A stretch of 64,000 bases of DNA from Balneolaceae bacterium (GTDB lineage: Bacteria; Bacteroidota; Rhodothermia; Balneolales; Balneolaceae), in assembly GCA_017640665.1 (NCBI GenBank), contig JAEPQE010000001.1, forward strand, positions 1,319,262-1,383,261, written 5' to 3'. Under the pieces are notes generated by a model, which made no database searches, was not told the origin of the DNA, and saw nothing but the letters and a program-made list of their open reading frames with translations. The translations under genes were made by a program, and so were the position numbers. This document shows, piece by piece, positions 1-64,000 of the stretch (the first letter of the stretch is position 1; every line of letters starts with the position of its first letter).

Positions 1-1
1 A

Positions 2-1303
2 AGTATCAGCAATACAGGAGGAAGAGACCTTATTTACAGAGGAGAATTCCGGGGTACTGTAAGGGAGCAACGGCCTGGTGAGGAAACGGACTTTTTTTAT
101 GCATCTATTACAAGTCAACTGGAATCTGATGAGGGTTCGTATATCATCAAAAAGTCATACAGTACGGGAGAAGTATTGGATACACTTTACACTGTTTCGC
201 ACGATATAGATTTCATCAGAGCACTTGCTGTTAATGGAAACCACCTATATTTCAATAATCCTGCGAATGGAAAAGAAATTTTAGTTTTTGATATAGCGGA
301 AAAAGCTATAAGAAAGAAGATTTCAATAAACGCAGATATTAATACAGAAATTGGTGGGCCAGTTCAATCATTTTCCCATACGGGAAGTTCTATTTACAGC
401 ATTATGAGACTGGGAGAAAATAGGAGTTTAGTTGAGATTGATGAGTTTTCAGGAAGTATTTTAGACACACTTATTATTACTGAGGCAAGTGATATCCAAT
501 TCGTCTCATCAACAGTAAATACAAACAGAAATCTAGTATTTACAGCCAATTATTTTGATGGCTTGGTAAGGGTTTTTGATATCGAAACAAAAGAGCGACT
601 TTCTAATTTAGCAGTAATTCCAACAAGGCATAGTTTAAGTAATATCGGGTATTCTTATTCCAGAAACTCTGTTTTAGTTCAAATTTTGGATGATGACTCA
701 GGAGAATCAGTAGCTAGGCTTGTTGAAATAGATGCGGATACAGGAGAGGAAATCCAAAGGATAGAACTTCACGGGCAATATCTTACTGGATTAGCAACGG
801 ATGAATCAAATCTGATTACCAGTTATGTAGAGTTTGATTCACCTGGCTATGATACACTTGGCTTTAATTCTACGAGAGAGATTAACTTTACGGTTAGAAC
901 TGAGGATTTGGATCCCGGTGTATACGAATCTGAGCTTATCCTTCATTCGAATGCTTCTGCCAACCCTTCAATTCAAATTCCTTTTTTGTTAACTGTAACA
1001 ATGCCTACTTCTGCCGAGTTTGAACATGGCATACCCGAAAATGTTGAATTAAGTCAGAATTACCCAAACCCTTTTAATCCCACAACAACAATTCAATACG
1101 GATTGCCAAAAGCAGGTAATGTGCTTTTAATGGTTTATAACTCCATTGGGCAGGAAGTATTAACACTGGTTGATGATTTTAAATCCGCTGGCAGGTATAG
1201 TATTTCACTGGACGCTCGTAGTCTTTCCAGTGGGGTATATTTTTATCAGTTTAAGATAGACGGAAAGACTTATGAAGTTAAAAAAATGTTGTTGGTAAAA
1301 TAA
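2..1303 (+). CDS. Secreted beta-propeller-like protein with T9SS C-terminal sorting domain (5' partial)
   Basis: The reading frame is open from base 2 of the window, so the true start lies upstream; the TTG at 176 is internal. About 433 residues are visible. The middle part is rich in short beta-strand repeats with alternating aromatic and aspartate residues, as in YVTN/SMP-30-like propellers. A short Ig-like segment of Hydin/ASPM type (around bases 850-1010) follows. The last 85 or so residues form a classic type IX secretion sorting domain: LSQNYPNPFNPTTTIQYGLP, then IGQEV, then a terminal KKMLLVK. This predicts export across the outer membrane and removal of the C-terminal signal. The substrate or ligand cannot be deduced. 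The stop codon directly abuts the next gene's ATG. Confidence 0.85.
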   Translation, partial: SISNTGGRDLIYRGEFRGTVREQRPGEETDFFYASITSQLESDEGSYIIKKSYSTGEVLDTLYTVSHDIDFIRALAVNGNHLYFNNPANGKEILVFDIAEKAIRKKISINADINTEIGGPVQSFSHTGSSIYSIMRLGENRSLVEIDEFSGSILDTLIITEASDIQFVSSTVNTNRNLVFTANYFDGLVRVFDIETKERLSNLAVIPTRHSLSNIGYSYSRNSVLVQILDDDSGESVARLVEIDADTGEEIQRIELHGQYLTGLATDESNLITSYVEFDSPGYDTLGFNSTREINFTVRTEDLDPGVYESELILHSNASANPSIQIPFLLTVTMPTSAEFEHGIPENVELSQNYPNPFNPTTTIQYGLPKAGNVLLMVYNSIGQEVLTLVDDFKSAGRYSISLDARSLSSGVYFYQFKIDGKTYEVKKMLLVK

Positions 1304-2401
1304 ATGAAACACCATCCAATAAAAACAGTTCGTGAATATCCATTTTGGCTAAAGGCTTCGGTCACTCTAATCGGGCTTTCCCTGCTTTTTGTAATTATGA
1401 GTTACGGCAAGTTCATTCTGATGCCATTAGCTTTTGCTGCTTTTTTATCCATGCTGTTAAATCCAATTGTGAGTAAACTGGAAAGCTGGAAGCTTGGGCG
1501 GGCATTCAGCATTCTACTTACCATTTTATTAGTGTTAGTAGTATTTGCTGGAATCATCACATTAATTTCGGCTCAGTTTGTACAGTTTGCAGAGCGTATT
1601 CCGGAAGTAACGGAACGTCTCAAGTCAGTCACTGCGGATGGGATTCAGTTTCTTGAAGAAACGGTAGGTTTATCTCAGGAACAGCGTACCAATTACCTGC
1701 AGCAAGGGCTAACAAACTTGATTGATAGCAGTGGTCAGTACGCGAGCTCGTTTTTAGGAGCAACCACGAATGCCTTCACATTGATGTCGCTGATTCCGAT
1801 TTTCATCTTCTTTATGCTCTACTACAAAGAGATGTATCAAACCTTCTTCGAGAAGTTATTTGAGCAAAAAGAGGGCAGCTCCAGAATTGATATCGTTCTT
1901 ACTGATGTTCAGGAAGTTACACAGAATTATCTGGTAGGAATGCTAACCGTAATCGGGATTCTCGCCATTTTAAATACCACCGGACTATTTATCATTGGAC
2001 TCGAACATGCCATTTTCTTTGGCGTTTTTGCGTCACTATTGGCAGTAATTCCTTATATCGGAATCATCATTGGGGCGCTTCCCCCATTACTTTTCGCCTT
2101 TTTGTTAGGGGATTCACTCATCACTCCATTGTTAGTTATTGCCGTATTTGGAACCGTTCAGTTCCTGGAAGGAAACTTCATCTCCCCGAGAATAGTGGGC
2201 TCTAAAGTTTCGATAAATCCGTTTATGGCGTTGCTGGCATTAATTATAGGTGGCGAGGTTTGGGGGATCTCCGGAATGATACTTTTCGTACCTCTGATTG
2301 GAATTCTCAGGGTTATCTTTGAGGAAATTGAAGGGGTGAAACCTTACGGGTATTTATTAGGGAACAGGATTGAGTATGATTCAAACGGAGCTTCAGATTG
2401 A
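1304..2401 (+). CDS. AI-2E family transporter (PerM/YdiK/TqsA-type permease)
   Basis: This 365-residue inner-membrane protein has the layout of the AI-2E/PF01594 family. Two hydrophobic hairpins at the N-terminus are followed by a soluble amphipathic segment (residues 90-150) and a block of five or more membrane helices. The conserved glycine/proline-rich signature PYIGIIIGALPP lies in the second half, and the family's typical SPRIVGSKVSINPF follows. Members export small molecules such as AI-2, or act as Na+/H+ antiporters; the substrate here is unknown. The ATG at 1304 follows the previous stop without a gap (TAAATG), which suggests translational coupling, although the two products have no obvious shared function. 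Confidence 0.9.
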   Translation: MKHHPIKTVREYPFWLKASVTLIGLSLLFVIMSYGKFILMPLAFAAFLSMLLNPIVSKLESWKLGRAFSILLTILLVLVVFAGIITLISAQFVQFAERIPEVTERLKSVTADGIQFLEETVGLSQEQRTNYLQQGLTNLIDSSGQYASSFLGATTNAFTLMSLIPIFIFFMLYYKEMYQTFFEKLFEQKEGSSRIDIVLTDVQEVTQNYLVGMLTVIGILAILNTTGLFIIGLEHAIFFGVFASLLAVIPYIGIIIGALPPLLFAFLLGDSLITPLLVIAVFGTVQFLEGNFISPRIVGSKVSINPFMALLALIIGGEVWGISGMILFVPLIGILRVIFEEIEGVKPYGYLLGNRIEYDSNGASD

Positions 2402-2455
2402 TTTTAAAGTAATTATTCTGAATATTCCTTACATAAAGTAAGAAAAGTAAGGATT

Positions 2456-2707
2456 ATGCCCTCAGCAACAATTACATCAAAAGGTCAGGTTACCATACCA
2501 AAAAAAATAAGGGAACAGCTTAATTTGAAGCCTGGGGATACTATCGACTTTGAAGTAGATTCTCCAAATAGCATTAGAATTGCGACAAAGAAACGTCACC
2601 ATAGTGAAGTTGCAGGAATACTATATCGTGAGGGACAAAGACCACGTTCCATAGAAGAAATGAATGAGGGAATCGTGGAATACCTGAAAGAGAAATACAA
2701 AAAATGA
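2456..2707 (+). CDS. vapB: AbrB/MazE/SpoVT-type antitoxin (VapB)
   Basis: An 83-residue protein whose N-terminal 45 residues are a swapped-hairpin AbrB domain. The TSKGQVTIPKKIREQLNLKPGD motif region is nearly canonical for this family (residues 7-28). The C-terminal half is charged and carries SIEEMNEGI, a typical toxin-wrapping tail. Its stop overlaps the start of the PIN-domain gene in an ATGA arrangement, as in many vapBC pairs. The expected role is to neutralise the toxin and autorepress the operon through the AbrB domain. An AbrB-type rather than RHH-type antitoxin paired with a PIN toxin is a known combination. Confidence 0.9.
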   Translation: MPSATITSKGQVTIPKKIREQLNLKPGDTIDFEVDSPNSIRIATKKRHHSEVAGILYREGQRPRSIEEMNEGIVEYLKEKYKK

Positions 2708-3087
2708 TTGCTGCGGATACGAATTTACTTGCCCGGTTTTTGATCAAAGATGTCCCTGAGCATTTTCAAAGGGTGAACGATCTACTGAACAGTGGGGAAG
2801 AAGGTTATATTAATCCAGTAGTATTATCGGAACTATATTGGGTATTGGTTCGGCTTTATGAATATTCAAAAATTGAATTTTTAACTACTTTAGATGCATT
2901 ACTTGAAACTGAGGGTTTTGTATTCTTTGATCAAGGTGTTATCCGGAGAGCAATGGCAGATTACTTAAACTCAACTGCTGATTTTACGGATTGTCTTATC
3001 AACCAGATAAATCTAGACAGAAAATTGAAGACTTTCACTTTCGATCGGAAAGCTGCAAAACTAGAGGGTATGAAGCTCCTGAGCTAA
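2704..3087 (+). CDS. vapC: PIN-domain ribonuclease toxin (VapC)
   Basis: A 127-residue PIN-domain protein. The acidic metal-binding residues are visible: Asp5 in the N-terminal AADTNLLAR, Glu43 in VVLSELYW, and the C-terminal pair in TADFTDCLI and TFDRKAAKL. The length is normal for VapC toxins (about 130 residues). It overlaps the antitoxin stop by four bases, so translation is coupled. Known VapC toxins cleave tRNA or rRNA; the target here cannot be read from sequence. The module sits alone between a permease gene and the convergent polX gene, which fits lateral acquisition. Confidence 0.92.
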   Translation: MIAADTNLLARFLIKDVPEHFQRVNDLLNSGEEGYINPVVLSELYWVLVRLYEYSKIEFLTTLDALLETEGFVFFDQGVIRRAMADYLNSTADFTDCLINQINLDRKLKTFTFDRKAAKLEGMKLLS

Positions 3088-3117
3088 ACCTCTCACCTCA
3101 CTTCTCTGAACTCAGAA

Positions 3118-4875
3118 CTACCGTGCCCTAAAAAACCCCATCACTTCTTCAGCGCTTTTGGTATTGAGCACGCGCTCTTTTTCATATTTACCTTTGCGGG
3201 CAATCATCACCCCGTATTTCATTAAGTCGATACCGTCAATGCTGTGAGCATCCGGATTGATTGAAGTCATTAAATTTACTTCTTTCGCTTTGTTGCCGAA
3301 GCTCCAGTCTAAGTCAAGACGCAATGGATTGGCATTGATTTCGATAGAAGTATTATGCTTGGCGGCCAAAGCGACCAGCTCATTCAAGTCGATATCGCTG
3401 CCGTTTCTTTTGAGTAGTAAACGCCCGGTTGGATGACCTACCATTCTGGTGTAAGGATTCTTAATTGCATTTCGGAAGCGCTCCATCATCTTTTCACGAG
3501 GCATGTCCAGTGTTTGGTGCACACTGGCGATTATAAAATCGAATCCTTCAAGAATTTCATCGGAGTAATCCAGACTTCCATCCGCAAGAATATCAGATTC
3601 AATCCCTTTCATAATCACAAAATTGGTGCCAGCACTTTTAAACGCTTCGTTCAGCTGATCGATTTCTTCCCACTGTTGTTTTACTTCATCTTCCGAAAGT
3701 CCGCCCGCATAAGCGGCTGTTCTGGAGTGATCGGTAATTCCCAGGTATTCATAGCCCCGCTCTATACAAGCTTCTGCCATCTCTTTAATCGAGAACTTTC
3801 CGTCACTCCAGGTACTATGTGCATGAATCACCCCACGGATGTCTGAATCAGTAACTAAAGGGAGTTCTTCCTGATCTTTGTAAATATCGAACTCGCCACG
3901 GTCTTCTCGAAGCTCGGGTGGTACCCAATTCATTCCAAGAAGTTTGTAGATATCACTTTCGTTTTCGAAAGGGTGGGGCGCATCCCAATTTGTTTCTCCA
4001 TTTTCGAATAGGTCGTATAAACCGTATTCATTCAAACTCATCTTTCGTTCTCTGGCCCGGGATCGCATTACCACATTGTGTTCTTTACTTCCGGTGAAGT
4101 ACATCAAGGCCGCTGCAAAATTTTCTGGCTTCACTATCCGAAGATCCACTTGTCGGCCTTCTTTGGTTCGTACCGAGCTTTTGGTGTCGCCTCTGCCCAG
4201 CACTTCGGTGACTCGTTCATGTGAAGTAAACACCTCAAATAGATTTGAGATGTGTTGTTCTTCAGCAGCAATCAGAATATCGATATCGCCAATGGTTTCT
4301 TTGGCGCGACGCAGTGACCCTGCGACTTCAATTTTCTGAACACCTTCCAGGTCTTTCAGGCTTTCATAAATCGCATCTGCAATTTTAGTGGCCTCATCCA
4401 GACGACAGCGTTCATCGAACTTCTCCATCCACTCAATGGATTTGGCAATTTTCTCTGCTGATTTACCTCCCAGACCCGGAAGCTTTGCTAACTCACCACT
4501 TTCAATTAATCCCTTTAATTCATCAATCTCGGTAATGCCAAACTGCTCATGAATTTTGAGGATGTTTTTGGGGCCCAATCCTGAAATGTCCAGCCATTTA
4601 ATCAAACCAAGAGGCACTTTTTCTTTGAAAGCTTCCAGTACGGGCATCTTTCCAGTTTCAGCATAGGCATAGATGTCCTCGGCGATCGACTTCCCAATCC
4701 CTTTAATATCGGTCAGGTTTTCGTTTTTGATGTATTCGTTTATATCATCACTTAACCCCTTGATAGTTTGTGAGGCTTTATCGAACGCAATAGCTTTAAA
4801 CCGGTTTTCACCGGCCAGCTGCATCAGTTGAAATACCAGATTAAGTTGATCGGCTACATCTTGATTGGTTGGCAT
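3118..4875 (-). CDS. polX: DNA polymerase/3'-5' exonuclease PolX (family X polymerase + PHP domain)
   Basis: At 585 residues this matches the bacterial PolX layout: helix-hairpin-helix motifs around residues 55-75, 95-115 and 130-150, then the polymerase-beta nucleotidyltransferase core. GSLRR (186-190) and GDIDI (196-200) supply the catalytic aspartates. A C-terminal PHP phosphoesterase domain begins at about residue 348 with HAHSTWSDG and continues through GITDHS and VGHPTGRLL. The family fills short gaps and trims 3' ends in base-excision repair. The gene is the downstream-most of a minus-strand group and converges on vapC with only 30 bases between the stops. The ATG start is preceded by no strong Shine-Dalgarno sequence. 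Confidence 0.96.
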   Translation of the reverse strand: MPTNQDVADQLNLVFQLMQLAGENRFKAIAFDKASQTIKGLSDDINEYIKNENLTDIKGIGKSIAEDIYAYAETGKMPVLEAFKEKVPLGLIKWLDISGLGPKNILKIHEQFGITEIDELKGLIESGELAKLPGLGGKSAEKIAKSIEWMEKFDERCRLDEATKIADAIYESLKDLEGVQKIEVAGSLRRAKETIGDIDILIAAEEQHISNLFEVFTSHERVTEVLGRGDTKSSVRTKEGRQVDLRIVKPENFAAALMYFTGSKEHNVVMRSRARERKMSLNEYGLYDLFENGETNWDAPHPFENESDIYKLLGMNWVPPELREDRGEFDIYKDQEELPLVTDSDIRGVIHAHSTWSDGKFSIKEMAEACIERGYEYLGITDHSRTAAYAGGLSEDEVKQQWEEIDQLNEAFKSAGTNFVIMKGIESDILADGSLDYSDEILEGFDFIIASVHQTLDMPREKMMERFRNAIKNPYTRMVGHPTGRLLLKRNGSDIDLNELVALAAKHNTSIEINANPLRLDLDWSFGNKAKEVNLMTSINPDAHSIDGIDLMKYGVMIARKGKYEKERVLNTKSAEEVMGFFRAR

Positions 4876-4901
4876 GGCATTAGATTTTTAAAAATAAGAA
4901 C

Positions 4902-6827
4902 TCAATATTGAAAATTTATTCTTCCAGATACATTAATACTCATGAAATAATACTGACCATGAGTATCATATGCCTCGGCTTTATTCAAAAGGTTTCGCAA
5001 GGTAAGTTTCGTTTCCAAACGACGTTTAAAAAACCACATACCTGTACTAAAATTCAAGAGAGGAATAGGGCGAACTCTGCTGGGAGGGAATCCTGTTTCT
5101 TGTTCCAGATTTTCATATTCAATAATTCTTCTTGTAGGTATATATCTGAAAAACAATTCCAGAATGAAGTTTTCGTCAGCTTTATATTGGATAATTTCTG
5201 AAAAAATATAGCCAGGAAGGCGTTTATAATATTCTTTAAATGATGTGTTCCCATAAAGTTCAAGGTTTCCACTTAACATGGTTTTAAATCTGATTTTAGG
5301 ACTCACTTGCAACGTGTACTGAGTAAAGAGCCCCAAAGCGCCTGCGTTGTTTGTATCAAAATAATAGACCGATGACCCGAGTCTGGGGCGGTTTCCAAGG
5401 TAGAAATGGTTGACATCTTCATTTACATAGTTCCAAAAATGCTTATAAATGAGCTTTGCTGAAGCTCTATAGTTTTCTTCTTTTACTTTTATCGAATATT
5501 CGGCGAAACCAAGCTTATCAATTTGTGATGATTTATTCGAAAGGGAGTATGTGTCAGGATCATCAACAACAAAACCAATATTCCTTGTGATCATTGTGTT
5601 ATGAAAGGTGCCCTTGTTGAGCACATGACTTTCGAAGCCTAACCGGATCAGATGAGAGCCACTTATTTTTTTAGAAGCACCTATGGAGTTGTTTATATTT
5701 CCCAAAGTAGCATAGAGAGAAACGTTGCCTCCGAAGCTTTGCTGGATGGAAACTTGATTGTCAAGAAAAGCACTACTGTTCTTACTCACTTCATCCGATA
5801 TTTCATAAAAAGTATTCTTGATGGTAAGATAACCGGGTTTATTGAAAAGATTAAATGAAAAGCTGGACTCATGGGCCAGTCTGTTTTCTTCTAAGCGATA
5901 TAAAACATCCAATTCCTGATAGAGCAGTGTGTCTGCTGATGCAGTTGAAAATCCAATGTGTGTATTATCATGAAAGGAATTGCCTTTACTCTTATATGTT
6001 CCGATTACCTGATACTGAAATAACTTAACGGGTACTTCAATTCCTCCTAAGTCATTCCAGTCATAGTTTTCAGGAGTGGCATTCAATCCAAAGAGAAATG
6101 ACATCTCTCTTTTTTTATTAGTGTGAGTAATTTTTGAATGAAGATTGTAAAAAATATTTCTTGGTAAAGTAAAATCAACATCAGGTGTACTATAGCTTGT
6201 CCTCTTGAAAATATTTGTTCTTGAAGTATAAGTATATGATTTTGAATAGCCTAAAACTCCTGTACGGGAATAATCTTGATAGGTATATAATAAATTGGCA
6301 TTTACTGAGCCAAATTTTTGATTAATAAAGACCGAATAAGGTTTATTGACATATTCTACATTTGGTGAAGCATCTGATGTTTGGGTCAACGGTCCTGGAT
6401 CATTAATTTGATTAATTCTACCAATAAAAAGAGAAATATTGTTGTTCTCAGAACGAGGATATATATAGATATTGGTTGTACCTGATAAGTACTGATCTTC
6501 AAAAATTACTACAGAATCTAAATCACCCACTGCATAGTTCGGAATGCTGAAAAGTGGATTATTCAGCCACTTTGTTTGTAGCTCTACATCATCAATAAAA
6601 AATCGGTATTGCTGTTTTTTATCTCCGGAAAAGCCGATTTGATAAGGCTCGAAATGAACTAAATCCAAACTGTTATATCCGGTGTTAGTATTTGTAAAAA
6701 TCCATTCTTTAAAGTTATACCAATCAGTAATTTCTTCGGATGGTTTTAAAGTGACCGATTGACCGGATACTAAACTGGAGAATAAAAAGCATAAGTAGAG
6801 TAAAAACAGAATTGATTTAAAATTCAT
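4902..6827 (-). CDS. Outer-membrane beta-barrel protein, TonB-receptor-barrel-like, unknown ligand
   Basis: The protein of about 641 residues has a signal peptide ending near SLVSG-QS. It continues as alternating polar and aromatic beta-strands and ends in an aromatic C-terminal strand (INFQY), as BAM-inserted barrels do. The closing segment LRNLLNKAEAYDTHGQYYF resembles the last strands of TonB-dependent receptors. No carboxypeptidase-like N-domain or clear plug box was seen, and the length is short for a TonB receptor. The ATG at 6827 is preferred; a GTG three bases upstream (6830) overlaps the TAG stop of the preceding gene (TAGTGATG), so the two are translationally coupled. Specific function is not recognised. 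Confidence 0.7.
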   Translation of the reverse strand: MNFKSILFLLYLCFLFSSLVSGQSVTLKPSEEITDWYNFKEWIFTNTNTGYNSLDLVHFEPYQIGFSGDKKQQYRFFIDDVELQTKWLNNPLFSIPNYAVGDLDSVVIFEDQYLSGTTNIYIYPRSENNNISLFIGRINQINDPGPLTQTSDASPNVEYVNKPYSVFINQKFGSVNANLLYTYQDYSRTGVLGYSKSYTYTSRTNIFKRTSYSTPDVDFTLPRNIFYNLHSKITHTNKKREMSFLFGLNATPENYDWNDLGGIEVPVKLFQYQVIGTYKSKGNSFHDNTHIGFSTASADTLLYQELDVLYRLEENRLAHESSFSFNLFNKPGYLTIKNTFYEISDEVSKNSSAFLDNQVSIQQSFGGNVSLYATLGNINNSIGASKKISGSHLIRLGFESHVLNKGTFHNTMITRNIGFVVDDPDTYSLSNKSSQIDKLGFAEYSIKVKEENYRASAKLIYKHFWNYVNEDVNHFYLGNRPRLGSSVYYFDTNNAGALGLFTQYTLQVSPKIRFKTMLSGNLELYGNTSFKEYYKRLPGYIFSEIIQYKADENFILELFFRYIPTRRIIEYENLEQETGFPPSRVRPIPLLNFSTGMWFFKRRLETKLTLRNLLNKAEAYDTHGQYYFMSINVSGRINFQY

Positions 6828-6829
6828 CA

Positions 6830-7417
6830 CTACTTTATAATATTCTGAAGCGTTTCAGGAAGTTTAAATTCGTAGCGAAGTCCCCCGCCAAAGGACACAA
6901 TATCCTGTGGGTGATAAAAGAAGGTTCGGGTAGTTTCAGCCGATAGAAAAATAGAAATTCGGCTGAATTTAAAAGCCGGTTCAAACTTTGCTCCATAGAG
7001 CAACTCTCTTTCTTCCACATTATCTATAGTTTCAGTGGCTCTCAAATCTTGTATACCAACATAAGGCCCTAAAGTAATCGAAAAGTGTTTAGTTATTTTC
7101 TGTTCAAAGAAAAGTCCGAAAGTATACACAAATGATTTGTATTCAATATTCTGATCATCGGGAGAGGAATAAAAGAAATAATCAACTCCTAAACCTGCTG
7201 TTCCGATATAAAAGGGAGTAAGTATGGAGAATGATATGCTGTTTTCAATATCCCATCTTGAAGAAAATTTGTCGTTAATCAAAAAAGCAGAATTATAACC
7301 TAATCCAATATCCAGTTTTGAAAATGTCTGAGATTTGACATCTGTGCTTAATAAGAGGATAAATGCAAAACAACATGCTATGATGGTTTTGAAAAGCCTT
7401 TCCCAAATAGATTTCAT
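6830..7417 (-). CDS. Small outer-membrane beta-barrel protein, unknown function
   Basis: A 195-residue protein with an N-terminal hydrophobic signal segment (about residues 8-29, ending KSQT) and the rhythm of an 8-stranded barrel: short amphipathic strands, Gly/Tyr/Phe-rich turns, and strands such as ITLGPYVGIQ and VSFGGGLRYEF. It immediately precedes the larger barrel gene in the same operon, with the stop and the next start overlapping. The two may cooperate at the outer membrane, for example as barrel plus accessory barrel. No catalytic motif is visible. Confidence 0.65.
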   Translation of the reverse strand: MKSIWERLFKTIIACCFAFILLLSTDVKSQTFSKLDIGLGYNSAFLINDKFSSRWDIENSISFSILTPFYIGTAGLGVDYFFYSSPDDQNIEYKSFVYTFGLFFEQKITKHFSITLGPYVGIQDLRATETIDNVEERELLYGAKFEPAFKFSRISIFLSAETTRTFFYHPQDIVSFGGGLRYEFKLPETLQNIIK

Positions 7418-7438
7418 AAGCTGAAGATCAACGTTAAT

Positions 7439-8197
7439 TCAATTTTCTATTTCCTCACGGATCCAGTCTTTGTATTCAGAAATACGGGTATAATATTCAT
7501 AGACGCCATACACTCCCTGTGGTCTTTGTAATCCTCTTCCATTTTGGTGTGAGCTTACTCCGATGAGGTATGGTTGATCCCCGTCAAACCACAATGCGGG
7601 GCCTCCGCTATCGCCTGGTCCGCTAATCCCCTCTAAGGGCAAAGCATCTTCTGAGCCGGGCTCATCAAAAGTAAATCGTATGAAACCATTTTCAGTTATT
7701 CCGTCTACTCTGTTTTGCGCTGCACGCATCACATTATCTTTGATAATAGATCCATCAATCATTCCTATATCTCCAGTCCCAGCCCATCCCGTGCCTGCAA
7801 AGATAATATCTTTACCAAGTTCATTCTGACCCGAGTACAGTTTAGCAATCTCAATATCAGGAACACTTTCTTCCAAAATCAGAATTGCGATATCATTATC
7901 GATGCTTCTAGTCATGTCAAATTCAGGATGAATAATAATATCCTGAATCGGATATTCAGCTCCATCAACAAATACTGGATTATCCATATCGATGTAATCT
8001 GCTACATGAGCAGCAGTTATGATTACATTATCCTGAATAAATGTTCCATTTCCGGCACTAAGGTTTACAACTGATCCTGCATACTTTTCCGCCAGCTCAA
8101 TATACTCAGACTCATCTACATCATGCCTCATAACAATAGGTGGAAGCAAATTAGACAAGAATACTAAGACAGTAATTAGAAAAACCGGAAGCTGCAT
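7439..8197 (-). CDS. Secreted trypsin-like (S1-fold) serine protease
   Basis: A 252-residue protein with an N-terminal hydrophobic signal (residues 1-22). The complete catalytic triad of the chymotrypsin fold is visible: His64 in ITAAHVAD, Asp102 in DNDIAIL and Ser197 in GPGDSGGP. The oxyanion glycines are intact, so it should be active. The remaining sequence is a single protease domain with no PDZ domain, so it is not DegP-like. It heads the minus-strand group with the two barrel genes (21 bases to the next), suggesting a periplasmic or surface role. The substrate is unknown. Confidence 0.88.
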   Translation of the reverse strand: MQLPVFLITVLVFLSNLLPPIVMRHDVDESEYIELAEKYAGSVVNLSAGNGTFIQDNVIITAAHVADYIDMDNPVFVDGAEYPIQDIIIHPEFDMTRSIDNDIAILILEESVPDIEIAKLYSGQNELGKDIIFAGTGWAGTGDIGMIDGSIIKDNVMRAAQNRVDGITENGFIRFTFDEPGSEDALPLEGISGPGDSGGPALWFDGDQPYLIGVSSHQNGRGLQRPQGVYGVYEYYTRISEYKDWIREEIEN

Positions 8198-8372
8198 AGT
8201 GATTTTTTTAGATCGTAAATAAAGAGTTTAGATAGTAACGTAAAACTTATTCAAAAGGGTTGTTCATTCCATTTGTATGCTGTAAAATAACATCTAAACT
8301 AACTAGGGATTGATCGAGCTGATTATATTCGATAAGCTTCACATCTTTCTCCACCTAAATAAACTGTTTAAC

Positions 8373-10874
8373 ATGAAAAAAGCTGTCTTTTTTTTATTGC
8401 TGATGACCTTCATCAGCCTTCCAACACTAGCTCAATTACAATCGCCGGCGGAGTTTCTTGGCTATGAATTAGGCGAACAATGGACTCCTCATTATAAAGT
8501 GCATAATTATTATAAGCACGTTTCTGAAAATTCTGATTTAGTAACCTTTCATCAGTATGGCTCCACCTATGAAGGAAGAGAGCTGGTGTTTGTGGTGGTT
8601 ACTTCTGAAGAAAATCAGGGGAATATTGAGGAAATCAGAACTAACAACCTCAAACTTGTAGGTTTCGAAGAAGGTGAGCCTACTGAAAACCAGAAAGCGA
8701 TTGTTTGGCTGAGTTATAACGTGCATGGGAACGAAACTTCCTCAAGTGAAGCGGCTCTGCAGAGCATTTACGAACTCGTTACCGAAAAAACAGCTTGGCT
8801 GGATGATGTGGTTGTCATCATGGATCCGATGATCAATCCTGATGGTCGCGACCGATATGTAAACTGGAACCGAACACAAATCGGAGCCAACGCTAATGCG
8901 AATCCCGATGCCCGGGAACACAATGAGCCTTGGCCGGGTGGACGAACCAATCACTATATGTTTGATTTGAACAGAGATTGGGCGTGGCAAACACAAAAAG
9001 AAAGTCAGGAAAGAATTCAGGCGTATTTAGAATGGATGCCGCATGTTCATGTTGATTTCCATGAGCAATCATACAACTCTCCTTATTATTTTGCTCCCGC
9101 GGCAAGACCGTATCATGCAGTGATTACGGAATGGCAGCGTGAATATCAGAAGATTATCGGTGAGAACCACGCTAAATATTTTGATGAAAACAGCTGGTTG
9201 TACTTTACCCGTGAAGTGTTTGATTTGTTTTACCCGAGTTATGGAGATACCTGGCCAACGTATAACGGTTCAATTGGGATGACCTACGAGCAAGCAGGGG
9301 GAGGAACCGCTAGTTTAGCCATCGAAACGGCGGAAGGCGACACACTTACGTTATTGGATCGATTGACTCATCACAATACCACCGGACTTTCTACCGTAGA
9401 AATCACAGTGATGAATAAGGATCGTGTATTATCAGAATTCGCTGATTATTTCAGAAACGCCCGGGAGAATGGTTCAGGGCAGTATAAAACCTTTGTGGTA
9501 AAGAAGAACAGCAATCCTGATAAAGTTGCTCATTTGATGAGATACTTACTGGATCAAAAAATTGAAGTAGGAGCCGCATCAGGAGCAAGCAGACCCAGTG
9601 GCTACAATTTTGCCAATGGTAATGTTGAAAGGGTTTCGATTGAAGAAGGCGATTATGTAATAAGTACTAATCAGCCTATGGGCAATATGGTACGAGCGCT
9701 TTTTGAGCCAAAGCCGGAATTAGAAGACTCACTGACTTATGATCTTACGGCCTGGGAAACACATTATGCTTACGGCGTGGATGGTTTTGCATTAACCGGA
9801 GATGTTGCTGTGACCGGAGTTTCGATGGAAACAGAACCAATGCTCACTCCCAGTATTGAAAAGCCATATGCATACCTCTCAAAATGGAATTCCTTTGATG
9901 ATGCTAAATTCCTGGGTCATATCCTTAAACACGGTGTTGATGCCCGTTTTGCTGAAGACGATTTTTCCATGAATGGGGAAGATTATGCAGCAGGAACCTT
10001 GATCATTACCCGAAACGGAAACGAAAACCTTGGCGATCAATTTGACGAAATCGTAAAGGATGCAGCGAGCCTGTACAACCGAACCCTTACTCCGGTTTCT
10101 ACCGGTTTGGTTTCTTCAGGATCTGATTTCGGCTCATCGAATGTTCGATTCGTGAAAGCTCCAAATGTAGGAGTTATTGCAGGGGAAGGAACAAGCTCGT
10201 ATACCGTAGGACAGATTTGGCATTTCTTCGATCAACAACTCGAATACCCTGTAACACTTATCGATTTGGATGAAGCAAGTAGTATTGATTGGAGTAATTA
10301 CGATGTAATGTTTATGCCATCTGGGAACTATAGCAATGCACTTGGTGAAAGTGGTATGGATGCCGTAGTGAATTGGGTTAGAAGTGGTGGTACTTTAATT
10401 GCGCTTGAAGGAGCCAATCGTTTTCTCTCAAGTCAGGATGGATTTAACCTCACTGTGAAACGGACGGATAACGAAGAAAGCGACGACCCGGAATCCAGAC
10501 TCCGAAGCTATGCGGATGCACGAAGAGGTTCGGCTTCAAATATAAATGCGGGTTCTATTTATGAATTAAGTATGGATACTACTCATCCGCTTGGATTCGG
10601 CTATGATGATACCTACATGTCGTTAAAACTTGGTTCTACAGCGTATGAGTACCTTGATGGAGGTTGGAATGTAGGTGTTGCCAAAAGCGGGGCTCCACGT
10701 AGTGGATTTGTTGGTTCACGAGCTCAGGAAGCTTTGGAGCAATCCGTTTCGTTTGGTGTTCAGAATATAGGCAGGGGTAACGTGGTTTACATGGTAGATA
10801 ACCCATTATACCGCGCATTCTGGCACAATGGAAAGCTGATAGTAGCCAACGCTGTGTTTATGGTTGGGAATTGA
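8373..10874 (+). CDS. Secreted M14-family zinc carboxypeptidase with C-terminal GATase-like region
   Basis: The ATG at 8373 is chosen because it opens a clean signal peptide (MKKAVFFLLL...TLAQ); an in-frame TTG at 8310 would add 21 non-signal residues. The 833-residue product carries the M14 zinc site: His118 and Glu121 in VHGNE, and His230 in HVDFHEQ. INPDGRDR and FDLNRDW lie between them. The typical catalytic Glu region follows in ETAEGDT. The C-terminal third (about residues 590-720, from VGVIAGEGTSSYTVG) looks like a class-I glutamine-amidotransferase-like Rossmann fold, a common partner in this subgroup. It probably trims peptides in the periplasm or outside the cell. A strong terminator follows. 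Confidence 0.92.
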   Translation: MKKAVFFLLLMTFISLPTLAQLQSPAEFLGYELGEQWTPHYKVHNYYKHVSENSDLVTFHQYGSTYEGRELVFVVVTSEENQGNIEEIRTNNLKLVGFEEGEPTENQKAIVWLSYNVHGNETSSSEAALQSIYELVTEKTAWLDDVVVIMDPMINPDGRDRYVNWNRTQIGANANANPDAREHNEPWPGGRTNHYMFDLNRDWAWQTQKESQERIQAYLEWMPHVHVDFHEQSYNSPYYFAPAARPYHAVITEWQREYQKIIGENHAKYFDENSWLYFTREVFDLFYPSYGDTWPTYNGSIGMTYEQAGGGTASLAIETAEGDTLTLLDRLTHHNTTGLSTVEITVMNKDRVLSEFADYFRNARENGSGQYKTFVVKKNSNPDKVAHLMRYLLDQKIEVGAASGASRPSGYNFANGNVERVSIEEGDYVISTNQPMGNMVRALFEPKPELEDSLTYDLTAWETHYAYGVDGFALTGDVAVTGVSMETEPMLTPSIEKPYAYLSKWNSFDDAKFLGHILKHGVDARFAEDDFSMNGEDYAAGTLIITRNGNENLGDQFDEIVKDAASLYNRTLTPVSTGLVSSGSDFGSSNVRFVKAPNVGVIAGEGTSSYTVGQIWHFFDQQLEYPVTLIDLDEASSIDWSNYDVMFMPSGNYSNALGESGMDAVVNWVRSGGTLIALEGANRFLSSQDGFNLTVKRTDNEESDDPESRLRSYADARRGSASNINAGSIYELSMDTTHPLGFGYDDTYMSLKLGSTAYEYLDGGWNVGVAKSGAPRSGFVGSRAQEALEQSVSFGVQNIGRGNVVYMVDNPLYRAFWHNGKLIVANAVFMVGN

Positions 10875-10892
10875 GAAGTAAGTTTTGAGGAG

Positions 10893-10928
10893 TGAGTTGT
10901 GAGCTGATTAAGCTTACAACTCATTTTT
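10893..10928 (+). terminator. Rho-independent terminator of the M14 peptidase gene
   Basis: A 12-bp stem (GAGTTGTGAGCT at 10894-10905 with AGCTTACAACTC at 10911-10922, one G-U pair) with a 5-nt loop is followed by a run of T. It ends exactly at the stop of the convergent TonB-C gene. Confidence 0.85.
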
Positions 10929-11401
10929 TAAAAACCAGTTCTGAATGAAATCTCGATATAAGCGATAGAAGCAGCAGGTTTTTTATTACAATAAGCCGGA
11001 ACATATTTAGTACTTAAAATAGCTTCACGCACTATTCTGCTTAATTCCGGTGACCGCGAAAAAAGTGTTTTCACTTCACCAGTTCGACCATTTTCATATA
11101 CGATAAACTCTGCTTTAACCACACCCTGTATTCCTTTTCTTCGTAGTTCAGGTGGATATGTAACTCTGCGAGTAAATGCCCTTGTTCCTGCTTCAGGGAA
11201 TGCCATTGAACTGATTTCTAATTGACATGCTTCACCAGTATTTAAGAATCTTGCATTCTCAAATATCTCAGGATCATCATTTTTAATTTTTTCAAACTCA
11301 GTTTTTGCCATATCAAAGCTCCACACTACAGGCGGAGAACTCTCTTTAGATCCCGAACATGTAAGCAGAAAAACCGAAAAAATTAAAAAAAATAATCTCA
11401 T
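10928..11401 (-). CDS. Lipoprotein with TonB C-terminal domain (energy-transducer-like)
   Basis: A 157-residue protein. The N-terminus is a lipoprotein signal with lipobox LLTCSGS (Cys15), and the last 80 or so residues form a TonB C-terminal domain: YPPELRRKGIQGVVKAEFIV, then the GRTGEVK and AILSTKYVPA segments. Unlike true TonB there is no N-terminal transmembrane anchor or proline-rich spacer. It is therefore unlikely to transduce proton-motive force and may be a periplasmic binding module. It stands alone between the M14 terminator and the asparagine-synthetase-like gene (45-base gap). Confidence 0.8.
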   Translation of the reverse strand: MRLFFLIFSVFLLTCSGSKESSPPVVWSFDMAKTEFEKIKNDDPEIFENARFLNTGEACQLEISSMAFPEAGTRAFTRRVTYPPELRRKGIQGVVKAEFIVYENGRTGEVKTLFSRSPELSRIVREAILSTKYVPAYCNKKPAASIAYIEISFRTGF

Positions 11402-11446
11402 TCTGTATTTTTAATTACAACAAAAATAAAAACAACAGAATAAAAC

Positions 11447-13156
11447 TTATATCTGTTTTCTAAAAATCTCGAAATTGATGAGCCAGTTTAGCTGACTGGT
11501 TTTAGAGTAATCCTTACCCTTGTAAAAATCACTTATCAATGCTTGAACCTTAAGTAAGTCATAGTAAGAACATTCCTTAAAGTGCCTGGAGTTGATCGTA
11601 TCGAACATATATTCTTCCAGTGAAAAGAGCATCTTTATGAGAGTTGTTTCATTGAATCTCATTCCAAGTTTACTAGTTGTTTTCATCCAAAGCATGGCAC
11701 TTATGTCTTTCATCCAATACGGATAGCTATCATCACCTTTAACGAGGTTTACTTTCCCTAATTCAGGGGCACTCTTCTTAATAATAGACCGGAATAGGTT
11801 CGCATTAACCCGGTGCTTCTCCGGAGTTAAAAAAATCGTATTCAGAAAAGAAGGTTGAACAAAAGGCATGTAATGGAAAAGCATTTCATCTGAAATTCCT
11901 TGCTTCGGCCCGTACAGGTTTTGAGCACGGGTCCGAATCGTTAATAGATCGAACCAATTGGCAGTTCCAAGTTCTTTTACATGAGGCATTTCCTCAAATT
12001 CATTTTCAAAACTTTGCTTAAATCCCTTCTCCATCTGTTTTATGATGTCATTAGTAAAAATATCAGCCTTGGTTTCTCTGAAATAGGGTAGTAATCGATC
12101 AACGCCCCAATCTTCAATTCGTTTCTTTTCACGAAGCTCAGCACCTCGTAAAAAACGCCTTCGCCCTATTTCTCCAAACGCTCCATCAATCGTGATTTGT
12201 TCTTTTTTACCTAATTGTTGATATCCAAAGTGAGCAGGGAGTGCAGCAATACTTGATGTAAACTGAGATCTGACCGTCAGATCTTCCATCTTGCCAATAA
12301 TTTCCTCAGGAGCTGGAAGAGAAACCGGAAATATCTGATGGTTCTTTCCAAAAGGTTGATTTAATAGCTGAGCGGTTTTAACATCGGGATGAGCAAAATT
12401 ATCAAAAGTGTAGATATCCCATTGGTTAGAATTCTGACCTAGTAATATCCCGAAAAGGACCCTTGAGTCTAACCCGCCTGAAAGTCCAAGGGAAGTATCG
12501 GAGAATGTATTAAGCGCAGCAAGTGAAACAGAGGTCAACACTCGTTCCATATTTGGTGCAGACTCCTTTTTCGGCGAAGGGCTCCATCTTGAGTTCGTAA
12601 AATTATACTCAGAATTTGTAACTATAGCTTTTCCACCCTGAGCTAACCGGTCGATTTTATTAATGAGACACCCGGAAGAAAAAGGAGTGATTCCCAGCCA
12701 ATTGCTCCCGAAATGATGCCAGTTTATAGATGGATTTGGAATAAGTTTAATCATCCAATCCAGTCGGGTTGAGAAAAGAGTGAACTCTTTATTCCGATAG
12801 ATGAATATGTTTCTCATCCCAACCTGGTCAGTAATGAGCTCTACTGTATTCTGGCCCCATTTGGCTATTGCAAAATGACCATCTAACCCGGTTTGAACAT
12901 CAATACCTTCTGTAAAAAAAGAAGCCCATTCTTTTTTACTTAAGACTTTCGATTGCTCTGAATCAATCCCTATTCCACATACAATCCAGCCGGATTCCTG
13001 GTCCGGGTTTGTATGTATATGAGTTGTTTGAGGGTGAACTTCTGAAGCAATAAAAAGAGACTCATTTTGAAAAGAGAAGTCAGAGTTTTGAGTGAGTGCT
13101 TCTATCTTGTTTCTTATCGAAGAATCTTCACCATAAACTCCGATAAAACTACTCAT
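11447..13156 (-). CDS. Asparagine-synthetase-like PP-loop protein lacking the glutaminase cysteine
   Basis: A 569-residue protein with two recognisable parts. An N-terminal Ntn-hydrolase-like region (residues 1-170) has features such as GLDGHFAIAKW and DQVGMRNIFIY, and a C-terminal AMP-forming synthetase domain has the PP-loop LSGGLDSRV (225-233). Asparagine synthetases of the AsnB type need Cys2 as the glutaminase nucleophile. Here the protein begins MSSFIGVYG, so Ser occupies that place and glutaminase activity is not expected. It may use free ammonia or catalyse another ATP-dependent amide or lactam closure, as lasso-peptide and beta-lactam synthetase relatives do. Its start overlaps the TPR lipoprotein gene by eight bases. 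Confidence 0.8.
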   Translation of the reverse strand: MSSFIGVYGEDSSIRNKIEALTQNSDFSFQNESLFIASEVHPQTTHIHTNPDQESGWIVCGIGIDSEQSKVLSKKEWASFFTEGIDVQTGLDGHFAIAKWGQNTVELITDQVGMRNIFIYRNKEFTLFSTRLDWMIKLIPNPSINWHHFGSNWLGITPFSSGCLINKIDRLAQGGKAIVTNSEYNFTNSRWSPSPKKESAPNMERVLTSVSLAALNTFSDTSLGLSGGLDSRVLFGILLGQNSNQWDIYTFDNFAHPDVKTAQLLNQPFGKNHQIFPVSLPAPEEIIGKMEDLTVRSQFTSSIAALPAHFGYQQLGKKEQITIDGAFGEIGRRRFLRGAELREKKRIEDWGVDRLLPYFRETKADIFTNDIIKQMEKGFKQSFENEFEEMPHVKELGTANWFDLLTIRTRAQNLYGPKQGISDEMLFHYMPFVQPSFLNTIFLTPEKHRVNANLFRSIIKKSAPELGKVNLVKGDDSYPYWMKDISAMLWMKTTSKLGMRFNETTLIKMLFSLEEYMFDTINSRHFKECSYYDLLKVQALISDFYKGKDYSKTSQLNWLINFEIFRKQI

Positions 13157-14093
13157 GTTTTCCGGCTAATTCCGCTTCACTGGCTATATATCCGAACGAA
13201 GCCCAACTGTTTCCTTTGTATACTTGGCTCCAGATTTCCGAAGCTCGTTCTTTTCGACTATTGATGTAGTGCCAGTTTCCGATCCCATAGCCTGTGGTAG
13301 CATTTGAGAGGGCATCAGAGTTTTCATTAAGAATTAATTCGGGATCGAATTCAGCTTTAAAAACCAGCAGTAACTTCAGGTAGCTGTCATTTTCGATAAT
13401 GTCCATATCCGCATGAATGGGTTCAATAATTTTACCGGCAAGTTCATCCTGTCCGTTTCGTTTTAAGGTCATGTAGTACCAGTAAACAGCGGCTACCAGC
13501 ATATCATCGTTTGTGCTCGCCATGATACATTTTTGATAAGCTTTGGCTGCACTTTCCAGATCTCCAGTAAGATAATAAGATAATCCCAGGTGATACCAGA
13601 TATTCGTATGAAGAGAACTTCTTGGCATATTACGAGCATTGGGTAGACCATCGGGTTCCACGATATCTTCTTTTCCTGTGATGAGTTCCCCGGCTTTTTC
13701 AAAATCTGCGATAGCATAATCAAAAGCTCTGAGGGTGATGTAGCGATGTCCCCGATGGCGATAAAGTCGGGGTTCGTTTTTGTGCAGTTCAATTCCTTTG
13801 CTAAACACTTCTATCGCTTTTTGATATTCTCCCAGATAAGCCAGTCTTCTGCCATACCAAATAATGTTATCTATATTAGTTGAATCTGCTTTATAATCTT
13901 CGCCCGATTCTACCAGGTTTTGAACAAAAACCGCGCGTATGCTGTCACTAAAAGTGGGAGCACGGAGAGAATCTCCAAGGAGAGAGATAGCTTCAACCGG
14001 GCTGTTCTCCGGGATTGCTTTAAAGGAGGGTTCTGGTAAATCCTGACATGAAGTAACCAGAAAACACGATATAAAAAAAGCTAAGAATTTCAT
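13149..14093 (-). CDS. TPR-repeat lipoprotein
   Basis: A 314-residue protein with a lipoprotein signal (LVTSCQD, Cys16). At least four tetratricopeptide-type helix pairs follow; examples are NIIWYGRRLAYLGEYQKAIEV, YRHRGHRYITLRAFDYAIAD and LGLSYYLTGDLESAAKAYQK (each about 20 residues). It is presumably a scaffold on the periplasmic face of a membrane. The gene lies directly upstream of, and overlaps by eight bases, the asparagine-synthetase-like gene, so the two are co-translated. No enzymatic domain is visible. Confidence 0.85.
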   Translation of the reverse strand: MKFLAFFISCFLVTSCQDLPEPSFKAIPENSPVEAISLLGDSLRAPTFSDSIRAVFVQNLVESGEDYKADSTNIDNIIWYGRRLAYLGEYQKAIEVFSKGIELHKNEPRLYRHRGHRYITLRAFDYAIADFEKAGELITGKEDIVEPDGLPNARNMPRSSLHTNIWYHLGLSYYLTGDLESAAKAYQKCIMASTNDDMLVAAVYWYYMTLKRNGQDELAGKIIEPIHADMDIIENDSYLKLLLVFKAEFDPELILNENSDALSNATTGYGIGNWHYINSRKERASEIWSQVYKGNSWASFGYIASEAELAGKHE

Positions 14094-14142
14094 GTTGGAA
14101 CATAATAATTCTTAGCTAAAGTTTGATTTAGATTCTTTTGTC

Positions 14143-15429
14143 TTACAACTGTAAATCCAGCGTAAGCCTTTCCCCATTTCGTAATACCGTCACGGTGGTA
14201 AGCTGGCCTTTTTTGAGGCCGTTCAATGCTTCCATATAACCATAAATGTCTTCAAGGCTTTTACCACCCAATCCAACAATGATATCACCGCTCTCAAGAC
14301 CTGCATTAGCGGCGGCTCCACCGTCATTTGTGCCTGTGATTTTCATCCCTTCTCCATCGTATCCGTAATCAGGGAGAACACCTAAGGTAGGGCCTTCCAG
14401 TCGCATACTTTGTCGTTGTTCGCCCGGCGCTGCAATGAATTCCATGTCAGATTTGTCCAATTCATCCAGTTGAACAATTACACGAACAAGATGATGAAGA
14501 GCCAAGGCCACGCCATTATGGTTTATGTACTCGGTATCGTCAGAAGGTCTGTGATAATCAGAATGCGTATCAGTGAAGTAGTGGAGTACAGGGATATCTT
14601 TGTAATAAAAACTGGTGTGATCGCTGGCTCCGGTTCCATCTTCAACAAGATCAAGGTTCAGGTTTCCTGTGTTCGCAGAATCAACCAAAGCTGTCCACTT
14701 TTCAGCAGTTCCAACTCCAAAAATAATCAGCTTCTTTTCCTCATTCATTCGCCCAATCATATCCATGTTGATCATAGCCAGAGCATTATCCAGATCAACA
14801 GTAGGATTATTTGCATAGTGAGCCGAACCCAATAAGCCCATTTCCTCTCCGGAAAAAGCAAGGAACAGAATGTCGGTTGAAGGACGATTCTCTGAAAAAT
14901 ACTGAGCAAGCTCCAACAAACCGGTTGTACCCGAAGCGTTGTCATCGGCACCATTGTGAATGCGCTTAACCTCTCCACGATACAAAGAACCAAACTCGCC
15001 ATATCCAAGATGGTCGTAATGAGCTCCGATTATGATGAACTCATCAGAATCTCCGGTTCCCTGAAGTAAGCCGGCTACGTTTTTTGAAAGTCTTTTCTCA
15101 CCAGTCGTATCGTCTTCCGATGCATGTGGATTATTCAATAAAGCCGTATTAATGGTGAACTCCTGGAAAAAAGTACGGTCATCTCCGGCCGGTTCCAGAC
15201 CGAAATCCCTGAAATAATCAGCAATATAATTGGCTGCCTTTGCCTCATCTGGAGTTCCTGCTTCACGTCCATTTAGTTCATCCGCAGCTAGAAAAGTAAT
15301 GTGAGTTTCGACATCATCAGGAGTAATATTTACTGATAAGATGACCTCAGGTTCAGATTGTGAAGGAGAGCATGCAAACATTGCGAGGATAAAGAGAGCG
15401 GGAAGAGCAGAATATTTTATGTTAAGCAT
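14143..15429 (-). CDS. M28-family zinc aminopeptidase with C-terminal PDZ domain, lipoprotein
   Basis: A 428-residue protein with lipobox FACSPS (Cys20). The M28 co-catalytic zinc motifs are in order: GAHYDHLGYG, NGADDNASGT, FSGEEMGLLGS, MINMDMIGRM and, near the end of the catalytic domain, HYFTDTHSDYH. The last 80 or so residues form a PDZ domain (MKITGTNDGGAAANAGLESG, then DIIVGLGGK), which can dock substrate C-termini. The expected activity is removal of N-terminal amino acids from peptides in the periplasm. It is the most upstream gene of this minus-strand set, 49 bases ahead of the TPR lipoprotein gene. Confidence 0.94.
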   Translation of the reverse strand: MLNIKYSALPALFILAMFACSPSQSEPEVILSVNITPDDVETHITFLAADELNGREAGTPDEAKAANYIADYFRDFGLEPAGDDRTFFQEFTINTALLNNPHASEDDTTGEKRLSKNVAGLLQGTGDSDEFIIIGAHYDHLGYGEFGSLYRGEVKRIHNGADDNASGTTGLLELAQYFSENRPSTDILFLAFSGEEMGLLGSAHYANNPTVDLDNALAMINMDMIGRMNEEKKLIIFGVGTAEKWTALVDSANTGNLNLDLVEDGTGASDHTSFYYKDIPVLHYFTDTHSDYHRPSDDTEYINHNGVALALHHLVRVIVQLDELDKSDMEFIAAPGEQRQSMRLEGPTLGVLPDYGYDGEGMKITGTNDGGAAANAGLESGDIIVGLGGKSLEDIYGYMEALNGLKKGQLTTVTVLRNGERLTLDLQL

Positions 15430-15761
15430 AGATTTATAGTGTTTTTCGAGAAGGCTTAAAGGTAAGACTGTTTGATGTAAATTTTGTGAAAATTGTGGTT
15501 ACACCAGCGAAGGGTAAACCCTTCGTTTAAAATCACCCAAATTTTATGAAGTTGTCATCCCGGACTTGATCCGGGATCTGTAGGGAGAGAATCTTTGATT
15601 TGGATGAGAACTTTTACAGCGCGGGTTCCTTTACAGATGCTGAACCCTCCGAAGGAGTGCCTTCGGCAAAGTTCAGCAAGACAGCTAAATAATATAGCAG
15701 GAGTCAGAGTGGTCAAAAAAAAGGTACTACCGATTGAAAAACAAACTCCCTACCTTTAATC
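15430..15761. other. Intergenic region between divergent M28 peptidase and TonB receptor
   Basis: No gene is seen here. It holds a REP-like hairpin (15553-15579), a second nested inverted repeat around 15637-15687 (GCTGAAC ... GTTCAGC enclosing CCGAAGG/CCTTCGG), and the probable promoter for the riboswitch transcript. No promoter could be assigned confidently. Confidence 0.6.
15553..15579. repeat. REP-like palindrome (ATCC..GGAT family)
   Basis: Perfect 8-bp stem ATCCCGGA (15557-15564) / TCCGGGAT (15570-15577) with a 5-nt loop, preceded by GTTGTC. The same architecture (GTCATCC, 5-nt loop, GGATCTT-type right end) occurs at 51667-51687, 58161-58181 and 59862-59882. Confidence 0.75.
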
Positions 15762-15850
15762 CATCGGTTAGGGGTGCTTCCTCAAAGTGTGGAGGCTGAG
15801 ATTATACCCTAATACCTGATCCGGGTAATTCCGGCGGAGGAAAACCAATG
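15762..15850 (+). promoter_or_regulatory. TPP (THI-element) riboswitch aptamer
   Basis: The sequence carries the diagnostic conserved blocks of the thiamin pyrophosphate aptamer in order: GGGGTGC at 15771-15777, GGCTGAGA ending at 15801, then ACCC, ACCTGAT at 15814-15820, CCGGGTAATTCCGGCG at 15821-15836 and AGGAAAACC. An outer helix can form between GGTT near 15766-15769 and AACC near 15843-15846. TPP riboswitches sense the thiamin coenzyme and switch off thiamin synthesis or uptake genes. The only downstream gene is a TonB-dependent receptor starting at 15915, which makes that receptor a thiamin-uptake candidate. Confidence 0.95.
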
Positions 15851-15869
15851 CACGTCGCATTTTTGTTGA

Positions 15870-15910
15870 CCTCCTCCCATTAATTAATCACTAATTTTTT
15901 TAATCGGAGG
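15870..15910 (+). promoter_or_regulatory. Riboswitch expression platform: CCTCC anti-Shine-Dalgarno and CGGAGGA ribosome site
   Basis: The pyrimidine run CCTCCTCCC (15870-15878) is complementary to the receptor's Shine-Dalgarno CGGAGGA (15905-15911), four bases from the ATG. The same heptamer occurs in the aptamer at 15835-15841. The pyrimidine run can therefore pair with either copy, giving mutually exclusive structures. The inference is translational control: with TPP bound, the aptamer keeps its own copy and the pyrimidine run hides the ribosome site. Confidence 0.7.
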
Positions 15911-15914
15911 AATA

Positions 15915-18338
15915 ATGTTTACCAAAACATTCTTTTCTACGTCGCTGTGGGCGGCACTTTTTTCACTGTTTATTTTTTCACAAGTTTATTCCCAAAGCAT
16001 TTCCGGGTATGTGTATGATGCAGAGATGAGGGAGGCTCTACCGGGAGCAAATATACTTCAGGTTGGTACAACAAATGGAACGACTGCAAATAGAGAGGGG
16101 TTTTTCGAACTTGATTTAGTTGAGTCTGATAAGTTTACACTTCAAGTATCACACGTTGGGTTTGACACGAAAATAATCGAACTTAACAGTCCGAAAACTT
16201 TCTATGAGATTTACTTAGATGAGTATGCTTGGTCAGAACCATTTGTCGATGGGGAACCTTTCTCTGGAATAATTGTTGAAGCCACTCGTGTAGACGAAAG
16301 CACTCCCTTTACCTACACTAATATTACCCGGGAAGAGCTGGAAGAACGGAATTTAGGTCAGGATGTGCCGTACCTCTTAAACCTGGCCCCATCGGTTGTA
16401 ACGACTTCCGATGCAGGAGCAGGAATTGGCTATACTGGTATTCGGATTCGTGGAGTAGACCCGGCGAGAATCAATGTGACTATAAATGGAATTCCGGTAA
16501 ATGATGCGGAATCACACGGCGTGTTTTGGGTGGATTTACCTGATATCGCTTCATCCATCGAGAATATTCAAATCCAGAGGGGAGTAGGGACGTCAACAAA
16601 TGGTGCGGCAGCTTTCGGAGGTTCCATCAACCTTCAAACAAATACCTCCAGAACAGAAGCCTTTGCTGAAATAAATACCGGAATTGGATCTTTCAACACC
16701 CGAAAAGCCAATATTCAATTGGGCTCAGGTTTGATGGAAAATGGCTGGATGTTTGAGGGGCGTTTGTCTAAGATTTTGTCTGATGGGTACATCGATCGGG
16801 CGAGTGCAGACTTGAATTCGTTCTATCTTTCCGGTTCGAAAAGAGGAGAAAAAAGCATCCTGAGAGCCGATGTGTTTTCAGGGAAGGAAATCACCTATCA
16901 GGCGTGGTATGGAGTGGAAGAGAGCGTTTTGGAAGCCGGAAACCGGACGTTTAACGAAGCCGGTACCGAGAAGTCCGGCGAACCTTATGAGAATCAGGTA
17001 GACAACTACCGGCAGGATTACTATCAGCTTCATTATTCCTATGAACTCGCTTACAACTGGACCGCTAATGCGTCCCTCCACTACACGAGAGGAGAAGGTT
17101 ACTTTGAGGAATACAAAGCCGGAGAAGACCTCAGTGAATACGGCATTACCGCGGACACCTCGAATTCTGATCTTGTCCGTCGTCGCTGGCTGGACAATCA
17201 TTATTACGGTGGAGTGTTTTCTTCTAAGTATGATAGCTATAACTGGGAACTGACTTTTGGTGGAGGGATTCATCAGTATGATGGAGCTCATTTCGGGGAA
17301 GTGATCTGGGCTCGCTTTGCAGGAAATAGCGAAGTTGAAGATCGCTACTACGATAACGATGGCGACAAGCTGGACATGAATGTGTACGCGAAGTTTAACT
17401 ATGAATTAACAGAGGTATTCAATGTGTATGCCGATGCTCAAATCAGGTTTATTAGCTATGATTTTGTTGGAATTGGAAATGATGGAACAGGAAATCTTAT
17501 TCCTATCGATCAAACTGATAAACTCACTTTCTTTAACCCCAAAGCGGGAATTGTTTATCGAAATGTACTAACAGGTGATCGCGCGTTTCTATCTTTTGGT
17601 GTGGCAAGTAAAGAACCTACGCGTGATGAGTATGTGAACTCAACCATTCAAAGTCGACCGGATCACGAAACTCTGTATAATATCGAAGCTGGATATACTA
17701 AAGATATGTCAGACTTTCGGTTTGGAGTGAGCGCATACGGGATGTTCTATGATAATCAACTGGTGCTAACCGGGCAGGTGAACGATGTGGGTGCGTACAT
17801 CCGGGATAATGTAGAGAACAGTTACCGGATTGGGCTTGAGCTTGAAGGTGCGGTTCAACTTACAGATCAACTACAGTGGGCAGCGAATGCCACACTCAGC
17901 CAAAATAAAATAGAGCAGATATCAGAGTTCATCGATGATTACGATAATGGTGGTCAGATAGAGCGTACTTTTGCCGACTCTGATATTGCGTTTTCTCCAA
18001 ACTTGATTTCTAATTCTATCATCAGTTTTACACAGGATGGATTTACAGGCGAACTCACAACAAAATATGTCTCCAAACAATACCTGGATAACACCCAGAA
18101 TGATGACCGGTCTATTGACCCATATCTGGTAAATGACGTGAGGTTGAGCTACAAGTTAAGTGAGATTGGTTTTGCCAAGGCGGTATCAGCAAACTTACTA
18201 ATTAACAATGTTCTCAATCACGAGTACGAAACCAATGGGTATACATTTGGATTTATAGCTGGTGGAGAGCAGCGTTTCAATTATTACTATCCACAAGCCG
18301 GAAGAAACTTCTTGTTTCAAGTAAAGTGGGAGTTTTAA
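15915..18338 (+). CDS. TonB-dependent outer-membrane receptor, probable thiamin importer
   Basis: An 807-residue protein with a signal peptide ending SQVYSQS and a carboxypeptidase-D-like regulatory domain (residues about 27-100: ISGYVYDAEMREALPGAN). A TonB plug follows (GYTGIRIRGVDPARINVTING, IENIQIQRGVGTSTNGAAAFGG), then a 22-strand-type barrel ending in the aromatic KWEF. The function assignment rests on the TPP riboswitch in its leader. Thiamin-regulated TonB receptors are known in Bacteroidota, while the plug and barrel alone do not reveal the ligand. No inner-membrane thiamin transporter or thiamin kinase gene lies next to it. A stem-loop terminator follows, so it is monocistronic. The ATG at 15915 follows a strong CGGAGGA. 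Confidence 0.93.
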   Translation: MFTKTFFSTSLWAALFSLFIFSQVYSQSISGYVYDAEMREALPGANILQVGTTNGTTANREGFFELDLVESDKFTLQVSHVGFDTKIIELNSPKTFYEIYLDEYAWSEPFVDGEPFSGIIVEATRVDESTPFTYTNITREELEERNLGQDVPYLLNLAPSVVTTSDAGAGIGYTGIRIRGVDPARINVTINGIPVNDAESHGVFWVDLPDIASSIENIQIQRGVGTSTNGAAAFGGSINLQTNTSRTEAFAEINTGIGSFNTRKANIQLGSGLMENGWMFEGRLSKILSDGYIDRASADLNSFYLSGSKRGEKSILRADVFSGKEITYQAWYGVEESVLEAGNRTFNEAGTEKSGEPYENQVDNYRQDYYQLHYSYELAYNWTANASLHYTRGEGYFEEYKAGEDLSEYGITADTSNSDLVRRRWLDNHYYGGVFSSKYDSYNWELTFGGGIHQYDGAHFGEVIWARFAGNSEVEDRYYDNDGDKLDMNVYAKFNYELTEVFNVYADAQIRFISYDFVGIGNDGTGNLIPIDQTDKLTFFNPKAGIVYRNVLTGDRAFLSFGVASKEPTRDEYVNSTIQSRPDHETLYNIEAGYTKDMSDFRFGVSAYGMFYDNQLVLTGQVNDVGAYIRDNVENSYRIGLELEGAVQLTDQLQWAANATLSQNKIEQISEFIDDYDNGGQIERTFADSDIAFSPNLISNSIISFTQDGFTGELTTKYVSKQYLDNTQNDDRSIDPYLVNDVRLSYKLSEIGFAKAVSANLLINNVLNHEYETNGYTFGFIAGGEQRFNYYYPQAGRNFLFQVKWEF

Positions 18339-18350
18339 TTAGTTAATTAG

Positions 18351-18396
18351 CACACTCCTAAACCACTTTTAAGAAGAAATTTAGGGGTGTGTTTTT
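18351..18396 (+). terminator. Terminator of the TonB receptor gene
   Basis: CACACTCCTAAA (18351-18362) pairs with TTTAGGGGTGTG (18380-18391), with one G-U pair, across a 17-nt loop and is followed by TTTTT. It overlaps the stop codon of the convergent CotH gene. Confidence 0.8.
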
Positions 18397-20722
18397 ATTT
18401 AATCAGCACCAACCTTCTTGTGATTGATTGGGATTCTGAACTCAAACGATAGAAGTAAATTCCGCTTGAAAGGGAAGAAGCGTCAAAACGGATGGAATGA
18501 GCTCCGGAATTATAACGCGAATCAGCCAGTGTTTGAATGAGCCGTCCTTCCACAGAAAAAACTTCCAGCTTTACGTTGGATGTTTTCTCAAGCTCGAATG
18601 TAATGTTGGTAGATGGATTAAAGGGGTTAGGGTAATTCTGGAGCAACTGAATTTCTGAGGGGTTTTCTTGTCCAGATTCATTAGAATTAATAAGTCCATT
18701 TTGCCCCCCAGGGGTAGGACTATCAAACAATACAAACTCCTCTCCTCCGTCCCCGTTTCTTCCATAAGAAATATCTGTTTGCTGTTCAGAAAAAGAAAAG
18801 GCATCAACCGTTAAGAAGGTTTCTCCTGATAATTCAAAAAGTCCAATATCCTCTCCATCTTTACTAAGGTTGAATGATGCATGAAGTGGCCCTTCCTTTT
18901 CATCGTCATCAACCCAAACCAGCAAATACTCATTTGGCGCTATGGTCGTGTCCGGAAAAGCCCATTTATCCTTTCTGGTAAGATTATCACTTAAATAATA
19001 TCCATTTAGTGAAACCGGAATATCCCCCGGATTGTAAATCTCCAGCCAATCAGCAAAAGCTCCGCCTTCATCAGCGATGGTAGAGCTGTTACTTGCCATG
19101 AGTTCATTGATCACTAATGGTGAAGAGCTTTGCCCGACTTGTTCCTCTAATACATCATCAGGATTGTTTGGAAACCTTTGAGTTTTAGCGGATGGATCGG
19201 TTGCAGTGATGAAGTAGCTAATTATGCCTTCATAGTCTCCGGGAATAAAAGTACCTGTATAAATCCCATCATTAGCCTCCTTATCTCTTCCATTACCATC
19301 ATCAAGCAGATCTATGGTAGTTGTAACGTCGATTGTTACTTCAGCTTTAACGGATAGTTCACTGTTGTCATCAAGAAGTGTTGCTTTGATCGTTAGCGTT
19401 TCCTGATCATTAAAAAAAGTGAAGTTGGTTTTTACTTTTTTTATGATGGGAGTGATATTAACAACGCTCAGCTGTTCCAGGGCGGAAGTAACTCTTGCTG
19501 TTATGTATGGTTTTAAGCCGTAATCAACATGCCCACCAAGCGCAGAATTAAAAGACGCATGATATTCCGCAATGCCATAGTCGTAATCGAGGGTGCGAAA
19601 AGTATCAGCTTCCGCCGCTGTTTCAGTCATAGCTTTTAATCTGTCTATTTCACCAAAAAGAACTTCCTCGTTAAAATATTCCTCTATGATTTTGTTTATG
19701 TAGAAGTGCAGCCGGTTTCTATATTCGGTAACCTCAAGTATTCTGTTGGTAAGTGGCTTATCATCCCGCCCCCAGTTATTTATATCTCGCTCACCCCAGT
19801 CCTGACCAACCCAGTCAATCCCAAAGGTGTTGTCATAATCGTAGGGGATAAATTCCAACCGTTGATCTGAGGTATTAAAATACAAGTAGTAATTATTCTG
19901 ATTGTACCAGTAGTTGTCCCAGTTTCCGGTTAAAACGTCAACAGCCATCCACAATAGGACGCCATCAACATTGATGTAATCTTCTATTTGGTTTATGAAT
20001 TCTGTTTGATCCGAATGTTCCAGAAAGCTGATTAGAGATGCTAAATCAGAATAATCATCGTCTTCTGTATTGGTCTTTAAATCATAAACTCTTCGGTCAG
20101 CCCAATCAGGGCTCCACTTATAATCATTCGGGTTCTCGCTAATGTAAGACAGGTCAGCCGGCCACAGATTTTTATATAAATTACCTTCGTCTCCTTCAAA
20201 TCGGTCTTGCACAAATTCATTATCAATGTGTTCTACATTTATATAGAGCCCGAAATATTCTTCGTTAATGTAAAGCTTAACATGATTTGCTCTGGGCGCA
20301 GGTACATCATAATTCTCAAAAATATCCCAGCTCAGCTTCGACCTGATAATTGAAGGATCGTTATGCTCTCCATTCAGATTCATTTTGTCCAAACCATGAT
20401 ATTCACGCCCTGGAACAAAGGTATTAAATGAAACTTTAAAGGACTTTTTTTGAGAATCTCTGGATGTGTTCCCCCGCAGACGAAATCCTATATTTTCAAC
20501 TGTGTCGCGCTCTTCACCTTTTACAAACACAAAAGTGGCAGGGTATTCGTAATCACTATAGCGGTTATCAAAGTCTAAGATTTCAGCCAGAGAGTCTGGT
20601 TCAATAATGATATAAACTTCAGAAAGAACGGTATCATCAAACACCCATTCTTCAGAGGTCTGTGTAAATCCAATCCGGAAAAAGACCAGCGTAAGTAAAA
20701 AAATAAAGAATGTTTTTTTCAT
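18395..20722 (-). CDS. CotH-kinase-like protein with lamin-tail domain and T9SS sorting domain
   Basis: The ATG at 20722 opens a clear signal peptide (MKKTFFIFLLTLVFF...FTQ), so the 16 residues of an upstream frame extension are dropped. The 775-residue product begins with a CotH spore-coat kinase-like domain (about residues 25-430: GFRLRGNTSRDSQKKSFKVS, LYINVEHIDNEF, FIPYDYDNTFG). A beta-sandwich linker and a lamin-tail domain follow (about 545-660: VINELMASNSS, DWLEIYNPGDIP). The end is a T9SS type A sorting domain (LLQNYPNPFNPSTNITFELE ... RRLVLIK). CotH proteins can phosphorylate proteins; the domain set here predicts a cell-surface or released protein. A second relative is encoded at 40160-43765. 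Confidence 0.92.
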   Translation of the reverse strand: MKKTFFIFLLTLVFFRIGFTQTSEEWVFDDTVLSEVYIIIEPDSLAEILDFDNRYSDYEYPATFVFVKGEERDTVENIGFRLRGNTSRDSQKKSFKVSFNTFVPGREYHGLDKMNLNGEHNDPSIIRSKLSWDIFENYDVPAPRANHVKLYINEEYFGLYINVEHIDNEFVQDRFEGDEGNLYKNLWPADLSYISENPNDYKWSPDWADRRVYDLKTNTEDDDYSDLASLISFLEHSDQTEFINQIEDYINVDGVLLWMAVDVLTGNWDNYWYNQNNYYLYFNTSDQRLEFIPYDYDNTFGIDWVGQDWGERDINNWGRDDKPLTNRILEVTEYRNRLHFYINKIIEEYFNEEVLFGEIDRLKAMTETAAEADTFRTLDYDYGIAEYHASFNSALGGHVDYGLKPYITARVTSALEQLSVVNITPIIKKVKTNFTFFNDQETLTIKATLLDDNSELSVKAEVTIDVTTTIDLLDDGNGRDKEANDGIYTGTFIPGDYEGIISYFITATDPSAKTQRFPNNPDDVLEEQVGQSSSPLVINELMASNSSTIADEGGAFADWLEIYNPGDIPVSLNGYYLSDNLTRKDKWAFPDTTIAPNEYLLVWVDDDEKEGPLHASFNLSKDGEDIGLFELSGETFLTVDAFSFSEQQTDISYGRNGDGGEEFVLFDSPTPGGQNGLINSNESGQENPSEIQLLQNYPNPFNPSTNITFELEKTSNVKLEVFSVEGRLIQTLADSRYNSGAHSIRFDASSLSSGIYFYRLSSESQSITRRLVLIK

Positions 20723-20905
20723 GGATAAAAGGTACAAAATGGTAACAGATAGTGCCTCAATTAATTCCACTTTAGATGAGAAAACACCCTAAGCATTTGA
20801 AACAGATTAAAGCGCCCTACATTCACATATAAGCTTTTCATCACAAAAACATACAATTTATCCCAGCAGTACCGATATTTCCTGATTGAAAATTTCTATG
20901 CTCTT

Positions 20906-21997
20906 TTGATAAACCGCCTTGATTATATTATTGCCGCAATTACGGCATTTATTTTTACCCTATACCATGCTGTACTAACCAGCCTGGTTATTGCCAGAAT
21001 TGATTCATTGGACTTTGGTTTTGGGTACATTTTCTTTGTTGAATGTGTTGCTTTTATCCCTTTAGGTATAGCAATGGTTGTAATTATGTGGTTGGGAAAG
21101 AAATCGCCTGATCTTTTTACTAGACTAACCTATAAAACTATTTCTAAGCACGTATTAATTGCGTTAACCATCTTTATCATTCATTCGCTTTGGCAACCGT
21201 ATGTAAGTCTTTTCTTCTTTGATTATCCGTATACATTAGACCGTTCATTGAATGACTTCGTAGTATTCATAGAAATGAGGTTTCTAATCTATGTGATTAT
21301 TGTTGGCTTGGTTAGCGGGCTTATAAAAATAAGAGAGCAAAGAGACATTGTTGTTAAGCAGTCGGAGCTTAATCTAAAGCTTCAGAAAGCCCGATTGAAG
21401 GAGCTGGAATTGAAAATGAATCCCGAGATTATTTATCCAAATTTAGGGTTCATACGTAATAAAGCGGAAACCCAACCCGAACTGGCTTCTCAAATGGTTA
21501 TTTTGATGGCAGGGATTTTAAGAAAGCTGGTAGATAATATCGAAAATGAGCAGGCTAAACTTTCTGACGAATCTATATTTTTTAAAAAATATGGTGAGCT
21601 TCTAAAACTCAGGAAAGAATGTAATATAGAAGCTATAGTTAAAATTCCTTCCGCATTATTAAACGAAAGAGTTCCTTCGCTGATTTTAATAATTCCTCTT
21701 TTCGAAGCTCTGTTTTTTGGGGAGTACAAAGAGCATCTAAAGTCAGTGCAGGAAATCAGTTTTACCGCTCAGAAAGTTGCAGAGAATGAAATTGAGGAAG
21801 TAATTTCGTTTGTTGAAGTGCTTGATGGAGATAAGCTGATTGATTCACTTAAAAAGAGTTCGTTGATCAAAAACCTAAATGAAATGCTCGAAGATTTACC
21901 ACACGGTGTATTTTCGTTTGCCCCATATATGGAAGGGTCGGCGCTGGCATTAAAACTAAAATCAAAAAAAGAAGAGAGAGAATTCGTTGTCGCTTAG
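20906..21997 (+). CDS. Degenerate LytS-type sensor kinase (pseudokinase) membrane protein
   Basis: A 363-residue protein with four predicted membrane helices in residues 7-140, then a coiled-coil linker and a region that aligns with the His_kinase (PF06580) dimerisation box. Where the neighbouring kinase has LKPHFLFNTLN, this one has MNPEIIYPNLG, so the phospho-acceptor histidine is Glu174. The N-box asparagine is also gone (LIIPLFEALFFGE against LIQPLVENSIKHG). Catalysis is therefore not expected. It overlaps the intact kinase gene by 11 bases and probably partners with it as an allosteric or sensory subunit. No ATG is available; the frame opens at TTG 20906 (an ATT lies at 20885). Confidence 0.82.
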   Translation: MINRLDYIIAAITAFIFTLYHAVLTSLVIARIDSLDFGFGYIFFVECVAFIPLGIAMVVIMWLGKKSPDLFTRLTYKTISKHVLIALTIFIIHSLWQPYVSLFFFDYPYTLDRSLNDFVVFIEMRFLIYVIIVGLVSGLIKIREQRDIVVKQSELNLKLQKARLKELELKMNPEIIYPNLGFIRNKAETQPELASQMVILMAGILRKLVDNIENEQAKLSDESIFFKKYGELLKLRKECNIEAIVKIPSALLNERVPSLILIIPLFEALFFGEYKEHLKSVQEISFTAQKVAENEIEEVISFVEVLDGDKLIDSLKKSSLIKNLNEMLEDLPHGVFSFAPYMEGSALALKLKSKKEEREFVVA

Positions 21998-23090
21998 TAG
22001 CTCATTAAAATATAATGATTTCAAAAAAGCGTTACTACTGGTATCTGGGGTACTATTTGTTTTAATGTTTATAGTAAACTATAAATACCGAATGGATTTT
22101 TATGACACGTCTGTTAGATATGTGCTCATAAGGTCATTAGTCACTTTTACTACCCCTGTCATTTCATTTCCTCTGCTTATATGGTTTTCGACCAGGGTTT
22201 CGCTACTGGAACATTGGAGAAATGTTCTAATTCATTTGTTTGTGAGTTTAATTTACGCGATGGTATGTACCTTCATTGTTCAGTTTATTCTCTTATATAT
22301 AGCGGGATACTATATGTTTGACGAATCACTGGATACCATTCTAAATATGGTAAGGAGGCAGTTTTTGCTTGTTGGGTCATCCTCTTTTCTTCTTTACTGG
22401 GGGATTTCAATTTTAACTGGAGTAGGAGCTTATTACAGCAAGGTTTCATCTTTAACGGATAAAACAAACGCGCTTGAATCTCAACTATCGAAGGCTACAC
22501 TATCAACACTTAAGGCGCAGCTAAAACCTCATTTTCTGTTTAATACACTAAATATGGTTGATCATTTGATTCATACAAATCCCCGTAAAGCTGTTAAAAC
22601 TGTAACCCAGCTCGAAGACTTAATCAAAAGTACGTTTGATCAAAATCGCCCTAATGAATGTACCATTAAAGAAGAGGCTATATTCCTTAAAAAATATCTG
22701 GATATTGAGAAAGCAAGGTTTAGTGACCGGCTATCTCTGGAGTTTAACATAGATGAAGAGACCAAAGAAATTCAAATTCCGTGTTATTTGATTCAGCCAC
22801 TTGTTGAAAACTCAATTAAACATGGGATTGGTAAATCGATTGGCGAATGTACTATATCCATTTCATCACGATTTAAAGGAGATTTTCTGATTATCGAAGT
22901 TTCTGATAACGCAGATGCAATAAAAAAGAAACCTGAGAAAGCAAATTGGAGTATAGGTCTCAGAAATATAGATGAGCGACTTAAGCTATATTTCGGAGAG
23001 CACGCATTTCTTGATTTAAATGCTTTCGAAAACAAAGGTTTTAAGTCTTCCATACTAATTCCAAAGAGATACCTTACCGATTATGATTAA
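21987..23090 (+). CDS. LytS/YehU-family sensor histidine kinase
   Basis: A 367-residue protein with four membrane segments in residues 15-150, a coiled coil at 155-178, and an intact His_kinase domain. The phospho-acceptor His182 lies in LKPHFLFNTLNMV, followed by the conserved IFLKKYLDIEKARF. The ATP-binding N-box LIQPLVENSIKHG contains Asn275, and GIGLRNID-like SIGLRNIDERL forms the G-box. It starts at TTG 21987 inside the end of the pseudokinase gene and overlaps the response-regulator gene by eight bases. The stimulus is unknown because the sensor part is only membrane helices. Confidence 0.93.
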   Translation: MSLSSSLKYNDFKKALLLVSGVLFVLMFIVNYKYRMDFYDTSVRYVLIRSLVTFTTPVISFPLLIWFSTRVSLLEHWRNVLIHLFVSLIYAMVCTFIVQFILLYIAGYYMFDESLDTILNMVRRQFLLVGSSSFLLYWGISILTGVGAYYSKVSSLTDKTNALESQLSKATLSTLKAQLKPHFLFNTLNMVDHLIHTNPRKAVKTVTQLEDLIKSTFDQNRPNECTIKEEAIFLKKYLDIEKARFSDRLSLEFNIDEETKEIQIPCYLIQPLVENSIKHGIGKSIGECTISISSRFKGDFLIIEVSDNADAIKKKPEKANWSIGLRNIDERLKLYFGEHAFLDLNAFENKGFKSSILIPKRYLTDYD

Positions 23091-23832
23091 AACATTACTA
23101 GTTGATGATGAGAAGCATGCCAGGGACCGGTTGAGTTCTATGCTCAAAGAGCTAGGTGAGATAGACTTGATTGGGGAGTGTAAAAATGGGATCGAAGCCA
23201 TTAAGACTATTGAAAAAGAAAAACCGGCTCTTGTTTTCCTTGATATTGAAATGCCTGAGATATGTGGCTTTGATGTAATTTCCAATATGGAAGTGGATAA
23301 TATGCCATTTGTCATTTTTGTTACTGCTTTTAGCGAATATGCAGTAAAAGCTTTTGAAGTAAACGCAATCGACTATATTCATAAACCATTTGATAAAGAA
23401 CGGCTTACAAAAGCAGTAGATAAAGCTAAATCTGCTCTGGAATCTTATGATGAGCAACAAATGAGGGAAAGGCTTGATAAGCTGCTTAATTCCGACTCTT
23501 TAAAAGAAGATCATATTGAGCGGTTTGTTATCAAGAGTGGCTCCAACATTTTTATAGTAAAGGCAGAGGATGTTTTATGGATTGAAGCAGCCGGAAATTA
23601 CGTAAATATTATTACCGAGAATAAGAAATACCTTCTTAGAAGCACAATGAGTGGGTTAATCAATCGGTTAGATAAGGACTCATTTTATCAGATTCATCGT
23701 TCTACCATCGTAAATCTAAATTATGTAGAGCGAATAGAAGAATGGAGTTATGGAGATTATAAGGTGATTCTCAAAAATGGAGCCGACTTAAAAATGAGCC
23801 GTAATTATAAGTCGCTCATCAAAAGTTTGTAA
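23083..23832 (+). CDS. LytTR-family response regulator
   Basis: A 249-residue protein. The receiver domain (residues 1-120) has the acidic pair at 8-9 (VDDE), phospho-acceptor Asp54 in FLDIEMP, and the conserved Lys in HKPFDK. The C-terminal LytTR DNA-binding domain (about 145-249) has the diagnostic VLWIEAAGNYVNI, the FYQIHRSTIVNLNYV block and the final MSRNYKSLIKSL. It is the output of the overlapping kinase gene. LytTR regulators bind two direct repeats near promoters; no target site was confidently located. Confidence 0.95.
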   Translation: MIKTLLVDDEKHARDRLSSMLKELGEIDLIGECKNGIEAIKTIEKEKPALVFLDIEMPEICGFDVISNMEVDNMPFVIFVTAFSEYAVKAFEVNAIDYIHKPFDKERLTKAVDKAKSALESYDEQQMRERLDKLLNSDSLKEDHIERFVIKSGSNIFIVKAEDVLWIEAAGNYVNIITENKKYLLRSTMSGLINRLDKDSFYQIHRSTIVNLNYVERIEEWSYGDYKVILKNGADLKMSRNYKSLIKSL

Positions 23833-23900
23833 TTCGTACCAATATATAGCAGGTCGTCACATTTATTGCTAAGCGTCAATTCTCTCTCTTATATTAGATC

Positions 23901-23984
23901 AAAGCTTGATGCTCAAGCCCTAATATATAACATAGATGACCAACTATTTATAATAGGAAACTTACCCACCGAGCATCAAGCTTT
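23901..23984. repeat. 14-bp perfect inverted repeat with 56-nt loop, followed by T-run
   Basis: AAAGCTTGATGCTC (23901-23914) and GAGCATCAAGCTTT (23971-23984) are exact complements; TTTT follows the right arm. It lies in the 234-bp space after the response regulator. It could be that operon's terminator with an unusually long loop, or a small structured RNA. Confidence 0.6.
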
Positions 23985-24004
23985 TTTTATTTTCTATTCC
24001 CCGA

Positions 24005-24038
24005 AACAAAAAAAGGCAATCGTAATTCGATCGCCTAA
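24005..24038 (-). terminator. Rho-independent terminator of the DUF2911 gene
   Basis: Read on the minus strand, GGCGATCG pairs with CGATTGCC (one G-U) around a 5-nt loop, followed by seven T (plus-strand positions 24008-24014). It sits 29 bases beyond the DUF2911 stop. Confidence 0.82.
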
Positions 24039-24066
24039 TCTGGTTTAAAATAACGTTTTAAAAAAC

Positions 24067-24612
24067 TTACTCTACGGTAATCGGGATTGCGACTTTAGTG
24101 GTTCCCCAATGCAGATTTAAATGCGCCTTTTCAGCAGAAAGTGTATCAAAATAAATTTCGAACCATTCCAGGTTAGAACCCTCACCTACTGCGACGGTTG
24201 TTCTGGCTACATCCATAGCTTCATCATACTGAGTTCCCCAGGATAGCTTCTCGTTAATGATGATGGTCCACTCATTTTCTCCGGGAATAGAATACAGTGA
24301 ATAAGTTCCGGCCGGGATTTCCTGGTCACCGAACATAACATCAGTTGAGAAAGTGATAGCGGTAGATTCATTTGCTCCTGTTCTCCATACCCTGCCTAAA
24401 GGTGCGAGCTGAGATCCATTAGCAAAATGAGTTCTGCCCTTTAGTGCAGGACGTCCATAAGTAACATTAACAACAGTGGCTCCAATATTCTGGCTGTTCG
24501 CTGCATTAGGGCTTGGTCGTACACCGCCTCCTCGTTCCTGAGCAATAGTAAGTTCTGAAGTCAATAAAAGAGCAAAAGCAGCAAGAACTCCGATTTTAAG
24601 AAAAGTTTTCAT
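24067..24612 (-). CDS. DUF2911 domain-containing exported protein
   Basis: A 181-residue protein with a signal peptide (ending LTIAQE). The rest is a single DUF2911 domain: VNVTYGRPALKGRTHF, PLGRVWRTGANESTAITFS, IPAGTYSLYSIPG and WTIIINEKLSWGTQY are its hallmark segments. The family is common in Bacteroidota and has no established function. The gene is monocistronic with its own terminator. Its length is normal for the family. Confidence 0.92.
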   Translation of the reverse strand: MKTFLKIGVLAAFALLLTSELTIAQERGGGVRPSPNAANSQNIGATVVNVTYGRPALKGRTHFANGSQLAPLGRVWRTGANESTAITFSTDVMFGDQEIPAGTYSLYSIPGENEWTIIINEKLSWGTQYDEAMDVARTTVAVGEGSNLEWFEIYFDTLSAEKAHLNLHWGTTKVAIPITVE

Positions 24613-24728
24613 AGTAGAAAGTTTAGAATTAGTAGTTAGTGGAAATTATATAATTCGATGAGTCAAATTGTAACAAGAGTTTAACAAATACTTTCAAGGA
24701 AATAATTCAATTTAAAATAATTTTTTAT

Positions 24729-25847
24729 TTAGTCCGATGGGAATAAAGAAGGGTCGATCCCGGGAATTATTTTTAAAGCATTTTTATAGTACACTTTTTT
24801 AAGTACTTCATCGGGCAGGTCAAGCCCGTACATTTTCCAGAATGCATGACGTTTTCTGAAATAGTCGAAATATTCATCATTACTTTCCAGAACCCTGAAA
24901 TAGGTATAGTATTCTTCTGGTCGATAGGTGTCTTTACCAAATAAAAGACGATCCTGATATTTTATAAAGAATTCTTTTGCAAACCTGGGTTGTCGACCCA
25001 ACTCAGCTATGATCGCAGCTATTTCTGTATATACATTTGGAAATTCATCGAGGTGCTCGCCAAGTCGGTCTAGGTCGTTCGCCATCCACCCAAAATGAGC
25101 GTTAATAAAAATAGTTTCAGGATGTTTTCGGAAAAGATTCCATTGCTCTTTCATCACAACTTCCCAGCTTGGGAAACGGGTGGTATCACCCCGGTGGCGA
25201 TTTGGGAACTGTTTCATTTCGAGCCATCGTTCATTGTGTTCATCAATGGGATCCCAAAACACTGCAGGCTCGCCAGTATGGATGAGTACAGGAATGCCGA
25301 GTTCTCCGGCTTTTGCCCATACAGGGTCGATTCTTTCATCATCAGTATGAACCCGGTTTCCTTCCGAGTCTAAAACGGTTAGTCCGAGATTTTTGAAAAT
25401 CTTAATTCCTCTGGCACCATTATCATAGTCTTCCTGAAGTTGGGCAACGGTTCTTTCCGTCCAATCAGGATCATCAATTCCATTAAAATCAATATTAGCA
25501 AAGACAATAAAACGACCGGGGGCTTGCGCGTTCGCAGAATCAACCATGGCTTTAAGTCTGTCGCCCGATCTTCCACTTAGATTAACTAATGCCACCATAT
25601 TCAGACTGTCCATTTGCTTCGCTACCAAAGCATTATTTTGGGAAGCCATTCTCCAATGATGACTATGAACATCAATAAATGGAAATTTTGCAGATTTGAT
25701 ATCACCTCCTGGTACAACAAGAGTTGATTTGGGGTTATATCGCTCAAAATCCATAGTCATAGTTGAGTCCTGAGCAGCTAAGGAATTGCTTAACAAAGCA
25801 AAAGAAGTGGAAAGGAATAAACCTTTTGTTAAGGTGTTGAGATTCAT
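24729..25847 (-). CDS. Exported amidohydrolase-superfamily protein (TIM-barrel metal hydrolase)
   Basis: A 372-residue protein with a signal peptide (to about residue 25, SLAAQ). A metal-dependent hydrolase barrel of the Amidohydro_2 type follows: the first metal motif FIDVHSHHWRM, then VLIHTGEP, FINAHFGWMAND, and the Asp-containing LLFGKDTYRP. The metal site appears complete, so activity is likely, but the substrate (a lactone, amide or decarboxylation substrate) cannot be told. It lies one base after the Wzi-like barrel gene's stop, so the two are co-transcribed. Confidence 0.87.
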   Translation of the reverse strand: MNLNTLTKGLFLSTSFALLSNSLAAQDSTMTMDFERYNPKSTLVVPGGDIKSAKFPFIDVHSHHWRMASQNNALVAKQMDSLNMVALVNLSGRSGDRLKAMVDSANAQAPGRFIVFANIDFNGIDDPDWTERTVAQLQEDYDNGARGIKIFKNLGLTVLDSEGNRVHTDDERIDPVWAKAGELGIPVLIHTGEPAVFWDPIDEHNERWLEMKQFPNRHRGDTTRFPSWEVVMKEQWNLFRKHPETIFINAHFGWMANDLDRLGEHLDEFPNVYTEIAAIIAELGRQPRFAKEFFIKYQDRLLFGKDTYRPEEYYTYFRVLESNDEYFDYFRKRHAFWKMYGLDLPDEVLKKVYYKNALKIIPGIDPSLFPSD

Positions 25848-25848
25848 A

Positions 25849-27549
25849 TCAGTAACCTACTTGTAGCGTAAAATTAAAAATTGAAAGATCATTAAGCTGT
25901 TCGCCTTCCAGCATAGAACGTAATGAGTATTCTCCTCTCAACCTAATTCCCCTCCATGGTTCATAAGTTGCTTCAACTGTAAATCGGTTCCAACGGTGAA
26001 GGTCGCCTGCAAGAAATTCTGAAGGCTTTATAACCCCACCTGTAACAGGGTCAGGTTGATAGCTGTCTAATATATCCCCACCTACATCAACGAACTCACC
26101 GTTTCCATCGAAATAGTTTAACCCTTGCCGGTCATAATCATAACGAAATGTTATTCGGGTTCGATGAGAAAACCACTGTTCAATCTGAAAAGACAGTTCA
26201 TCTCCATTAGGACCAATCTGGCTTCCAAGACTAATGCCTTTTTCGGAGTGTGAATTTAATTGAAATTTGTGCGCGTAAATAGCGGGCTCAACTCTTTGAT
26301 AACTAGAACTCAGAACAGTTCCTGTTTTCATAGCATAGCTAAAGCCAAGGTATCTTGCAAAAGTGCTATTGGAAGCTTTTTTTTCTTCCCACCTGAATAA
26401 ATCCTTTGCATCTCCCAAATCATCAACTAATATCTCTCCAAATAATTCTAGTCCATCAAAAGGTCTTAACACACCTTCAAAGCCTGCAAAGCCATTATCC
26501 TGATCCTGAAGTTCCCACTCCATATAAGCTAAACGATTGACCGGATTAATGTAGGCCAACTCTATTTTCCTATTACTATAATTTATTAGCTCATAGTAGC
26601 CAATAGAAATCCATTCAGCTGGTTGAAATTGAAATTTTTGGTGAACAGTAAATCTGTTAGGTGATGTTCTGGTATATAAGTTATCAAAGCCTTCAATTTC
26701 TCTTTGTCGGCCACTGTCCCAGGATAAAAACCCATGAATTAATGAATACCGCACATACTTAGAATTAATATTTAAACGAACCCAATCAAAAGGAATACTC
26801 TCGCGCGAATAAACTAAGTTATTACGCTGTCCAACCCCGTATTTAAGCATGCCCCGTCCAATATGTAGAGACCAATAGCTTTTATGAAAGCCTGCAGAGG
26901 TATTCATATGATATTTATTGGATCCAGTATTATTTAAAGTTTTCCAGTTTCTACTAAGAAAAGGCAGGTATAAAAAAGCTTCATCGTCTCCTACTTCTAC
27001 GGCGCGCCATTGTTCATGATGGAACCCCAAAGTTCCAGAGAAAGTACCATAAGATCGAACTCCTCCAATTGTGTAATATGGTGCATTGTAGATTAGGTCT
27101 CCATCTTCTACAAAAACTGCTCCACGACCAGGAAACCAATCGAAAGCGATTGTCGCATTTTCGTCATCCCAAACATAGAGGTGAGGTTCTTCATCAGAAA
27201 AAAGGATGTCTTTCCCACGATTATAAAACTTATCGGAGCCCTGAATAAAAGAATTGGTCTCGTATTTCCTCAGGCTGTCCACCGAAAATTCACGCAAATA
27301 ACTATTTCGGACATGTTGATCGCCTGAGTTTAATTTAGACTCATCTATTTGTGCCAAAATGGAAGTGATCTGACCCCTTGTTAAAGGTAGTGCCTCGTAA
27401 TTATAAAGAGGAGCATTTCCTCGAACTCGCTGGTAATGCATCCAGTCGTACACTTGATGATATACAGGAACCAAAGAGGCTTGAGATAGTCCATCTTGTA
27501 TCCCAATAAATAATACTAAAACAATAAGGATGGTGATTCTTTTCAACAT
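25849..27549 (-). CDS. Wzi-like capsule-assembly outer-membrane barrel protein
   Basis: A 566-residue protein with a signal peptide (to about residue 22), a periplasmic helical segment (VYDWMHYQRVRGNAPLYNYE, then PLTRGQI) and a long beta-barrel ending in the aromatic FTLQVGY. The helical start followed by LHIGRGMLKYG and ELAYINPVNRLAYMEWE resembles proteins annotated as Wzi-family capsule assembly proteins in Bacteroidota. Wzi binds exported polysaccharide at the surface in enterobacteria. There are no polysaccharide genes nearby, so the role here is inferred from resemblance only. It is co-transcribed with the amidohydrolase gene. Confidence 0.65.
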   Translation of the reverse strand: MLKRITILIVLVLFIGIQDGLSQASLVPVYHQVYDWMHYQRVRGNAPLYNYEALPLTRGQITSILAQIDESKLNSGDQHVRNSYLREFSVDSLRKYETNSFIQGSDKFYNRGKDILFSDEEPHLYVWDDENATIAFDWFPGRGAVFVEDGDLIYNAPYYTIGGVRSYGTFSGTLGFHHEQWRAVEVGDDEAFLYLPFLSRNWKTLNNTGSNKYHMNTSAGFHKSYWSLHIGRGMLKYGVGQRNNLVYSRESIPFDWVRLNINSKYVRYSLIHGFLSWDSGRQREIEGFDNLYTRTSPNRFTVHQKFQFQPAEWISIGYYELINYSNRKIELAYINPVNRLAYMEWELQDQDNGFAGFEGVLRPFDGLELFGEILVDDLGDAKDLFRWEEKKASNSTFARYLGFSYAMKTGTVLSSSYQRVEPAIYAHKFQLNSHSEKGISLGSQIGPNGDELSFQIEQWFSHRTRITFRYDYDRQGLNYFDGNGEFVDVGGDILDSYQPDPVTGGVIKPSEFLAGDLHRWNRFTVEATYEPWRGIRLRGEYSLRSMLEGEQLNDLSIFNFTLQVGY

Positions 27550-27588
27550 TTAAATAATATAAAGATAGATAAGCTTAATTGATTGATG

Positions 27589-27622
27589 TAAAAAAGCCCT
27601 GAAAATATTCTTCAGGGCTTTA
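27589..27622 (-). terminator. Rho-independent terminator of enolase
   Basis: On the minus strand, AAGCCCTGA pairs with TCAGGGCTT (plus positions 27612-27620 and 27594-27602) around a 9-nt loop and is followed by TTTT. It sits 23 bases after the eno stop. Confidence 0.88.
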
Positions 27623-27644
27623 AACTAAGTTGAGGGTAAAAAAA

Positions 27645-28982
<1,338 letters not shown>

Positions 28983-29065
28983 TTAATATGTTCTTAAAGG
29001 GAAGACATACTAAGTTTATGTAAATTCCTTTTTGAATATAAATTTCGAATGAATCCTATTAAATT

Positions 29066-29761
29066 TTGTCTGAAATACATCCGTGGGTAATTCTTTTTGA
29101 TATAGATGGAACCCTTCTTACAGTAGACAGAAATTTTAACCGACCACTTCTGCGGAGTATAATCGATGATTTAAATATTGATTATCCAGATATGGAAAAG
29201 GATTCATTTTCAGGAAGAACTGATTATGATATTATTACGTCCTTTTTGGTAAATCATGATTATGATGAAGATTTGTATCAAACATTCAAAGATATTTATT
29301 TAGAGCGTTTGAACAACGAGATAACAGGAAAGCATGTATTGCGGCATAAGCATGTAGATGAAATTATTAAATTCTTTTCCAGACCGGGATTCATTACAGG
29401 ACTTCTGACTGGTAATTATCCGGATGCTGCAGCTATCAAACTAAAAGGTGCAGAAATTCACCATGAATTTGAGATTGGTGCTTTTGGAGAATTCCACAAA
29501 GATCGAAATATGCTGCCCCAACTTGCACTGGCTTTAGCAAAAGAAATGTTGGATACCGAAGTAGATCCTTCCCGGTTTATTATAGTAGGAGATACTCCCA
29601 GGGATATTATCTGTGCTAAAAGTGCAGGCATGAAATGTGTTTCAGTAACTACTGGCCAATTTGGCGCAATAGAACTTGCAAAGCATAATCCCGATTTAAT
29701 TATCGAAGACTTATCAGAACCGGAGAAATGGTTCCAGGAGTTAACCGACAAACATATTTAG
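29066..29761 (+). CDS. HAD-superfamily hydrolase
   Basis: A 231-residue protein with all four HAD motifs: nucleophile Asp12/acid Asp14 in ILFDIDGTLL, Thr in TGLLTGNYPDAA, the Lys in the ALALAKEM region or the preceding HKDRN, and the acidic pair in VGDTPRDIICAKSAG. An alpha-helical C1 cap sits after motif I, as in phosphoglycolate-phosphatase-like enzymes. The substrate is unknown. The start is TTG at 29066, because no ATG gives an N-terminus ahead of the motif I strand. It converges on the next gene with a seven-base gap between stops. Confidence 0.9.
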   Translation: MSEIHPWVILFDIDGTLLTVDRNFNRPLLRSIIDDLNIDYPDMEKDSFSGRTDYDIITSFLVNHDYDEDLYQTFKDIYLERLNNEITGKHVLRHKHVDEIIKFFSRPGFITGLLTGNYPDAAAIKLKGAEIHHEFEIGAFGEFHKDRNMLPQLALALAKEMLDTEVDPSRFIIVGDTPRDIICAKSAGMKCVSVTTGQFGAIELAKHNPDLIIEDLSEPEKWFQELTDKHI

Positions 29762-29768
29762 ATCATTG

Positions 29769-30584
29769 TCACCACATCCAGCCAAAGATGAAGGTGATTT
29801 GAGCTGAACCGAAATAATTGATTTTGTCATTTGCAGATTCAAAAACATCAGCAATGCCATCATTATTATTGTCTATGTAATTTCCATTCGTGTTTCTGAA
29901 TGGCTTGAACGGTTCAAGAATTTGTAATCCATCTTCAAAATAGTAGAAAGAGTATCCGAATTGAAAAGTTTGCAGGCGCGCAAAATTATCGCCGAAGTCG
30001 ATGCCAAGTACCAAATCCCCGGTCCAGCCCCATTTGGTTTCAGCATCTTTCAATCCCGAAAAAATATCCTGAACAGGCTCGTAAATGCTGAATTGAGTTA
30101 TGTTTGCTTCTCTAAAGCCGTTATTATTCAGATCCTTAAAATAAGGAGTAGTTAAAGCCATAGTGGGACCAAAACTCATCGAGGTGTGAACTCTGAAGTT
30201 GTCTGAAATCTGGCGTGCAAAAACTCTACGTTTTAGCCCTACGGTTAGGGGAAAAGTGACTACTCGTTTATATTTGCTTGGAATAGTCCTGCTACCAAAA
30301 TAGTAATCGATGTAAGTTTGCTCACTTGGGTCTCTGAGTCCAGCAATCTTAAAATTTATTAGCCCTTCAGTGTATGGTCCGAGACCCAGCCGGAACTGAG
30401 AACCAACACCAAAACCGAAATCATTTAAATTGAAGCTAAATCCAAAACCAGCCTTATATCCTTCGTCATAAAGATTTTTCGGGGCTTCGATACTTTGGAT
30501 TTCAGGCTCTCCGTATTGTGCAATTGCGGGATTGGCAATCAAGGCCAGTAAAAACAGTAAATAAAATGGTCTATTTTTTTTCAT
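29769..30584 (-). CDS. Outer-membrane beta-barrel protein, unknown function
   Basis: A 271-residue protein with a signal peptide (MKKNRPFYLLFLLALIANPAIAQ). The rest is a run of amphipathic Gly/Phe/Tyr-rich strands (FGFSFNLNDFGFGVGSQF, LVLGIDFGDN) ending in the aromatic FIFGWMW. A DNNNDGIADVFES segment near the end is a calcium-binding-like loop (residues about 239-251). It probably has 8-12 strands. There is no operon partner; it sits between two plus-strand genes. Confidence 0.72.
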   Translation of the reverse strand: MKKNRPFYLLFLLALIANPAIAQYGEPEIQSIEAPKNLYDEGYKAGFGFSFNLNDFGFGVGSQFRLGLGPYTEGLINFKIAGLRDPSEQTYIDYYFGSRTIPSKYKRVVTFPLTVGLKRRVFARQISDNFRVHTSMSFGPTMALTTPYFKDLNNNGFREANITQFSIYEPVQDIFSGLKDAETKWGWTGDLVLGIDFGDNFARLQTFQFGYSFYYFEDGLQILEPFKPFRNTNGNYIDNNNDGIADVFESANDKINYFGSAQITFIFGWMW

Positions 30585-30733
30585 ATTTTCTCTTCTAAGG
30601 GATATACAAAGGTAATCAACAAAGTTTAAACGAAAAAAACTTCATTTTCTTATTGTGTTAAGTATATATCCTGTTATTTTCCTCTCGCATTTTAAAAGAA
30701 GTAAATTTTTGAATTAAAAGTCTTACTCAAAGG

Positions 30734-31120
30734 ATGAACTCACATACTACCTATCTTGTTTTTGGCCCATCAGCAACATTAAAAAGAATGGCAAAAAAGC
30801 TGTTTGATGAGCATGAACCCAAGTTTTTGTACACCAAAGCTTTTGGTGAGATTCAAACTGATTTCTTTATTGCAGTTTATGAAGAGTATGAAAAACAGAT
30901 AAATTCCAGCGTTACTCTTACCTGTATTTTCGAAAATACCCCAAAATTAAATAAAATTGTGCTCAAGAAAACCGGTGGGCGAATGGGATTTAGAGGGAGT
31001 TCATTGTCGGAAGAGAGAAATGTTGAGTCAAATGTTATGGATTTTATTTTTGATTTTTCTAAGCGTTTCGGACTTACTGTACAGGAAGAAATGATTTCAG
31101 ATCAAAAAGAAGAAGAATAG
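30734..31120 (+). CDS. Conserved hypothetical cytoplasmic protein upstream of prmC
   Basis: A 128-residue protein with no signal peptide or membrane segment, made of mixed alpha/beta segments with a basic patch (KKTGGRMGFRGS) and an acidic tail (KEEE). I do not recognise a family. It ends three bases before the prmC start, so the two are almost certainly co-translated, which hints at a cytoplasmic housekeeping role. Confidence 0.7.
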   Translation: MNSHTTYLVFGPSATLKRMAKKLFDEHEPKFLYTKAFGEIQTDFFIAVYEEYEKQINSSVTLTCIFENTPKLNKIVLKKTGGRMGFRGSSLSEERNVESNVMDFIFDFSKRFGLTVQEEMISDQKEEE

Positions 31121-31123
31121 TTT

Positions 31124-31990
31124 ATGTCCAAGCCAACATCTGAGTGGACGGTGCTGTCCATGCTCAAGTGGGCTACTGATTATTTTGATGATAAGGGAAT
31201 AAAAAATTCGAGATTCAGCATTGAATGGTTGCTTTCTCATGTGCTGAGCATCAAGCGTCTTGATTTATATCTCATCTTCGACCGTCCTCTCACCAACGAA
31301 GATTTGGCAACACTAAAACCTTTTATTAAGAGAAGAGCGGCTCACGAACCTCTTCAATACATAACGGGCGAAACCGATTTTTTGAATACTAAAATTAAAG
31401 TCAAACCAGGGGTCTTGATCCCAAGGATGGAGACCGAGCAGCTTGTAGAAATGCTTCTTTTGGAACATGATAATTCAGAAGCTAAAACAGTGTTGGATAT
31501 TGGTACGGGTTCAGGTTGTATTCCAATCGCAATAAAAAAAGAGAAGCCAGACTGGAAAGTTAAAGCTACTGATATATCAGATGCTGCTCTTGATATTGCA
31601 AAATCAAATGCCAGTTATAATGAGGTTGAGATTGATTTTTTCAGAGATGACGTATTTAGCAATAAGGCTTTTTCAAAGGAAGTTGAGTTCGATCTTATTA
31701 TTTCTAATCCTCCTTATATTTTAGAAGAAGAGAGGGAAGCACTGGATGATGAAGTGAAAAACTATGAGCCAGCACAAGCACTGTTCTGTAAAAGCACAGA
31801 TTTAATGTATCGTGCTATTCATGATTTTTCTTGTCAAAAACTAAAGAATGAAGGTAAACTATATCTTGAGCTTCATGAGAATAATGGCGATGAAGTAAAC
31901 GCCATATTTAATAAGGAAAAATGGTCGACAAGAATCAGGAAAGACTATGATGGGAAGAACCGTTTTTTAGTTGCTAAAAAAATGAAATAA
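31124..31990 (+). CDS. prmC: Peptide chain release factor N5-glutamine methyltransferase PrmC
   Basis: A 288-residue protein of typical PrmC length. The N-terminal helical domain recognises the release factor (residues 1-85, including HEPLQYITGETDF). The SAM-binding methyltransferase fold begins at VLDIGTGSGCIPIAI (123-137), and the catalytic NPPY motif is at 195-198. It methylates the GGQ glutamine of release factors RF1 and RF2. It is co-transcribed with the upstream hypothetical gene and lies just before the putative origin. Confidence 0.96.
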   Translation: MSKPTSEWTVLSMLKWATDYFDDKGIKNSRFSIEWLLSHVLSIKRLDLYLIFDRPLTNEDLATLKPFIKRRAAHEPLQYITGETDFLNTKIKVKPGVLIPRMETEQLVEMLLLEHDNSEAKTVLDIGTGSGCIPIAIKKEKPDWKVKATDISDAALDIAKSNASYNEVEIDFFRDDVFSNKAFSKEVEFDLIISNPPYILEEEREALDDEVKNYEPAQALFCKSTDLMYRAIHDFSCQKLKNEGKLYLELHENNGDEVNAIFNKEKWSTRIRKDYDGKNRFLVAKKMK

Positions 31991-32201
31991 AAATGGATTC
32001 TAATTTTGAAATAAAAATTTTTTTCCAATCATAAAAAATGTGGAAAACTTGTGGAAAAGATTTTTCTTGTTCACTCCCCCATTGTCAAGACCACTATTCT
32101 GCTTGTTAAGGCAATGTTACCTTCTGTCAAGTTAGAAAATAGATTTACCTATTTTTTTTACTAATCTATTGCTGTTCAATAGTTTAACTGTGTTTTGTGA
32201 T

Positions 32202-32210
32202 TGTGGATAA
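32202..32210 (-). promoter_or_regulatory. Consensus DnaA box
   Basis: Plus-strand TGTGGATAA, an exact reverse complement of the consensus TTATCCACA, about 150 bp upstream of the dnaA start. Confidence 0.8.
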
Positions 32211-32300
32211 CTTTTAAAAAGTTCCCAAACTAAGGTTTGACAAGACGGTTATAATTCTTCATTTTCAATCAAGCTTTAGGTCAAAAAATCTTTTTTTGGC

Positions 32301-32309
32301 TGTGGATAA
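32301..32309 (-). promoter_or_regulatory. Consensus DnaA box
   Basis: Plus-strand TGTGGATAA, exact match to the consensus on the minus strand, 50 bp before the dnaA start; it is close enough to overlap the promoter and could mediate autoregulation. Confidence 0.8.
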
Positions 32310-32358
32310 CTAATCACTTTTTTGAAACTTCAACTTTTTCCGGGAGGATAAGAGAACA

Positions 32359-33804
32359 TTGCAAATGGTATCGGCTGAGGCGGCTTGGGACAAATGCCTG
32401 GAGATTATTAAAGATAACATCAGTTACCAAAAATATAAGTCTTGGTTCGAACCGATTAAACCGGTAAATCTGACGGAAGATACCTTAACCATTCAGGTTC
32501 CCAGTCAATTCTGGTATGAGTGGTTGGAAGAGCACTATTATAATATGCTTCGTTCAACATTGGCAAAAGTTCTTGGTCCGGAAGGCAAGCTTGAGTATTC
32601 TATTTTAATGGAGAAGTCTGAGCAGTTTGAAAACAACCGATCTGTTCGCTTACCACAGCGACCTATGCCTCCAGTTCAGGATCAGCAAATACAAGGATAT
32701 CCCGAAAGATATCCGGAGCGAATTGAAAACCCATTCGTAATTCCCGGGATTCGAAAAACTAAGATTGATTCAAACCTGAATAGTTCTTACGTATTTGAGC
32801 GCTATATAGAAGGAGATTGCAATCGACTTGCACGTTCTGCAGCAATGGCGATTGCAGATAATCCCGGAAACAATTCTTTCAATCCATTTTTTACTTATGG
32901 GCCAACCGGTCTTGGTAAAACTCACCTAATCCAAAGCATTGGAAACCGTGTGAAGCAAAAGTTCGGGGATGAGAAATCAGTCCTTTATATTTCTTCCGAA
33001 GCTTTTACCAATGAGTTTGTTCACGCAATCAGAAATAACAGAGCCAGTGAGTTCTCCATGTTCTATCGGAATATTGATGTACTGATTGTAGATGACATTC
33101 AATTCTTTAGCGGAAAGGAAAAAACTCAGGAAGAATTCTTCCACATCTTTAATGCTCTTCATCAGGATGGTAAGCAAATTATTCTAAGTAGCGACCGTGC
33201 TCCAAAGGATGTTCCTGATATCCAGGAGCGATTGATTTCAAGATTCAGCTGGGGATTGAGTGCAGATCTTCAAATGCCGGAATATGAAACTCGTTATGCG
33301 ATTCTTGAACGGAAAGCCAATGATAATGGCATCGAGATTGATCCGGAAATTATTGAGTTTATTGCACACAATTTTAAATCAAATGTTCGTGATTTAGAGG
33401 GAGCAATCATCAAACTTCTAGCTCATGCTTCTCTTCAGAATATTGATGATATCGATTTGGCTATGGCTAAGCGTGTGCTCAAAGACATGGTGAAAGAGTC
33501 TCACACTCAGATTTCCATTGAATCTATCCAAAATTACGTGTGTGATTACTTCGGGATTGACACCAACAAGGTCCGTGAGAAAACCCGAAAACAGGAAATT
33601 GTGGAAGCCCGGCAAATTGCAATGTATTTGTCTAAACGGTTTACAAAATCAAGCCTTAAAACTATTGGGCTTCACTTTGGCGGAAGAGATCATTCAACGG
33701 TGATCCATGCCATTTCTACGGTGGAAGAGCGAATCACGACCAGTCCTAAGCACAAACGAATTCTGGAAGAACTTCATCAGCGTATTGAAGTAGCCAGTCT
33801 TTAA
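32359..33804 (+). CDS. dnaA: Chromosomal replication initiator protein DnaA
   Basis: A 481-residue protein with all four DnaA domains: helical domain I (AWDKCLEIIKDNISYQKYKSWF), a short proline/glutamine-rich linker (95-125), and AAA+ domain III with Walker A GPTGLGKTH (181-189), Walker B IVDDIQFF and the initiator-specific motif. C-terminal helix-turn-helix domain IV ends in the box-recognition signature GGRDHSTVIHAI. The start is ambiguous: TTG 32359 lies 11 bases after GGGAGG, and ATG 32365 lies two codons later. folB begins two bases after the stop, so dnaA heads the folate/nucleoside run. Confidence 0.98.
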   Translation: MQMVSAEAAWDKCLEIIKDNISYQKYKSWFEPIKPVNLTEDTLTIQVPSQFWYEWLEEHYYNMLRSTLAKVLGPEGKLEYSILMEKSEQFENNRSVRLPQRPMPPVQDQQIQGYPERYPERIENPFVIPGIRKTKIDSNLNSSYVFERYIEGDCNRLARSAAMAIADNPGNNSFNPFFTYGPTGLGKTHLIQSIGNRVKQKFGDEKSVLYISSEAFTNEFVHAIRNNRASEFSMFYRNIDVLIVDDIQFFSGKEKTQEEFFHIFNALHQDGKQIILSSDRAPKDVPDIQERLISRFSWGLSADLQMPEYETRYAILERKANDNGIEIDPEIIEFIAHNFKSNVRDLEGAIIKLLAHASLQNIDDIDLAMAKRVLKDMVKESHTQISIESIQNYVCDYFGIDTNKVREKTRKQEIVEARQIAMYLSKRFTKSSLKTIGLHFGGRDHSTVIHAISTVEERITTSPKHKRILEELHQRIEVASL

Positions 33805-33806
33805 TT

Positions 33807-34166
33807 ATGGACAAACTGGTTCTGAAAGGGCTCAAATTCAGAGGCTTACATGGCTTTTTTGATGAAGAGCGTGTTGAAGGAAACGACTTCGAAGTAGATG
33901 TAATTTTTGTTATTTCTCTTGAAGAATCAGCGAAAAAGGATGATATCTCAAAAACAATCGACTATTCCAAAGCACAGGAAATTATAGCTTCAGTAATTTA
34001 TGGGGAGTCGAAAAAACTGATTGAAACGCTCACTTTTCTGATAGGGCAAAAACTATATTCTTTCTTCCCAGATGTAGAATCCCTGGAAGTGAAAGTAAGA
34101 AAAATGAATCCACCCATGCCTGGTGAAACGGAGTATTCCGAAGTTACGATGTCATGGCCCAGATAG
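33807..34166 (+). CDS. folB: Dihydroneopterin aldolase FolB
   Basis: A 119-residue protein with the FolB fold and length. The N-terminal LKGLKFRGLHGFFDEE aligns with the conserved G-x-H-G-x-x-x-x-E block, DYSKAQEII follows, and the C-terminal VKVRKMNPPMPG carries the catalytic lysine region. It splits dihydroneopterin to 6-hydroxymethyl-dihydropterin and glycolaldehyde in folate synthesis. It overlaps folK, the next enzyme of the pathway, by 13 bases. Confidence 0.95.
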   Translation: MDKLVLKGLKFRGLHGFFDEERVEGNDFEVDVIFVISLEESAKKDDISKTIDYSKAQEIIASVIYGESKKLIETLTFLIGQKLYSFFPDVESLEVKVRKMNPPMPGETEYSEVTMSWPR

Positions 34167-34642
34167 TAATTGCTCTGGGCTCAAATCTTGATGATCCACA
34201 TGCTCAGCTTAAAAAAGCTAAACAATTTTTGAAATCAATTTCTGAAAAGGAAGTGTTGAGCTCGCCTATCTATTCGTCAGAACCTATTGGTCCTTCCGAC
34301 CAAGATTTTTTAAATGCTGTGATTGTTATTGAATCGAGGCTAAGTACAGTTGAGCTTTTTGAGAAACTGAAAGCTCAGGAGAAAAATCAGGGACGGCCAT
34401 CCCGCTACCCAAAATGGACGGCACGAACTATCGATCTGGATATAATTGCCTGCGATCACTTGGTGCTTCATACAGATAGCCTTATCATTCCACATAACGA
34501 ATACACCAAGCGATTGTTTGTTCTTTTGCCTCTGAAGGATGTTTTGCCGGATTGGAAAGATCCCAAAACTGCTCAAACAATTGGTGAGTTGATTGAAGAG
34601 GCACCAATGATCAGAATCTCGAAGACCAAATTGAACTGGTAG
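34154..34642 (+). CDS. folK: 6-hydroxymethyl-7,8-dihydropterin pyrophosphokinase FolK
   Basis: A 162-residue HPPK-family protein. The start IVIALGSNLDDPHAQL is the family N-terminus. The substrate and ATP residues lie in SSPIYSSEPIG, QDFLNAVIVIES, and the signature RYPKWTARTIDLDIIACD (KNQGRPSRYPKW is the ATP loop). It transfers pyrophosphate from ATP to hydroxymethyl-dihydropterin, the step after FolB. It overlaps folB and abuts the deoxynucleoside kinase gene (TAGATG). Confidence 0.96.
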   Translation: MAQIVIALGSNLDDPHAQLKKAKQFLKSISEKEVLSSPIYSSEPIGPSDQDFLNAVIVIESRLSTVELFEKLKAQEKNQGRPSRYPKWTARTIDLDIIACDHLVLHTDSLIIPHNEYTKRLFVLLPLKDVLPDWKDPKTAQTIGELIEEAPMIRISKTKLNW

Positions 34643-35284
34643 ATGTCCAACCCATTAGATTTTATTGCCGTTGAAGGAGTGATTGGAGCAGGAAAGACTT
34701 CTTTAGCTACTTTACTTTCAGAACGAAGGCAAGCCAGATTGGTTTTAGAAGAGTTTGAAGACAACCCATTTCTCCCAAAGTTTTATGAAGATCGCGAGCG
34801 TTACGCCTTCCAAACACAGCTAGCTTTTTTAGCGAGTAGATTCAAGCAGCAGCAGAACATGATGGCACAAGACCTGTTTCATCAGATTACGATTTCAGAT
34901 TACGTCTTCGAAAAAGATCGAATTTTTGCACGATTGAATCTTCAGGAAGATGAACTGGCACTCTATGATTCCATTTTCAATATTATGACCGGAATTGCTG
35001 CTCAGCCAAATCTCATTGTGTTTATTCAGGCTTCGGTAGATCGGTTGATGGAGAACATCAACAAAAGGGGTAGGGAGTATGAACAGCATATAACTCCTGA
35101 TTATTTACGAGATTTGAACAACGCTTATAATCACTTTTTTTATCATTTCAATAAAACACCTGTTATTTTTATAAATACAACCGAGATTGATTTTGTGAAC
35201 AATCCGAACCATTTGGCGTATATCGAAGAGCAAATTTTTGAACGACCAATTCATTCCAATACACATATTCACATTGCACCTTAG
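34643..35284 (+). CDS. Deoxynucleoside kinase (dAdo/dGuo kinase family)
   Basis: A 213-residue P-loop kinase: IAVEGVIGAGKTSLA (residues 7-21) supplies the P-loop, and ISDYVFEKDRIFARLNL contains the D-R-x/E-K-D substrate loop of the dNK family. VFIQASVDRLMENINKRGR is the lid region. Members phosphorylate deoxyadenosine or deoxyguanosine in purine salvage; the precise specificity is not deduced. It directly follows folK without a gap, a common arrangement in Bacteroidota and relatives. Confidence 0.93.
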   Translation: MSNPLDFIAVEGVIGAGKTSLATLLSERRQARLVLEEFEDNPFLPKFYEDRERYAFQTQLAFLASRFKQQQNMMAQDLFHQITISDYVFEKDRIFARLNLQEDELALYDSIFNIMTGIAAQPNLIVFIQASVDRLMENINKRGREYEQHITPDYLRDLNNAYNHFFYHFNKTPVIFINTTEIDFVNNPNHLAYIEEQIFERPIHSNTHIHIAP

Positions 35285-35286
35285 TC

Positions 35287-35478
35287 ATGCTTTTTAAATT
35301 CTTATTTTTTATGGCTCTTTTTTTCGTTCTGATGAGATATATAGGACGAATGTTCTTACCTTCCGGTGGTCGAAAACAGCAATTTAATCCGTTCCAGGGA
35401 ACCAAAAGAAAAGGCGCCAACAAATTCGACCAAATCGAGGAAGCGGAATACGAAGACTTATCCGACAAAAATAAATAA
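35287..35478 (+). CDS. DUF4834-like small membrane protein
   Basis: A 63-residue protein: one hydrophobic helix (residues 3-18), then RMFLPSGGRKQQ and an acidic, lysine-rich tail ending DLSDKNK. This matches the usual pattern of the DUF4834 family in Bacteroidota, which has no known function. It sits two bases after the kinase stop and four bases before the TPR gene, well inside the operon. Confidence 0.7.
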   Translation: MLFKFLFFMALFFVLMRYIGRMFLPSGGRKQQFNPFQGTKRKGANKFDQIEEAEYEDLSDKNK

Positions 35479-35482
35479 CTAC

Positions 35483-36025
35483 ATGAATTTTGAAGAGAAA
35501 CTAAATCGTGGCTTTGAATTATTACAAGACAAAGACATTGATCACAGTTTAGATATAGCCAGAGAACTACAAAAAGAAAACCCGGAATCTGACGAGGCTT
35601 TTTATCTGGAGGCACTCATCATGCAGCAGCTCAACCAGTATGATATGAGCTTTACAGCCATTGAGAAGGCGATGGAATTTGGTGAGGATAATGCAGCTTA
35701 TTATAATTTAAGAGGGAATCTACATCTCCAAAAAGAAGACCTGAAAAAAGCAGAAGCAGATTTTGATAAAGCTATTGAGATTTCTGATTCCCCTTCAGCT
35801 CATCGAAGTAAGGTGATGCTCATGCTGATGACAGATCGTGGTCCGGATGCCATTCCTTATTTAATAGGTCGTATCAAAGCAGATCCGCATGATGCTGAGA
35901 ACTGGATTTTGATGGGAGACATGATCAAGCGTGGTGGTCAGGATGACAAAGCCCGTACATACTACGAGCAAGCACTCAAGATTGATCCTGACAACGAATA
36001 TGCTCAGCGACAGCTCGAGGAATAA
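35483..36025 (+). CDS. TPR-repeat cytoplasmic protein
   Basis: A 180-residue protein beginning at ATG 35483 (MNFEEKLNRG). The frame is open further upstream but there overlaps the DUF4834-like gene and looks non-native. Four tetratricopeptide-like helix pairs can be seen, for example EAFYLEALIMQQLNQYDMSF, YNLRGNLHLQKEDLKKAEAD and WILMGDMIKRGGQDDKARTY. It has no signal peptide. It is the last gene of the dnaA run. Function beyond protein-protein interaction is unknown. Confidence 0.88.
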   Translation: MNFEEKLNRGFELLQDKDIDHSLDIARELQKENPESDEAFYLEALIMQQLNQYDMSFTAIEKAMEFGEDNAAYYNLRGNLHLQKEDLKKAEADFDKAIEISDSPSAHRSKVMLMLMTDRGPDAIPYLIGRIKADPHDAENWILMGDMIKRGGQDDKARTYYEQALKIDPDNEYAQRQLEE

Positions 36026-36096
36026 TTTCACCTTAAAATTCTCGAGTTTTAAGAGAAAAGTCTAGGATAGTTAGAAACTTCCTTCTTTAGCTAAGA

Positions 36097-36126
36097 AAGT
36101 CATTCCTGCCTGCACGGGAATGACTT
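36097..36126. repeat. REP-like palindrome
   Basis: 10-bp perfect stem AAGTCATTCC (36097-36106) / GGAATGACTT (36117-36126) with a 10-nt loop. It shares the GTCATnCC core with the other REP-like units and lies after the dnaA operon, where it could act as an exonuclease-stalling or terminator structure. The remaining 36026-36272 intergenic space holds no gene that I see. Confidence 0.7.
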
Positions 36127-36272
36127 AATATATGTTTTAAACTTCTTTTAGAATTTTAGTCTCTTCCCAGAGGTATTTTTTTAAAAAATCATTTCCATTA
36201 AACTATTTCCGGGATTGATTCGTCTTTGATGCAACGTTGAACGCTTGGTCGCAAAACTCAACATTGAATATC

Positions 36273-36704
36273 ATGAAACGAACAATCAAAATTACACTGA
36301 TCTTAGCTATTGTAGCTCTCGTAGCATCTCCTGTTTTCGCCCAACCTAAACATGGAGACAGAGGAAGAAATGCTGAAAGAGGGATGATGAGGGATGTATC
36401 TCCCGAAGTAAGATCAGAAGCCCATGTCGCTGTATTTGATGAGTACCTGGAACTCACAGAAACTCAGGAAGAGCAAATTAAAGCAGCAGATGCAGAATTT
36501 GCCCAAAAAGGAGCAGAACTTCGTGAAGAGAAAATCAACCGAAGAAAGAAAATGACGATGGCAAGAGAATTGAGGAGCGAGCATCAAAAAGCCATTCATG
36601 AGATTCTTACCAAAGAGCAATATGCCGTCTATCTTGAAAAAAAAGAAGCCATCCAGTACGACATTCGCCAACGCCTGAAAGACCATGCAAAAGATGGTAA
36701 CTAG
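36273..36704 (+). CDS. Spy/CpxP-like periplasmic protein
   Basis: The ATG at 36273 opens a signal peptide (MKRTIKITLILAIVALVASPVFAQ). An upstream TTG at 36237 would add 12 unlikely residues. The mature part of about 119 residues is almost all charged helix. It has an LTETQEEQIK segment like the LTxxQ motif of Spy/CpxP chaperones, and a second copy-like segment ILTKEQYAVYLEKKE. It probably binds unfolded periplasmic proteins or metal. It stands alone with its own terminator. Confidence 0.78.
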   Translation: MKRTIKITLILAIVALVASPVFAQPKHGDRGRNAERGMMRDVSPEVRSEAHVAVFDEYLELTETQEEQIKAADAEFAQKGAELREEKINRRKKMTMARELRSEHQKAIHEILTKEQYAVYLEKKEAIQYDIRQRLKDHAKDGN

Positions 36705-36709
36705 AAGGT

Positions 36710-36741
36710 AACCCGGCACTACATCAAGTGCTGGGTTTTTT
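36710..36741 (+). terminator. Terminator of the Spy-like gene
   Basis: AACCCGGCACT (36710-36720) pairs with AGTGCTGGGTT (36727-36737), one G-U, six-nt loop, followed by TTTT. Confidence 0.9.
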
Positions 36742-36750
36742 GTTTTCCCA

Positions 36751-36782
36751 TTGAATTTTGGGGGATAAAAGAGCTATCTTTG
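36751..36782 (+). promoter_or_regulatory. Bacteroidota-type promoter of tRNA-Leu (TTG -33, TAnnTTTG -7)
   Basis: TATCTTTG at 36775-36782 is an exact match to the TAnnTTTG -7 box, with TTG at 36751-36753, 21 bases upstream, as the -33 element. The tRNA starts 13 bases after the -7 box, consistent with a short leader. Confidence 0.7.
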
Positions 36783-36794
36783 CAGCCCTTTCCT

Positions 36795-36878
36795 GCTCAC
36801 GTGGCGGAATTGGTAGACGCGCACGCTTGAGGGGCGTGTGACCTAACGGTCGTGATGGTTCGACTCCATTCGTGAGCA
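36795..36878 (+). tRNA. tRNA-Leu (anticodon GAG)
   Basis: An 84-nt class II tRNA. Acceptor arms GCTCACG (36795-36801) and CGTGAGC (36871-36877) pair perfectly, with discriminator A. GGCGGAATTGGTAGACGC is the Leu-type D arm. The anticodon stem CACGC/GCGTG encloses the loop TTGAGGG, giving GAG (reads CUC and CUU). A short variable arm (CCTAACGG..) and the T loop GGTTCGACTCC follow. The 3' CCA is not encoded. Confidence 0.97.
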
Positions 36879-36884
36879 CTTTTT

Positions 36885-36919
36885 AAAAGCCCGGTTTCTT
36901 TTAGAAACCGGGCTTTTTT
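36885..36919 (+). terminator. Terminator of tRNA-Leu
   Basis: AAAAGCCCGGTTTC pairs with GAAACCGGGCTTTT across a 5-nt loop (36885-36898 / 36904-36917), ending in a T-run; 14 bp, very stable. Confidence 0.93.
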
Positions 36920-36959
36920 CATAGCTTATTTAAAATTATTTAGTGTAGTTATTTTAAAT

Positions 36960-39323
36960 ATGTTTAAGAAAAGTCTGAAAATCCTTTGCTGGATTTTTTT
37001 TGCGAGCTTTGTAATTATTTCTTGTGGAAAAGATTCGAATCCCATTTCTATTAATGCTCCCGATGACGATGGCAATGACCCTCCGATAAATGAACCGGAC
37101 CCAATTACGGTTAGCCTTCAGGAAGAACAACCTGGATATCAACCCGGAGCAATCATTCAGTTTAATGTTTTCAACACCGTTCTTGTAGAAGAGACCTACA
37201 CGTTGATTGCAAACGACAGCATTGAGTTTGAAATGACAAGCTTTAAAGATTCGCTGGGAGGGCAACATTTATTGTTTCTGGTTCAGGAAATTTCCCCTTT
37301 ACAGTATGAGATTAATTTTGAAGCCGTTGGTTCTGAAAGTGTAATATCTATTACCGTGGATGAATATGAAGAAATTCCAGATCCCCAAGGATATATAAAT
37401 AATACAAGCAGTGAAGTAATAACTGCTTTAGATGAAATCATTATAGAAACAACGAGTCCTGATTTACTTGATACCCTGAATGCGGTTAAACTCAGATTAG
37501 AGTTACAACTTGAAGAGGTTGCTCAGCTACCTGAAGAAGATCAGGTGTTATTGGCCCGGATTATCAATCAATTGATAGCAGAAAGGGAGCAACAAAAAAG
37601 GAAGGTATTATTTGACGAACCAATTAATTGTGAAGAAGCCACTGAGGCGTTTGATGCAGAAATCAAAACCACGATTAGGCTTGTAGCGTCCCTTGGAACT
37701 GTTACAGCTATTTCAGCAACTGTAAATCCACTGATTGGCTTAGTTGCAGGAACATTTTCTCTGGCACTTTTACATCAGGATATAAAGCAATTATATAAGA
37801 TGACAAATGATTTCATCGATCTTTGCTATGTAGCAGAACTCACCATATTGAATCCAGTAAGCAAAATGCGAGCAAATAATATTGAGTTTAGAGAATTTTC
37901 AAAACGAACATTTAGTTTTTCGCAACAATTAGAAGTAGACCCCGGTTTTCAGCAGTTATTAGACAAATTTCAACAACTACTTTATAGTATCGATGAGTAT
38001 ATGCCAGGCGAATATAGTACAGTTCCTGAACCTGATGAATCTGATCTAGTTGAGCCAATAGATCTTGGAGAAGGTTTTGTAGAATTTGAGGTAGATAATA
38101 TTGAAATCATAAATAACCCCAGCTCAAATGAAAATAATATCTATGTAGAACACTTCTCAACAAGGGATTCATTAATCACAGTCAGCTGGACTTTTGGAAG
38201 TGGAGCAGTGTTACCGATAGATCCAGTTGAATTTCAATTTGATGTTATTGGAGTTTTTGATAATGGCAACAGGATATTACAGGATAATGTAACGGCTAGT
38301 CTTAGATATCCTGAGTATAATTATCCGGAGGATCAGTACTATGAAATCAGTACGAGTGAGCTCGCTAGAGACACATTGTATTTTGATTATGTTTCAATAC
38401 CCTCGTTTGGTTTTGTTACCGACTTTGGAACTTTGGATGAATATTTTGTAAACCTGATAAATAACGACTTAAATATTGGTAGTTCCTGGGTCTTCAGTTA
38501 TAGCAGTAAATTCGAAGCAGAAGACCATATAATCTCTCTGCCTTGGTATGATGTATATGATAGAAGTTTTTCGGATGGGTCTTACAGAGTTGCCACTACT
38601 CAATTATATTTTAAAATAACAGCTGACTCTCCTCCTGTCGCTGAAAGGATTGTTAACTGGCGAGAGGCAAATCGGGTATATTTTCCTGCTCAGGATCAAT
38701 ACGCGACTTTTCCATCAGAGGGGAAACTCGATATAGAAGGAACTAGCTCATACGAAATTGTTTCTGGCCCCGAAAATGGAACCTTCGAGTTTAGTGAAGA
38801 TGAATTTGGTGCATATTCGTATGCATACGAAGAGGGTTTTGCAGGTTTTGATAGCGTTGTATACCGTGTTACCAATAGTAAGGGTTCTGATGAATCCAGT
38901 ATCGTTTTCGATTTGTACAATGTTCCACTTGAAGAATCTGATATAGAAGGAAGATGGCGTTTTTATGTTGGAACCTATCAAAATACTCCCTTCGGTGGAA
39001 GCACTCCTGAATGTTCTGAAAGAGAAAGTCATGATCCACTAGAGTTAGTTGCTTTCGATCCTTGGGAATTGGGAAACCCAACCTATGTTGAATATTCTGA
39101 AGCATATCAAACAGTCACATTTAATTCTGATAAAACAGTTAATTTTGTTGAACAAGATTGTTCTGGAAATGTGACCAACGAATACTCCCATGATTGGAGA
39201 ATACGGGATCAATTTTGGCTTCAATATGGAACAACACGTTTCCCTATTCGAAGGGCTATAAACGAATTAAATGTAACGTTTAGAGAAAACAACACATTCA
39301 TTAAAATGGTAAAAGTTGAATGA
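36960..39323 (+). CDS. Large lipoprotein of unknown function with C-terminal Ig-like segment
   Basis: A 787-residue protein with lipobox VIISCGKD (Cys22). An acidic proline-rich tether follows (residues 30-50, rich in D, N and P). Beta-rich regions surround a helical block (about 150-240, LDEIIIETTSPDLLDTLNAV, EEVAQLPEEDQVLLARIINQ) and a hydrophobic stretch at about 245-270 (IRLVASLGTVTAISATVNPL). Near residues 560-650, GTFEFSEDEFGAYSYAYEEG and GFDSVVYRVTNSKGS resemble tandem bacterial Ig/cadherin-like domains. I recognise no catalytic motif. It is presumably anchored in the outer membrane. It has no operon partner. Confidence 0.75.
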   Translation: MFKKSLKILCWIFFASFVIISCGKDSNPISINAPDDDGNDPPINEPDPITVSLQEEQPGYQPGAIIQFNVFNTVLVEETYTLIANDSIEFEMTSFKDSLGGQHLLFLVQEISPLQYEINFEAVGSESVISITVDEYEEIPDPQGYINNTSSEVITALDEIIIETTSPDLLDTLNAVKLRLELQLEEVAQLPEEDQVLLARIINQLIAEREQQKRKVLFDEPINCEEATEAFDAEIKTTIRLVASLGTVTAISATVNPLIGLVAGTFSLALLHQDIKQLYKMTNDFIDLCYVAELTILNPVSKMRANNIEFREFSKRTFSFSQQLEVDPGFQQLLDKFQQLLYSIDEYMPGEYSTVPEPDESDLVEPIDLGEGFVEFEVDNIEIINNPSSNENNIYVEHFSTRDSLITVSWTFGSGAVLPIDPVEFQFDVIGVFDNGNRILQDNVTASLRYPEYNYPEDQYYEISTSELARDTLYFDYVSIPSFGFVTDFGTLDEYFVNLINNDLNIGSSWVFSYSSKFEAEDHIISLPWYDVYDRSFSDGSYRVATTQLYFKITADSPPVAERIVNWREANRVYFPAQDQYATFPSEGKLDIEGTSSYEIVSGPENGTFEFSEDEFGAYSYAYEEGFAGFDSVVYRVTNSKGSDESSIVFDLYNVPLEESDIEGRWRFYVGTYQNTPFGGSTPECSERESHDPLELVAFDPWELGNPTYVEYSEAYQTVTFNSDKTVNFVEQDCSGNVTNEYSHDWRIRDQFWLQYGTTRFPIRRAINELNVTFRENNTFIKMVKVE

Positions 39324-39430
39324 TATTTTCCTTTTATGAAATGTAATGCCGCTTAAAGATGTTACTTTTCTGTGATACTCAAGAGTAAAAAAAATCGTTT
39401 TTTGATCTGAACACAAAAAGATCAATCATT

Positions 39431-40051
39431 ATGTTTAAGAAAGTTATTTTAACAGGACTTTTTGTAAGTCTTACATCATTAAGTTTTGCACAGGAAATGA
39501 AAAAGAATTTAGAACAAGCAACCTTTGGCGCAGGTTGTTTCTGGTGTGTGGAAGCCATTTATGAATTAGTGGAAGGGATTGACCATGTTGAATCAGGTTA
39601 TTCTGGTGGTCATGTGGAAGATCCAAGCTATCGCGAAGTTACAACCGGAAGAACCGGCCATGTAGAAGTAGCTCGTATTCATTTTGATCCGGAAGTTATC
39701 TCTTATGAGGAGTTACTTACTGTACTATGGCATACCCATAATCCAACTACTTTAAACCGACAGGGAAATGATGTTGGGCCAATGTATCGATCAGTTATTT
39801 TTTACCATAACGAGGAGCAAAAATCTATTGCTGAGAAATCCCTCAAAGAAACCGATGCTTCAGGTCTCTGGGATGATCCAATTGTAACGACTATCGAACC
39901 ACTTACAAACTACTATGTAGCCGAAAACTACCATCAGAACTATTTTGAGAATAATCCTAATGCCGGATACTGCTCATATGTGATCGCTCCAAAAGTGAAA
40001 AAATTCAAAGAAGAGTTTAAGCACCTATTGACCTCTTCACCGAAATTCTAA
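39431..40051 (+). CDS. msrA: Peptide-methionine (S)-S-oxide reductase MsrA, exported
   Basis: A 206-residue protein with a signal peptide (SLSFAQ), then the MsrA core. The catalytic Cys36 lies in FGAGCFWCVEAIYE, followed by VESGYSGGHVEDPSYREVTTG, the family's typical HIHFDP-like RIHFDPEVISYEELL, and GPMYRSVIFYH. It reduces methionine-S-sulfoxide in proteins. The signal peptide implies repair of periplasmic proteins, which suits an envelope-rich genome. The resolving cysteine of one-domain MsrAs appears in the C-terminal GYCSYVI. Confidence 0.96.
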   Translation: MFKKVILTGLFVSLTSLSFAQEMKKNLEQATFGAGCFWCVEAIYELVEGIDHVESGYSGGHVEDPSYREVTTGRTGHVEVARIHFDPEVISYEELLTVLWHTHNPTTLNRQGNDVGPMYRSVIFYHNEEQKSIAEKSLKETDASGLWDDPIVTTIEPLTNYYVAENYHQNYFENNPNAGYCSYVIAPKVKKFKEEFKHLLTSSPKF

Positions 40052-40159
40052 AATTATTACTCGCAGCGTATTCGGTGAGAAAATCTTTCACCTTCGTATT
40101 TCGTTTGAAATAGTATATTTTTAAGGCTTGGTTCCAAACGCTTTAGAGTAGAATTTTTT

Positions 40160-43100
40160 ATGAAATACAGATCAGCATCAGTACTGTCAAAAATGGCTGT
40201 GCTTATCTTTACGGCTTTACTTGTAACGGCAACCGAAACTAAAGCCCAGGTCTTCATCAATGAAGTTGTAGCCAGCAATAGTGTGGGTATTTTCGATGAA
40301 GATGGAGATTTCCCCGATTGGATTGAACTCTATAATTCCACCGGGGACGTAATAAATCTTCAGGGCTATGGAATCTCTGATGATGCAGAAAATCCTTTCA
40401 AGTATGTTTTACCCAACATTGAACTGGCTGCTAATGAATATTACCTGTTATTTGCCAGCGATAAAGATCGGGGCAGTAACTCAGAGAACGAACCTAAGTT
40501 TTGGGAGACAGTTGTAAGGCAGGGCGATACCGCAAGATATATTGTTCCAACCTCATCAGTTTCTTCTTCCTGGATTGATCCCGAATTTGATGATTCTGCC
40601 TGGCAGGATGGAACTTTTGGCTTTGGTTATGGCGATGACGATGATGCTACGGAAGTACCAAATGGAACCATTTCGGTTTTTACTCGAGCTACATTTTCTA
40701 TTGAAGATGTTTCGATAATAAATGACCTTTTACTTCATATCGATTTTGATGATGGGTATGTAGCCTACCTGAATGGTCAGGAGATATCTCGTTTCAACAT
40801 GAATGGCGATGCCCCCCTACCATTTGATTATGGAACTCCGGATTTCATTACCGATCCCTGGCTGGTTAGGGGAGAAGAACTTCCGACTATTGAGCTGGGA
40901 GAGTTTAAGGAACTACTTGTAGAGGGTGAAAACATATTGGCTATTCAGGTGCATAATACCAATGCTCAATCTTCCGATTTGTCACTTATTCCATTTCTAA
41001 GCGTTTCACGAAGTGAACAGCCTTCGGAATCAAGGGGAGTAGCAGAAGAAATAACTATCATATCTTCAGGATTATCATATCCACACCTGAACTTTAAGCT
41101 GAGTTCTGAAGGTGAAACAGTATTTTTGACTAATCCGGATAGTGTACTTATTGATTCGCTTCTATATCCCTTTTTAAGGCCAAATGAATCATACGGTAGG
41201 TCACAACAAAGTGATAGTACTTTTCACATATTTCCATCACCAACACCTTTAGGACCGAACAACACCGAAGGCTTTTCGGAAAGGCTTGAAAATCCCGAAA
41301 TGAATTTGAGTGGTGGTTTATATCCGGAAAGTATTGAGTTGACAATTACCGGAACATCTACAGGAAATATTGTTCATTTCACTACTGACGGAAGTATTCC
41401 AAACACTAACTCTGAAGTATTTGGAACGATTTCAAGAACAGTTTCCTCTACAACCACGTTTAAATTTATAGCCACAGAGACCGGCAAACTCTCAAGCAAT
41501 GTGGTTACTCATACGTACCTGATCGGGGAAGACCACAACTTACCTATTGTTTCGGTGAGTACAAATCCAATTAATCTCTGGAGTGATCAATCCGGAATTT
41601 ATGTAGAAGGAACAAATGGGATTGAAGGGAATTGTACAGGACCAAGAAACTGGAATCAGGATTGGGAAATTCCTATCAACATTGAGCTTTTTGAATCCGA
41701 TGGTACTCTGGGCTTCAATTCAAGAGCTGGGGCTAAAATATTTGGTGGATGTAGTAGAGGTCAGCCTCAAAAATCCTTATCCATTTTCTTCCGGGGAGAG
41801 TATGGTAACTCAGAGCTCAATTATAAGCTTTTTGAAGAGAAAGACATAGACAGATTCCAGGCATTTGTATTAAGAAATTCAGGTAATGATTTTAATGATA
41901 CCCATTTTCGCGATGGATTGATGAAAACGTTAGTTGAAGGGTCAGAGATAGATTATCAGGCTTTTCGTCCTTCTGTAGTATACTTAAATGGCGAATATTG
42001 GGGTATTCATAATATTAGAGAAAAAGTAAATGAGCACTTTCTTGATTCAAACAGTAATGTTAAAAGTGATGATGTTGATTTAGCTGGACCTTATATAGAC
42101 GATTATATTTTCGGGCAAGAGGGTGCTTTCAGGGAATTTTATGACGAAATAAATGCTGCAGATATGCAGGATCAAGCTGAATATGAATCCATTGAAAGAC
42201 TAGTCGATATAAATAATTATATAGATTATATGGCAGCTCAAATCTATTATGCGAATACTGATTGGCCGGGCAATAATATTAAGTATTGGAGGAATGGTGC
42301 CACCAACGGCAAATGGCGTTGGATTTTATATGATACTGATTTTGGCTTTAATCACTTCAATGGGGGTAATCATGACGGTTCATTGGGTGATTGGGAAGGC
42401 CATAATACACTCCGTTTTGCTTTACTCTCCAATCGAAATCAATGGCCAACATATCCTTGGAGCACTCTGATATTTAGAAAATTTGTGCAAAATGAAGAGT
42501 TCATAAAAAAGTTCGTAAATCGTATGTCAGACTTAATGAATACTTCTTTTAAAGCACCTTATGTGAATACTGTAATAGATTCTTTATCTCAAATAATTGA
42601 TTCGGAGATGCCTGCTCACAAAGAAAGATGGGGAGGATCGGTAGAAAGTTGGAATAGTAGAGTTAATGGTCTTAAGAACTTTGCAAATAATCGTAGTTCC
42701 AATATGAGAGAGTTTCTTAGGGACGAGTTCGGACTTTCAATCTCTAGAAATATTACGGTTCATACATCTGATAAAAACCACGGTATAATAAGAGTGAACC
42801 GTATTGAACCGGATACTTATCCATGGTCTGGGCAGTATTTTGGTGGTTTACCAGTAACTCTTATTGCAATACCAAAGCGTGGCCATACATTTACAGGCTG
42901 GAGTGGGGCTTCTACTGCTACCGATCATTCTATAGAAGGAAGTGCCGGATCTACTTATATGGCTAACTTCGCACCAGCTGAAGGTGAGTTAAGAGATATT
43001 GTTATTAACGAAATCATGTATAACGATTCTGAAGAGTTTAACTCGGGAGATTGGATAGAACTTTATAACACTAGAGATTATGATATTGATCTTAGTGGCT

Positions 43101-43765
43101 GGGTAATAAAAGATGATGATGATACTCATCAATTTACATTCGCAAATGGTGCCGGTATCGCTTCAGATTCTTACATAGTAATTGCGGCCGATTTACAGGA
43201 TTTCAATTCTGTTTATCAAATAGGGTCAGATCTTTACGGCGAATTGGGATTCAGCTTAGCCGGTGGAAGCGATCAGGTTCGTTTATATGATGCCTCAGGA
43301 ATATTAGTCGACTCAGTGGAGTATCAGGATGAAGCCCCGTGGGATGCTAATGCTGATGGAACTGGTTATACGCTCGAACTTAAAGACGCCACAATAGACA
43401 ACTCAGAGGCTATCTACTGGGTGGCATCGGTACAATCAGGGGGGTCTCCGGGAGCTGCTAATAGTATTTTGGTTTCGAACGAAGAAGACGAAAATATTCC
43501 AACCAGTATTTCCCTTCTGCAAAACTATCCCAACCCATTTAACCCATCTACAAATATAACGTTCGAACTTCCTGAACAATCAAGAATAAAGCTCACTGTT
43601 TTTGATATGCTTGGCAGGAAAGTTTCCAATCTTACAGATGAAGTACGATCGGCAGGATCTCATACCATCAATTGGAATGCAGGAGAACTCTCAAGCGGAG
43701 TATATTTTTACAGGCTGGAAGTTGGGGATGAAGTGTTAACCCGAAGAATGTTGCTTATAAAATGA
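40160..43765 (+). CDS. Large CotH-domain protein with two lamin-tail domains and T9SS sorting domain
   Basis: A 1201-residue protein. In order: signal peptide (to about 29, TKAQ); lamin-tail domain (VFINEVVASNS, DWIELYNSTGDV, about 30-100); a galactose-binding-like beta region; a chitobiase/beta-hexosaminidase-type C-terminal-like segment (SGGLYPESIELTITGTSTGN, FTTDGSIPNTNS, about 395-450). A CotH kinase-like domain follows (GAKIFGGCSRGQPQKSLSIF, YWGIHNIREKVNEHFL, WRWILYDTDFGFN, about 500-850), then an InlB-B-like repeat (HTFTGWSG), a second lamin-tail domain (IVINEIMYNDSEEFNSGDWI, about 950-1060) and a T9SS sorting domain (LLQNYPNPFNPSTNITFELP ... RRMLLIK). It is a larger relative of the 18395-20722 product. 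Confidence 0.93.
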   Translation: MKYRSASVLSKMAVLIFTALLVTATETKAQVFINEVVASNSVGIFDEDGDFPDWIELYNSTGDVINLQGYGISDDAENPFKYVLPNIELAANEYYLLFASDKDRGSNSENEPKFWETVVRQGDTARYIVPTSSVSSSWIDPEFDDSAWQDGTFGFGYGDDDDATEVPNGTISVFTRATFSIEDVSIINDLLLHIDFDDGYVAYLNGQEISRFNMNGDAPLPFDYGTPDFITDPWLVRGEELPTIELGEFKELLVEGENILAIQVHNTNAQSSDLSLIPFLSVSRSEQPSESRGVAEEITIISSGLSYPHLNFKLSSEGETVFLTNPDSVLIDSLLYPFLRPNESYGRSQQSDSTFHIFPSPTPLGPNNTEGFSERLENPEMNLSGGLYPESIELTITGTSTGNIVHFTTDGSIPNTNSEVFGTISRTVSSTTTFKFIATETGKLSSNVVTHTYLIGEDHNLPIVSVSTNPINLWSDQSGIYVEGTNGIEGNCTGPRNWNQDWEIPINIELFESDGTLGFNSRAGAKIFGGCSRGQPQKSLSIFFRGEYGNSELNYKLFEEKDIDRFQAFVLRNSGNDFNDTHFRDGLMKTLVEGSEIDYQAFRPSVVYLNGEYWGIHNIREKVNEHFLDSNSNVKSDDVDLAGPYIDDYIFGQEGAFREFYDEINAADMQDQAEYESIERLVDINNYIDYMAAQIYYANTDWPGNNIKYWRNGATNGKWRWILYDTDFGFNHFNGGNHDGSLGDWEGHNTLRFALLSNRNQWPTYPWSTLIFRKFVQNEEFIKKFVNRMSDLMNTSFKAPYVNTVIDSLSQIIDSEMPAHKERWGGSVESWNSRVNGLKNFANNRSSNMREFLRDEFGLSISRNITVHTSDKNHGIIRVNRIEPDTYPWSGQYFGGLPVTLIAIPKRGHTFTGWSGASTATDHSIEGSAGSTYMANFAPAEGELRDIVINEIMYNDSEEFNSGDWIELYNTRDYDIDLSGWVIKDDDDTHQFTFANGAGIASDSYIVIAADLQDFNSVYQIGSDLYGELGFSLAGGSDQVRLYDASGILVDSVEYQDEAPWDANADGTGYTLELKDATIDNSEAIYWVASVQSGGSPGAANSILVSNEEDENIPTSISLLQNYPNPFNPSTNITFELPEQSRIKLTVFDMLGRKVSNLTDEVRSAGSHTINWNAGELSSGVYFYRLEVGDEVLTRRMLLIK

Positions 43766-43824
43766 TATGGATGAGTCTTTGATGAATAGATAGCAATGAT
43801 ATGTTATCTTTATGAAAATTAAAG

Positions 43825-45777
43825 ATGTTCTTTATGAAAAAAGTTTCTCTGCTACTTATAGCGCTATTCTCCTCTATATTAGTATTTGCTCAGAGTGATC
43901 AAATTGCTCCTGACCTTACAAAAGCTGAATTAATCAGTTTTTTACAGGATAATTATTCTGTTACCAATGCCCAGAGTTATAATGCTGCTCGTGATGCCAT
44001 GTTTGAAGATATTGATGGTAAGAACGGAGAGATTACTTGTGTATACACAGGCTATACTATTTCATTTACAGATCGGCAGGATGCTCAGGGCAGTCAGGCA
44101 GCAAATGACTTTAATACAGAACACATTTGGCCGCAAAGTTTCTTTGATAGTGACTTACCAATGCGTAGCGATATCCATCACTTATATCCAACCAGAGTAG
44201 ATGTAAATGGGGCAAGAAGTAATTTTAAATTTGATGAAATTCCGGATAACCAAACAAATACCTGGTTTCGTGAAAATTCAAAGCAATCTTCTGTTCCAAC
44301 TGAAAACATTGATGAATACAGCGAACTTTTAAACAATACTTCCTTCGAGCCCCGAGAAGATTTGAAAGGCAACGTAGCCAGATCAATATTTTATTTCTGG
44401 ACTATTTATCAGGATGACAACTCTATTACTTCTGATAACACTGATAATGAAGCTTTCTTTGAGGGAATGAAAGAGGTCCTCTTAACCTGGCATGATCTTG
44501 ACCCTGTAGATAGTATTGAAGTGAGCAGAAGTATTGAGATAGAAATGGTTCAAGGAAACCGAAACCCATTTGTACACGATACCACGCTCGTAAGAAGGGC
44601 ATTTTTTGATGGAACAATAGTTGAACCGGATCCCATACCAAATCCTGTAACAGGAATCGTGGATAGCATAGAAGCATCTACTTTTAATTTAACCTATTTG
44701 GAAAATGATCAGGAGAGAACCATTCTTTTTCAGTATCAGAATTCGCTAACTACAAGCGATACCGCTGGAAATCCTTTCACTCTTACTGATTATGATACGA
44801 TTCTGGAGGTGGAAGTCGAATGGGAGGCCGGAAGCAGTGATGACGAACAGATCGCAACCTCTTTTTCCGTTATCAGGTTTGCAGAGAAGGGCGATACGGT
44901 AATTGCAGGACCAAAAGCATCAAGTGGTGCACTACTATTTTCCGGGGTGATGGATGGAACACTTACCGGAGGAACACCGAAAGCTGTAGAACTTTTTGTT
45001 GTTGAGGATATTCCCGATTTAGGCGTATTCGGAATTGGGTCTGCAAACAACGGTGGAGGCTCAGATGGAGTTGAGTTTATGCTATCCGGCTCTGTTGCAA
45101 AAGGAAGTTATATTTACATCGCCACTGAAAGCGCTAATTTTGATACCTGGTTTGGTTTTACTCCGGATTTTGTAGATGACGCCTCTGTTGCAATCAATGG
45201 AGATGACGCCATTGAATTATTTTATGATACTACTAAGGCCTTTTCAGGGAGCGAAGTAGTAGTCGATATATTTGGGGAAATCGATGAGGATGGCACTGGT
45301 ACTTCCTGGGAGTATACGGATGGCTGGGCGTATAGAAAGAACTTTACTGGACCGGACAGCACTTTATTCAATAGTAGTAACTGGAATTATTCAGGTGTGG
45401 ACGCTCTGGAAGGAGAGAGTTCAAATGCAGGTGCAGAATCACCATTTCCAGTGGGTACTTACGATCCCGGAATGACAATCAATAATGCTATTGATAACAT
45501 AAAGGAAACCCCTGAAACGATTAAACTGCTACAGAACTACCCTAATCCATTTAACCCGGGGACCGTCATTTCCTACACCTTAGCTAAAACTGGAGATGTT
45601 ACATTGAAAGTGTACGATGTTCTTGGAAGAGAAGTGTCCACACTGGTGGATGAGTTGATATCGGTAGGAAAGCATGAAGTCAGATTCGATGGTTCGGGGC
45701 TTCCTAGTGGATTATATGTATATCAATTAGCAACTGAAGGGGAAATCAGGTTAGGTAAAATGCTGTTGATCAAGTAG
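43825..45777 (+). CDS. Secreted endonuclease I family DNase with lamin-tail-like and T9SS sorting domains
   Basis: A 650-residue protein (ATG 43825; an ATG at 43834, giving MKKVSLLLIALF, is equally plausible). After the signal peptide (LVFAQ), residues 30-260 form an endonuclease I (EndA/Dns) domain. The metal/catalytic region is FNTEHIWPQSFF and DIHHLYPTRVDVNGARSN, containing the conserved H-W-P and H-L-Y-P motifs. A beta-sandwich with lamin-tail-like features (AVELFVVEDIPDLGVFG) follows, then a T9SS domain (LLQNYPNPFNPGTVISYTLA ... GKMLLIK). It is likely released to degrade extracellular DNA for nutrients. The gene lies 59 bases after the large CotH gene, and both are plus-strand. Confidence 0.92.
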   Translation: MFFMKKVSLLLIALFSSILVFAQSDQIAPDLTKAELISFLQDNYSVTNAQSYNAARDAMFEDIDGKNGEITCVYTGYTISFTDRQDAQGSQAANDFNTEHIWPQSFFDSDLPMRSDIHHLYPTRVDVNGARSNFKFDEIPDNQTNTWFRENSKQSSVPTENIDEYSELLNNTSFEPREDLKGNVARSIFYFWTIYQDDNSITSDNTDNEAFFEGMKEVLLTWHDLDPVDSIEVSRSIEIEMVQGNRNPFVHDTTLVRRAFFDGTIVEPDPIPNPVTGIVDSIEASTFNLTYLENDQERTILFQYQNSLTTSDTAGNPFTLTDYDTILEVEVEWEAGSSDDEQIATSFSVIRFAEKGDTVIAGPKASSGALLFSGVMDGTLTGGTPKAVELFVVEDIPDLGVFGIGSANNGGGSDGVEFMLSGSVAKGSYIYIATESANFDTWFGFTPDFVDDASVAINGDDAIELFYDTTKAFSGSEVVVDIFGEIDEDGTGTSWEYTDGWAYRKNFTGPDSTLFNSSNWNYSGVDALEGESSNAGAESPFPVGTYDPGMTINNAIDNIKETPETIKLLQNYPNPFNPGTVISYTLAKTGDVTLKVYDVLGREVSTLVDELISVGKHEVRFDGSGLPSGLYVYQLATEGEIRLGKMLLIK

Positions 45778-45858
45778 TTAAGTTGGTTTACAGCCTACCA
45801 AGTTTGAATTTAAATAGCTATTATTAGCAAAGATTTAGCAATCACAGTAGGGTATTTC

Positions 45859-46338
45859 ATGATACAAAAGGTTCAAGCAAAAAAATCAGAACTTAAACAG
45901 TTTGTGAAAAACGGTTACTGGGAAGTTCTTTTAACAGATCCAGGACTTAACAAATTTAATTTTGGCAAACCGCTTACCGATAAGTATATCACAACGGATA
46001 TCATTTCTCCATTAGGCGAAAAATCTATACTCTATAATACAGTCCCTAATGATTCAGAAACAGGAATAGTAGTTGGGTTGAATTTTGAGGAAATCGATCA
46101 AACAAGAATTTCTGAAATTCTTGTAAAGGCTTCGGATACTTTTTTCGAGCACTGGCAAGTGATACTTAAAGACAACAGAAACGACATCAGGAAAGTAGTT
46201 ACCACCGAAACAGTGTTTGCCATTGAGCCCGTCATTGAACTTAATAAACTTATGCGAATGGGCTTTTCTGATCAGAATCCGGAGAAAAGTAAATCCTATT
46301 TCGAGCTTCATTTAGAAAAAACTTCTCCAACAAATTAA
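45859..46338 (+). CDS. Hypothetical protein, paralogue of the 48333-48803 product
   Basis: A 159-residue protein with no signal peptide or membrane segment and no family that I recognise. It aligns with the product of 48333-48803. LTDPGLNKFNFGKPLTDKYI matches LTDLGVHQAFMGYSLSDKYL, the ISPLGEKSILYNTVP block matches TSPMFENQISINSIP, and LMRMGFSDQNPEKSKSYFEL matches LKLMGYSKGKENAKSLFEL. The two paralogues lie either side of the TPR-HTH regulator gene. The stop overlaps the convergent regulator stop by four bases. Confidence 0.8.
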   Translation: MIQKVQAKKSELKQFVKNGYWEVLLTDPGLNKFNFGKPLTDKYITTDIISPLGEKSILYNTVPNDSETGIVVGLNFEEIDQTRISEILVKASDTFFEHWQVILKDNRNDIRKVVTTETVFAIEPVIELNKLMRMGFSDQNPEKSKSYFELHLEKTSPTN

Positions 46339-48008
46339 ATCTGGTTCAGAAAAAGAGAAAGGTTTTTCTTTTTCTGAAGAGTGAGTTTCTTTCTAAGTCT
46401 GTATCTTCCCTGATCAACACTTTTTGGAGATATATTCATAATCCCTGAAATTTCTTTAGAAGACAGATTCAACCTTAATAAAGCAGCAAGTCTGCGTTCC
46501 TGAGGAGTCAATTCGGGATATCTTTGCTCCAGTTTTTTATAAAAGCCTTCACAAACCTGATCTACCTTAAGTTCAAATTCTTGTCGATCTTTATTTAGCA
46601 TGAGGTTTTGATAAATCTTAGATCCAAGCTTATTGATGTGACTTAAAGCTTCTCTATTTCTTATCTCCGATCGGATTCCTGACATTTCGGTTTTTACTTC
46701 TTCAAGAAAGTCGTTCTTTTCTACAATTTGAAGAGCGAAATTTGTTAGTTCACTTTGTAAACTTTCTTCTCTCAAACGAGAGTTTTCCAATTCTTCTTTA
46801 GCAAGTTTCTGTTTTGATTCAGCAATTAATTTATCTTTTTCCAAAAGGGCAATTTCTCTTCTTTTTTTAGCAGCAAACCAAACTATACCAATTAAAGTCA
46901 GGGTTACTAAGAGCCCCGATGAGGTTGAAACAGCGACAATTCTGGCTTCTTGCAAATCATTTTCTGTTTCAAGAACAGAAATCTCCTGTTCCTTTTTCTC
47001 AGTTTCATATTTCGCACGCATCTCCGCAAGCTGTGTATTCGAGTCCTCGTTCAGAAGACTGTCGTTAAGCTCTTTATAAGATTTGTAATGTTCCAAAGCG
47101 GTTTCAAAACGGCCCAGTTTTTCATAGCTGTAAGATATATTCAAATGGGCATCTTTTTGTTCGTAAATGATTCCCAACTCTTCAGCAATATCTAAACTCC
47201 GTTGCCCATAATCGATGCCCTGCTCAAAATTTTCCATTCTATTCGATACTGAGCTCAGCACTTTTAGGGGATAGGTCATCATTACTAGAGCATTATTTCT
47301 TTCCGCAATCTCTAGTGCTTTTTCGCTATAGTCTATAGCAAGGCTTAAAGAATCCATCGTATCATAGAGCATTCCCAAGTTTAATGAGGTTGAACCAATC
47401 TTCATTTCATCTCCACCCTGAATATAGAATTGGAGCTGTTTTTTATAATATTTAGTGGCGAATTCTTTTTCCCCGGTCTCAAAATATGTATTAGCAAAAC
47501 CCCCGTATACCAAATTTACTCCAGAAGAATCTCCGGCGAGACGGAAATTCTCAAGAGCTTCATCAAAAAAACTAAGAGCTTCATCATATTTATATTGGAT
47601 GAAGTAGATATTCCCTATCCCACGAAGAGTACCTGCTTTTAATGCCGGGTTATTGGGTAATTGCTCTACATAAGCAAGAGCTTCTTCAAAAACAGTTAAA
47701 GCCTGAGCATAGGATCCTTTTCGGATATATACTCTTCCAAGATGGTTTGCTGTTTGCACTTTTAGCATAAGTTTATCCGTCTTATCAGAAATACTTTTTG
47801 CCTGAAGTGCATAGTAGGTAGCAGAGTCAGGATTAGTCTGAGTAAAGCTCAAGGAAACATCTATTAATAGATGTGCTTTTATACTGTCATTTTCAGTAAT
47901 GTTAATCTTAGTAAGTAAAGTATCTCTATAAGATGACTGACCATATACCAGGTCATTAACATTCCCGGTTAAAAAAAGGATAGCAAGGATGTAGAGTATA
48001 TATTTCAT
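46335..48008 (-). CDS. Membrane-anchored TPR sensor with LuxR-type HTH
   Basis: A 557-residue protein with a signal-like N-terminus (to about residue 23). About six TPR-type helix pairs occupy residues 50-330 (for example ANHLGRVYIRKGSYAQALTV, RGIGNIYFIQYKYDEALSFF, LSYEKLGRFETALEHYKSYK-like), and one transmembrane helix lies at about 358-376 (SGLLVTLTLIGIVWF). A long coiled coil (380-460) leads to a C-terminal helix-turn-helix of LuxR/GerE type (LTPQERRLAALLRLNLSSKE, then SGIMNISPKSVDQGRYRLRK). In this family the TPR part is periplasmic and the HTH cytoplasmic. Its two flanking genes are paralogues of one another, which suggests they are its targets or partners. Confidence 0.85.
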   Translation of the reverse strand: MKYILYILAILFLTGNVNDLVYGQSSYRDTLLTKINITENDSIKAHLLIDVSLSFTQTNPDSATYYALQAKSISDKTDKLMLKVQTANHLGRVYIRKGSYAQALTVFEEALAYVEQLPNNPALKAGTLRGIGNIYFIQYKYDEALSFFDEALENFRLAGDSSGVNLVYGGFANTYFETGEKEFATKYYKKQLQFYIQGGDEMKIGSTSLNLGMLYDTMDSLSLAIDYSEKALEIAERNNALVMMTYPLKVLSSVSNRMENFEQGIDYGQRSLDIAEELGIIYEQKDAHLNISYSYEKLGRFETALEHYKSYKELNDSLLNEDSNTQLAEMRAKYETEKKEQEISVLETENDLQEARIVAVSTSSGLLVTLTLIGIVWFAAKKRREIALLEKDKLIAESKQKLAKEELENSRLREESLQSELTNFALQIVEKNDFLEEVKTEMSGIRSEIRNREALSHINKLGSKIYQNLMLNKDRQEFELKVDQVCEGFYKKLEQRYPELTPQERRLAALLRLNLSSKEISGIMNISPKSVDQGRYRLRKKLTLQKKKNLSLFLNQI

Positions 48009-48080
48009 GAGCGTAACGAAAAGATGTCCAGTTTATATCTCTATCATATACAATTTAGCTCTGTAAATCTGTCGTCAAAA

Positions 48081-48098
48081 TCTCTACAAAATCTCTAC
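48081..48098. repeat. 18-bp direct repeat, copy 1 (two TCTCTAC units, 11-bp phase)
   Basis: TCTCTACAAAATCTCTAC, identical to 48255-48272. It lies in the 324-bp divergent region between the regulator and its paralogue neighbour, 73 bp ahead of the regulator's start. Confidence 0.8.
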
Positions 48099-48254
48099 AA
48101 CCAAAATTGCCAAGAATAGTAGTATTCAACAAAAAACATCAATTAACTAGCTAATACTGGATCTTTATAAGATTTATCATGCAGATAATTGTAGCTTTTA
48201 GTGAAGTGCTTTGTTGAAAAACTCTACGAGTTTGGGTGAGTTAGTAAAATTCTA

Positions 48255-48272
48255 TCTCTACAAAATCTCTAC
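48255..48272. repeat. 18-bp direct repeat, copy 2 (two TCTCTAC units, 11-bp phase)
   Basis: Identical to 48081-48098. It lies 61 bp ahead of the start of the 48333 gene. A further CTCTAC occurs within AACTCTACGAGTT near 48225. Together these are candidate operator sites for a divergent promoter region. Confidence 0.8.
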
Positions 48273-48332
48273 TATTTATAAAATACTAATTCTTCTTAGG
48301 TAGATTCTCAAGCGAACAAACAATCTATTGTT

Positions 48333-48803
48333 ATGGAACCAACAACAACCGAGATGGCAGAGGCGCTAAATCCTACTACAAAGCTTTGGACGATAGAACT
48401 AACAGATCTTGGGGTTCATCAGGCATTTATGGGATACTCGTTAAGTGATAAATACCTAATGATTGGAATTACTTCGCCAATGTTCGAAAATCAGATATCT
48501 ATTAATTCAATTCCGAAAAGTGGAAAAGAGGAGTTGAAAGTACCTATCCCACTTGAGAAATGTGATTGTGGATTATATGGGAATATCAGTTTTAAAGGGC
48601 TGGATAAGTTTTTGTCCAAATGGAAGTTGTTTTTTTATGATTCGAGGTTTGGCGAAGAAACGGAGGTAATCGATGGTAATCTCATACCAATTAAACAATT
48701 GAGCAAAAATACACGAAGTGAGCATTTAAAATTGATGGGCTATTCGAAAGGCAAAGAAAATGCAAAATCATTATTTGAGCTGAGGTTCAAGACAAAAGAA
48801 TAA
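48333..48803 (+). CDS. Hypothetical protein, paralogue of the 45859-46338 product
   Basis: A 156-residue cytoplasmic-type protein (no signal peptide) of unknown family. Residues 21-60 and 140-155 align with the 45859-46338 product, as does the central KGLDKFLSKWKLFFYDSRF (there ASDTFFEHWQVILKDNR). It carries a CDCG motif (residues 77-80) that the other copy lacks. It is divergent from the TPR-HTH regulator, with a 324-bp promoter region containing the duplicated 18-bp motif. A long-loop hairpin with a T-run follows. Confidence 0.8.
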   Translation: MEPTTTEMAEALNPTTKLWTIELTDLGVHQAFMGYSLSDKYLMIGITSPMFENQISINSIPKSGKEELKVPIPLEKCDCGLYGNISFKGLDKFLSKWKLFFYDSRFGEETEVIDGNLIPIKQLSKNTRSEHLKLMGYSKGKENAKSLFELRFKTKE

Positions 48804-48815
48804 CGCAACGGAAGA

Positions 48816-48897
48816 CCCGTCGGGGATGCATCCATACTAAGCGAATCATGACCCGATGAATAGAGACAACCGGATAAATAACCGACGGGCTTTTTTT
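48816..48897 (+). terminator. Long-loop terminator or attenuator-like structured RNA before recF
   Basis: CCCGTCGG (48816-48823) and CCGACGGG (48882-48889) form a perfect 8-bp stem followed by C and seven T (48891-48897). The 58-nt loop contains the palindrome GGATGCATCC (48824-48833) and CCCGA (48852-48856), which competes for TCGGG (48820-48824). It ends 46 bases before the recF ATG. Confidence 0.6.
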
Positions 48898-48943
48898 CCA
48901 ATCTAACGTTTAATTCTGCATCAAATATCACTACTATTGATGC

Positions 48944-50080
48944 ATGTTAGTCACAAAGCTAGAACTCCTCCATTTCAGGAATCACCAAAAAAATGAAGTG
49001 GAGTGGGCACCTCACCTAAATGTAATTACGGGACCAAATGGCGCGGGTAAGACCAGTCTGATTGATGCGATTCACTATCTGTGTATGTCTCGTAGTTTCG
49101 TTTCTACATCCGATATGTATGTGATCCATCAGGGAGAAAGTTACTTTATGTTGAAGGGTAATTTTCAGGGTGAAATTCGGTCAGAATTTGAGGTTAGTTG
49201 TACCTTTTCAAGAGGAGATGGAAAGAAGATTTTTGTCAATGACGGCCCGCTTGATCGTCTTTCTGATTTGATTGGAATGGTTCCGGTAGTGGTGCTATCT
49301 CCCGACGATAAAAAACTAACGCTGGAAGGCCCGGCAGAAAGACGCTCATTTCTGGATTCATTTATTAGTCAGATTTCATCGGTATATCTCAGAGATTTAC
49401 TGGATTATCGTAAAATCAGAAAACAGCGAAATACGCTTCTTCAGAATTACAGCAATGCACCTCACATGCTTGAGATGTATCTTGAGCCGTGGGATAATCA
49501 ATTGGTAGAAACTGGTTCGCGAATTATCGCCAAACGCTATGAAGTGTTGGAAAAATTCAAAGAATATCTGGCAAAGGATTATGCGATGATTTCAGGAATG
49601 AATCTTACTACAGGTCTTAAGTATCAAACGTTTTGTGAGCCATCAATTAATTCCAAGGATATCGAAGAACGATATCGGGTCGCTCTTAAAGAAAATCACG
49701 AAAAAGAGTTGGAAAGAGAGCAAACATTGATTGGACCTCATCGGGATGAAGTGGTTTTTTATCTAGGGGATTTTGAGCTTCGACGCTTTGGGTCTCAGGG
49801 GCAGCATCGCCTTTTTGCGTTGTCACTAAAACTGGCTCAGCTTCACTATTATTCGGATGAACTGGATGACTTACCCATATTTATGCTGGATGATGTATTT
49901 GGAGATTTGGATTTTCCTAAAACAGAGATTTTGCTGAAAGCACTACAACACCATGAAGGGCAGACCTTTATTACAGCAGCAAACCCCATTCCATTCGAGA
50001 ATTACGTACATTTTGATGGCGAACGAAATCGTTTTTTTAAAGTTGAAGATTCGGTAATCGTTGAATCGTTGAATCGTTGA
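48944..50080 (+). CDS. recF: DNA replication and repair protein RecF
   Basis: A 378-residue ABC-type ATPase of normal RecF length: N-terminal LELLHFRNHQKNE, Walker A GPNGAGKTS (30-38), the family signature LTLEGPAERRSFLDSFI region, LIGPHRDEV, the ABC signature FGSQGQHRLFALSLKLAQL, and Walker B IFMLDDVFGDLD. It loads RecA at gaps with RecO and RecR. It is 16 kb from dnaA, so the dnaA-dnaN-recF arrangement is not kept. The last codons are encoded within an 8-bp tandem repeat. Confidence 0.97.
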   Translation: MLVTKLELLHFRNHQKNEVEWAPHLNVITGPNGAGKTSLIDAIHYLCMSRSFVSTSDMYVIHQGESYFMLKGNFQGEIRSEFEVSCTFSRGDGKKIFVNDGPLDRLSDLIGMVPVVVLSPDDKKLTLEGPAERRSFLDSFISQISSVYLRDLLDYRKIRKQRNTLLQNYSNAPHMLEMYLEPWDNQLVETGSRIIAKRYEVLEKFKEYLAKDYAMISGMNLTTGLKYQTFCEPSINSKDIEERYRVALKENHEKELEREQTLIGPHRDEVVFYLGDFELRRFGSQGQHRLFALSLKLAQLHYYSDELDDLPIFMLDDVFGDLDFPKTEILLKALQHHEGQTFITAANPIPFENYVHFDGERNRFFKVEDSVIVESLNR

Positions 50081-50087
50081 ATCGTTT
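50056..50087 (+). repeat. 8-bp tandem repeat (AATCGTTG) spanning the recF stop
   Basis: Three perfect units (50056-50063, 50064-50071, 50072-50079) and a fourth with one change (50080-50087). The repeat encodes the last RecF residues and the stop, and leads into the four-helix-bundle remnant. Confidence 0.85.
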
Positions 50088-50293
50088 GGAAGAGAAGATT
50101 TCACATATACAATCATTTGAAGACCTACTTGTTTGGAAGAAATGTAGAGCATTAAGAGTTAGTATTTCTAGCTTCTGTAAAACTCTGCCAAAGAATGAAG
50201 AGTACCGATTGAAGGATCAATTATTTAAAATCGACTAGAGTAAACTTTGTCAGAGAGGAATCGATCAACTACACTTTAACAAATAACGAATAA
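50086..50293 (+). pseudogene. Internally deleted four-helix-bundle (S23/IVP-type) protein remnant
   Basis: TTG 50086 opens 50 codons reading EKISHIQSFEDLLVWKKCRA, then a segment ending LPKNEEYRLKDQLFKID and a TAG at 50236. This aligns with residues 5-48 of the intact protein at 52970-53401 (IESFEDLEVWKASRLLRKRI, LPKDEKYRLSDQLI). The next frame (50237-50293) reads RVNFVREESINYTLTNNE, which aligns with the intact C-terminus KANYVKEADIKYSTDTIN. About 75 central residues are missing. Tandem-repeat DNA lies on both sides (AATCGTTG before, AATAACG after). Confidence 0.82.
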
Positions 50294-50297
50294 CGAA

Positions 50298-50591
50298 TTG
50301 CGTTTCGACAAACCAAAACCGATCAGTTCAGCACTTCAGGATTTTCTGGATAAATTTCCGCAAAAGAAAAAACTGAAGCAGGGGATGATTTTGTCCGCAT
50401 GGGAGCAAGTAGTAGGAGAACGAATTGCCTCACAGACCGACGATCTGCACTTTGAAGGAGAAAAGCTGGTTTGCAGAGTAAAAAACCCGGTATGGAGACA
50501 TGAAATTCATGCGAACCGATTCAGTATTGCAAAACGATTAAACGCGAAAGTGAAAGGGCAGGTAGTTGGAGACATTATCGTTCGTGGATAG
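50298..50591 (+). CDS. DUF721 / DciA-like protein
   Basis: A 97-residue protein of the DUF721 family, which includes the replicative helicase loader DciA. The KH-like fold segments are ILSAWEQVVGERIASQTDDL, LVCRVKNPVWRHEIHAN and the final KGQVVGDIIVRG. It starts at TTG 50298, after the AATAACG repeats, because no ATG precedes the conserved part. Its place downstream of recF is common in Bacteroidota. A helicase-loading role is inferred from the family. Confidence 0.85.
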   Translation: MRFDKPKPISSALQDFLDKFPQKKKLKQGMILSAWEQVVGERIASQTDDLHFEGEKLVCRVKNPVWRHEIHANRFSIAKRLNAKVKGQVVGDIIVRG

Positions 50592-50626
50592 TTGTAATAA
50601 CCCCAATGTGATTCTATATTCATTTT

Positions 50627-51643
50627 ATGGCTCCTGAGTTAAAAGAATCAATTCTACAGCGAATTAAACGTATACTTAAGTTTGGTATTCCTCCGGGTAC
50701 AACCGAGGAAGATATGCGTGCGGCACGTCGTGAGCGTATTGCAGTTTTTGCCGTGGCGTATATTATGGCGATGAGCTTATGGTTTATTGTGAACCTGAAT
50801 GGAGACTATAATATCAGTATTAATGTACCCATAGAGCCAGGAAGCATTCCAAATGATATGGCCCTGGTTGACGACCTTCCAGAATTTGTTCAGGTTGAAG
50901 TAAGTGGTGATGGATGGAAACTGGTAAATCTGTTCAATAATCCCCCCAGTGTAATTGTTGATGTAACAGAAGGTGATGTAAACCTATTCGACCAGGTAAG
51001 GCAACGATTTACAGTAGAGCAGGATGTTTCTGTTTTAAAAGTTCAGCCTCTGGTTGTGAGCATTGGTTTGGAACCAAAAATTTCGAAAAAAGTGCCCATT
51101 CGTCTTAATTCAGAGATAGAATTTATGACTCGTTATGGGTTGATAGGACAATCTTCTATTAGTCCGGACAGTATTACTATTACCGGAGCTGCTTCTCAAG
51201 TCAGTGATATCTCAGAATGGACAATTCCTGATACACTTTTGTTAACTAATGTTCGCGACGATATTTCGGTAACGATTCCCATCGAACCAATTGATCCTTT
51301 AATTGAACCTTCTTTGGAAGAAATTATTTTTTCTGCAAATGTCTCAGAGTTTACGGAAGGAGAAACGAGTGTGTATATCAGAACCAGAGGTTTGCCCCGA
51401 GGGCAGGTAATCAACTACAACCCCTCTGCGGTTCTTATTCGTTTTGATGTGCCTTTAGAGCAGTATGCCGAGATTCAGAATCTAAGACCCTATGAAGTTT
51501 ATGTTCCTTATTCAGAAATCCTGGAAGACTCTACAGGCTTCGTAACGCCAGACATCGAACTAACAGCCACTCAATACCAGATCAAACTCCGAAGCTTCCA
51601 GCCCAAAGCAGTTGCTTATTTTAGTGTGGTAGATCAGAACTAG
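50627..51643 (+). CDS. YbbR-domain protein (CdaR-like)
   Basis: A 338-residue protein: a cytoplasmic basic start, one membrane helix (residues 42-62, AVFAVAYIMAMSLWFIVNL), then repeated YbbR-type beta domains outside the membrane (VPIEPGSIPNDMALVDDLPE, VDVTEGDVNLFDQVRQRF, VPIRLNSEIEFMTRYGL and a third copy). YbbR/CdaR proteins can regulate diadenylate cyclase, but no cdaA gene is seen here. It is followed by a REP-like hairpin between convergent genes. Confidence 0.85.
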   Translation: MAPELKESILQRIKRILKFGIPPGTTEEDMRAARRERIAVFAVAYIMAMSLWFIVNLNGDYNISINVPIEPGSIPNDMALVDDLPEFVQVEVSGDGWKLVNLFNNPPSVIVDVTEGDVNLFDQVRQRFTVEQDVSVLKVQPLVVSIGLEPKISKKVPIRLNSEIEFMTRYGLIGQSSISPDSITITGAASQVSDISEWTIPDTLLLTNVRDDISVTIPIEPIDPLIEPSLEEIIFSANVSEFTEGETSVYIRTRGLPRGQVINYNPSAVLIRFDVPLEQYAEIQNLRPYEVYVPYSEILEDSTGFVTPDIELTATQYQIKLRSFQPKAVAYFSVVDQN

Positions 51644-51664
51644 CTTTGAGCTGTGAGGTATTCG

Positions 51665-51689
51665 TCATCCTGAACTTCTTTCAGGATCT
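51665..51689. repeat. REP-like palindrome between convergent genes
   Basis: 8-bp stem ATCCTGAA (51667-51674) / TTCAGGAT (51680-51687), 5-nt loop, preceded by GTC. It lies between the convergent YbbR and ispH stops, a usual REP location. Confidence 0.8.
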
Positions 51690-51707
51690 TACGAAGGGCT
51701 TACAAAC

Positions 51708-52952
51708 TTAATCTTTAACAGTGATTTCAAAAGGAGAAATAACCTCATCCACCTCTTTCGCGTCATCAAAGAATTCGAGAACTCGAAGCAGCACTTCATC
51801 TACTAACACATCCGGGCAGGAAGCGCCTGAAGTAAGAGCGACTTTTAAGGGAGTTTTATCTTTAGGAAGCCATCTATCTGTTTCCAGGATTTCCTTTTTC
51901 CACTGATTGAAATGATGAACCAAAGTATCGGATTTAATTTCTCCCGCGTCCCGCACATGAAAGGTCGGGAAAGAATGCTCCAGAATTTCTACCAAGTGCA
52001 TTGTATTAGAAGAATTGTATCCACCTACAACGAGGGCGATATCTGCATCCATTTCAGCCAATGCAAGAGTTGCGGACTGATTCTCATTGGTTGCGTAACA
52101 CAAAGTATCAGAGGTATCAGCGAAGTGATTAAGAATGTCAGTTTCGCCATGAATTTTGATGGCCGCTTCCTTCAGGATATCCATCACTTCCTGCGTTTCG
52201 GTAGCTAGCATGGTCGTTTGATTGATTACCCCAAATCGCTGTAAATCTTTATGCGGATCAAATCCCGGAGTGGATTTATGCCCAAAGTATTTTTCAAATT
52301 CTGAAGTTGGTCGATCTTCTGTCATAATTTCTGCAAGAATAGTAGCTTCCCCAGGATTTAAAACAACGACCACCGCAGAATGCTCTGCACTGTGCGAAAA
52401 AGTGGCCCGAGTTTCTTCATGAGTATGCTTACCGTGTACAACCAGGCTGTATTCTTTTTTACCCAACTGCTTACCGCGCTTCCAGACTTTCTCTACAAAC
52501 GGACAGGTAGTATTGAACTCGTAAGGATTAATCCCTTTTACTTTCAGCTCTTCTTCAATTTCTCTGGTAGTTCCAAAAGCAGGAACAATCACAATGTCTT
52601 CTTTATTCAGAGATGAAATAGGGATGATCTCAGAGCCATCGGTATGATGCAGAAATTTCACTCCTCGCTTGAGCAAGTCCTCATTCACCGTAGGATTGTG
52701 AATCATTTCGCTGAGCAGATAGATATTTTTATCTGGATGTTCGTCTACTGCCCGGTAAGCGATATCGATAGCATTCTCTACACCGTAACAAAACCCAAAA
52801 AACCGAGGGATATAAAACTGAACCGGACCAAAGTTTAGCCGGGTAGGCTCCAGGTCCTTCTTCATAGGATCGGTAATCTTTGTCGCCTCCTTCACCTTTC
52901 GGATAATCGGCGACTTGTACATATCAGGTATTTGGAATTTCTTTCTAGCCAA
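51708..52952 (-). CDS. ispH: 4-hydroxy-3-methylbut-2-enyl diphosphate reductase IspH (long form)
   Basis: A 414-residue protein. The three [4Fe-4S] cysteines are present in RFFGFCYGVENAI, NTTCPFVEKVW and TSGASCPDVLVDEVL. The substrate histidines and Glu are in SEMIHNP, VVHGKHTHEETRATF and the SxN block QSATLALAEM/NSSNTMHLVEI. It makes IPP and DMAPP in the last step of the MEP pathway. It is about 100 residues longer than the E. coli enzyme and resembles the cyanobacterial/plant form with an N-terminal extension and insertion. Confidence 0.96.
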   Translation of the reverse strand: MARKKFQIPDMYKSPIIRKVKEATKITDPMKKDLEPTRLNFGPVQFYIPRFFGFCYGVENAIDIAYRAVDEHPDKNIYLLSEMIHNPTVNEDLLKRGVKFLHHTDGSEIIPISSLNKEDIVIVPAFGTTREIEEELKVKGINPYEFNTTCPFVEKVWKRGKQLGKKEYSLVVHGKHTHEETRATFSHSAEHSAVVVVLNPGEATILAEIMTEDRPTSEFEKYFGHKSTPGFDPHKDLQRFGVINQTTMLATETQEVMDILKEAAIKIHGETDILNHFADTSDTLCYATNENQSATLALAEMDADIALVVGGYNSSNTMHLVEILEHSFPTFHVRDAGEIKSDTLVHHFNQWKKEILETDRWLPKDKTPLKVALTSGASCPDVLVDEVLLRVLEFFDDAKEVDEVISPFEITVKD

Positions 52953-52965
52953 AGGTTGGTTAGTG

Positions 52966-53427
52966 GTTATTAGTTAATGGTATCAGTGCTATATTTAATA
53001 TCAGCTTCTTTTACATAATTAGCCTTAGATCTTTTTAAGTAGCCAATGTAACCATTAACAAGTTTGATACAACTAATCGTTTGTTTTTTTAAAGAATCAT
53101 AGCCTTTTTGTGTTATCCAATCCTGATCCAAAGCAACTAATAAATGATCGATAATTTCATATAGCGAACCACGAGCTTGTCGACAATATTGAATATTTTC
53201 TTGGAAATGAAACCGTCCGTAGCCTTCAGCAATATTTGCTGTTACCGATCTTGAAGCTCTGATGAGCTGGTCCGATAACCTATACTTTTCGTCTTTAGGT
53301 AATGAGTCTACAAATTTTGAAATTCTTTTTCTTAACAGACGACTCGCTTTCCAAACTTCTAAATCTTCAAAAGACTCTATATTTTGATATAGCTTTCCCA
53401 TGGGATAAATAACTGAAAACTAATAAC
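52966..53427. repeat. 10-bp inverted repeats flanking the four-helix-bundle gene
   Basis: GTTATTAGTT at 52966-52975 and its exact complement AACTAATAAC at 53418-53427 bracket the ORF. The left copy overlaps the ORF's stop codon. This suggests the ORF is a discrete inserted unit. Confidence 0.65.
52970..53401 (-). CDS. Four-helix bundle protein (S23/intervening-sequence-protein family)
   Basis: A 143-residue all-helical protein with the family's typical landmarks: SFEDLEVWKASR at the start, the LPKDEKYRLSDQLIRASRSV core, ANIAEGYGRF, and the EIIDHLLVALDQDW helix. Relatives are encoded inside 23S rRNA intervening sequences and also as orphan genes scattered in Bacteroidota genomes; the function is unknown. 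It is flanked by 10-bp inverted repeats and lies between ispH and smc (18-base and 30-base gaps). A broken relative lies between recF and DUF721. Confidence 0.92.
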   Translation of the reverse strand: MGKLYQNIESFEDLEVWKASRLLRKRISKFVDSLPKDEKYRLSDQLIRASRSVTANIAEGYGRFHFQENIQYCRQARGSLYEIIDHLLVALDQDWITQKGYDSLKKQTISCIKLVNGYIGYLKRSKANYVKEADIKYSTDTIN

Positions 53428-53430
53428 AAA

Positions 53431-56400
53431 TCACGCTGCATCATCAACCTGATCCATCCTAACGCCCACCAAACGACTTACACCTGTTTCCGGCATGGTT
53501 ACACCGTACATCATTTCGGCTTTACTCATCGTCTTCTTATTGTGGGTAATAATGATGAACTGGGTTTCTTCGCTGAAGTTCTTGATCATCTTCGCAAAGC
53601 GTTCGATGTTGGCATCATCCAGCGGAGCATCCACCTCATCCAGCACACAGAAAGGAGAAGGTTTCACCAAATAGATAGCAAATAGCAGGGCTATTGCCGT
53701 GAGCGTTTTCTCTCCACCAGAAAGCTGAGAAATCCCTGAGGGACGTTTTCCTCTGGGCTGAGCTTTAATCTCAATTCGGGCTTCCAGTGGATCTTCCACA
53801 TTTTCTTCAATCAGAAGATCACAATAATCGTCCTCGAAAAACAAGGTTTTAAATACTTTTTGGAAGTTGACACGAATCAGCTCAAAGGTTTCATTGAAGC
53901 GCTCTGTGGCAGTAGTATTTATTTCATCAATGGTTTCCAGAAGCTGCTTCTCTGCTTTATCCAAATCCTCAATTTGCTCCTCATAAAAATCGAGTCGCTC
54001 TTTCTCCACTTTATATTCATCGATGGCAAGCGGGTTTACATCTCCGATACTGTTCAATTTCTGTCGAAGCCAGCCGATGCGTTGTTTCACTTCATCAGGG
54101 GTTTTATTCTCCGGCATCTCAGCGCCTTCAATCTGCTTCATCAGAATGCCATAGGTTTCCCAGATATGATCTGAAAGTCCCTGAACCTGCATTTCCATTT
54201 TCTCTTTTGCCATGGAAAGGTGATGAACCAGCTCCATATTCACTTCTTTCTGTCGTCGGACTTCTTTGAGGTTCTTCTCAATCTCGTTAATCTGCCCACG
54301 TTGTTTGGCAGCTGCTTCTTCTGCTTTCTGAAGTGCTTCGTCTGCTTCACTCTTCAATTCTTTGTTCGTTGAGAGTTCTTTCTCAAGTTTTTCAATATAA
54401 GAAGTAGATTCTTCAATGTTCTTCTTCGACTGTTCCGTCAGCTTTGTACGATTTTCAATACGGGATTGAACGCTTTGGATTCCGGTTTCGGCACGCTTAA
54501 CGTCTCGCTCGTGGTTATCCACTTTGTTCTTTAAATCCTGGTGCTGAAGTTGGGCATCATTATATCTTCCCTGCGCAATAGCGCGTTCTTCTTCGAGTGC
54601 CTCCAGTAGATCTTTCTTTTTGTTCTGCTCAGCATCAAGCTCTTCCATTTTCTTTTGAAGCTCTTTCTGCCTGGGCTGCATAGAATCCAGTTCTTCCTGG
54701 GCAGTTCCTTCGCTGCTTTTCAGGTAATCTTTTCGGTTTACCAATTCCGTGATATTCTTTTGATAGACTTGGACTTTAGAACTTAGGCTGTGCTGCTGTT
54801 GCTCCAATCGTCGGACTTCCTGCTCTTTCTCTTTTAATCCGGCGCTTAACTTGCTGATGTCGAGCTTCTCATACTTTTCAACGATTTGCTTGAGATAATC
54901 CGTGAGTTTATCAATTTCTTTGAGTACGGTCGCTTTCTCTTTCTCAAGGCGATCAATCTTATCTTGTAAACCAACCCGCACTCCGGTGTTCTTATTTTTA
55001 CTACCACTCTTGAAGAACCGGTTTCGGTTGATAACTTCCCCATCATAAGTAACTCCAATCGCTTTCGTTTTCTTAAGTCCTCTATAAGCATCTTCAACCG
55101 AATCAAAAACCAAAACATTGCCAAGCAGTAACTGCTTCAATGCAGAATATTGAGGCTTTGTTTTAACGTGATCAAACAGTCCGCCATCAACTACATCATA
55201 CTTAGCAGAAAGTTTGTCTAGAGGGATGAAAGTTGCACGGCCCTTATTTGCTTTCTTCAAAGCTTCAGCTGCCCGTTTTGCTTCATCGAGAGTTGGAAGA
55301 ATTACAAAGTTCAGTGCCCCCCCCAGAACCGACTCCAAAGCAATCGCATGTTTTTCATCAGTGTTAAAAACTTCAGCTACGGTTGTCATTTCCTTGAAAT
55401 CGAATCGATGATTTTCAAGCAAATACTTTACACTGTTTGGGAATGCTTCATTCGAGTTTGCAAGATCGTTCATCAGTCGAACTTCACTCAAAAGCGAAGA
55501 GTGATTACTGTGGAGCGATCTCAGTTCGTCCTTAATTTCATTCTGTTTTTCAGCGAATCCTTCCCTTTTTTCACGAGCCGTTTCCAATTCTTTCTCCAGC
55601 TCATCACGCTCTTCAACGAGATTTCCAAGCTTTCCTTCGATAGATCCTTGCTCAGTATTCAAGGAATCAATTTCGTCATTCAAATCAACGATTTCATCAT
55701 TGATGCGCTCCAGATCCCCTTCTGTGTTTTCGAGCCGTGACTCAATTTTGATTCGCTTGGTTTCCAGCTGGTTTAACTCATTATTAGTAGCACTCAGTTG
55801 AACTTCTACTTCGTACAACTCATGGCGCTCACGATTGTATTGCTGCTGGATTTGAGAATACTTCTTCTTTGAATCTTCGAGGGCCTTCTCAGATTTCTCC
55901 AAATCTTCATCAAAAGATTCAAGCTTAGAACGGCTGTTAGCCAGCAAATCCATCAATTCTTTAAGATCAAGCTCGCCTTGCTCAATATCCTTGCTATATT
56001 CAGTGATCACCTTTTTCTCGTTCTCAATTTTTTCTTTGGTGATTCGGATATTGGTATCTGCTTCACGAATAGCATTATGCAACTGACTTACTTGTCGTTG
56101 TGCTTCCGATTGTTGCCGTTCTTTTTCTATAAGTTGAGCTCTGAATTTTTCATCAGAGGATTCAAGCTCTTCAGCATTTTTTGCAATCTCTTTTTTCTCT
56201 TTTTCTGCGTTTCCGATTCGCTCCTGAAGCGGCTCAAGCTCTTCCTGAATCTTATTGAAATCGTGCAGAGTAAGTGCTTTGTCCAGAGTTTCAAGCTCGT
56301 CTTTGTAGACTTTTGCCTTTTCGGCTTTTTCAGCCTGGATTTCCAGAGAACGAGCTTTCTTTCGAAGTTCAATCAACAAGTCATCAACTCGTTGGAGATC

Positions 56401-56958
56401 TTTTTTGGTCTCATCCAGCTTCCGAAGCGTTTTTTTCCGTTGATCTTTATATCGGGTAACTCCGGCTGCTTCTTCAAATAATCGGCGGCGATCGTTATTC
56501 TTATCATTCAGAATCTCTTCTACCATTTTGAGCTCAATCACGGAATAAGCATCAGAGCCCATTCCGGTATCCATAAAAAGCTCCATAATGTCTTTCAGTC
56601 GACAGGAAGTGTTGTTGATGAGATACTCAGAATCTCCGGAACGGAATAAACGGCGCGTAATGGTTACTTCACTATATTCAATAGGAAGAATGCCTTTATC
56701 ATTCACAAAAGTGAGGGAAACCTCCGCCATCCCAAGGGCTTTCTTCTTCGCTGTTCCGTTAAAGATCACATTACTCATTGCCGATGAGCGTAGAAGGGAA
56801 GGACGTTGCTCACCAAGTACCCAGCGAAGTGCATCTACAATATTTGATTTCCCGCAACCATTAGGCCCAACGATAGAGGTAATCCCGCTATCGAAGCTCA
56901 CCTTAGTCTTGTGAGCAAAACTTTTAAATCCCTGTAAATTGAGTTCGGATATATACAA
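53431..56958 (-). CDS. smc: Chromosome segregation protein SMC
   Basis: An 1175-residue protein with the full SMC layout. The N-terminal ATPase half has FKSFAHKT and Walker A GPNGCGKSN (31-39), followed by coiled coil 1. The hinge (about 500-660) contains SNEAFPNSVKYLLENHRF, ALESVLGGALNFVI and GVTYDGEVINRNRFF. Coiled coil 2 leads to the C-terminal ATPase half with the ABC signature QLSGGEKTLTAIALLFA (about 1078) and Walker B FCVLDEVDAPLDDAN. It condenses and segregates chromosomes with ScpA/ScpB, which are not encoded here. Confidence 0.98.
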   Translation of the reverse strand: MYISELNLQGFKSFAHKTKVSFDSGITSIVGPNGCGKSNIVDALRWVLGEQRPSLLRSSAMSNVIFNGTAKKKALGMAEVSLTFVNDKGILPIEYSEVTITRRLFRSGDSEYLINNTSCRLKDIMELFMDTGMGSDAYSVIELKMVEEILNDKNNDRRRLFEEAAGVTRYKDQRKKTLRKLDETKKDLQRVDDLLIELRKKARSLEIQAEKAEKAKVYKDELETLDKALTLHDFNKIQEELEPLQERIGNAEKEKKEIAKNAEELESSDEKFRAQLIEKERQQSEAQRQVSQLHNAIREADTNIRITKEKIENEKKVITEYSKDIEQGELDLKELMDLLANSRSKLESFDEDLEKSEKALEDSKKKYSQIQQQYNRERHELYEVEVQLSATNNELNQLETKRIKIESRLENTEGDLERINDEIVDLNDEIDSLNTEQGSIEGKLGNLVEERDELEKELETAREKREGFAEKQNEIKDELRSLHSNHSSLLSEVRLMNDLANSNEAFPNSVKYLLENHRFDFKEMTTVAEVFNTDEKHAIALESVLGGALNFVILPTLDEAKRAAEALKKANKGRATFIPLDKLSAKYDVVDGGLFDHVKTKPQYSALKQLLLGNVLVFDSVEDAYRGLKKTKAIGVTYDGEVINRNRFFKSGSKNKNTGVRVGLQDKIDRLEKEKATVLKEIDKLTDYLKQIVEKYEKLDISKLSAGLKEKEQEVRRLEQQQHSLSSKVQVYQKNITELVNRKDYLKSSEGTAQEELDSMQPRQKELQKKMEELDAEQNKKKDLLEALEEERAIAQGRYNDAQLQHQDLKNKVDNHERDVKRAETGIQSVQSRIENRTKLTEQSKKNIEESTSYIEKLEKELSTNKELKSEADEALQKAEEAAAKQRGQINEIEKNLKEVRRQKEVNMELVHHLSMAKEKMEMQVQGLSDHIWETYGILMKQIEGAEMPENKTPDEVKQRIGWLRQKLNSIGDVNPLAIDEYKVEKERLDFYEEQIEDLDKAEKQLLETIDEINTTATERFNETFELIRVNFQKVFKTLFFEDDYCDLLIEENVEDPLEARIEIKAQPRGKRPSGISQLSGGEKTLTAIALLFAIYLVKPSPFCVLDEVDAPLDDANIERFAKMIKNFSEETQFIIITHNKKTMSKAEMMYGVTMPETGVSRLVGVRMDQVDDAA

Positions 56959-57065
56959 TGTTTAAAATCTCAAATGGCAAATTTCAAAACTCAAACAAAT
57001 TATAATTTCAAATATTGAAGCTTTGAAGTTGTTTGTCATTTGTTCTTTGAATGTTGATGCTTTTC

Positions 57066-57635
57066 CTAAACCGTCATTATTTCAGTTTCTTTGTGAGCAA
57101 GCATATCATCTACGGCTTTGGTGTGATTGTCTGTAACCTTTTGGATTTCGTCTTCTGCTTCGAACTTAGAATCCTCAGGTAGCGACTCAGATTCCACGGT
57201 TTTTTTTACTGTATCATTAGCATCACGCCGGGAGTTTCGAATACTGATTCTGGCTTGCTCAGCTTTATCTCTGGCTACTTTCACCAATTCCTTTCTGCGT
57301 TCTTCTGTTAAAATTGGAAGGGGAATGCGGATGAAGTCACCATCATTCATTGGATTAAGTCCCAGTCCGGCCGCCATAATTGCTTTTTCGATATCCGGAA
57401 GGGTAGATTTATCATAAGGAGAAACCATCAGCAATCGTGGTTCCGGCACTGTCACATTTCCCAATTGTTGAAGAGGGGTTTGTGCTCCGTAATATTCAAC
57501 TTTAACTCCTGATATAAGTGCCGGGTTAGCTTTACCTGTACGTATGTGTGAGAATTCACTTTTCAGATACTGAACGGCGTCATCCATTTTTATATCTGCT
57601 TCGTCTATAATTTCCTGTAATTCGTCCGCTATCAT
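57066..57635 (-). CDS. frr: Ribosome recycling factor
   Basis: A 189-residue protein of standard RRF length. The helical-bundle start MDDAVQYLKSEFSHIRTGKA and the PALISGVKVEYYGAQTPLQQ block are followed by VTVPEPRLLMVSPYDKS, NPMNDGDFIRIPLPILTEER and the closing long helix. It splits post-termination ribosomes with EF-G. In most bacteria it follows pyrH directly. Here about 2.5 kb with an oppositely oriented YHYH gene separates it from pyrH. Confidence 0.97.
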   Translation of the reverse strand: MIADELQEIIDEADIKMDDAVQYLKSEFSHIRTGKANPALISGVKVEYYGAQTPLQQLGNVTVPEPRLLMVSPYDKSTLPDIEKAIMAAGLGLNPMNDGDFIRIPLPILTEERRKELVKVARDKAEQARISIRNSRRDANDTVKKTVESESLPEDSKFEAEDEIQKVTDNHTKAVDDMLAHKETEIMTV

Positions 57636-57768
57636 AACTTCAAATTTGGTTCAAAACGGGCTTCTTAACCCTGATTTTCAATTCTGTGAAGTTAATAAAA
57701 GTGAGGGTTAAATCTTAATGAAAAGCTTCATTTAGACTTCGATTCTGAACTCAGTATATCTAAAAGAG

Positions 57769-58186
57769 CTGTCACCCTGAGTGCCCCAATATAATTTGAG
57801 AACTCGGGTTTGTCACGAAGGGTATCAAACGTAGTTTCATTCATGAGTTTGAATTCATTTGATATCCTTCGCTGAGAGACATTGACTTTTCATCGAATTC
57901 CGGGAGCTCAGGATGACAAGTCAAGCAACAACTGTCTCCCTTTTGGAGCCCGCCTGTCAGTAGACAAGGGAGACTGATTTCCCGCAGGGATGCCTTCGGC
58001 AAGAGAGAGGAGAGTGAGGGCTAGTTACAGTCGAGCTTGCTCCGTCCCTCCCTGCCTTCGCCGAAACGGCTTCGTGCAGGCAGGCCTGAGCCAAAACAAG
58101 TTTTGACTCGTCCCTCCCGAGGAGGGACAGTTCTTATCCCAAAAATAACTTAAAGTCGTCATCCTGAACTCGTTTCAGGATCTTAA
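57769..58186. repeat. Complex intergenic repeat, copy A (about 420 bp)
   Basis: Nearly the whole block recurs at 59486-59887, with very high identity over the first 200 bp (CTGTCACCCTGAGTGCCCCA ... CTCAGGATGACAAGTCAAGC). It is built from nested palindromes. The ends CTGTCACCCTGAG and CTCAGGATGACAAG are partly complementary, a CGAAGGGTATCAAA/TTTGATATCCTTCG pair lies inside, and a REP-like hairpin (58161-58181) closes the right end. No ORF in it looks real. Confidence 0.85.
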
Positions 58187-58453
58187 GGTGGGTTTACTAG
58201 CTTTGATAAACTTTCTTGCTCCAATGCTCTGAGTTGGAGCGATTATAAAGGCAAACAGAAGGTTCAGACCATCGTAACCAAAAAAAGAGATGTTAAACAG
58301 GGCTACAAAAATCTGCAGGTAGGAGATTTATGAATTCATGTGGGTATGATGATTTAAAATTCCGATACAAACTCATTTTGCATTAGGGGTCAACCCAAAC
58401 CCAGGTGTAATAGAGGTAATTCACAGGGATTACCAACTCAAAATAAATTAACC
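58187..58453. other. Intergenic remainder before the YHYH gene, with a possible ORF remnant
   Basis: The 267 bp contain no intact gene. A plus-strand frame around 58196-58333 reads without stops (ending KNLQVGDL before TGA at 58331) and its residue composition is protein-like (SDYKGKQKVQTIVTKKRDVK), so it may be a decayed gene fragment. The promoter of the YHYH gene presumably lies near 58380-58440. Confidence 0.35.
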
Positions 58454-59473
58454 ATGAAACGAATCTGCTTTTTTGAATTCATGTTACTAGCATTCTTCCT
58501 TATTCAGTTTACAGGATGTTCCTCTGAATCAGGAACGGATAATGTGCCTGATGAATCCGGGACAGATATAACAGACGCGATTTTTACCAAGACCAGTTCA
58601 GATTGCAGTAACTACATTGAAGAATATTTTTCGATGGTTAGTGATATTAAGAGAAATATGAATTTTGAGGGGGACGTTGAAATAACCGGTTCTTCCAATG
58701 GCTGCACGATCTCAGTAAATGGAATTCCAAACCATGATTTTAATGATGAGTCAGCTTCTTTCGCCGCTGATGTTCAGGAAGTTGAGCGCACCTTCAATAT
58801 TCCTTCCTCTCCGTCATTAGCTGCTCAGTCAACGGCGCTTTCTCAGCAATACTATGATGCGATCATGCTCAATGGAATAGTGGTAGATATGCTTTCAGCG
58901 GGATGTTATGATCCCTCAGCCAATAACGCCGACGAGGATGGAAATGTACAAATTGGCTGTACAGCGAATGATGGATGGTTATTAGATCCTTTAGGAACAG
59001 ATACTAAATTTGGAGCAGACGGGAATAACGCACATACTCAACCCGATGGAACGTATCACTATCATGGAGACCCTAATGCAATGTTTGATGACAACCCCGG
59101 AGAAAATGGCTCTCCGGTAATCGGCTTTGCTGCGGATGGATTTCCAATCTTCGGTAGTTATTTTCTTGATCCTGAAACCAATACAGTTCGTAAAGCCATT
59201 TCCGGATACGAACTAAAATCCGGCTCACGCCCCGGCCCCGATGATAATGATCCGGGTGGTACCTACAATGGTAAATATATCGATGATTACGAATTTACCG
59301 GGAATGGTGATCTGGACGCGTGTAACGGAATGGAAGTAAACGGTCAGTACGGATATTATGTAACGGATTCCTATCCATGGATGATTAAATGCTATTCTGG
59401 CACGCTTGATGCTTCATTCAGCAAAGGAGGTCCGGCCAAAGTAGCGGTAACTACCTGGCACCATGCGCATTGA
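58454..59473 (+). CDS. YHYH-domain lipoprotein
   Basis: A 339-residue protein with lipobox QFTGCSS (Cys22). A helical/beta middle part follows, then the YHYH domain: NNAHTQPDGTYHYHGDPNAM carries the name-giving YHYH motif, and VIGFAADGFPIFGSYF and GTYNGKYIDDYEFT are its further conserved segments. The family is secreted and of unknown function; the histidine cluster suggests metal binding. The gene is oriented against the surrounding translation cluster and lies between two copies of a roughly 400-bp repeat. Confidence 0.9.
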   Translation: MKRICFFEFMLLAFFLIQFTGCSSESGTDNVPDESGTDITDAIFTKTSSDCSNYIEEYFSMVSDIKRNMNFEGDVEITGSSNGCTISVNGIPNHDFNDESASFAADVQEVERTFNIPSSPSLAAQSTALSQQYYDAIMLNGIVVDMLSAGCYDPSANNADEDGNVQIGCTANDGWLLDPLGTDTKFGADGNNAHTQPDGTYHYHGDPNAMFDDNPGENGSPVIGFAADGFPIFGSYFLDPETNTVRKAISGYELKSGSRPGPDDNDPGGTYNGKYIDDYEFTGNGDLDACNGMEVNGQYGYYVTDSYPWMIKCYSGTLDASFSKGGPAKVAVTTWHHAH

Positions 59474-59485
59474 CTTCTTTTTATG

Positions 59486-59887
59486 CTGTCACCCTGAGTG
59501 CCCCAATATAATTTGAGAACTCGGGTTTGTCACGAAGGGTATCAAACGTAGTTTCTTCATGAGTTTGAGTTAATTTGATATCCTTCGCTGAGAGACATTG
59601 ACTTTTCATCGAATTCCGGGAGCTCAGGATGACAAGTCAAGCAACAACTGTCTCCCTTTTGGAGTCCGCCTGTCAGCAGATAAGGGAGACCGATTTCCTG
59701 CCTGCGGGAAATCTCCCGCAGAGATGCCTTCGGCAAGAGAGAGGACCGTGGTGGCTCGGAACCATGTGGTCGCCCGTCCTCTCCCTGAGCCAAAACAAGT
59801 TTTGACTCTGTCCCTCTCCAAAGAGGGACATTCTCTATCTGGAAAATAACTTAACGCTGTCATCCTGAACTCGTTTCAGAATCTTAA
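59486..59887. repeat. Complex intergenic repeat, copy B (about 400 bp)
   Basis: Second copy of the 57769-58186 block in the same orientation. The internal part differs: copy A has a TGCAGGCAGGC-type insert, and copy B has a different palindromic segment around 59690-59790. The right end again carries the CATCCTGAACTCGTTTCAG hairpin (59862-59882). It directly follows the YHYH gene. Confidence 0.85.
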
Positions 59888-59894
59888 GAAGAGC

Positions 59895-60191
59895 TTACAA
59901 GTCCCTAATAAATGAATTAACAATAGGGAAAGAGATCACAATTAAGAATGTCATGATTATTAAAATCGGATTTCCATAATTGATATCGTATCCTTTTCCT
60001 TTTTCCTTCTTTATATATACCCGAAAATCTTTTGAGTTATTGTATTGACCGTATTTATTATAGAACTGGTCTAAATCAGAAGCTGAAGAATCAGAGTGCT
60101 GCTTTTGCCAGTAATTCTCTCCAAGCTTTTGGAGAAACAACAATGCAAAAGTCGAGATAATCGGGACAACTAGAAAAAGCAGGTATTTCAT
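59895..60191 (-). CDS. Small hypothetical membrane protein
   Basis: A 98-residue protein with two hydrophobic helices (residues 2-20 and about 74-92) joined by a polar, tyrosine/asparagine-rich loop (DLDQFYNKYGQYNNSKDF). I recognise no family. The start lies 21 bases after the pyrH stop, so it is probably co-transcribed with pyrH. The downstream end lies just before repeat copy B. It is short, so it is less certain than its neighbours. Confidence 0.55.
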   Translation of the reverse strand: MKYLLFLVVPIISTFALLFLQKLGENYWQKQHSDSSASDLDQFYNKYGQYNNSKDFRVYIKKEKGKGYDINYGNPILIIMTFLIVISFPIVNSFIRDL

Positions 60192-60212
60192 TGATCAATT
60201 CTTAATTGATAA

Positions 60213-60938
60213 TTAATCTAACTCCCAAACAACAGTAGTCCCCAAATCCTCGCCATCACAAACAATTTTCTTGAAGTTTCCTTCGGTATTCATGTTGAAT
60301 ACTATGATAGGCGTATTGTTTTCTCGGCAGAGGGTGAAAGCGGTTAGGTCCATCACGTTAAGACGACGGGTAAGTACTTCGTCTCCGGTAATGGTATCAA
60401 ATTTAGTGGCATCCGGGTTTTTCTCGGGATCGGAATCATAGATACCGTCTACCCGTGTTCCTTTCAGGATTACATCTGCTTCAACCTCAATGGCGCGGAG
60501 AGCTCCGGCAGTATCGGTAGTGAAGTAAGGGTTTCCGGTTCCGGCCCCAAAGATAACAACCCGACCTTTTTCGAGGTGGCGAACTGCACGACGTCGAATA
60601 AAGGGCTCTGCAATAGCTTCCATTCGAATGGCACTGAGTAATCGGGTTTTTACATCCTGATGTTCAAGCGCATCCTGCAAAGCCATGGAGTTGATCATAG
60701 TGGCAAGCATGCCCATATAATCACCCTGAACGCGATCCATTCCTTCAGTCGCGCCTTTAACGCCCCTAAAAATATTTCCACCTCCAATCACTATGGAAAC
60801 CTCTACCCCTTGCTCCTGAACCGATTTAATTTCTCTGGCGTATTGGGTGAGAATGTCACCATCAATACCATGTCCTTTTTCTCCGAGTAAAGCTTCGCCG
60901 CTTAATTTTAACAGAATGCGTTTGTACTTATTTGCCAC
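60213..60938 (-). CDS. pyrH: UMP kinase PyrH
   Basis: A 241-residue amino-acid-kinase-fold enzyme of usual length. Visible segments: [20 protein letters not shown] at the start (phosphate-binding lysine and glycines), [11 protein letters not shown], the UMP-binding region [36 protein letters not shown], and [18 protein letters not shown]. It phosphorylates UMP to UDP. It follows tsf after a terminator, so it likely has its own or read-through transcription. Confidence 0.98.
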
Positions 60939-60972
60939 AGGTAGTTTTAATTGGGTTCAGAAAATATAGATC

Positions 60973-61007
60973 AAAAAAAAGGCTGTTCCGAAAATCGAAA
61001 CAGCCTA
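60973..61007 (-). terminator. Terminator between tsf and pyrH
   Basis: On the minus strand, AGGCTGTTTCG pairs with CGGAACAGCCT (one mismatch-tolerant G-U region) around a short loop and ends in eight T (plus positions 60973-60980). Confidence 0.85.
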
Positions 61008-61024
61008 AGGTATAAAAAAAAGAA

Positions 61025-61858
61025 TTAAGCGTCTTCCCCTAATTGAATACGGTGGAAGGCTTTTGCTAACGGTGCATCGTTTTGCTCGAGATATTGCTTC
61101 ACCGTAACGCCGTTATCTTTCACGAATTTCTGGTTCAAAAGAACGCGTTCTTCGTAGAATCTTCGAAGTTTACCTTTCGCTGCTTTCTCAGCGATTTCAG
61201 CAGGCTTGCCTTCGTTGATCAATTGCTCTTTAGCAATTTCAAGTTCTTTCTCAACTACAGAAGCATCAACTTCGTCCTGCGTTACCGCAAGAGGCTTCAT
61301 GGCAGCAACCTGCATAGCAACATCTTTTCCGATTTCTTCGTCGTTGATATCACCATCAAACTCTACCAATACACCTAGCTGGTTACCAGGGTGGATATAA
61401 GAAACGAGAGAGCCGTCAGTTTTAGCTAAAACAACAGTACTGATCTGGATTTTCTCACCGATTTTACCGGTCATGTCCTGAAGATGAAGTTCGATTGAAC
61501 GCCCATCTACTTCAAAAGCATACAGGTCTTTTACATTGTCGATGTCGTTATCGTAAGCGGCATTTAGAAATGCCTCAGCTTGTGCCTGAAAATCATCATT
61601 ACGAGCTACGAAGTCAGTTTCGCAGTTAATTTCGATAGCAGCAGCCTTTTTAGCGTCGTCGCTGATACGGGTAAGGATCAAACCTTCTTTCGCTTCACGA
61701 TCAGAACGCTTGTCGGCTACTTTTTGACCTTTTTTGCGAAGGATTTCAACAGCTTTTTCGAAATCGCCGTCAGCCTCAGCCAATGCCTTTTTGCAATCCA
61801 TCATGCCGGCACCGGTCATGTCTCTTAGTTTTTTTACGTCAGCAGCAGAAATGCTCAT
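61025..61858 (-). CDS. tsf: Translation elongation factor Ts
   Basis: A 277-residue protein. The UBA-like start VKKLRDMTGAGMMDCKKALA, EADGDFEKAVEILRKKG, the nucleotide-exchange residues in EINCETDFVARNDDFQ and the C-terminal VTVKQYLEQ are canonical. It recharges EF-Tu with GTP. It lies 30 bases after rpsB in the conserved rpsB-tsf order and ends in a strong terminator. Confidence 0.98.
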   Translation of the reverse strand: MSISAADVKKLRDMTGAGMMDCKKALAEADGDFEKAVEILRKKGQKVADKRSDREAKEGLILTRISDDAKKAAAIEINCETDFVARNDDFQAQAEAFLNAAYDNDIDNVKDLYAFEVDGRSIELHLQDMTGKIGEKIQISTVVLAKTDGSLVSYIHPGNQLGVLVEFDGDINDEEIGKDVAMQVAAMKPLAVTQDEVDASVVEKELEIAKEQLINEGKPAEIAEKAAKGKLRRFYEERVLLNQKFVKDNGVTVKQYLEQNDAPLAKAFHRIQLGEDA

Positions 61859-61888
61859 GAGTTTAAAATCTTTTTAAAATGGTTACAA

Positions 61889-62770
61889 TTATTCTTCTTC
61901 GTTGCTGGTATCACTAGTATCATCGGAAGCTGAATCATCGCTAGCTTCTAATGTAGGTTCAGCAACTTTCTTTCTTTTTCTTCTTGATCGAAGTTTAGTT
62001 TTTGCTTCAACTTCTTCGCCTTCCTGAGCTTCTTTGGCTTCAACAGATGCTTGCTCTAGAACTTCTTCTTCATTGTGGGCTTCGCGCTCTGCAGCGCCTT
62101 CAATAATAGCGTCAGCAACTTGTGAACTAATCAACTGGATAGTTCGTGCAGAGTCATCATTACAAGGAATAATGAAATCAGGAACATCAGGATCACTATT
62201 GGTATCAACCATAGCAATGATAGGGATGTGAAGTTTGATGGCTTCACTTACAGCAAGGTGTTCTTTGATGATATCAACAACGAAGATTGCACCTGGAAGT
62301 CGGCTCATGTTCGCAATACCACCTAAAGTATCTTCAAGTTTGCCTTGCTCACGGGTAAGCATTAAACCCTCCTTTTTAGTTAGCTCAGCAAACGTACCAT
62401 CAGTTTTCATACGCTCAATCTCTTCCATACGAGAGATGCTTTTACGAACGGTAGAAAAGTTAGTCAACATTCCACCTAACCATCGGTGAGTTACATAAGG
62501 CATTCCTGCGCGGATTGCTTCTGTTTTGATGATATCGGTAGACTGTTTTTTAGTTCCTACAAAAAGAATAGTTTTACCGGCACGGGAAAGTTTTTGAACT
62601 TCGTCAAGTGCTTCCTGTAGGTAATTTTGAGTTTTTTTGAGGTCAATGATGTGAATCCCGTTACGTGACATAAAGATGAAATCCTTCATTTTTGGATTCC
62701 AACGGCGGGTTAAGTGACCGAAATGTGCACCTGATTTTAACAGGTTTTCAATAGATGCTGCTTTAGGCAT
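61889..62770 (-). CDS. rpsB: 30S ribosomal protein S2
   Basis: The ATG at 62770 is chosen because the protein then begins [20 protein letters not shown], the usual S2 start; the open frame continues upstream into non-coding sequence. It has 293 residues. [48 protein letters not shown] and [10 protein letters not shown]-like [20 protein letters not shown] are conserved. The C-terminal 60 or so residues are an acidic then basic, Ser/Asp-rich tail ([10 protein letters not shown]), longer than in E. coli but common in this phylum. Confidence 0.97.
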
Positions 62771-62896
62771 TTTAGTAGTATGTATGTTTAGGTTTGTCCG
62801 CTGTGTGGGTCTGCCCCAAAAAACCAATCAGTCAATCGACTGACACCAGGCTTTGAGTCACCACACATGTGTGATTTAAATTGTACAGCGTAAGTA

Positions 62897-63283
62897 TTAA
62901 CGCTTAGAGAACTGGAATTTCTTACGTGCTTTTGGCTGACCCGGTTTTTTACGCTCAACCATTCTTGAATCACGGGTAAGAAGACCATGCTCCTTCAAAA
63001 TAGAGTGCATTTCTTCATTCTCTCCATCAAGTCCACGAGCCAGAGCGTGCGAAATTGCACCAGCCTGACCAGCTTTCCCGCCACCGCGTACAGTAACTTT
63101 GATGTCGTACTTTCCTTCCGTTTCAGTAACGTGCATAGGAAGTAGTGCAATGTTGCGGATAGATTTTACAGGAAGATATTCTTCAATAGGAGTTTTGTTA
63201 ACGAGGAACTCGCCTTTACCCGGCTTGATGTACAAGCGAGCTGTAGAGGTTTTTCGTCGTCCGATGTAATTAGCTTGTGCCAT
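62897..63283 (-). CDS. rpsI: 30S ribosomal protein S9
   Basis: A 128-residue protein with the S9 hallmarks YIGRRKTSTARLYIKPGKGE, the GGGKAGQAGAISHALARGLD block, and the basic tail ending KKFQFSKR, whose last residues reach the P-site tRNA. It lies 12 bases after rplM in the conserved rplM-rpsI order. A gap of 126 bases separates it from rpsB. Confidence 0.98.
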   Translation of the reverse strand: MAQANYIGRRKTSTARLYIKPGKGEFLVNKTPIEEYLPVKSIRNIALLPMHVTETEGKYDIKVTVRGGGKAGQAGAISHALARGLDGENEEMHSILKEHGLLTRDSRMVERKKPGQPKARKKFQFSKR

Positions 63284-63295
63284 TATAAAAATCGA

Positions 63296-63739
63296 TTAAA
63301 TCTCGATGGTTTCGGGGTTCTGTGCCGTTTGCTCATGTACAGGACCTGCATACACACGAAGGTTGGTCAATATCTTACGACCAATTTTATTCTTCGGAAG
63401 CATTCCTTTAACAGCTTTCATAACTAGTGAGGTAGGATCTTTAGCCAACATATCTTCTGCACTTGTAAAGCGCTCACCACCAGGATAGAACGTATGACGG
63501 AAATACATTTTATCAGTCATTTTTTTTCCGGTCAATTTCACCTTTTCGGCATTGATAACAATTACATTGTCTCCGGTATCCATGTGAGGAGTGAATGTGG
63601 GCTTGGTCTTGCCTCTCAAAATAGATGCTACAACAGTACTCAATCTACCCAAGGGTACATCTTCTGCGTCAACTAATACCCACTTCTTCTCGATGTCGCT
63701 GGGCTTTGCTGAGTATGTTTTAAAACTTAAAGTATTCAC
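63296..63739 (-). CDS. rplM: 50S ribosomal protein L13
   Basis: The start is GTG at 63739, giving 147 residues beginning [20 protein letters not shown], the normal L13 N-terminus. The longer open frame (to 63880) is not protein-like. Conserved segments are [58 protein letters not shown], and [20 protein letters not shown]. It heads the translation cluster on the minus strand. Confidence 0.96.
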
Positions 63740-63917
63740 GATAACTCGTTTATTTGCTTTTTTGGAAAGACACAAAAAATACGGCAAAAATATTTCCATA
63801 TCAACAACTATTTGTACTTTTGTTGTCGAAATGTTGAGAGGCTTATGCCTCTTATTTATTAAGTTGAAATGAAGAAGCAAGTGAAAAGGTTATTACCCCA
63901 AAGACAATGCACTAAAA

Positions 63918-63938
63918 GATTTGTATCTTACAAATCTA
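63918..63938. repeat. Small palindrome upstream of the last plus-strand ORF
   Basis: AGATTTGTA (63918-63926) and TACAAATCT (63930-63938) are exact complements with a 3-nt loop, 25 bp before the ATG at 63964. It could be an operator or leader hairpin. Confidence 0.5.
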
Positions 63939-63963
63939 CTCGAATTTTAAAAAGACAGTTGAA

Positions 63964-64000
63964 ATGAGCGACAAATTTAAAAGCACCAAACAAACCTTTA
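63964..64000 (+). CDS. Start of a plus-strand CDS (3' partial)
   Basis: ATG at 63964 opens MSDKFKSTKQTF and runs off the window end. It is divergent from rplM with a 224-bp space. Too short to identify. Confidence 0.4.
   Translation, partial: MSDKFKSTKQTF

Follow-up and report, generated by a model that had tools for sequence, protein, structure and literature searches.

We propose that the receptor gene examined here is controlled by a TPP-sensing translational riboswitch and that its product imports thiamin or a thiamin phosphate into a Balneola-type host that cannot make the thiamin pyrimidine, a reading to which we assign a probability of roughly 0.8. The locus lies in a 64,000-nucleotide stretch of DNA from a Balneolaceae bacterium (hereafter the window), and its features are collected in Table 1. 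The nearest relatives that bear a name are Balneola sp. and Balneolaceae. In the proposed mechanism, (i) when TPP is bound the 3′ core of the aptamer would be held within the aptamer, so that a pyrimidine run further downstream is free to form, with the Shine-Dalgarno (SD) site and an upper stem, a hairpin that blocks initiation; and (ii) when TPP is scarce, GGAGG of the core (15836-15840) would capture the first CCTCC of the run as an anti-sequestor, a pairing that would make the SD about half as costly to open and let the receptor be made. Computation establishes the aptamer, the hairpin with its conservation, the competing pairing, the missing thiC, and the association of this receptor family with TPP elements; we infer that TPP binding switches translation, that the direction is OFF with TPP, and what the substrate is. 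The locus is ordinary in kind and well supported, and gains its interest from its SD context and from a platform that appears to be re-targeted among relatives.

Table 1. Features of the receptor locus (window coordinates).
Feature	Position	Strand	Basis or remark
M28 peptidase with PDZ domain, divergent neighbour	14143..15429	-	Pfam; locus marker in relatives
TPP riboswitch aptamer (RF00059, THI element)	15760..15859	+	cmscan 60.9 bits, full model 1-105
Aptamer 3′ conserved core CGGAGGAA	15835..15842	+	Rfam alignment, folds, repeat finder
Pyrimidine run CCTCCTCCC	15870..15878	+	Shared partner of aptamer core and SD
Sequestor hairpin, TCCTCC/GGAGGA and upper stem	15872..15911	+	Fold below aptamer; compensatory changes in relatives
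Shine-Dalgarno site CGGAGGA	15905..15911	+	-9.5 kcal/mol with 16S tail
TonB-dependent outer-membrane receptor, 807 aa, predicted thiamin receptor (OMthi type, family A)	15915..18338	+	Pfam; orthologues
CotH kinase-like protein with T9SS sorting domain, convergent neighbour	18395..20770	-	Locus marker on the opposite flank

The aptamer matched RF00059 over the full model at a score above the curated gathering cut-off (60.9 versus 54.3 bits, E-value 1.8e-9), with TPP binding predicted, and was the sole TPP element found by a scan of the 3.8 Mb genome. An initial sequence-only reading had anticipated an RF00059 match at 15762-15850, and the one obtained (15760-15859, plus strand) covers that span. 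The positions it gave for CGGAGGA, at 15835-15841 and at the ribosome site, and for the pyrimidine run between them were confirmed in the sequence; a repeat finder returned CGGAGGAA as an exact 8-nt repeat (15835-15842 and 15905-15912). Two of its descriptions were revised. The aptamer had been said to carry a copy of the SD; the repeat is exact, but its upstream member is not an extra SD copy; it is the conserved 3′ core of TPP aptamers (motif CGUAGGGAA, Rfam consensus CGuAGGGAA) in a locally varied form, with a G at the variable position, so that the resemblance to the SD is partly to be expected. A single run had been described as able to pair with either site; both pairings were found, and the run was resolved into two overlapping CCTCC motifs, one per partner, with the first (15870-15874) pairing with the aptamer core and the second, within TCCTCC (15872-15877), with the SD. 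At the receptor gene the GGAGG lies 4 nt from the ATG. Further 5′ of the riboswitch is a perfect palindrome-like sequence, ATCCCGGACTTGATCCGGGAT (15557-15577), which occurs as a single copy in the window and looks like a dispersed repeat.

When the part of the leader below the aptamer was folded, TCCTCC was found to pair with GGAGGA (15906-15911), followed by a C.C mismatch at 15878/15905 and an upper stem of ATTAA (15879-15883) with TTAAT (15900-15904); the pairing of run and SD that had been read from the sequence was thus retained in a hairpin longer than described, with the ATTAA/TTAAT stem on top. Of the 49 leaders in which an SD could be recognised, that of the window among them, 48 had all five SD bases paired and one had four of the five. 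After near-identical leaders of the order were removed, all five bases were paired in 27 of 27, compared with a mean per-leader probability of 0.44 under dinucleotide shuffling, a null raised by the C-rich runs that shuffling preserves. Since kinship also inflates conservation counts of leaders, the compensatory changes weigh more than the pairing counts: (i) in six leaders of one genus GGAGG/CCTCC is changed to AGAGG/CCTCT; and (ii) the upper stem differs between genera (UUAAU/AUUAA, AUAAGA/UCUUAU, and AUUGA/UCAAU), with all variants paired. The folds and the 49-leader comparison together describe a conserved SD hairpin that is mutually exclusive with the aptamer-linked pairing.

The competing pairing was evaluated by the cost of opening the SD, which in the window model was 12.1 kcal/mol with the aptamer sealed and the run paired with the SD, 5.9 kcal/mol when the entire aptamer sequence was free to pair, and 5.0 kcal/mol when only its 3′ core was. 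Sealing the aptamer increased this cost in every one of the 49 leaders, a direction that is partly built in as the proxy allows the free state more partners. The equilibrium probability of an unpaired SD was tried as a measure of switching and set aside as uninformative, since it was nearly equal in the two states. The folding check proposed in the sequence-only reading had a mixed outcome: the opening cost drops in the free state, but the modelled SD is mostly paired in both states, with unpaired fractions of 0.19 free versus 0.17 bound. Because the SD is mostly paired in the free RNA, in this model the switch must act through opening cost, kinetics or co-transcriptional folding and not through full release of the SD. 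Pairing of the aptamer core with the run had a probability of about 0.7 in the free window RNA and 0.16 in a slightly shorter construct, a figure that is hence sensitive to the RNA ends. Compared with shuffles, the core:run duplex was stronger than expected for CGGAGG cores (z -2.1, 10 leaders) and no better than chance for the CGUAGGG core (z +0.3, 17 leaders); when the window core was swapped to the consensus, the duplex weakened from -11.0 to -6.9 kcal/mol. As CGGAGG outperforms its shuffles and CGUAGGG does not, the identity of the heptamers appears, on sequence comparison, to reinforce a general design in particular lineages, at a site that varies among TPP aptamers, and the anti-sequestor half of the mechanism may be different in CGUAGGG lineages. 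The translational-switch design survives this analysis, with the SD pairing conserved and the opening cost lower in the free than in the sealed state, and switching itself is its predicted consequence.

The SD at the base of the hairpin is strong for its genome, in which such sites are scarce. An SD of -7 kcal/mol or below was found for 4.0% of 274 genes, compared with an upstream background of 3.6% (genes from about 460 kb, with starts taken as the first ATG, which somewhat lowers the true SD number), and the receptor SD falls in the top 1.1% of these genes. The same threshold was passed by 87% of the 52 TPP-linked receptors of the order (Balneolales; median -9.3 kcal/mol) and by 0 of 98 TPP-linked receptor genes from Bacteroidia, while other TPP-controlled genes of the order (by eye thiL-, thiD-, and thiM-like, and one unknown) were without strong SDs. 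What is new here is that a genome scarce in SDs belongs to an order in which 87% of these receptors nevertheless have a strong one. A search of 400 kb of the genome for further Rfam riboswitches on which SD retention could be tested returned none, and the literature on SD use that was consulted did not mention Balneolales or provide ribosome data for the order.

An alternative that we consider possible, if doubtful, is that the hairpin occludes the start-codon region, with GGAGGA serving as a pairing partner rather than a ribosome-binding site and the ribosomes of this lineage ignoring SDs. The scarcity of SDs in the genome is in line with this view, as are the ribosomes of Bacteroidia, which keep the 16S tail hidden and leave SDs unread (PMC9976891), the six leaders that weaken the SD to AGAGG with pairing preserved by compensation, and the Chitinophagaceae orthologues described below. 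Against it, 43 of 49 leaders retain GGAGG, placed 3-7 nt from the start, even as the upper stem varies freely, strong SDs prevail among the Balneolales TPP receptors, and the 16S tail CACCUCCUUU that carries the anti-SD is kept in complete genomes of the order. The exact tail pattern was not found in the window's own assembly, probably due to unassembled rRNA, and was present in three relatives.

The orthologues of the SD-less Chitinophagaceae keep the TPP element, with an aptamer core of AGGGAA followed by a UUUCCCU-type run, and their leaders were found to contain complements to the receptor start codon or codons 2-8 (L151, L160, L164, L168, L236, L273, and others). Examples of such leader and coding complements are CCUCUCAUUUUUU with AAAAAAAUGAAGAGG and UGUUCCCAAA with UUUGGGAACA, and the early codons UUGGGAACA form a candidate pair with the leader UGUUCCC. 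Leaders matched their own early coding sequence over a mean longest perfect match of 5.04 versus 4.03 when permuted (P 5e-5, 53 loci), a test limited to Chitinophagaceae and using a stricter match measure than duplex energy; clade structure contributes to this signal, so the complementarity is a lead and not a proof. Over all SD-less loci, the leader:early-CDS duplex energies were moderate (mean z -1.0; own versus foreign P 3e-4), and most loci from Pontibacter and Bacteroidales gave no signal. A new lead is that the Chitinophagaceae leaders, having kept the TPP element, may pair with start or early codons. Returning to SD sequestration, we tentatively suggest, at slightly less than even odds, that Balneolales keep the strong SD as the handle of the switch, that SD-less Chitinophagaceae hide the start or first codons, and that the platform has been re-targeted as initiation rules changed.

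The regulated gene encodes a protein with a signal-peptide-like N terminus, a CarboxypepD_reg_2 domain, and a Plug domain (E-value 6.6e-15) by Pfam. The Pfam barrel model matches only the second receptor family described below (family B), whereas the length and alignment of family A fit a barrel; the product thus has the plug and outer-membrane barrel of a TonB-dependent receptor. The gene stands alone between the divergent M28 peptidase, which is not part of the switch, and the convergent CotH-like protein. Elsewhere in the window were found (i) a strong match to whalefall-1, an Rfam small RNA of unknown function (59776-59831, minus strand, 70.3 bits versus a cut-off of 37); and (ii) a 569-aa protein (11447-13156, minus strand) that resembles asparagine-synthetase-type enzymes, with a PP-loop-like motif SGGLDSR and no Pfam match.

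Examination of thiamin metabolism pointed to a need for external supply. The thiC gene was absent from the window's genome and found in 0 of 39 members of the order, compared with 13 of 14 control genomes, whereas thiamin pyrophosphokinase (TPK) was present in 35 of the 39, the window's genome among them. ThiL was also present in this genome, no ThiE scored above the cut-off, and a PnuC/PnuT-type transporter was encoded; PnuC-family transporters occur in 11 of 39 members of the order, and in two relatives the gene adjoins TPK, which suggests PnuT. Of 129 genomes of the order, counting the window's own, 115 carry a TPP element, and all 52 receptor genes examined there have one upstream. Receptor orthologues of about 39-49% identity were found across Bacteroidota, and outside the order the TPP element lay upstream in 35 of 59 scanned loci; in Pedobacter and Daejeonella (L131, L132, L133, L137, and L143) no match reaching the gathering threshold was obtained in the 1.5 kb upstream. 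The receptor thus lies, like many of its orthologues, under a TPP element where external thiamin is needed, which places it in the OMthi type with thiamin transport as its predicted function. The thiamin importer first proposed from the sequence is supported by the thiC, TPK, and orthologue data, and the product is probably a vitamin B1 importer, a substrate deduced from this context.

That the receptor imports another compound, such as a thiamin precursor or a cobalamin-like ligand, with TPP control being secondary, is unlikely in our estimation. The best named family was a B12 receptor model, matched far below its cut-off (51.9 versus 599.7); ThiL could make thiamin monophosphate usable, and the same leader precedes receptor bodies of two distant kinds. 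However, a cell that lacks thiC and a credible ThiE and has TPK needs thiamin or a phosphate of it, and the Bacteroides receptor BT2390 offers a precedent (PMC5613172). Transcriptional attenuation, in which the TPP-bound leader would terminate transcription, is highly improbable: although some other TPP leaders of the order are attenuator-like (a hairpin then a T-run, e.g., the thiM-type leader L114), a terminator scan of 15430-15950 returned no terminator-like site, the U-rich stretch sits inside the hairpin loop rather than 3′ of a stem, and the relatives' leaders have the SD hairpin instead. Four TPP elements of genus g3 (L056, L060, L063, and L067) are possible attenuators: after their core, CGAAAGGAAA, come a hairpin and a T-run, and the same strand has no nearby downstream ORF of 100 aa.

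A second family of TonB receptors (family B), about 30% identical to that of the window, was found under 9 of 52 leaders, at loci from several genera (L045 of G040, L074 of G019, L048, L051, L054, L072, L078, L086, and L087). When genomes G019 and G020 were aligned, DNA identity was about 80-97% in the flanking genes, 88-100% in the leader, and about 45% in the receptor body, the last being comparable to unrelated sequence in such an alignment. The same exchange pattern was apparent between the window and G040 of the same genus, in which the neighboring proteins are 85% and 68% identical. By these alignments, two receptor families replace each other in place beneath nearly identical TPP leaders while the switch and signal-peptide region stay, which is also new here. 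Perhaps the replacement helps to evade phages or bacteriocins, or alters the substrate taken up.

The locus bears on translational control by riboswitches in bacteria without SD usage, as one receptor is found with two testable candidate platforms: hiding of the SD in an SD-scarce order and hiding of start or early codons in SD-less relatives. The locus is in addition a natural test of whether Balneolales ribosomes read SDs. In the thiM TPP riboswitch of Escherichia coli, the SD is sequestered when TPP is bound, with aptamer and SD in competition for an anti-SD element. The mechanism proposed here shares this SD sequestration and competing element, and differs in that thiM is a salvage kinase rather than a receptor and in the sequence of the platform. 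The TPP-controlled receptor system is itself of a known kind, represented by OMthi (BT2390) of Bacteroides thetaiotaomicron, which lies behind a TPP riboswitch and whose loss makes a biosynthesis mutant need more thiamin (PMC5613172). Both loci have a TPP aptamer before a TonB-dependent receptor involved, or here predicted to be involved, in thiamin uptake (PMC5613172; PMC7366714). The BT2390 mRNA level is unchanged by thiamin (PMC5613172), which is compatible with translational control; however, Bacteroides is without SD sites, whereas a strong one would be the target at the present locus. The TPP riboswitches of Bacteroides are reported in bioRxiv 867226, as cited in PMC7366714, to work at the level of transcription or translation, and the functioning of TPP riboswitches in Bacteroidetes has been described as uncertain (PMC5613172). 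A further parallel is found in rpsU (bS21) of Flavobacteriales, where a lineage otherwise lacking SDs likewise retains a strong one at a regulated gene; in Flavobacterium johnsoniae, rpsU is the only gene with an obvious SD, which is used in autoregulation (PMC9976891). The two differ in the reader of the site, as the rpsU SD is read by bS21-free ribosomes (PMC9976891) while that of the window would be hidden by a riboswitch.
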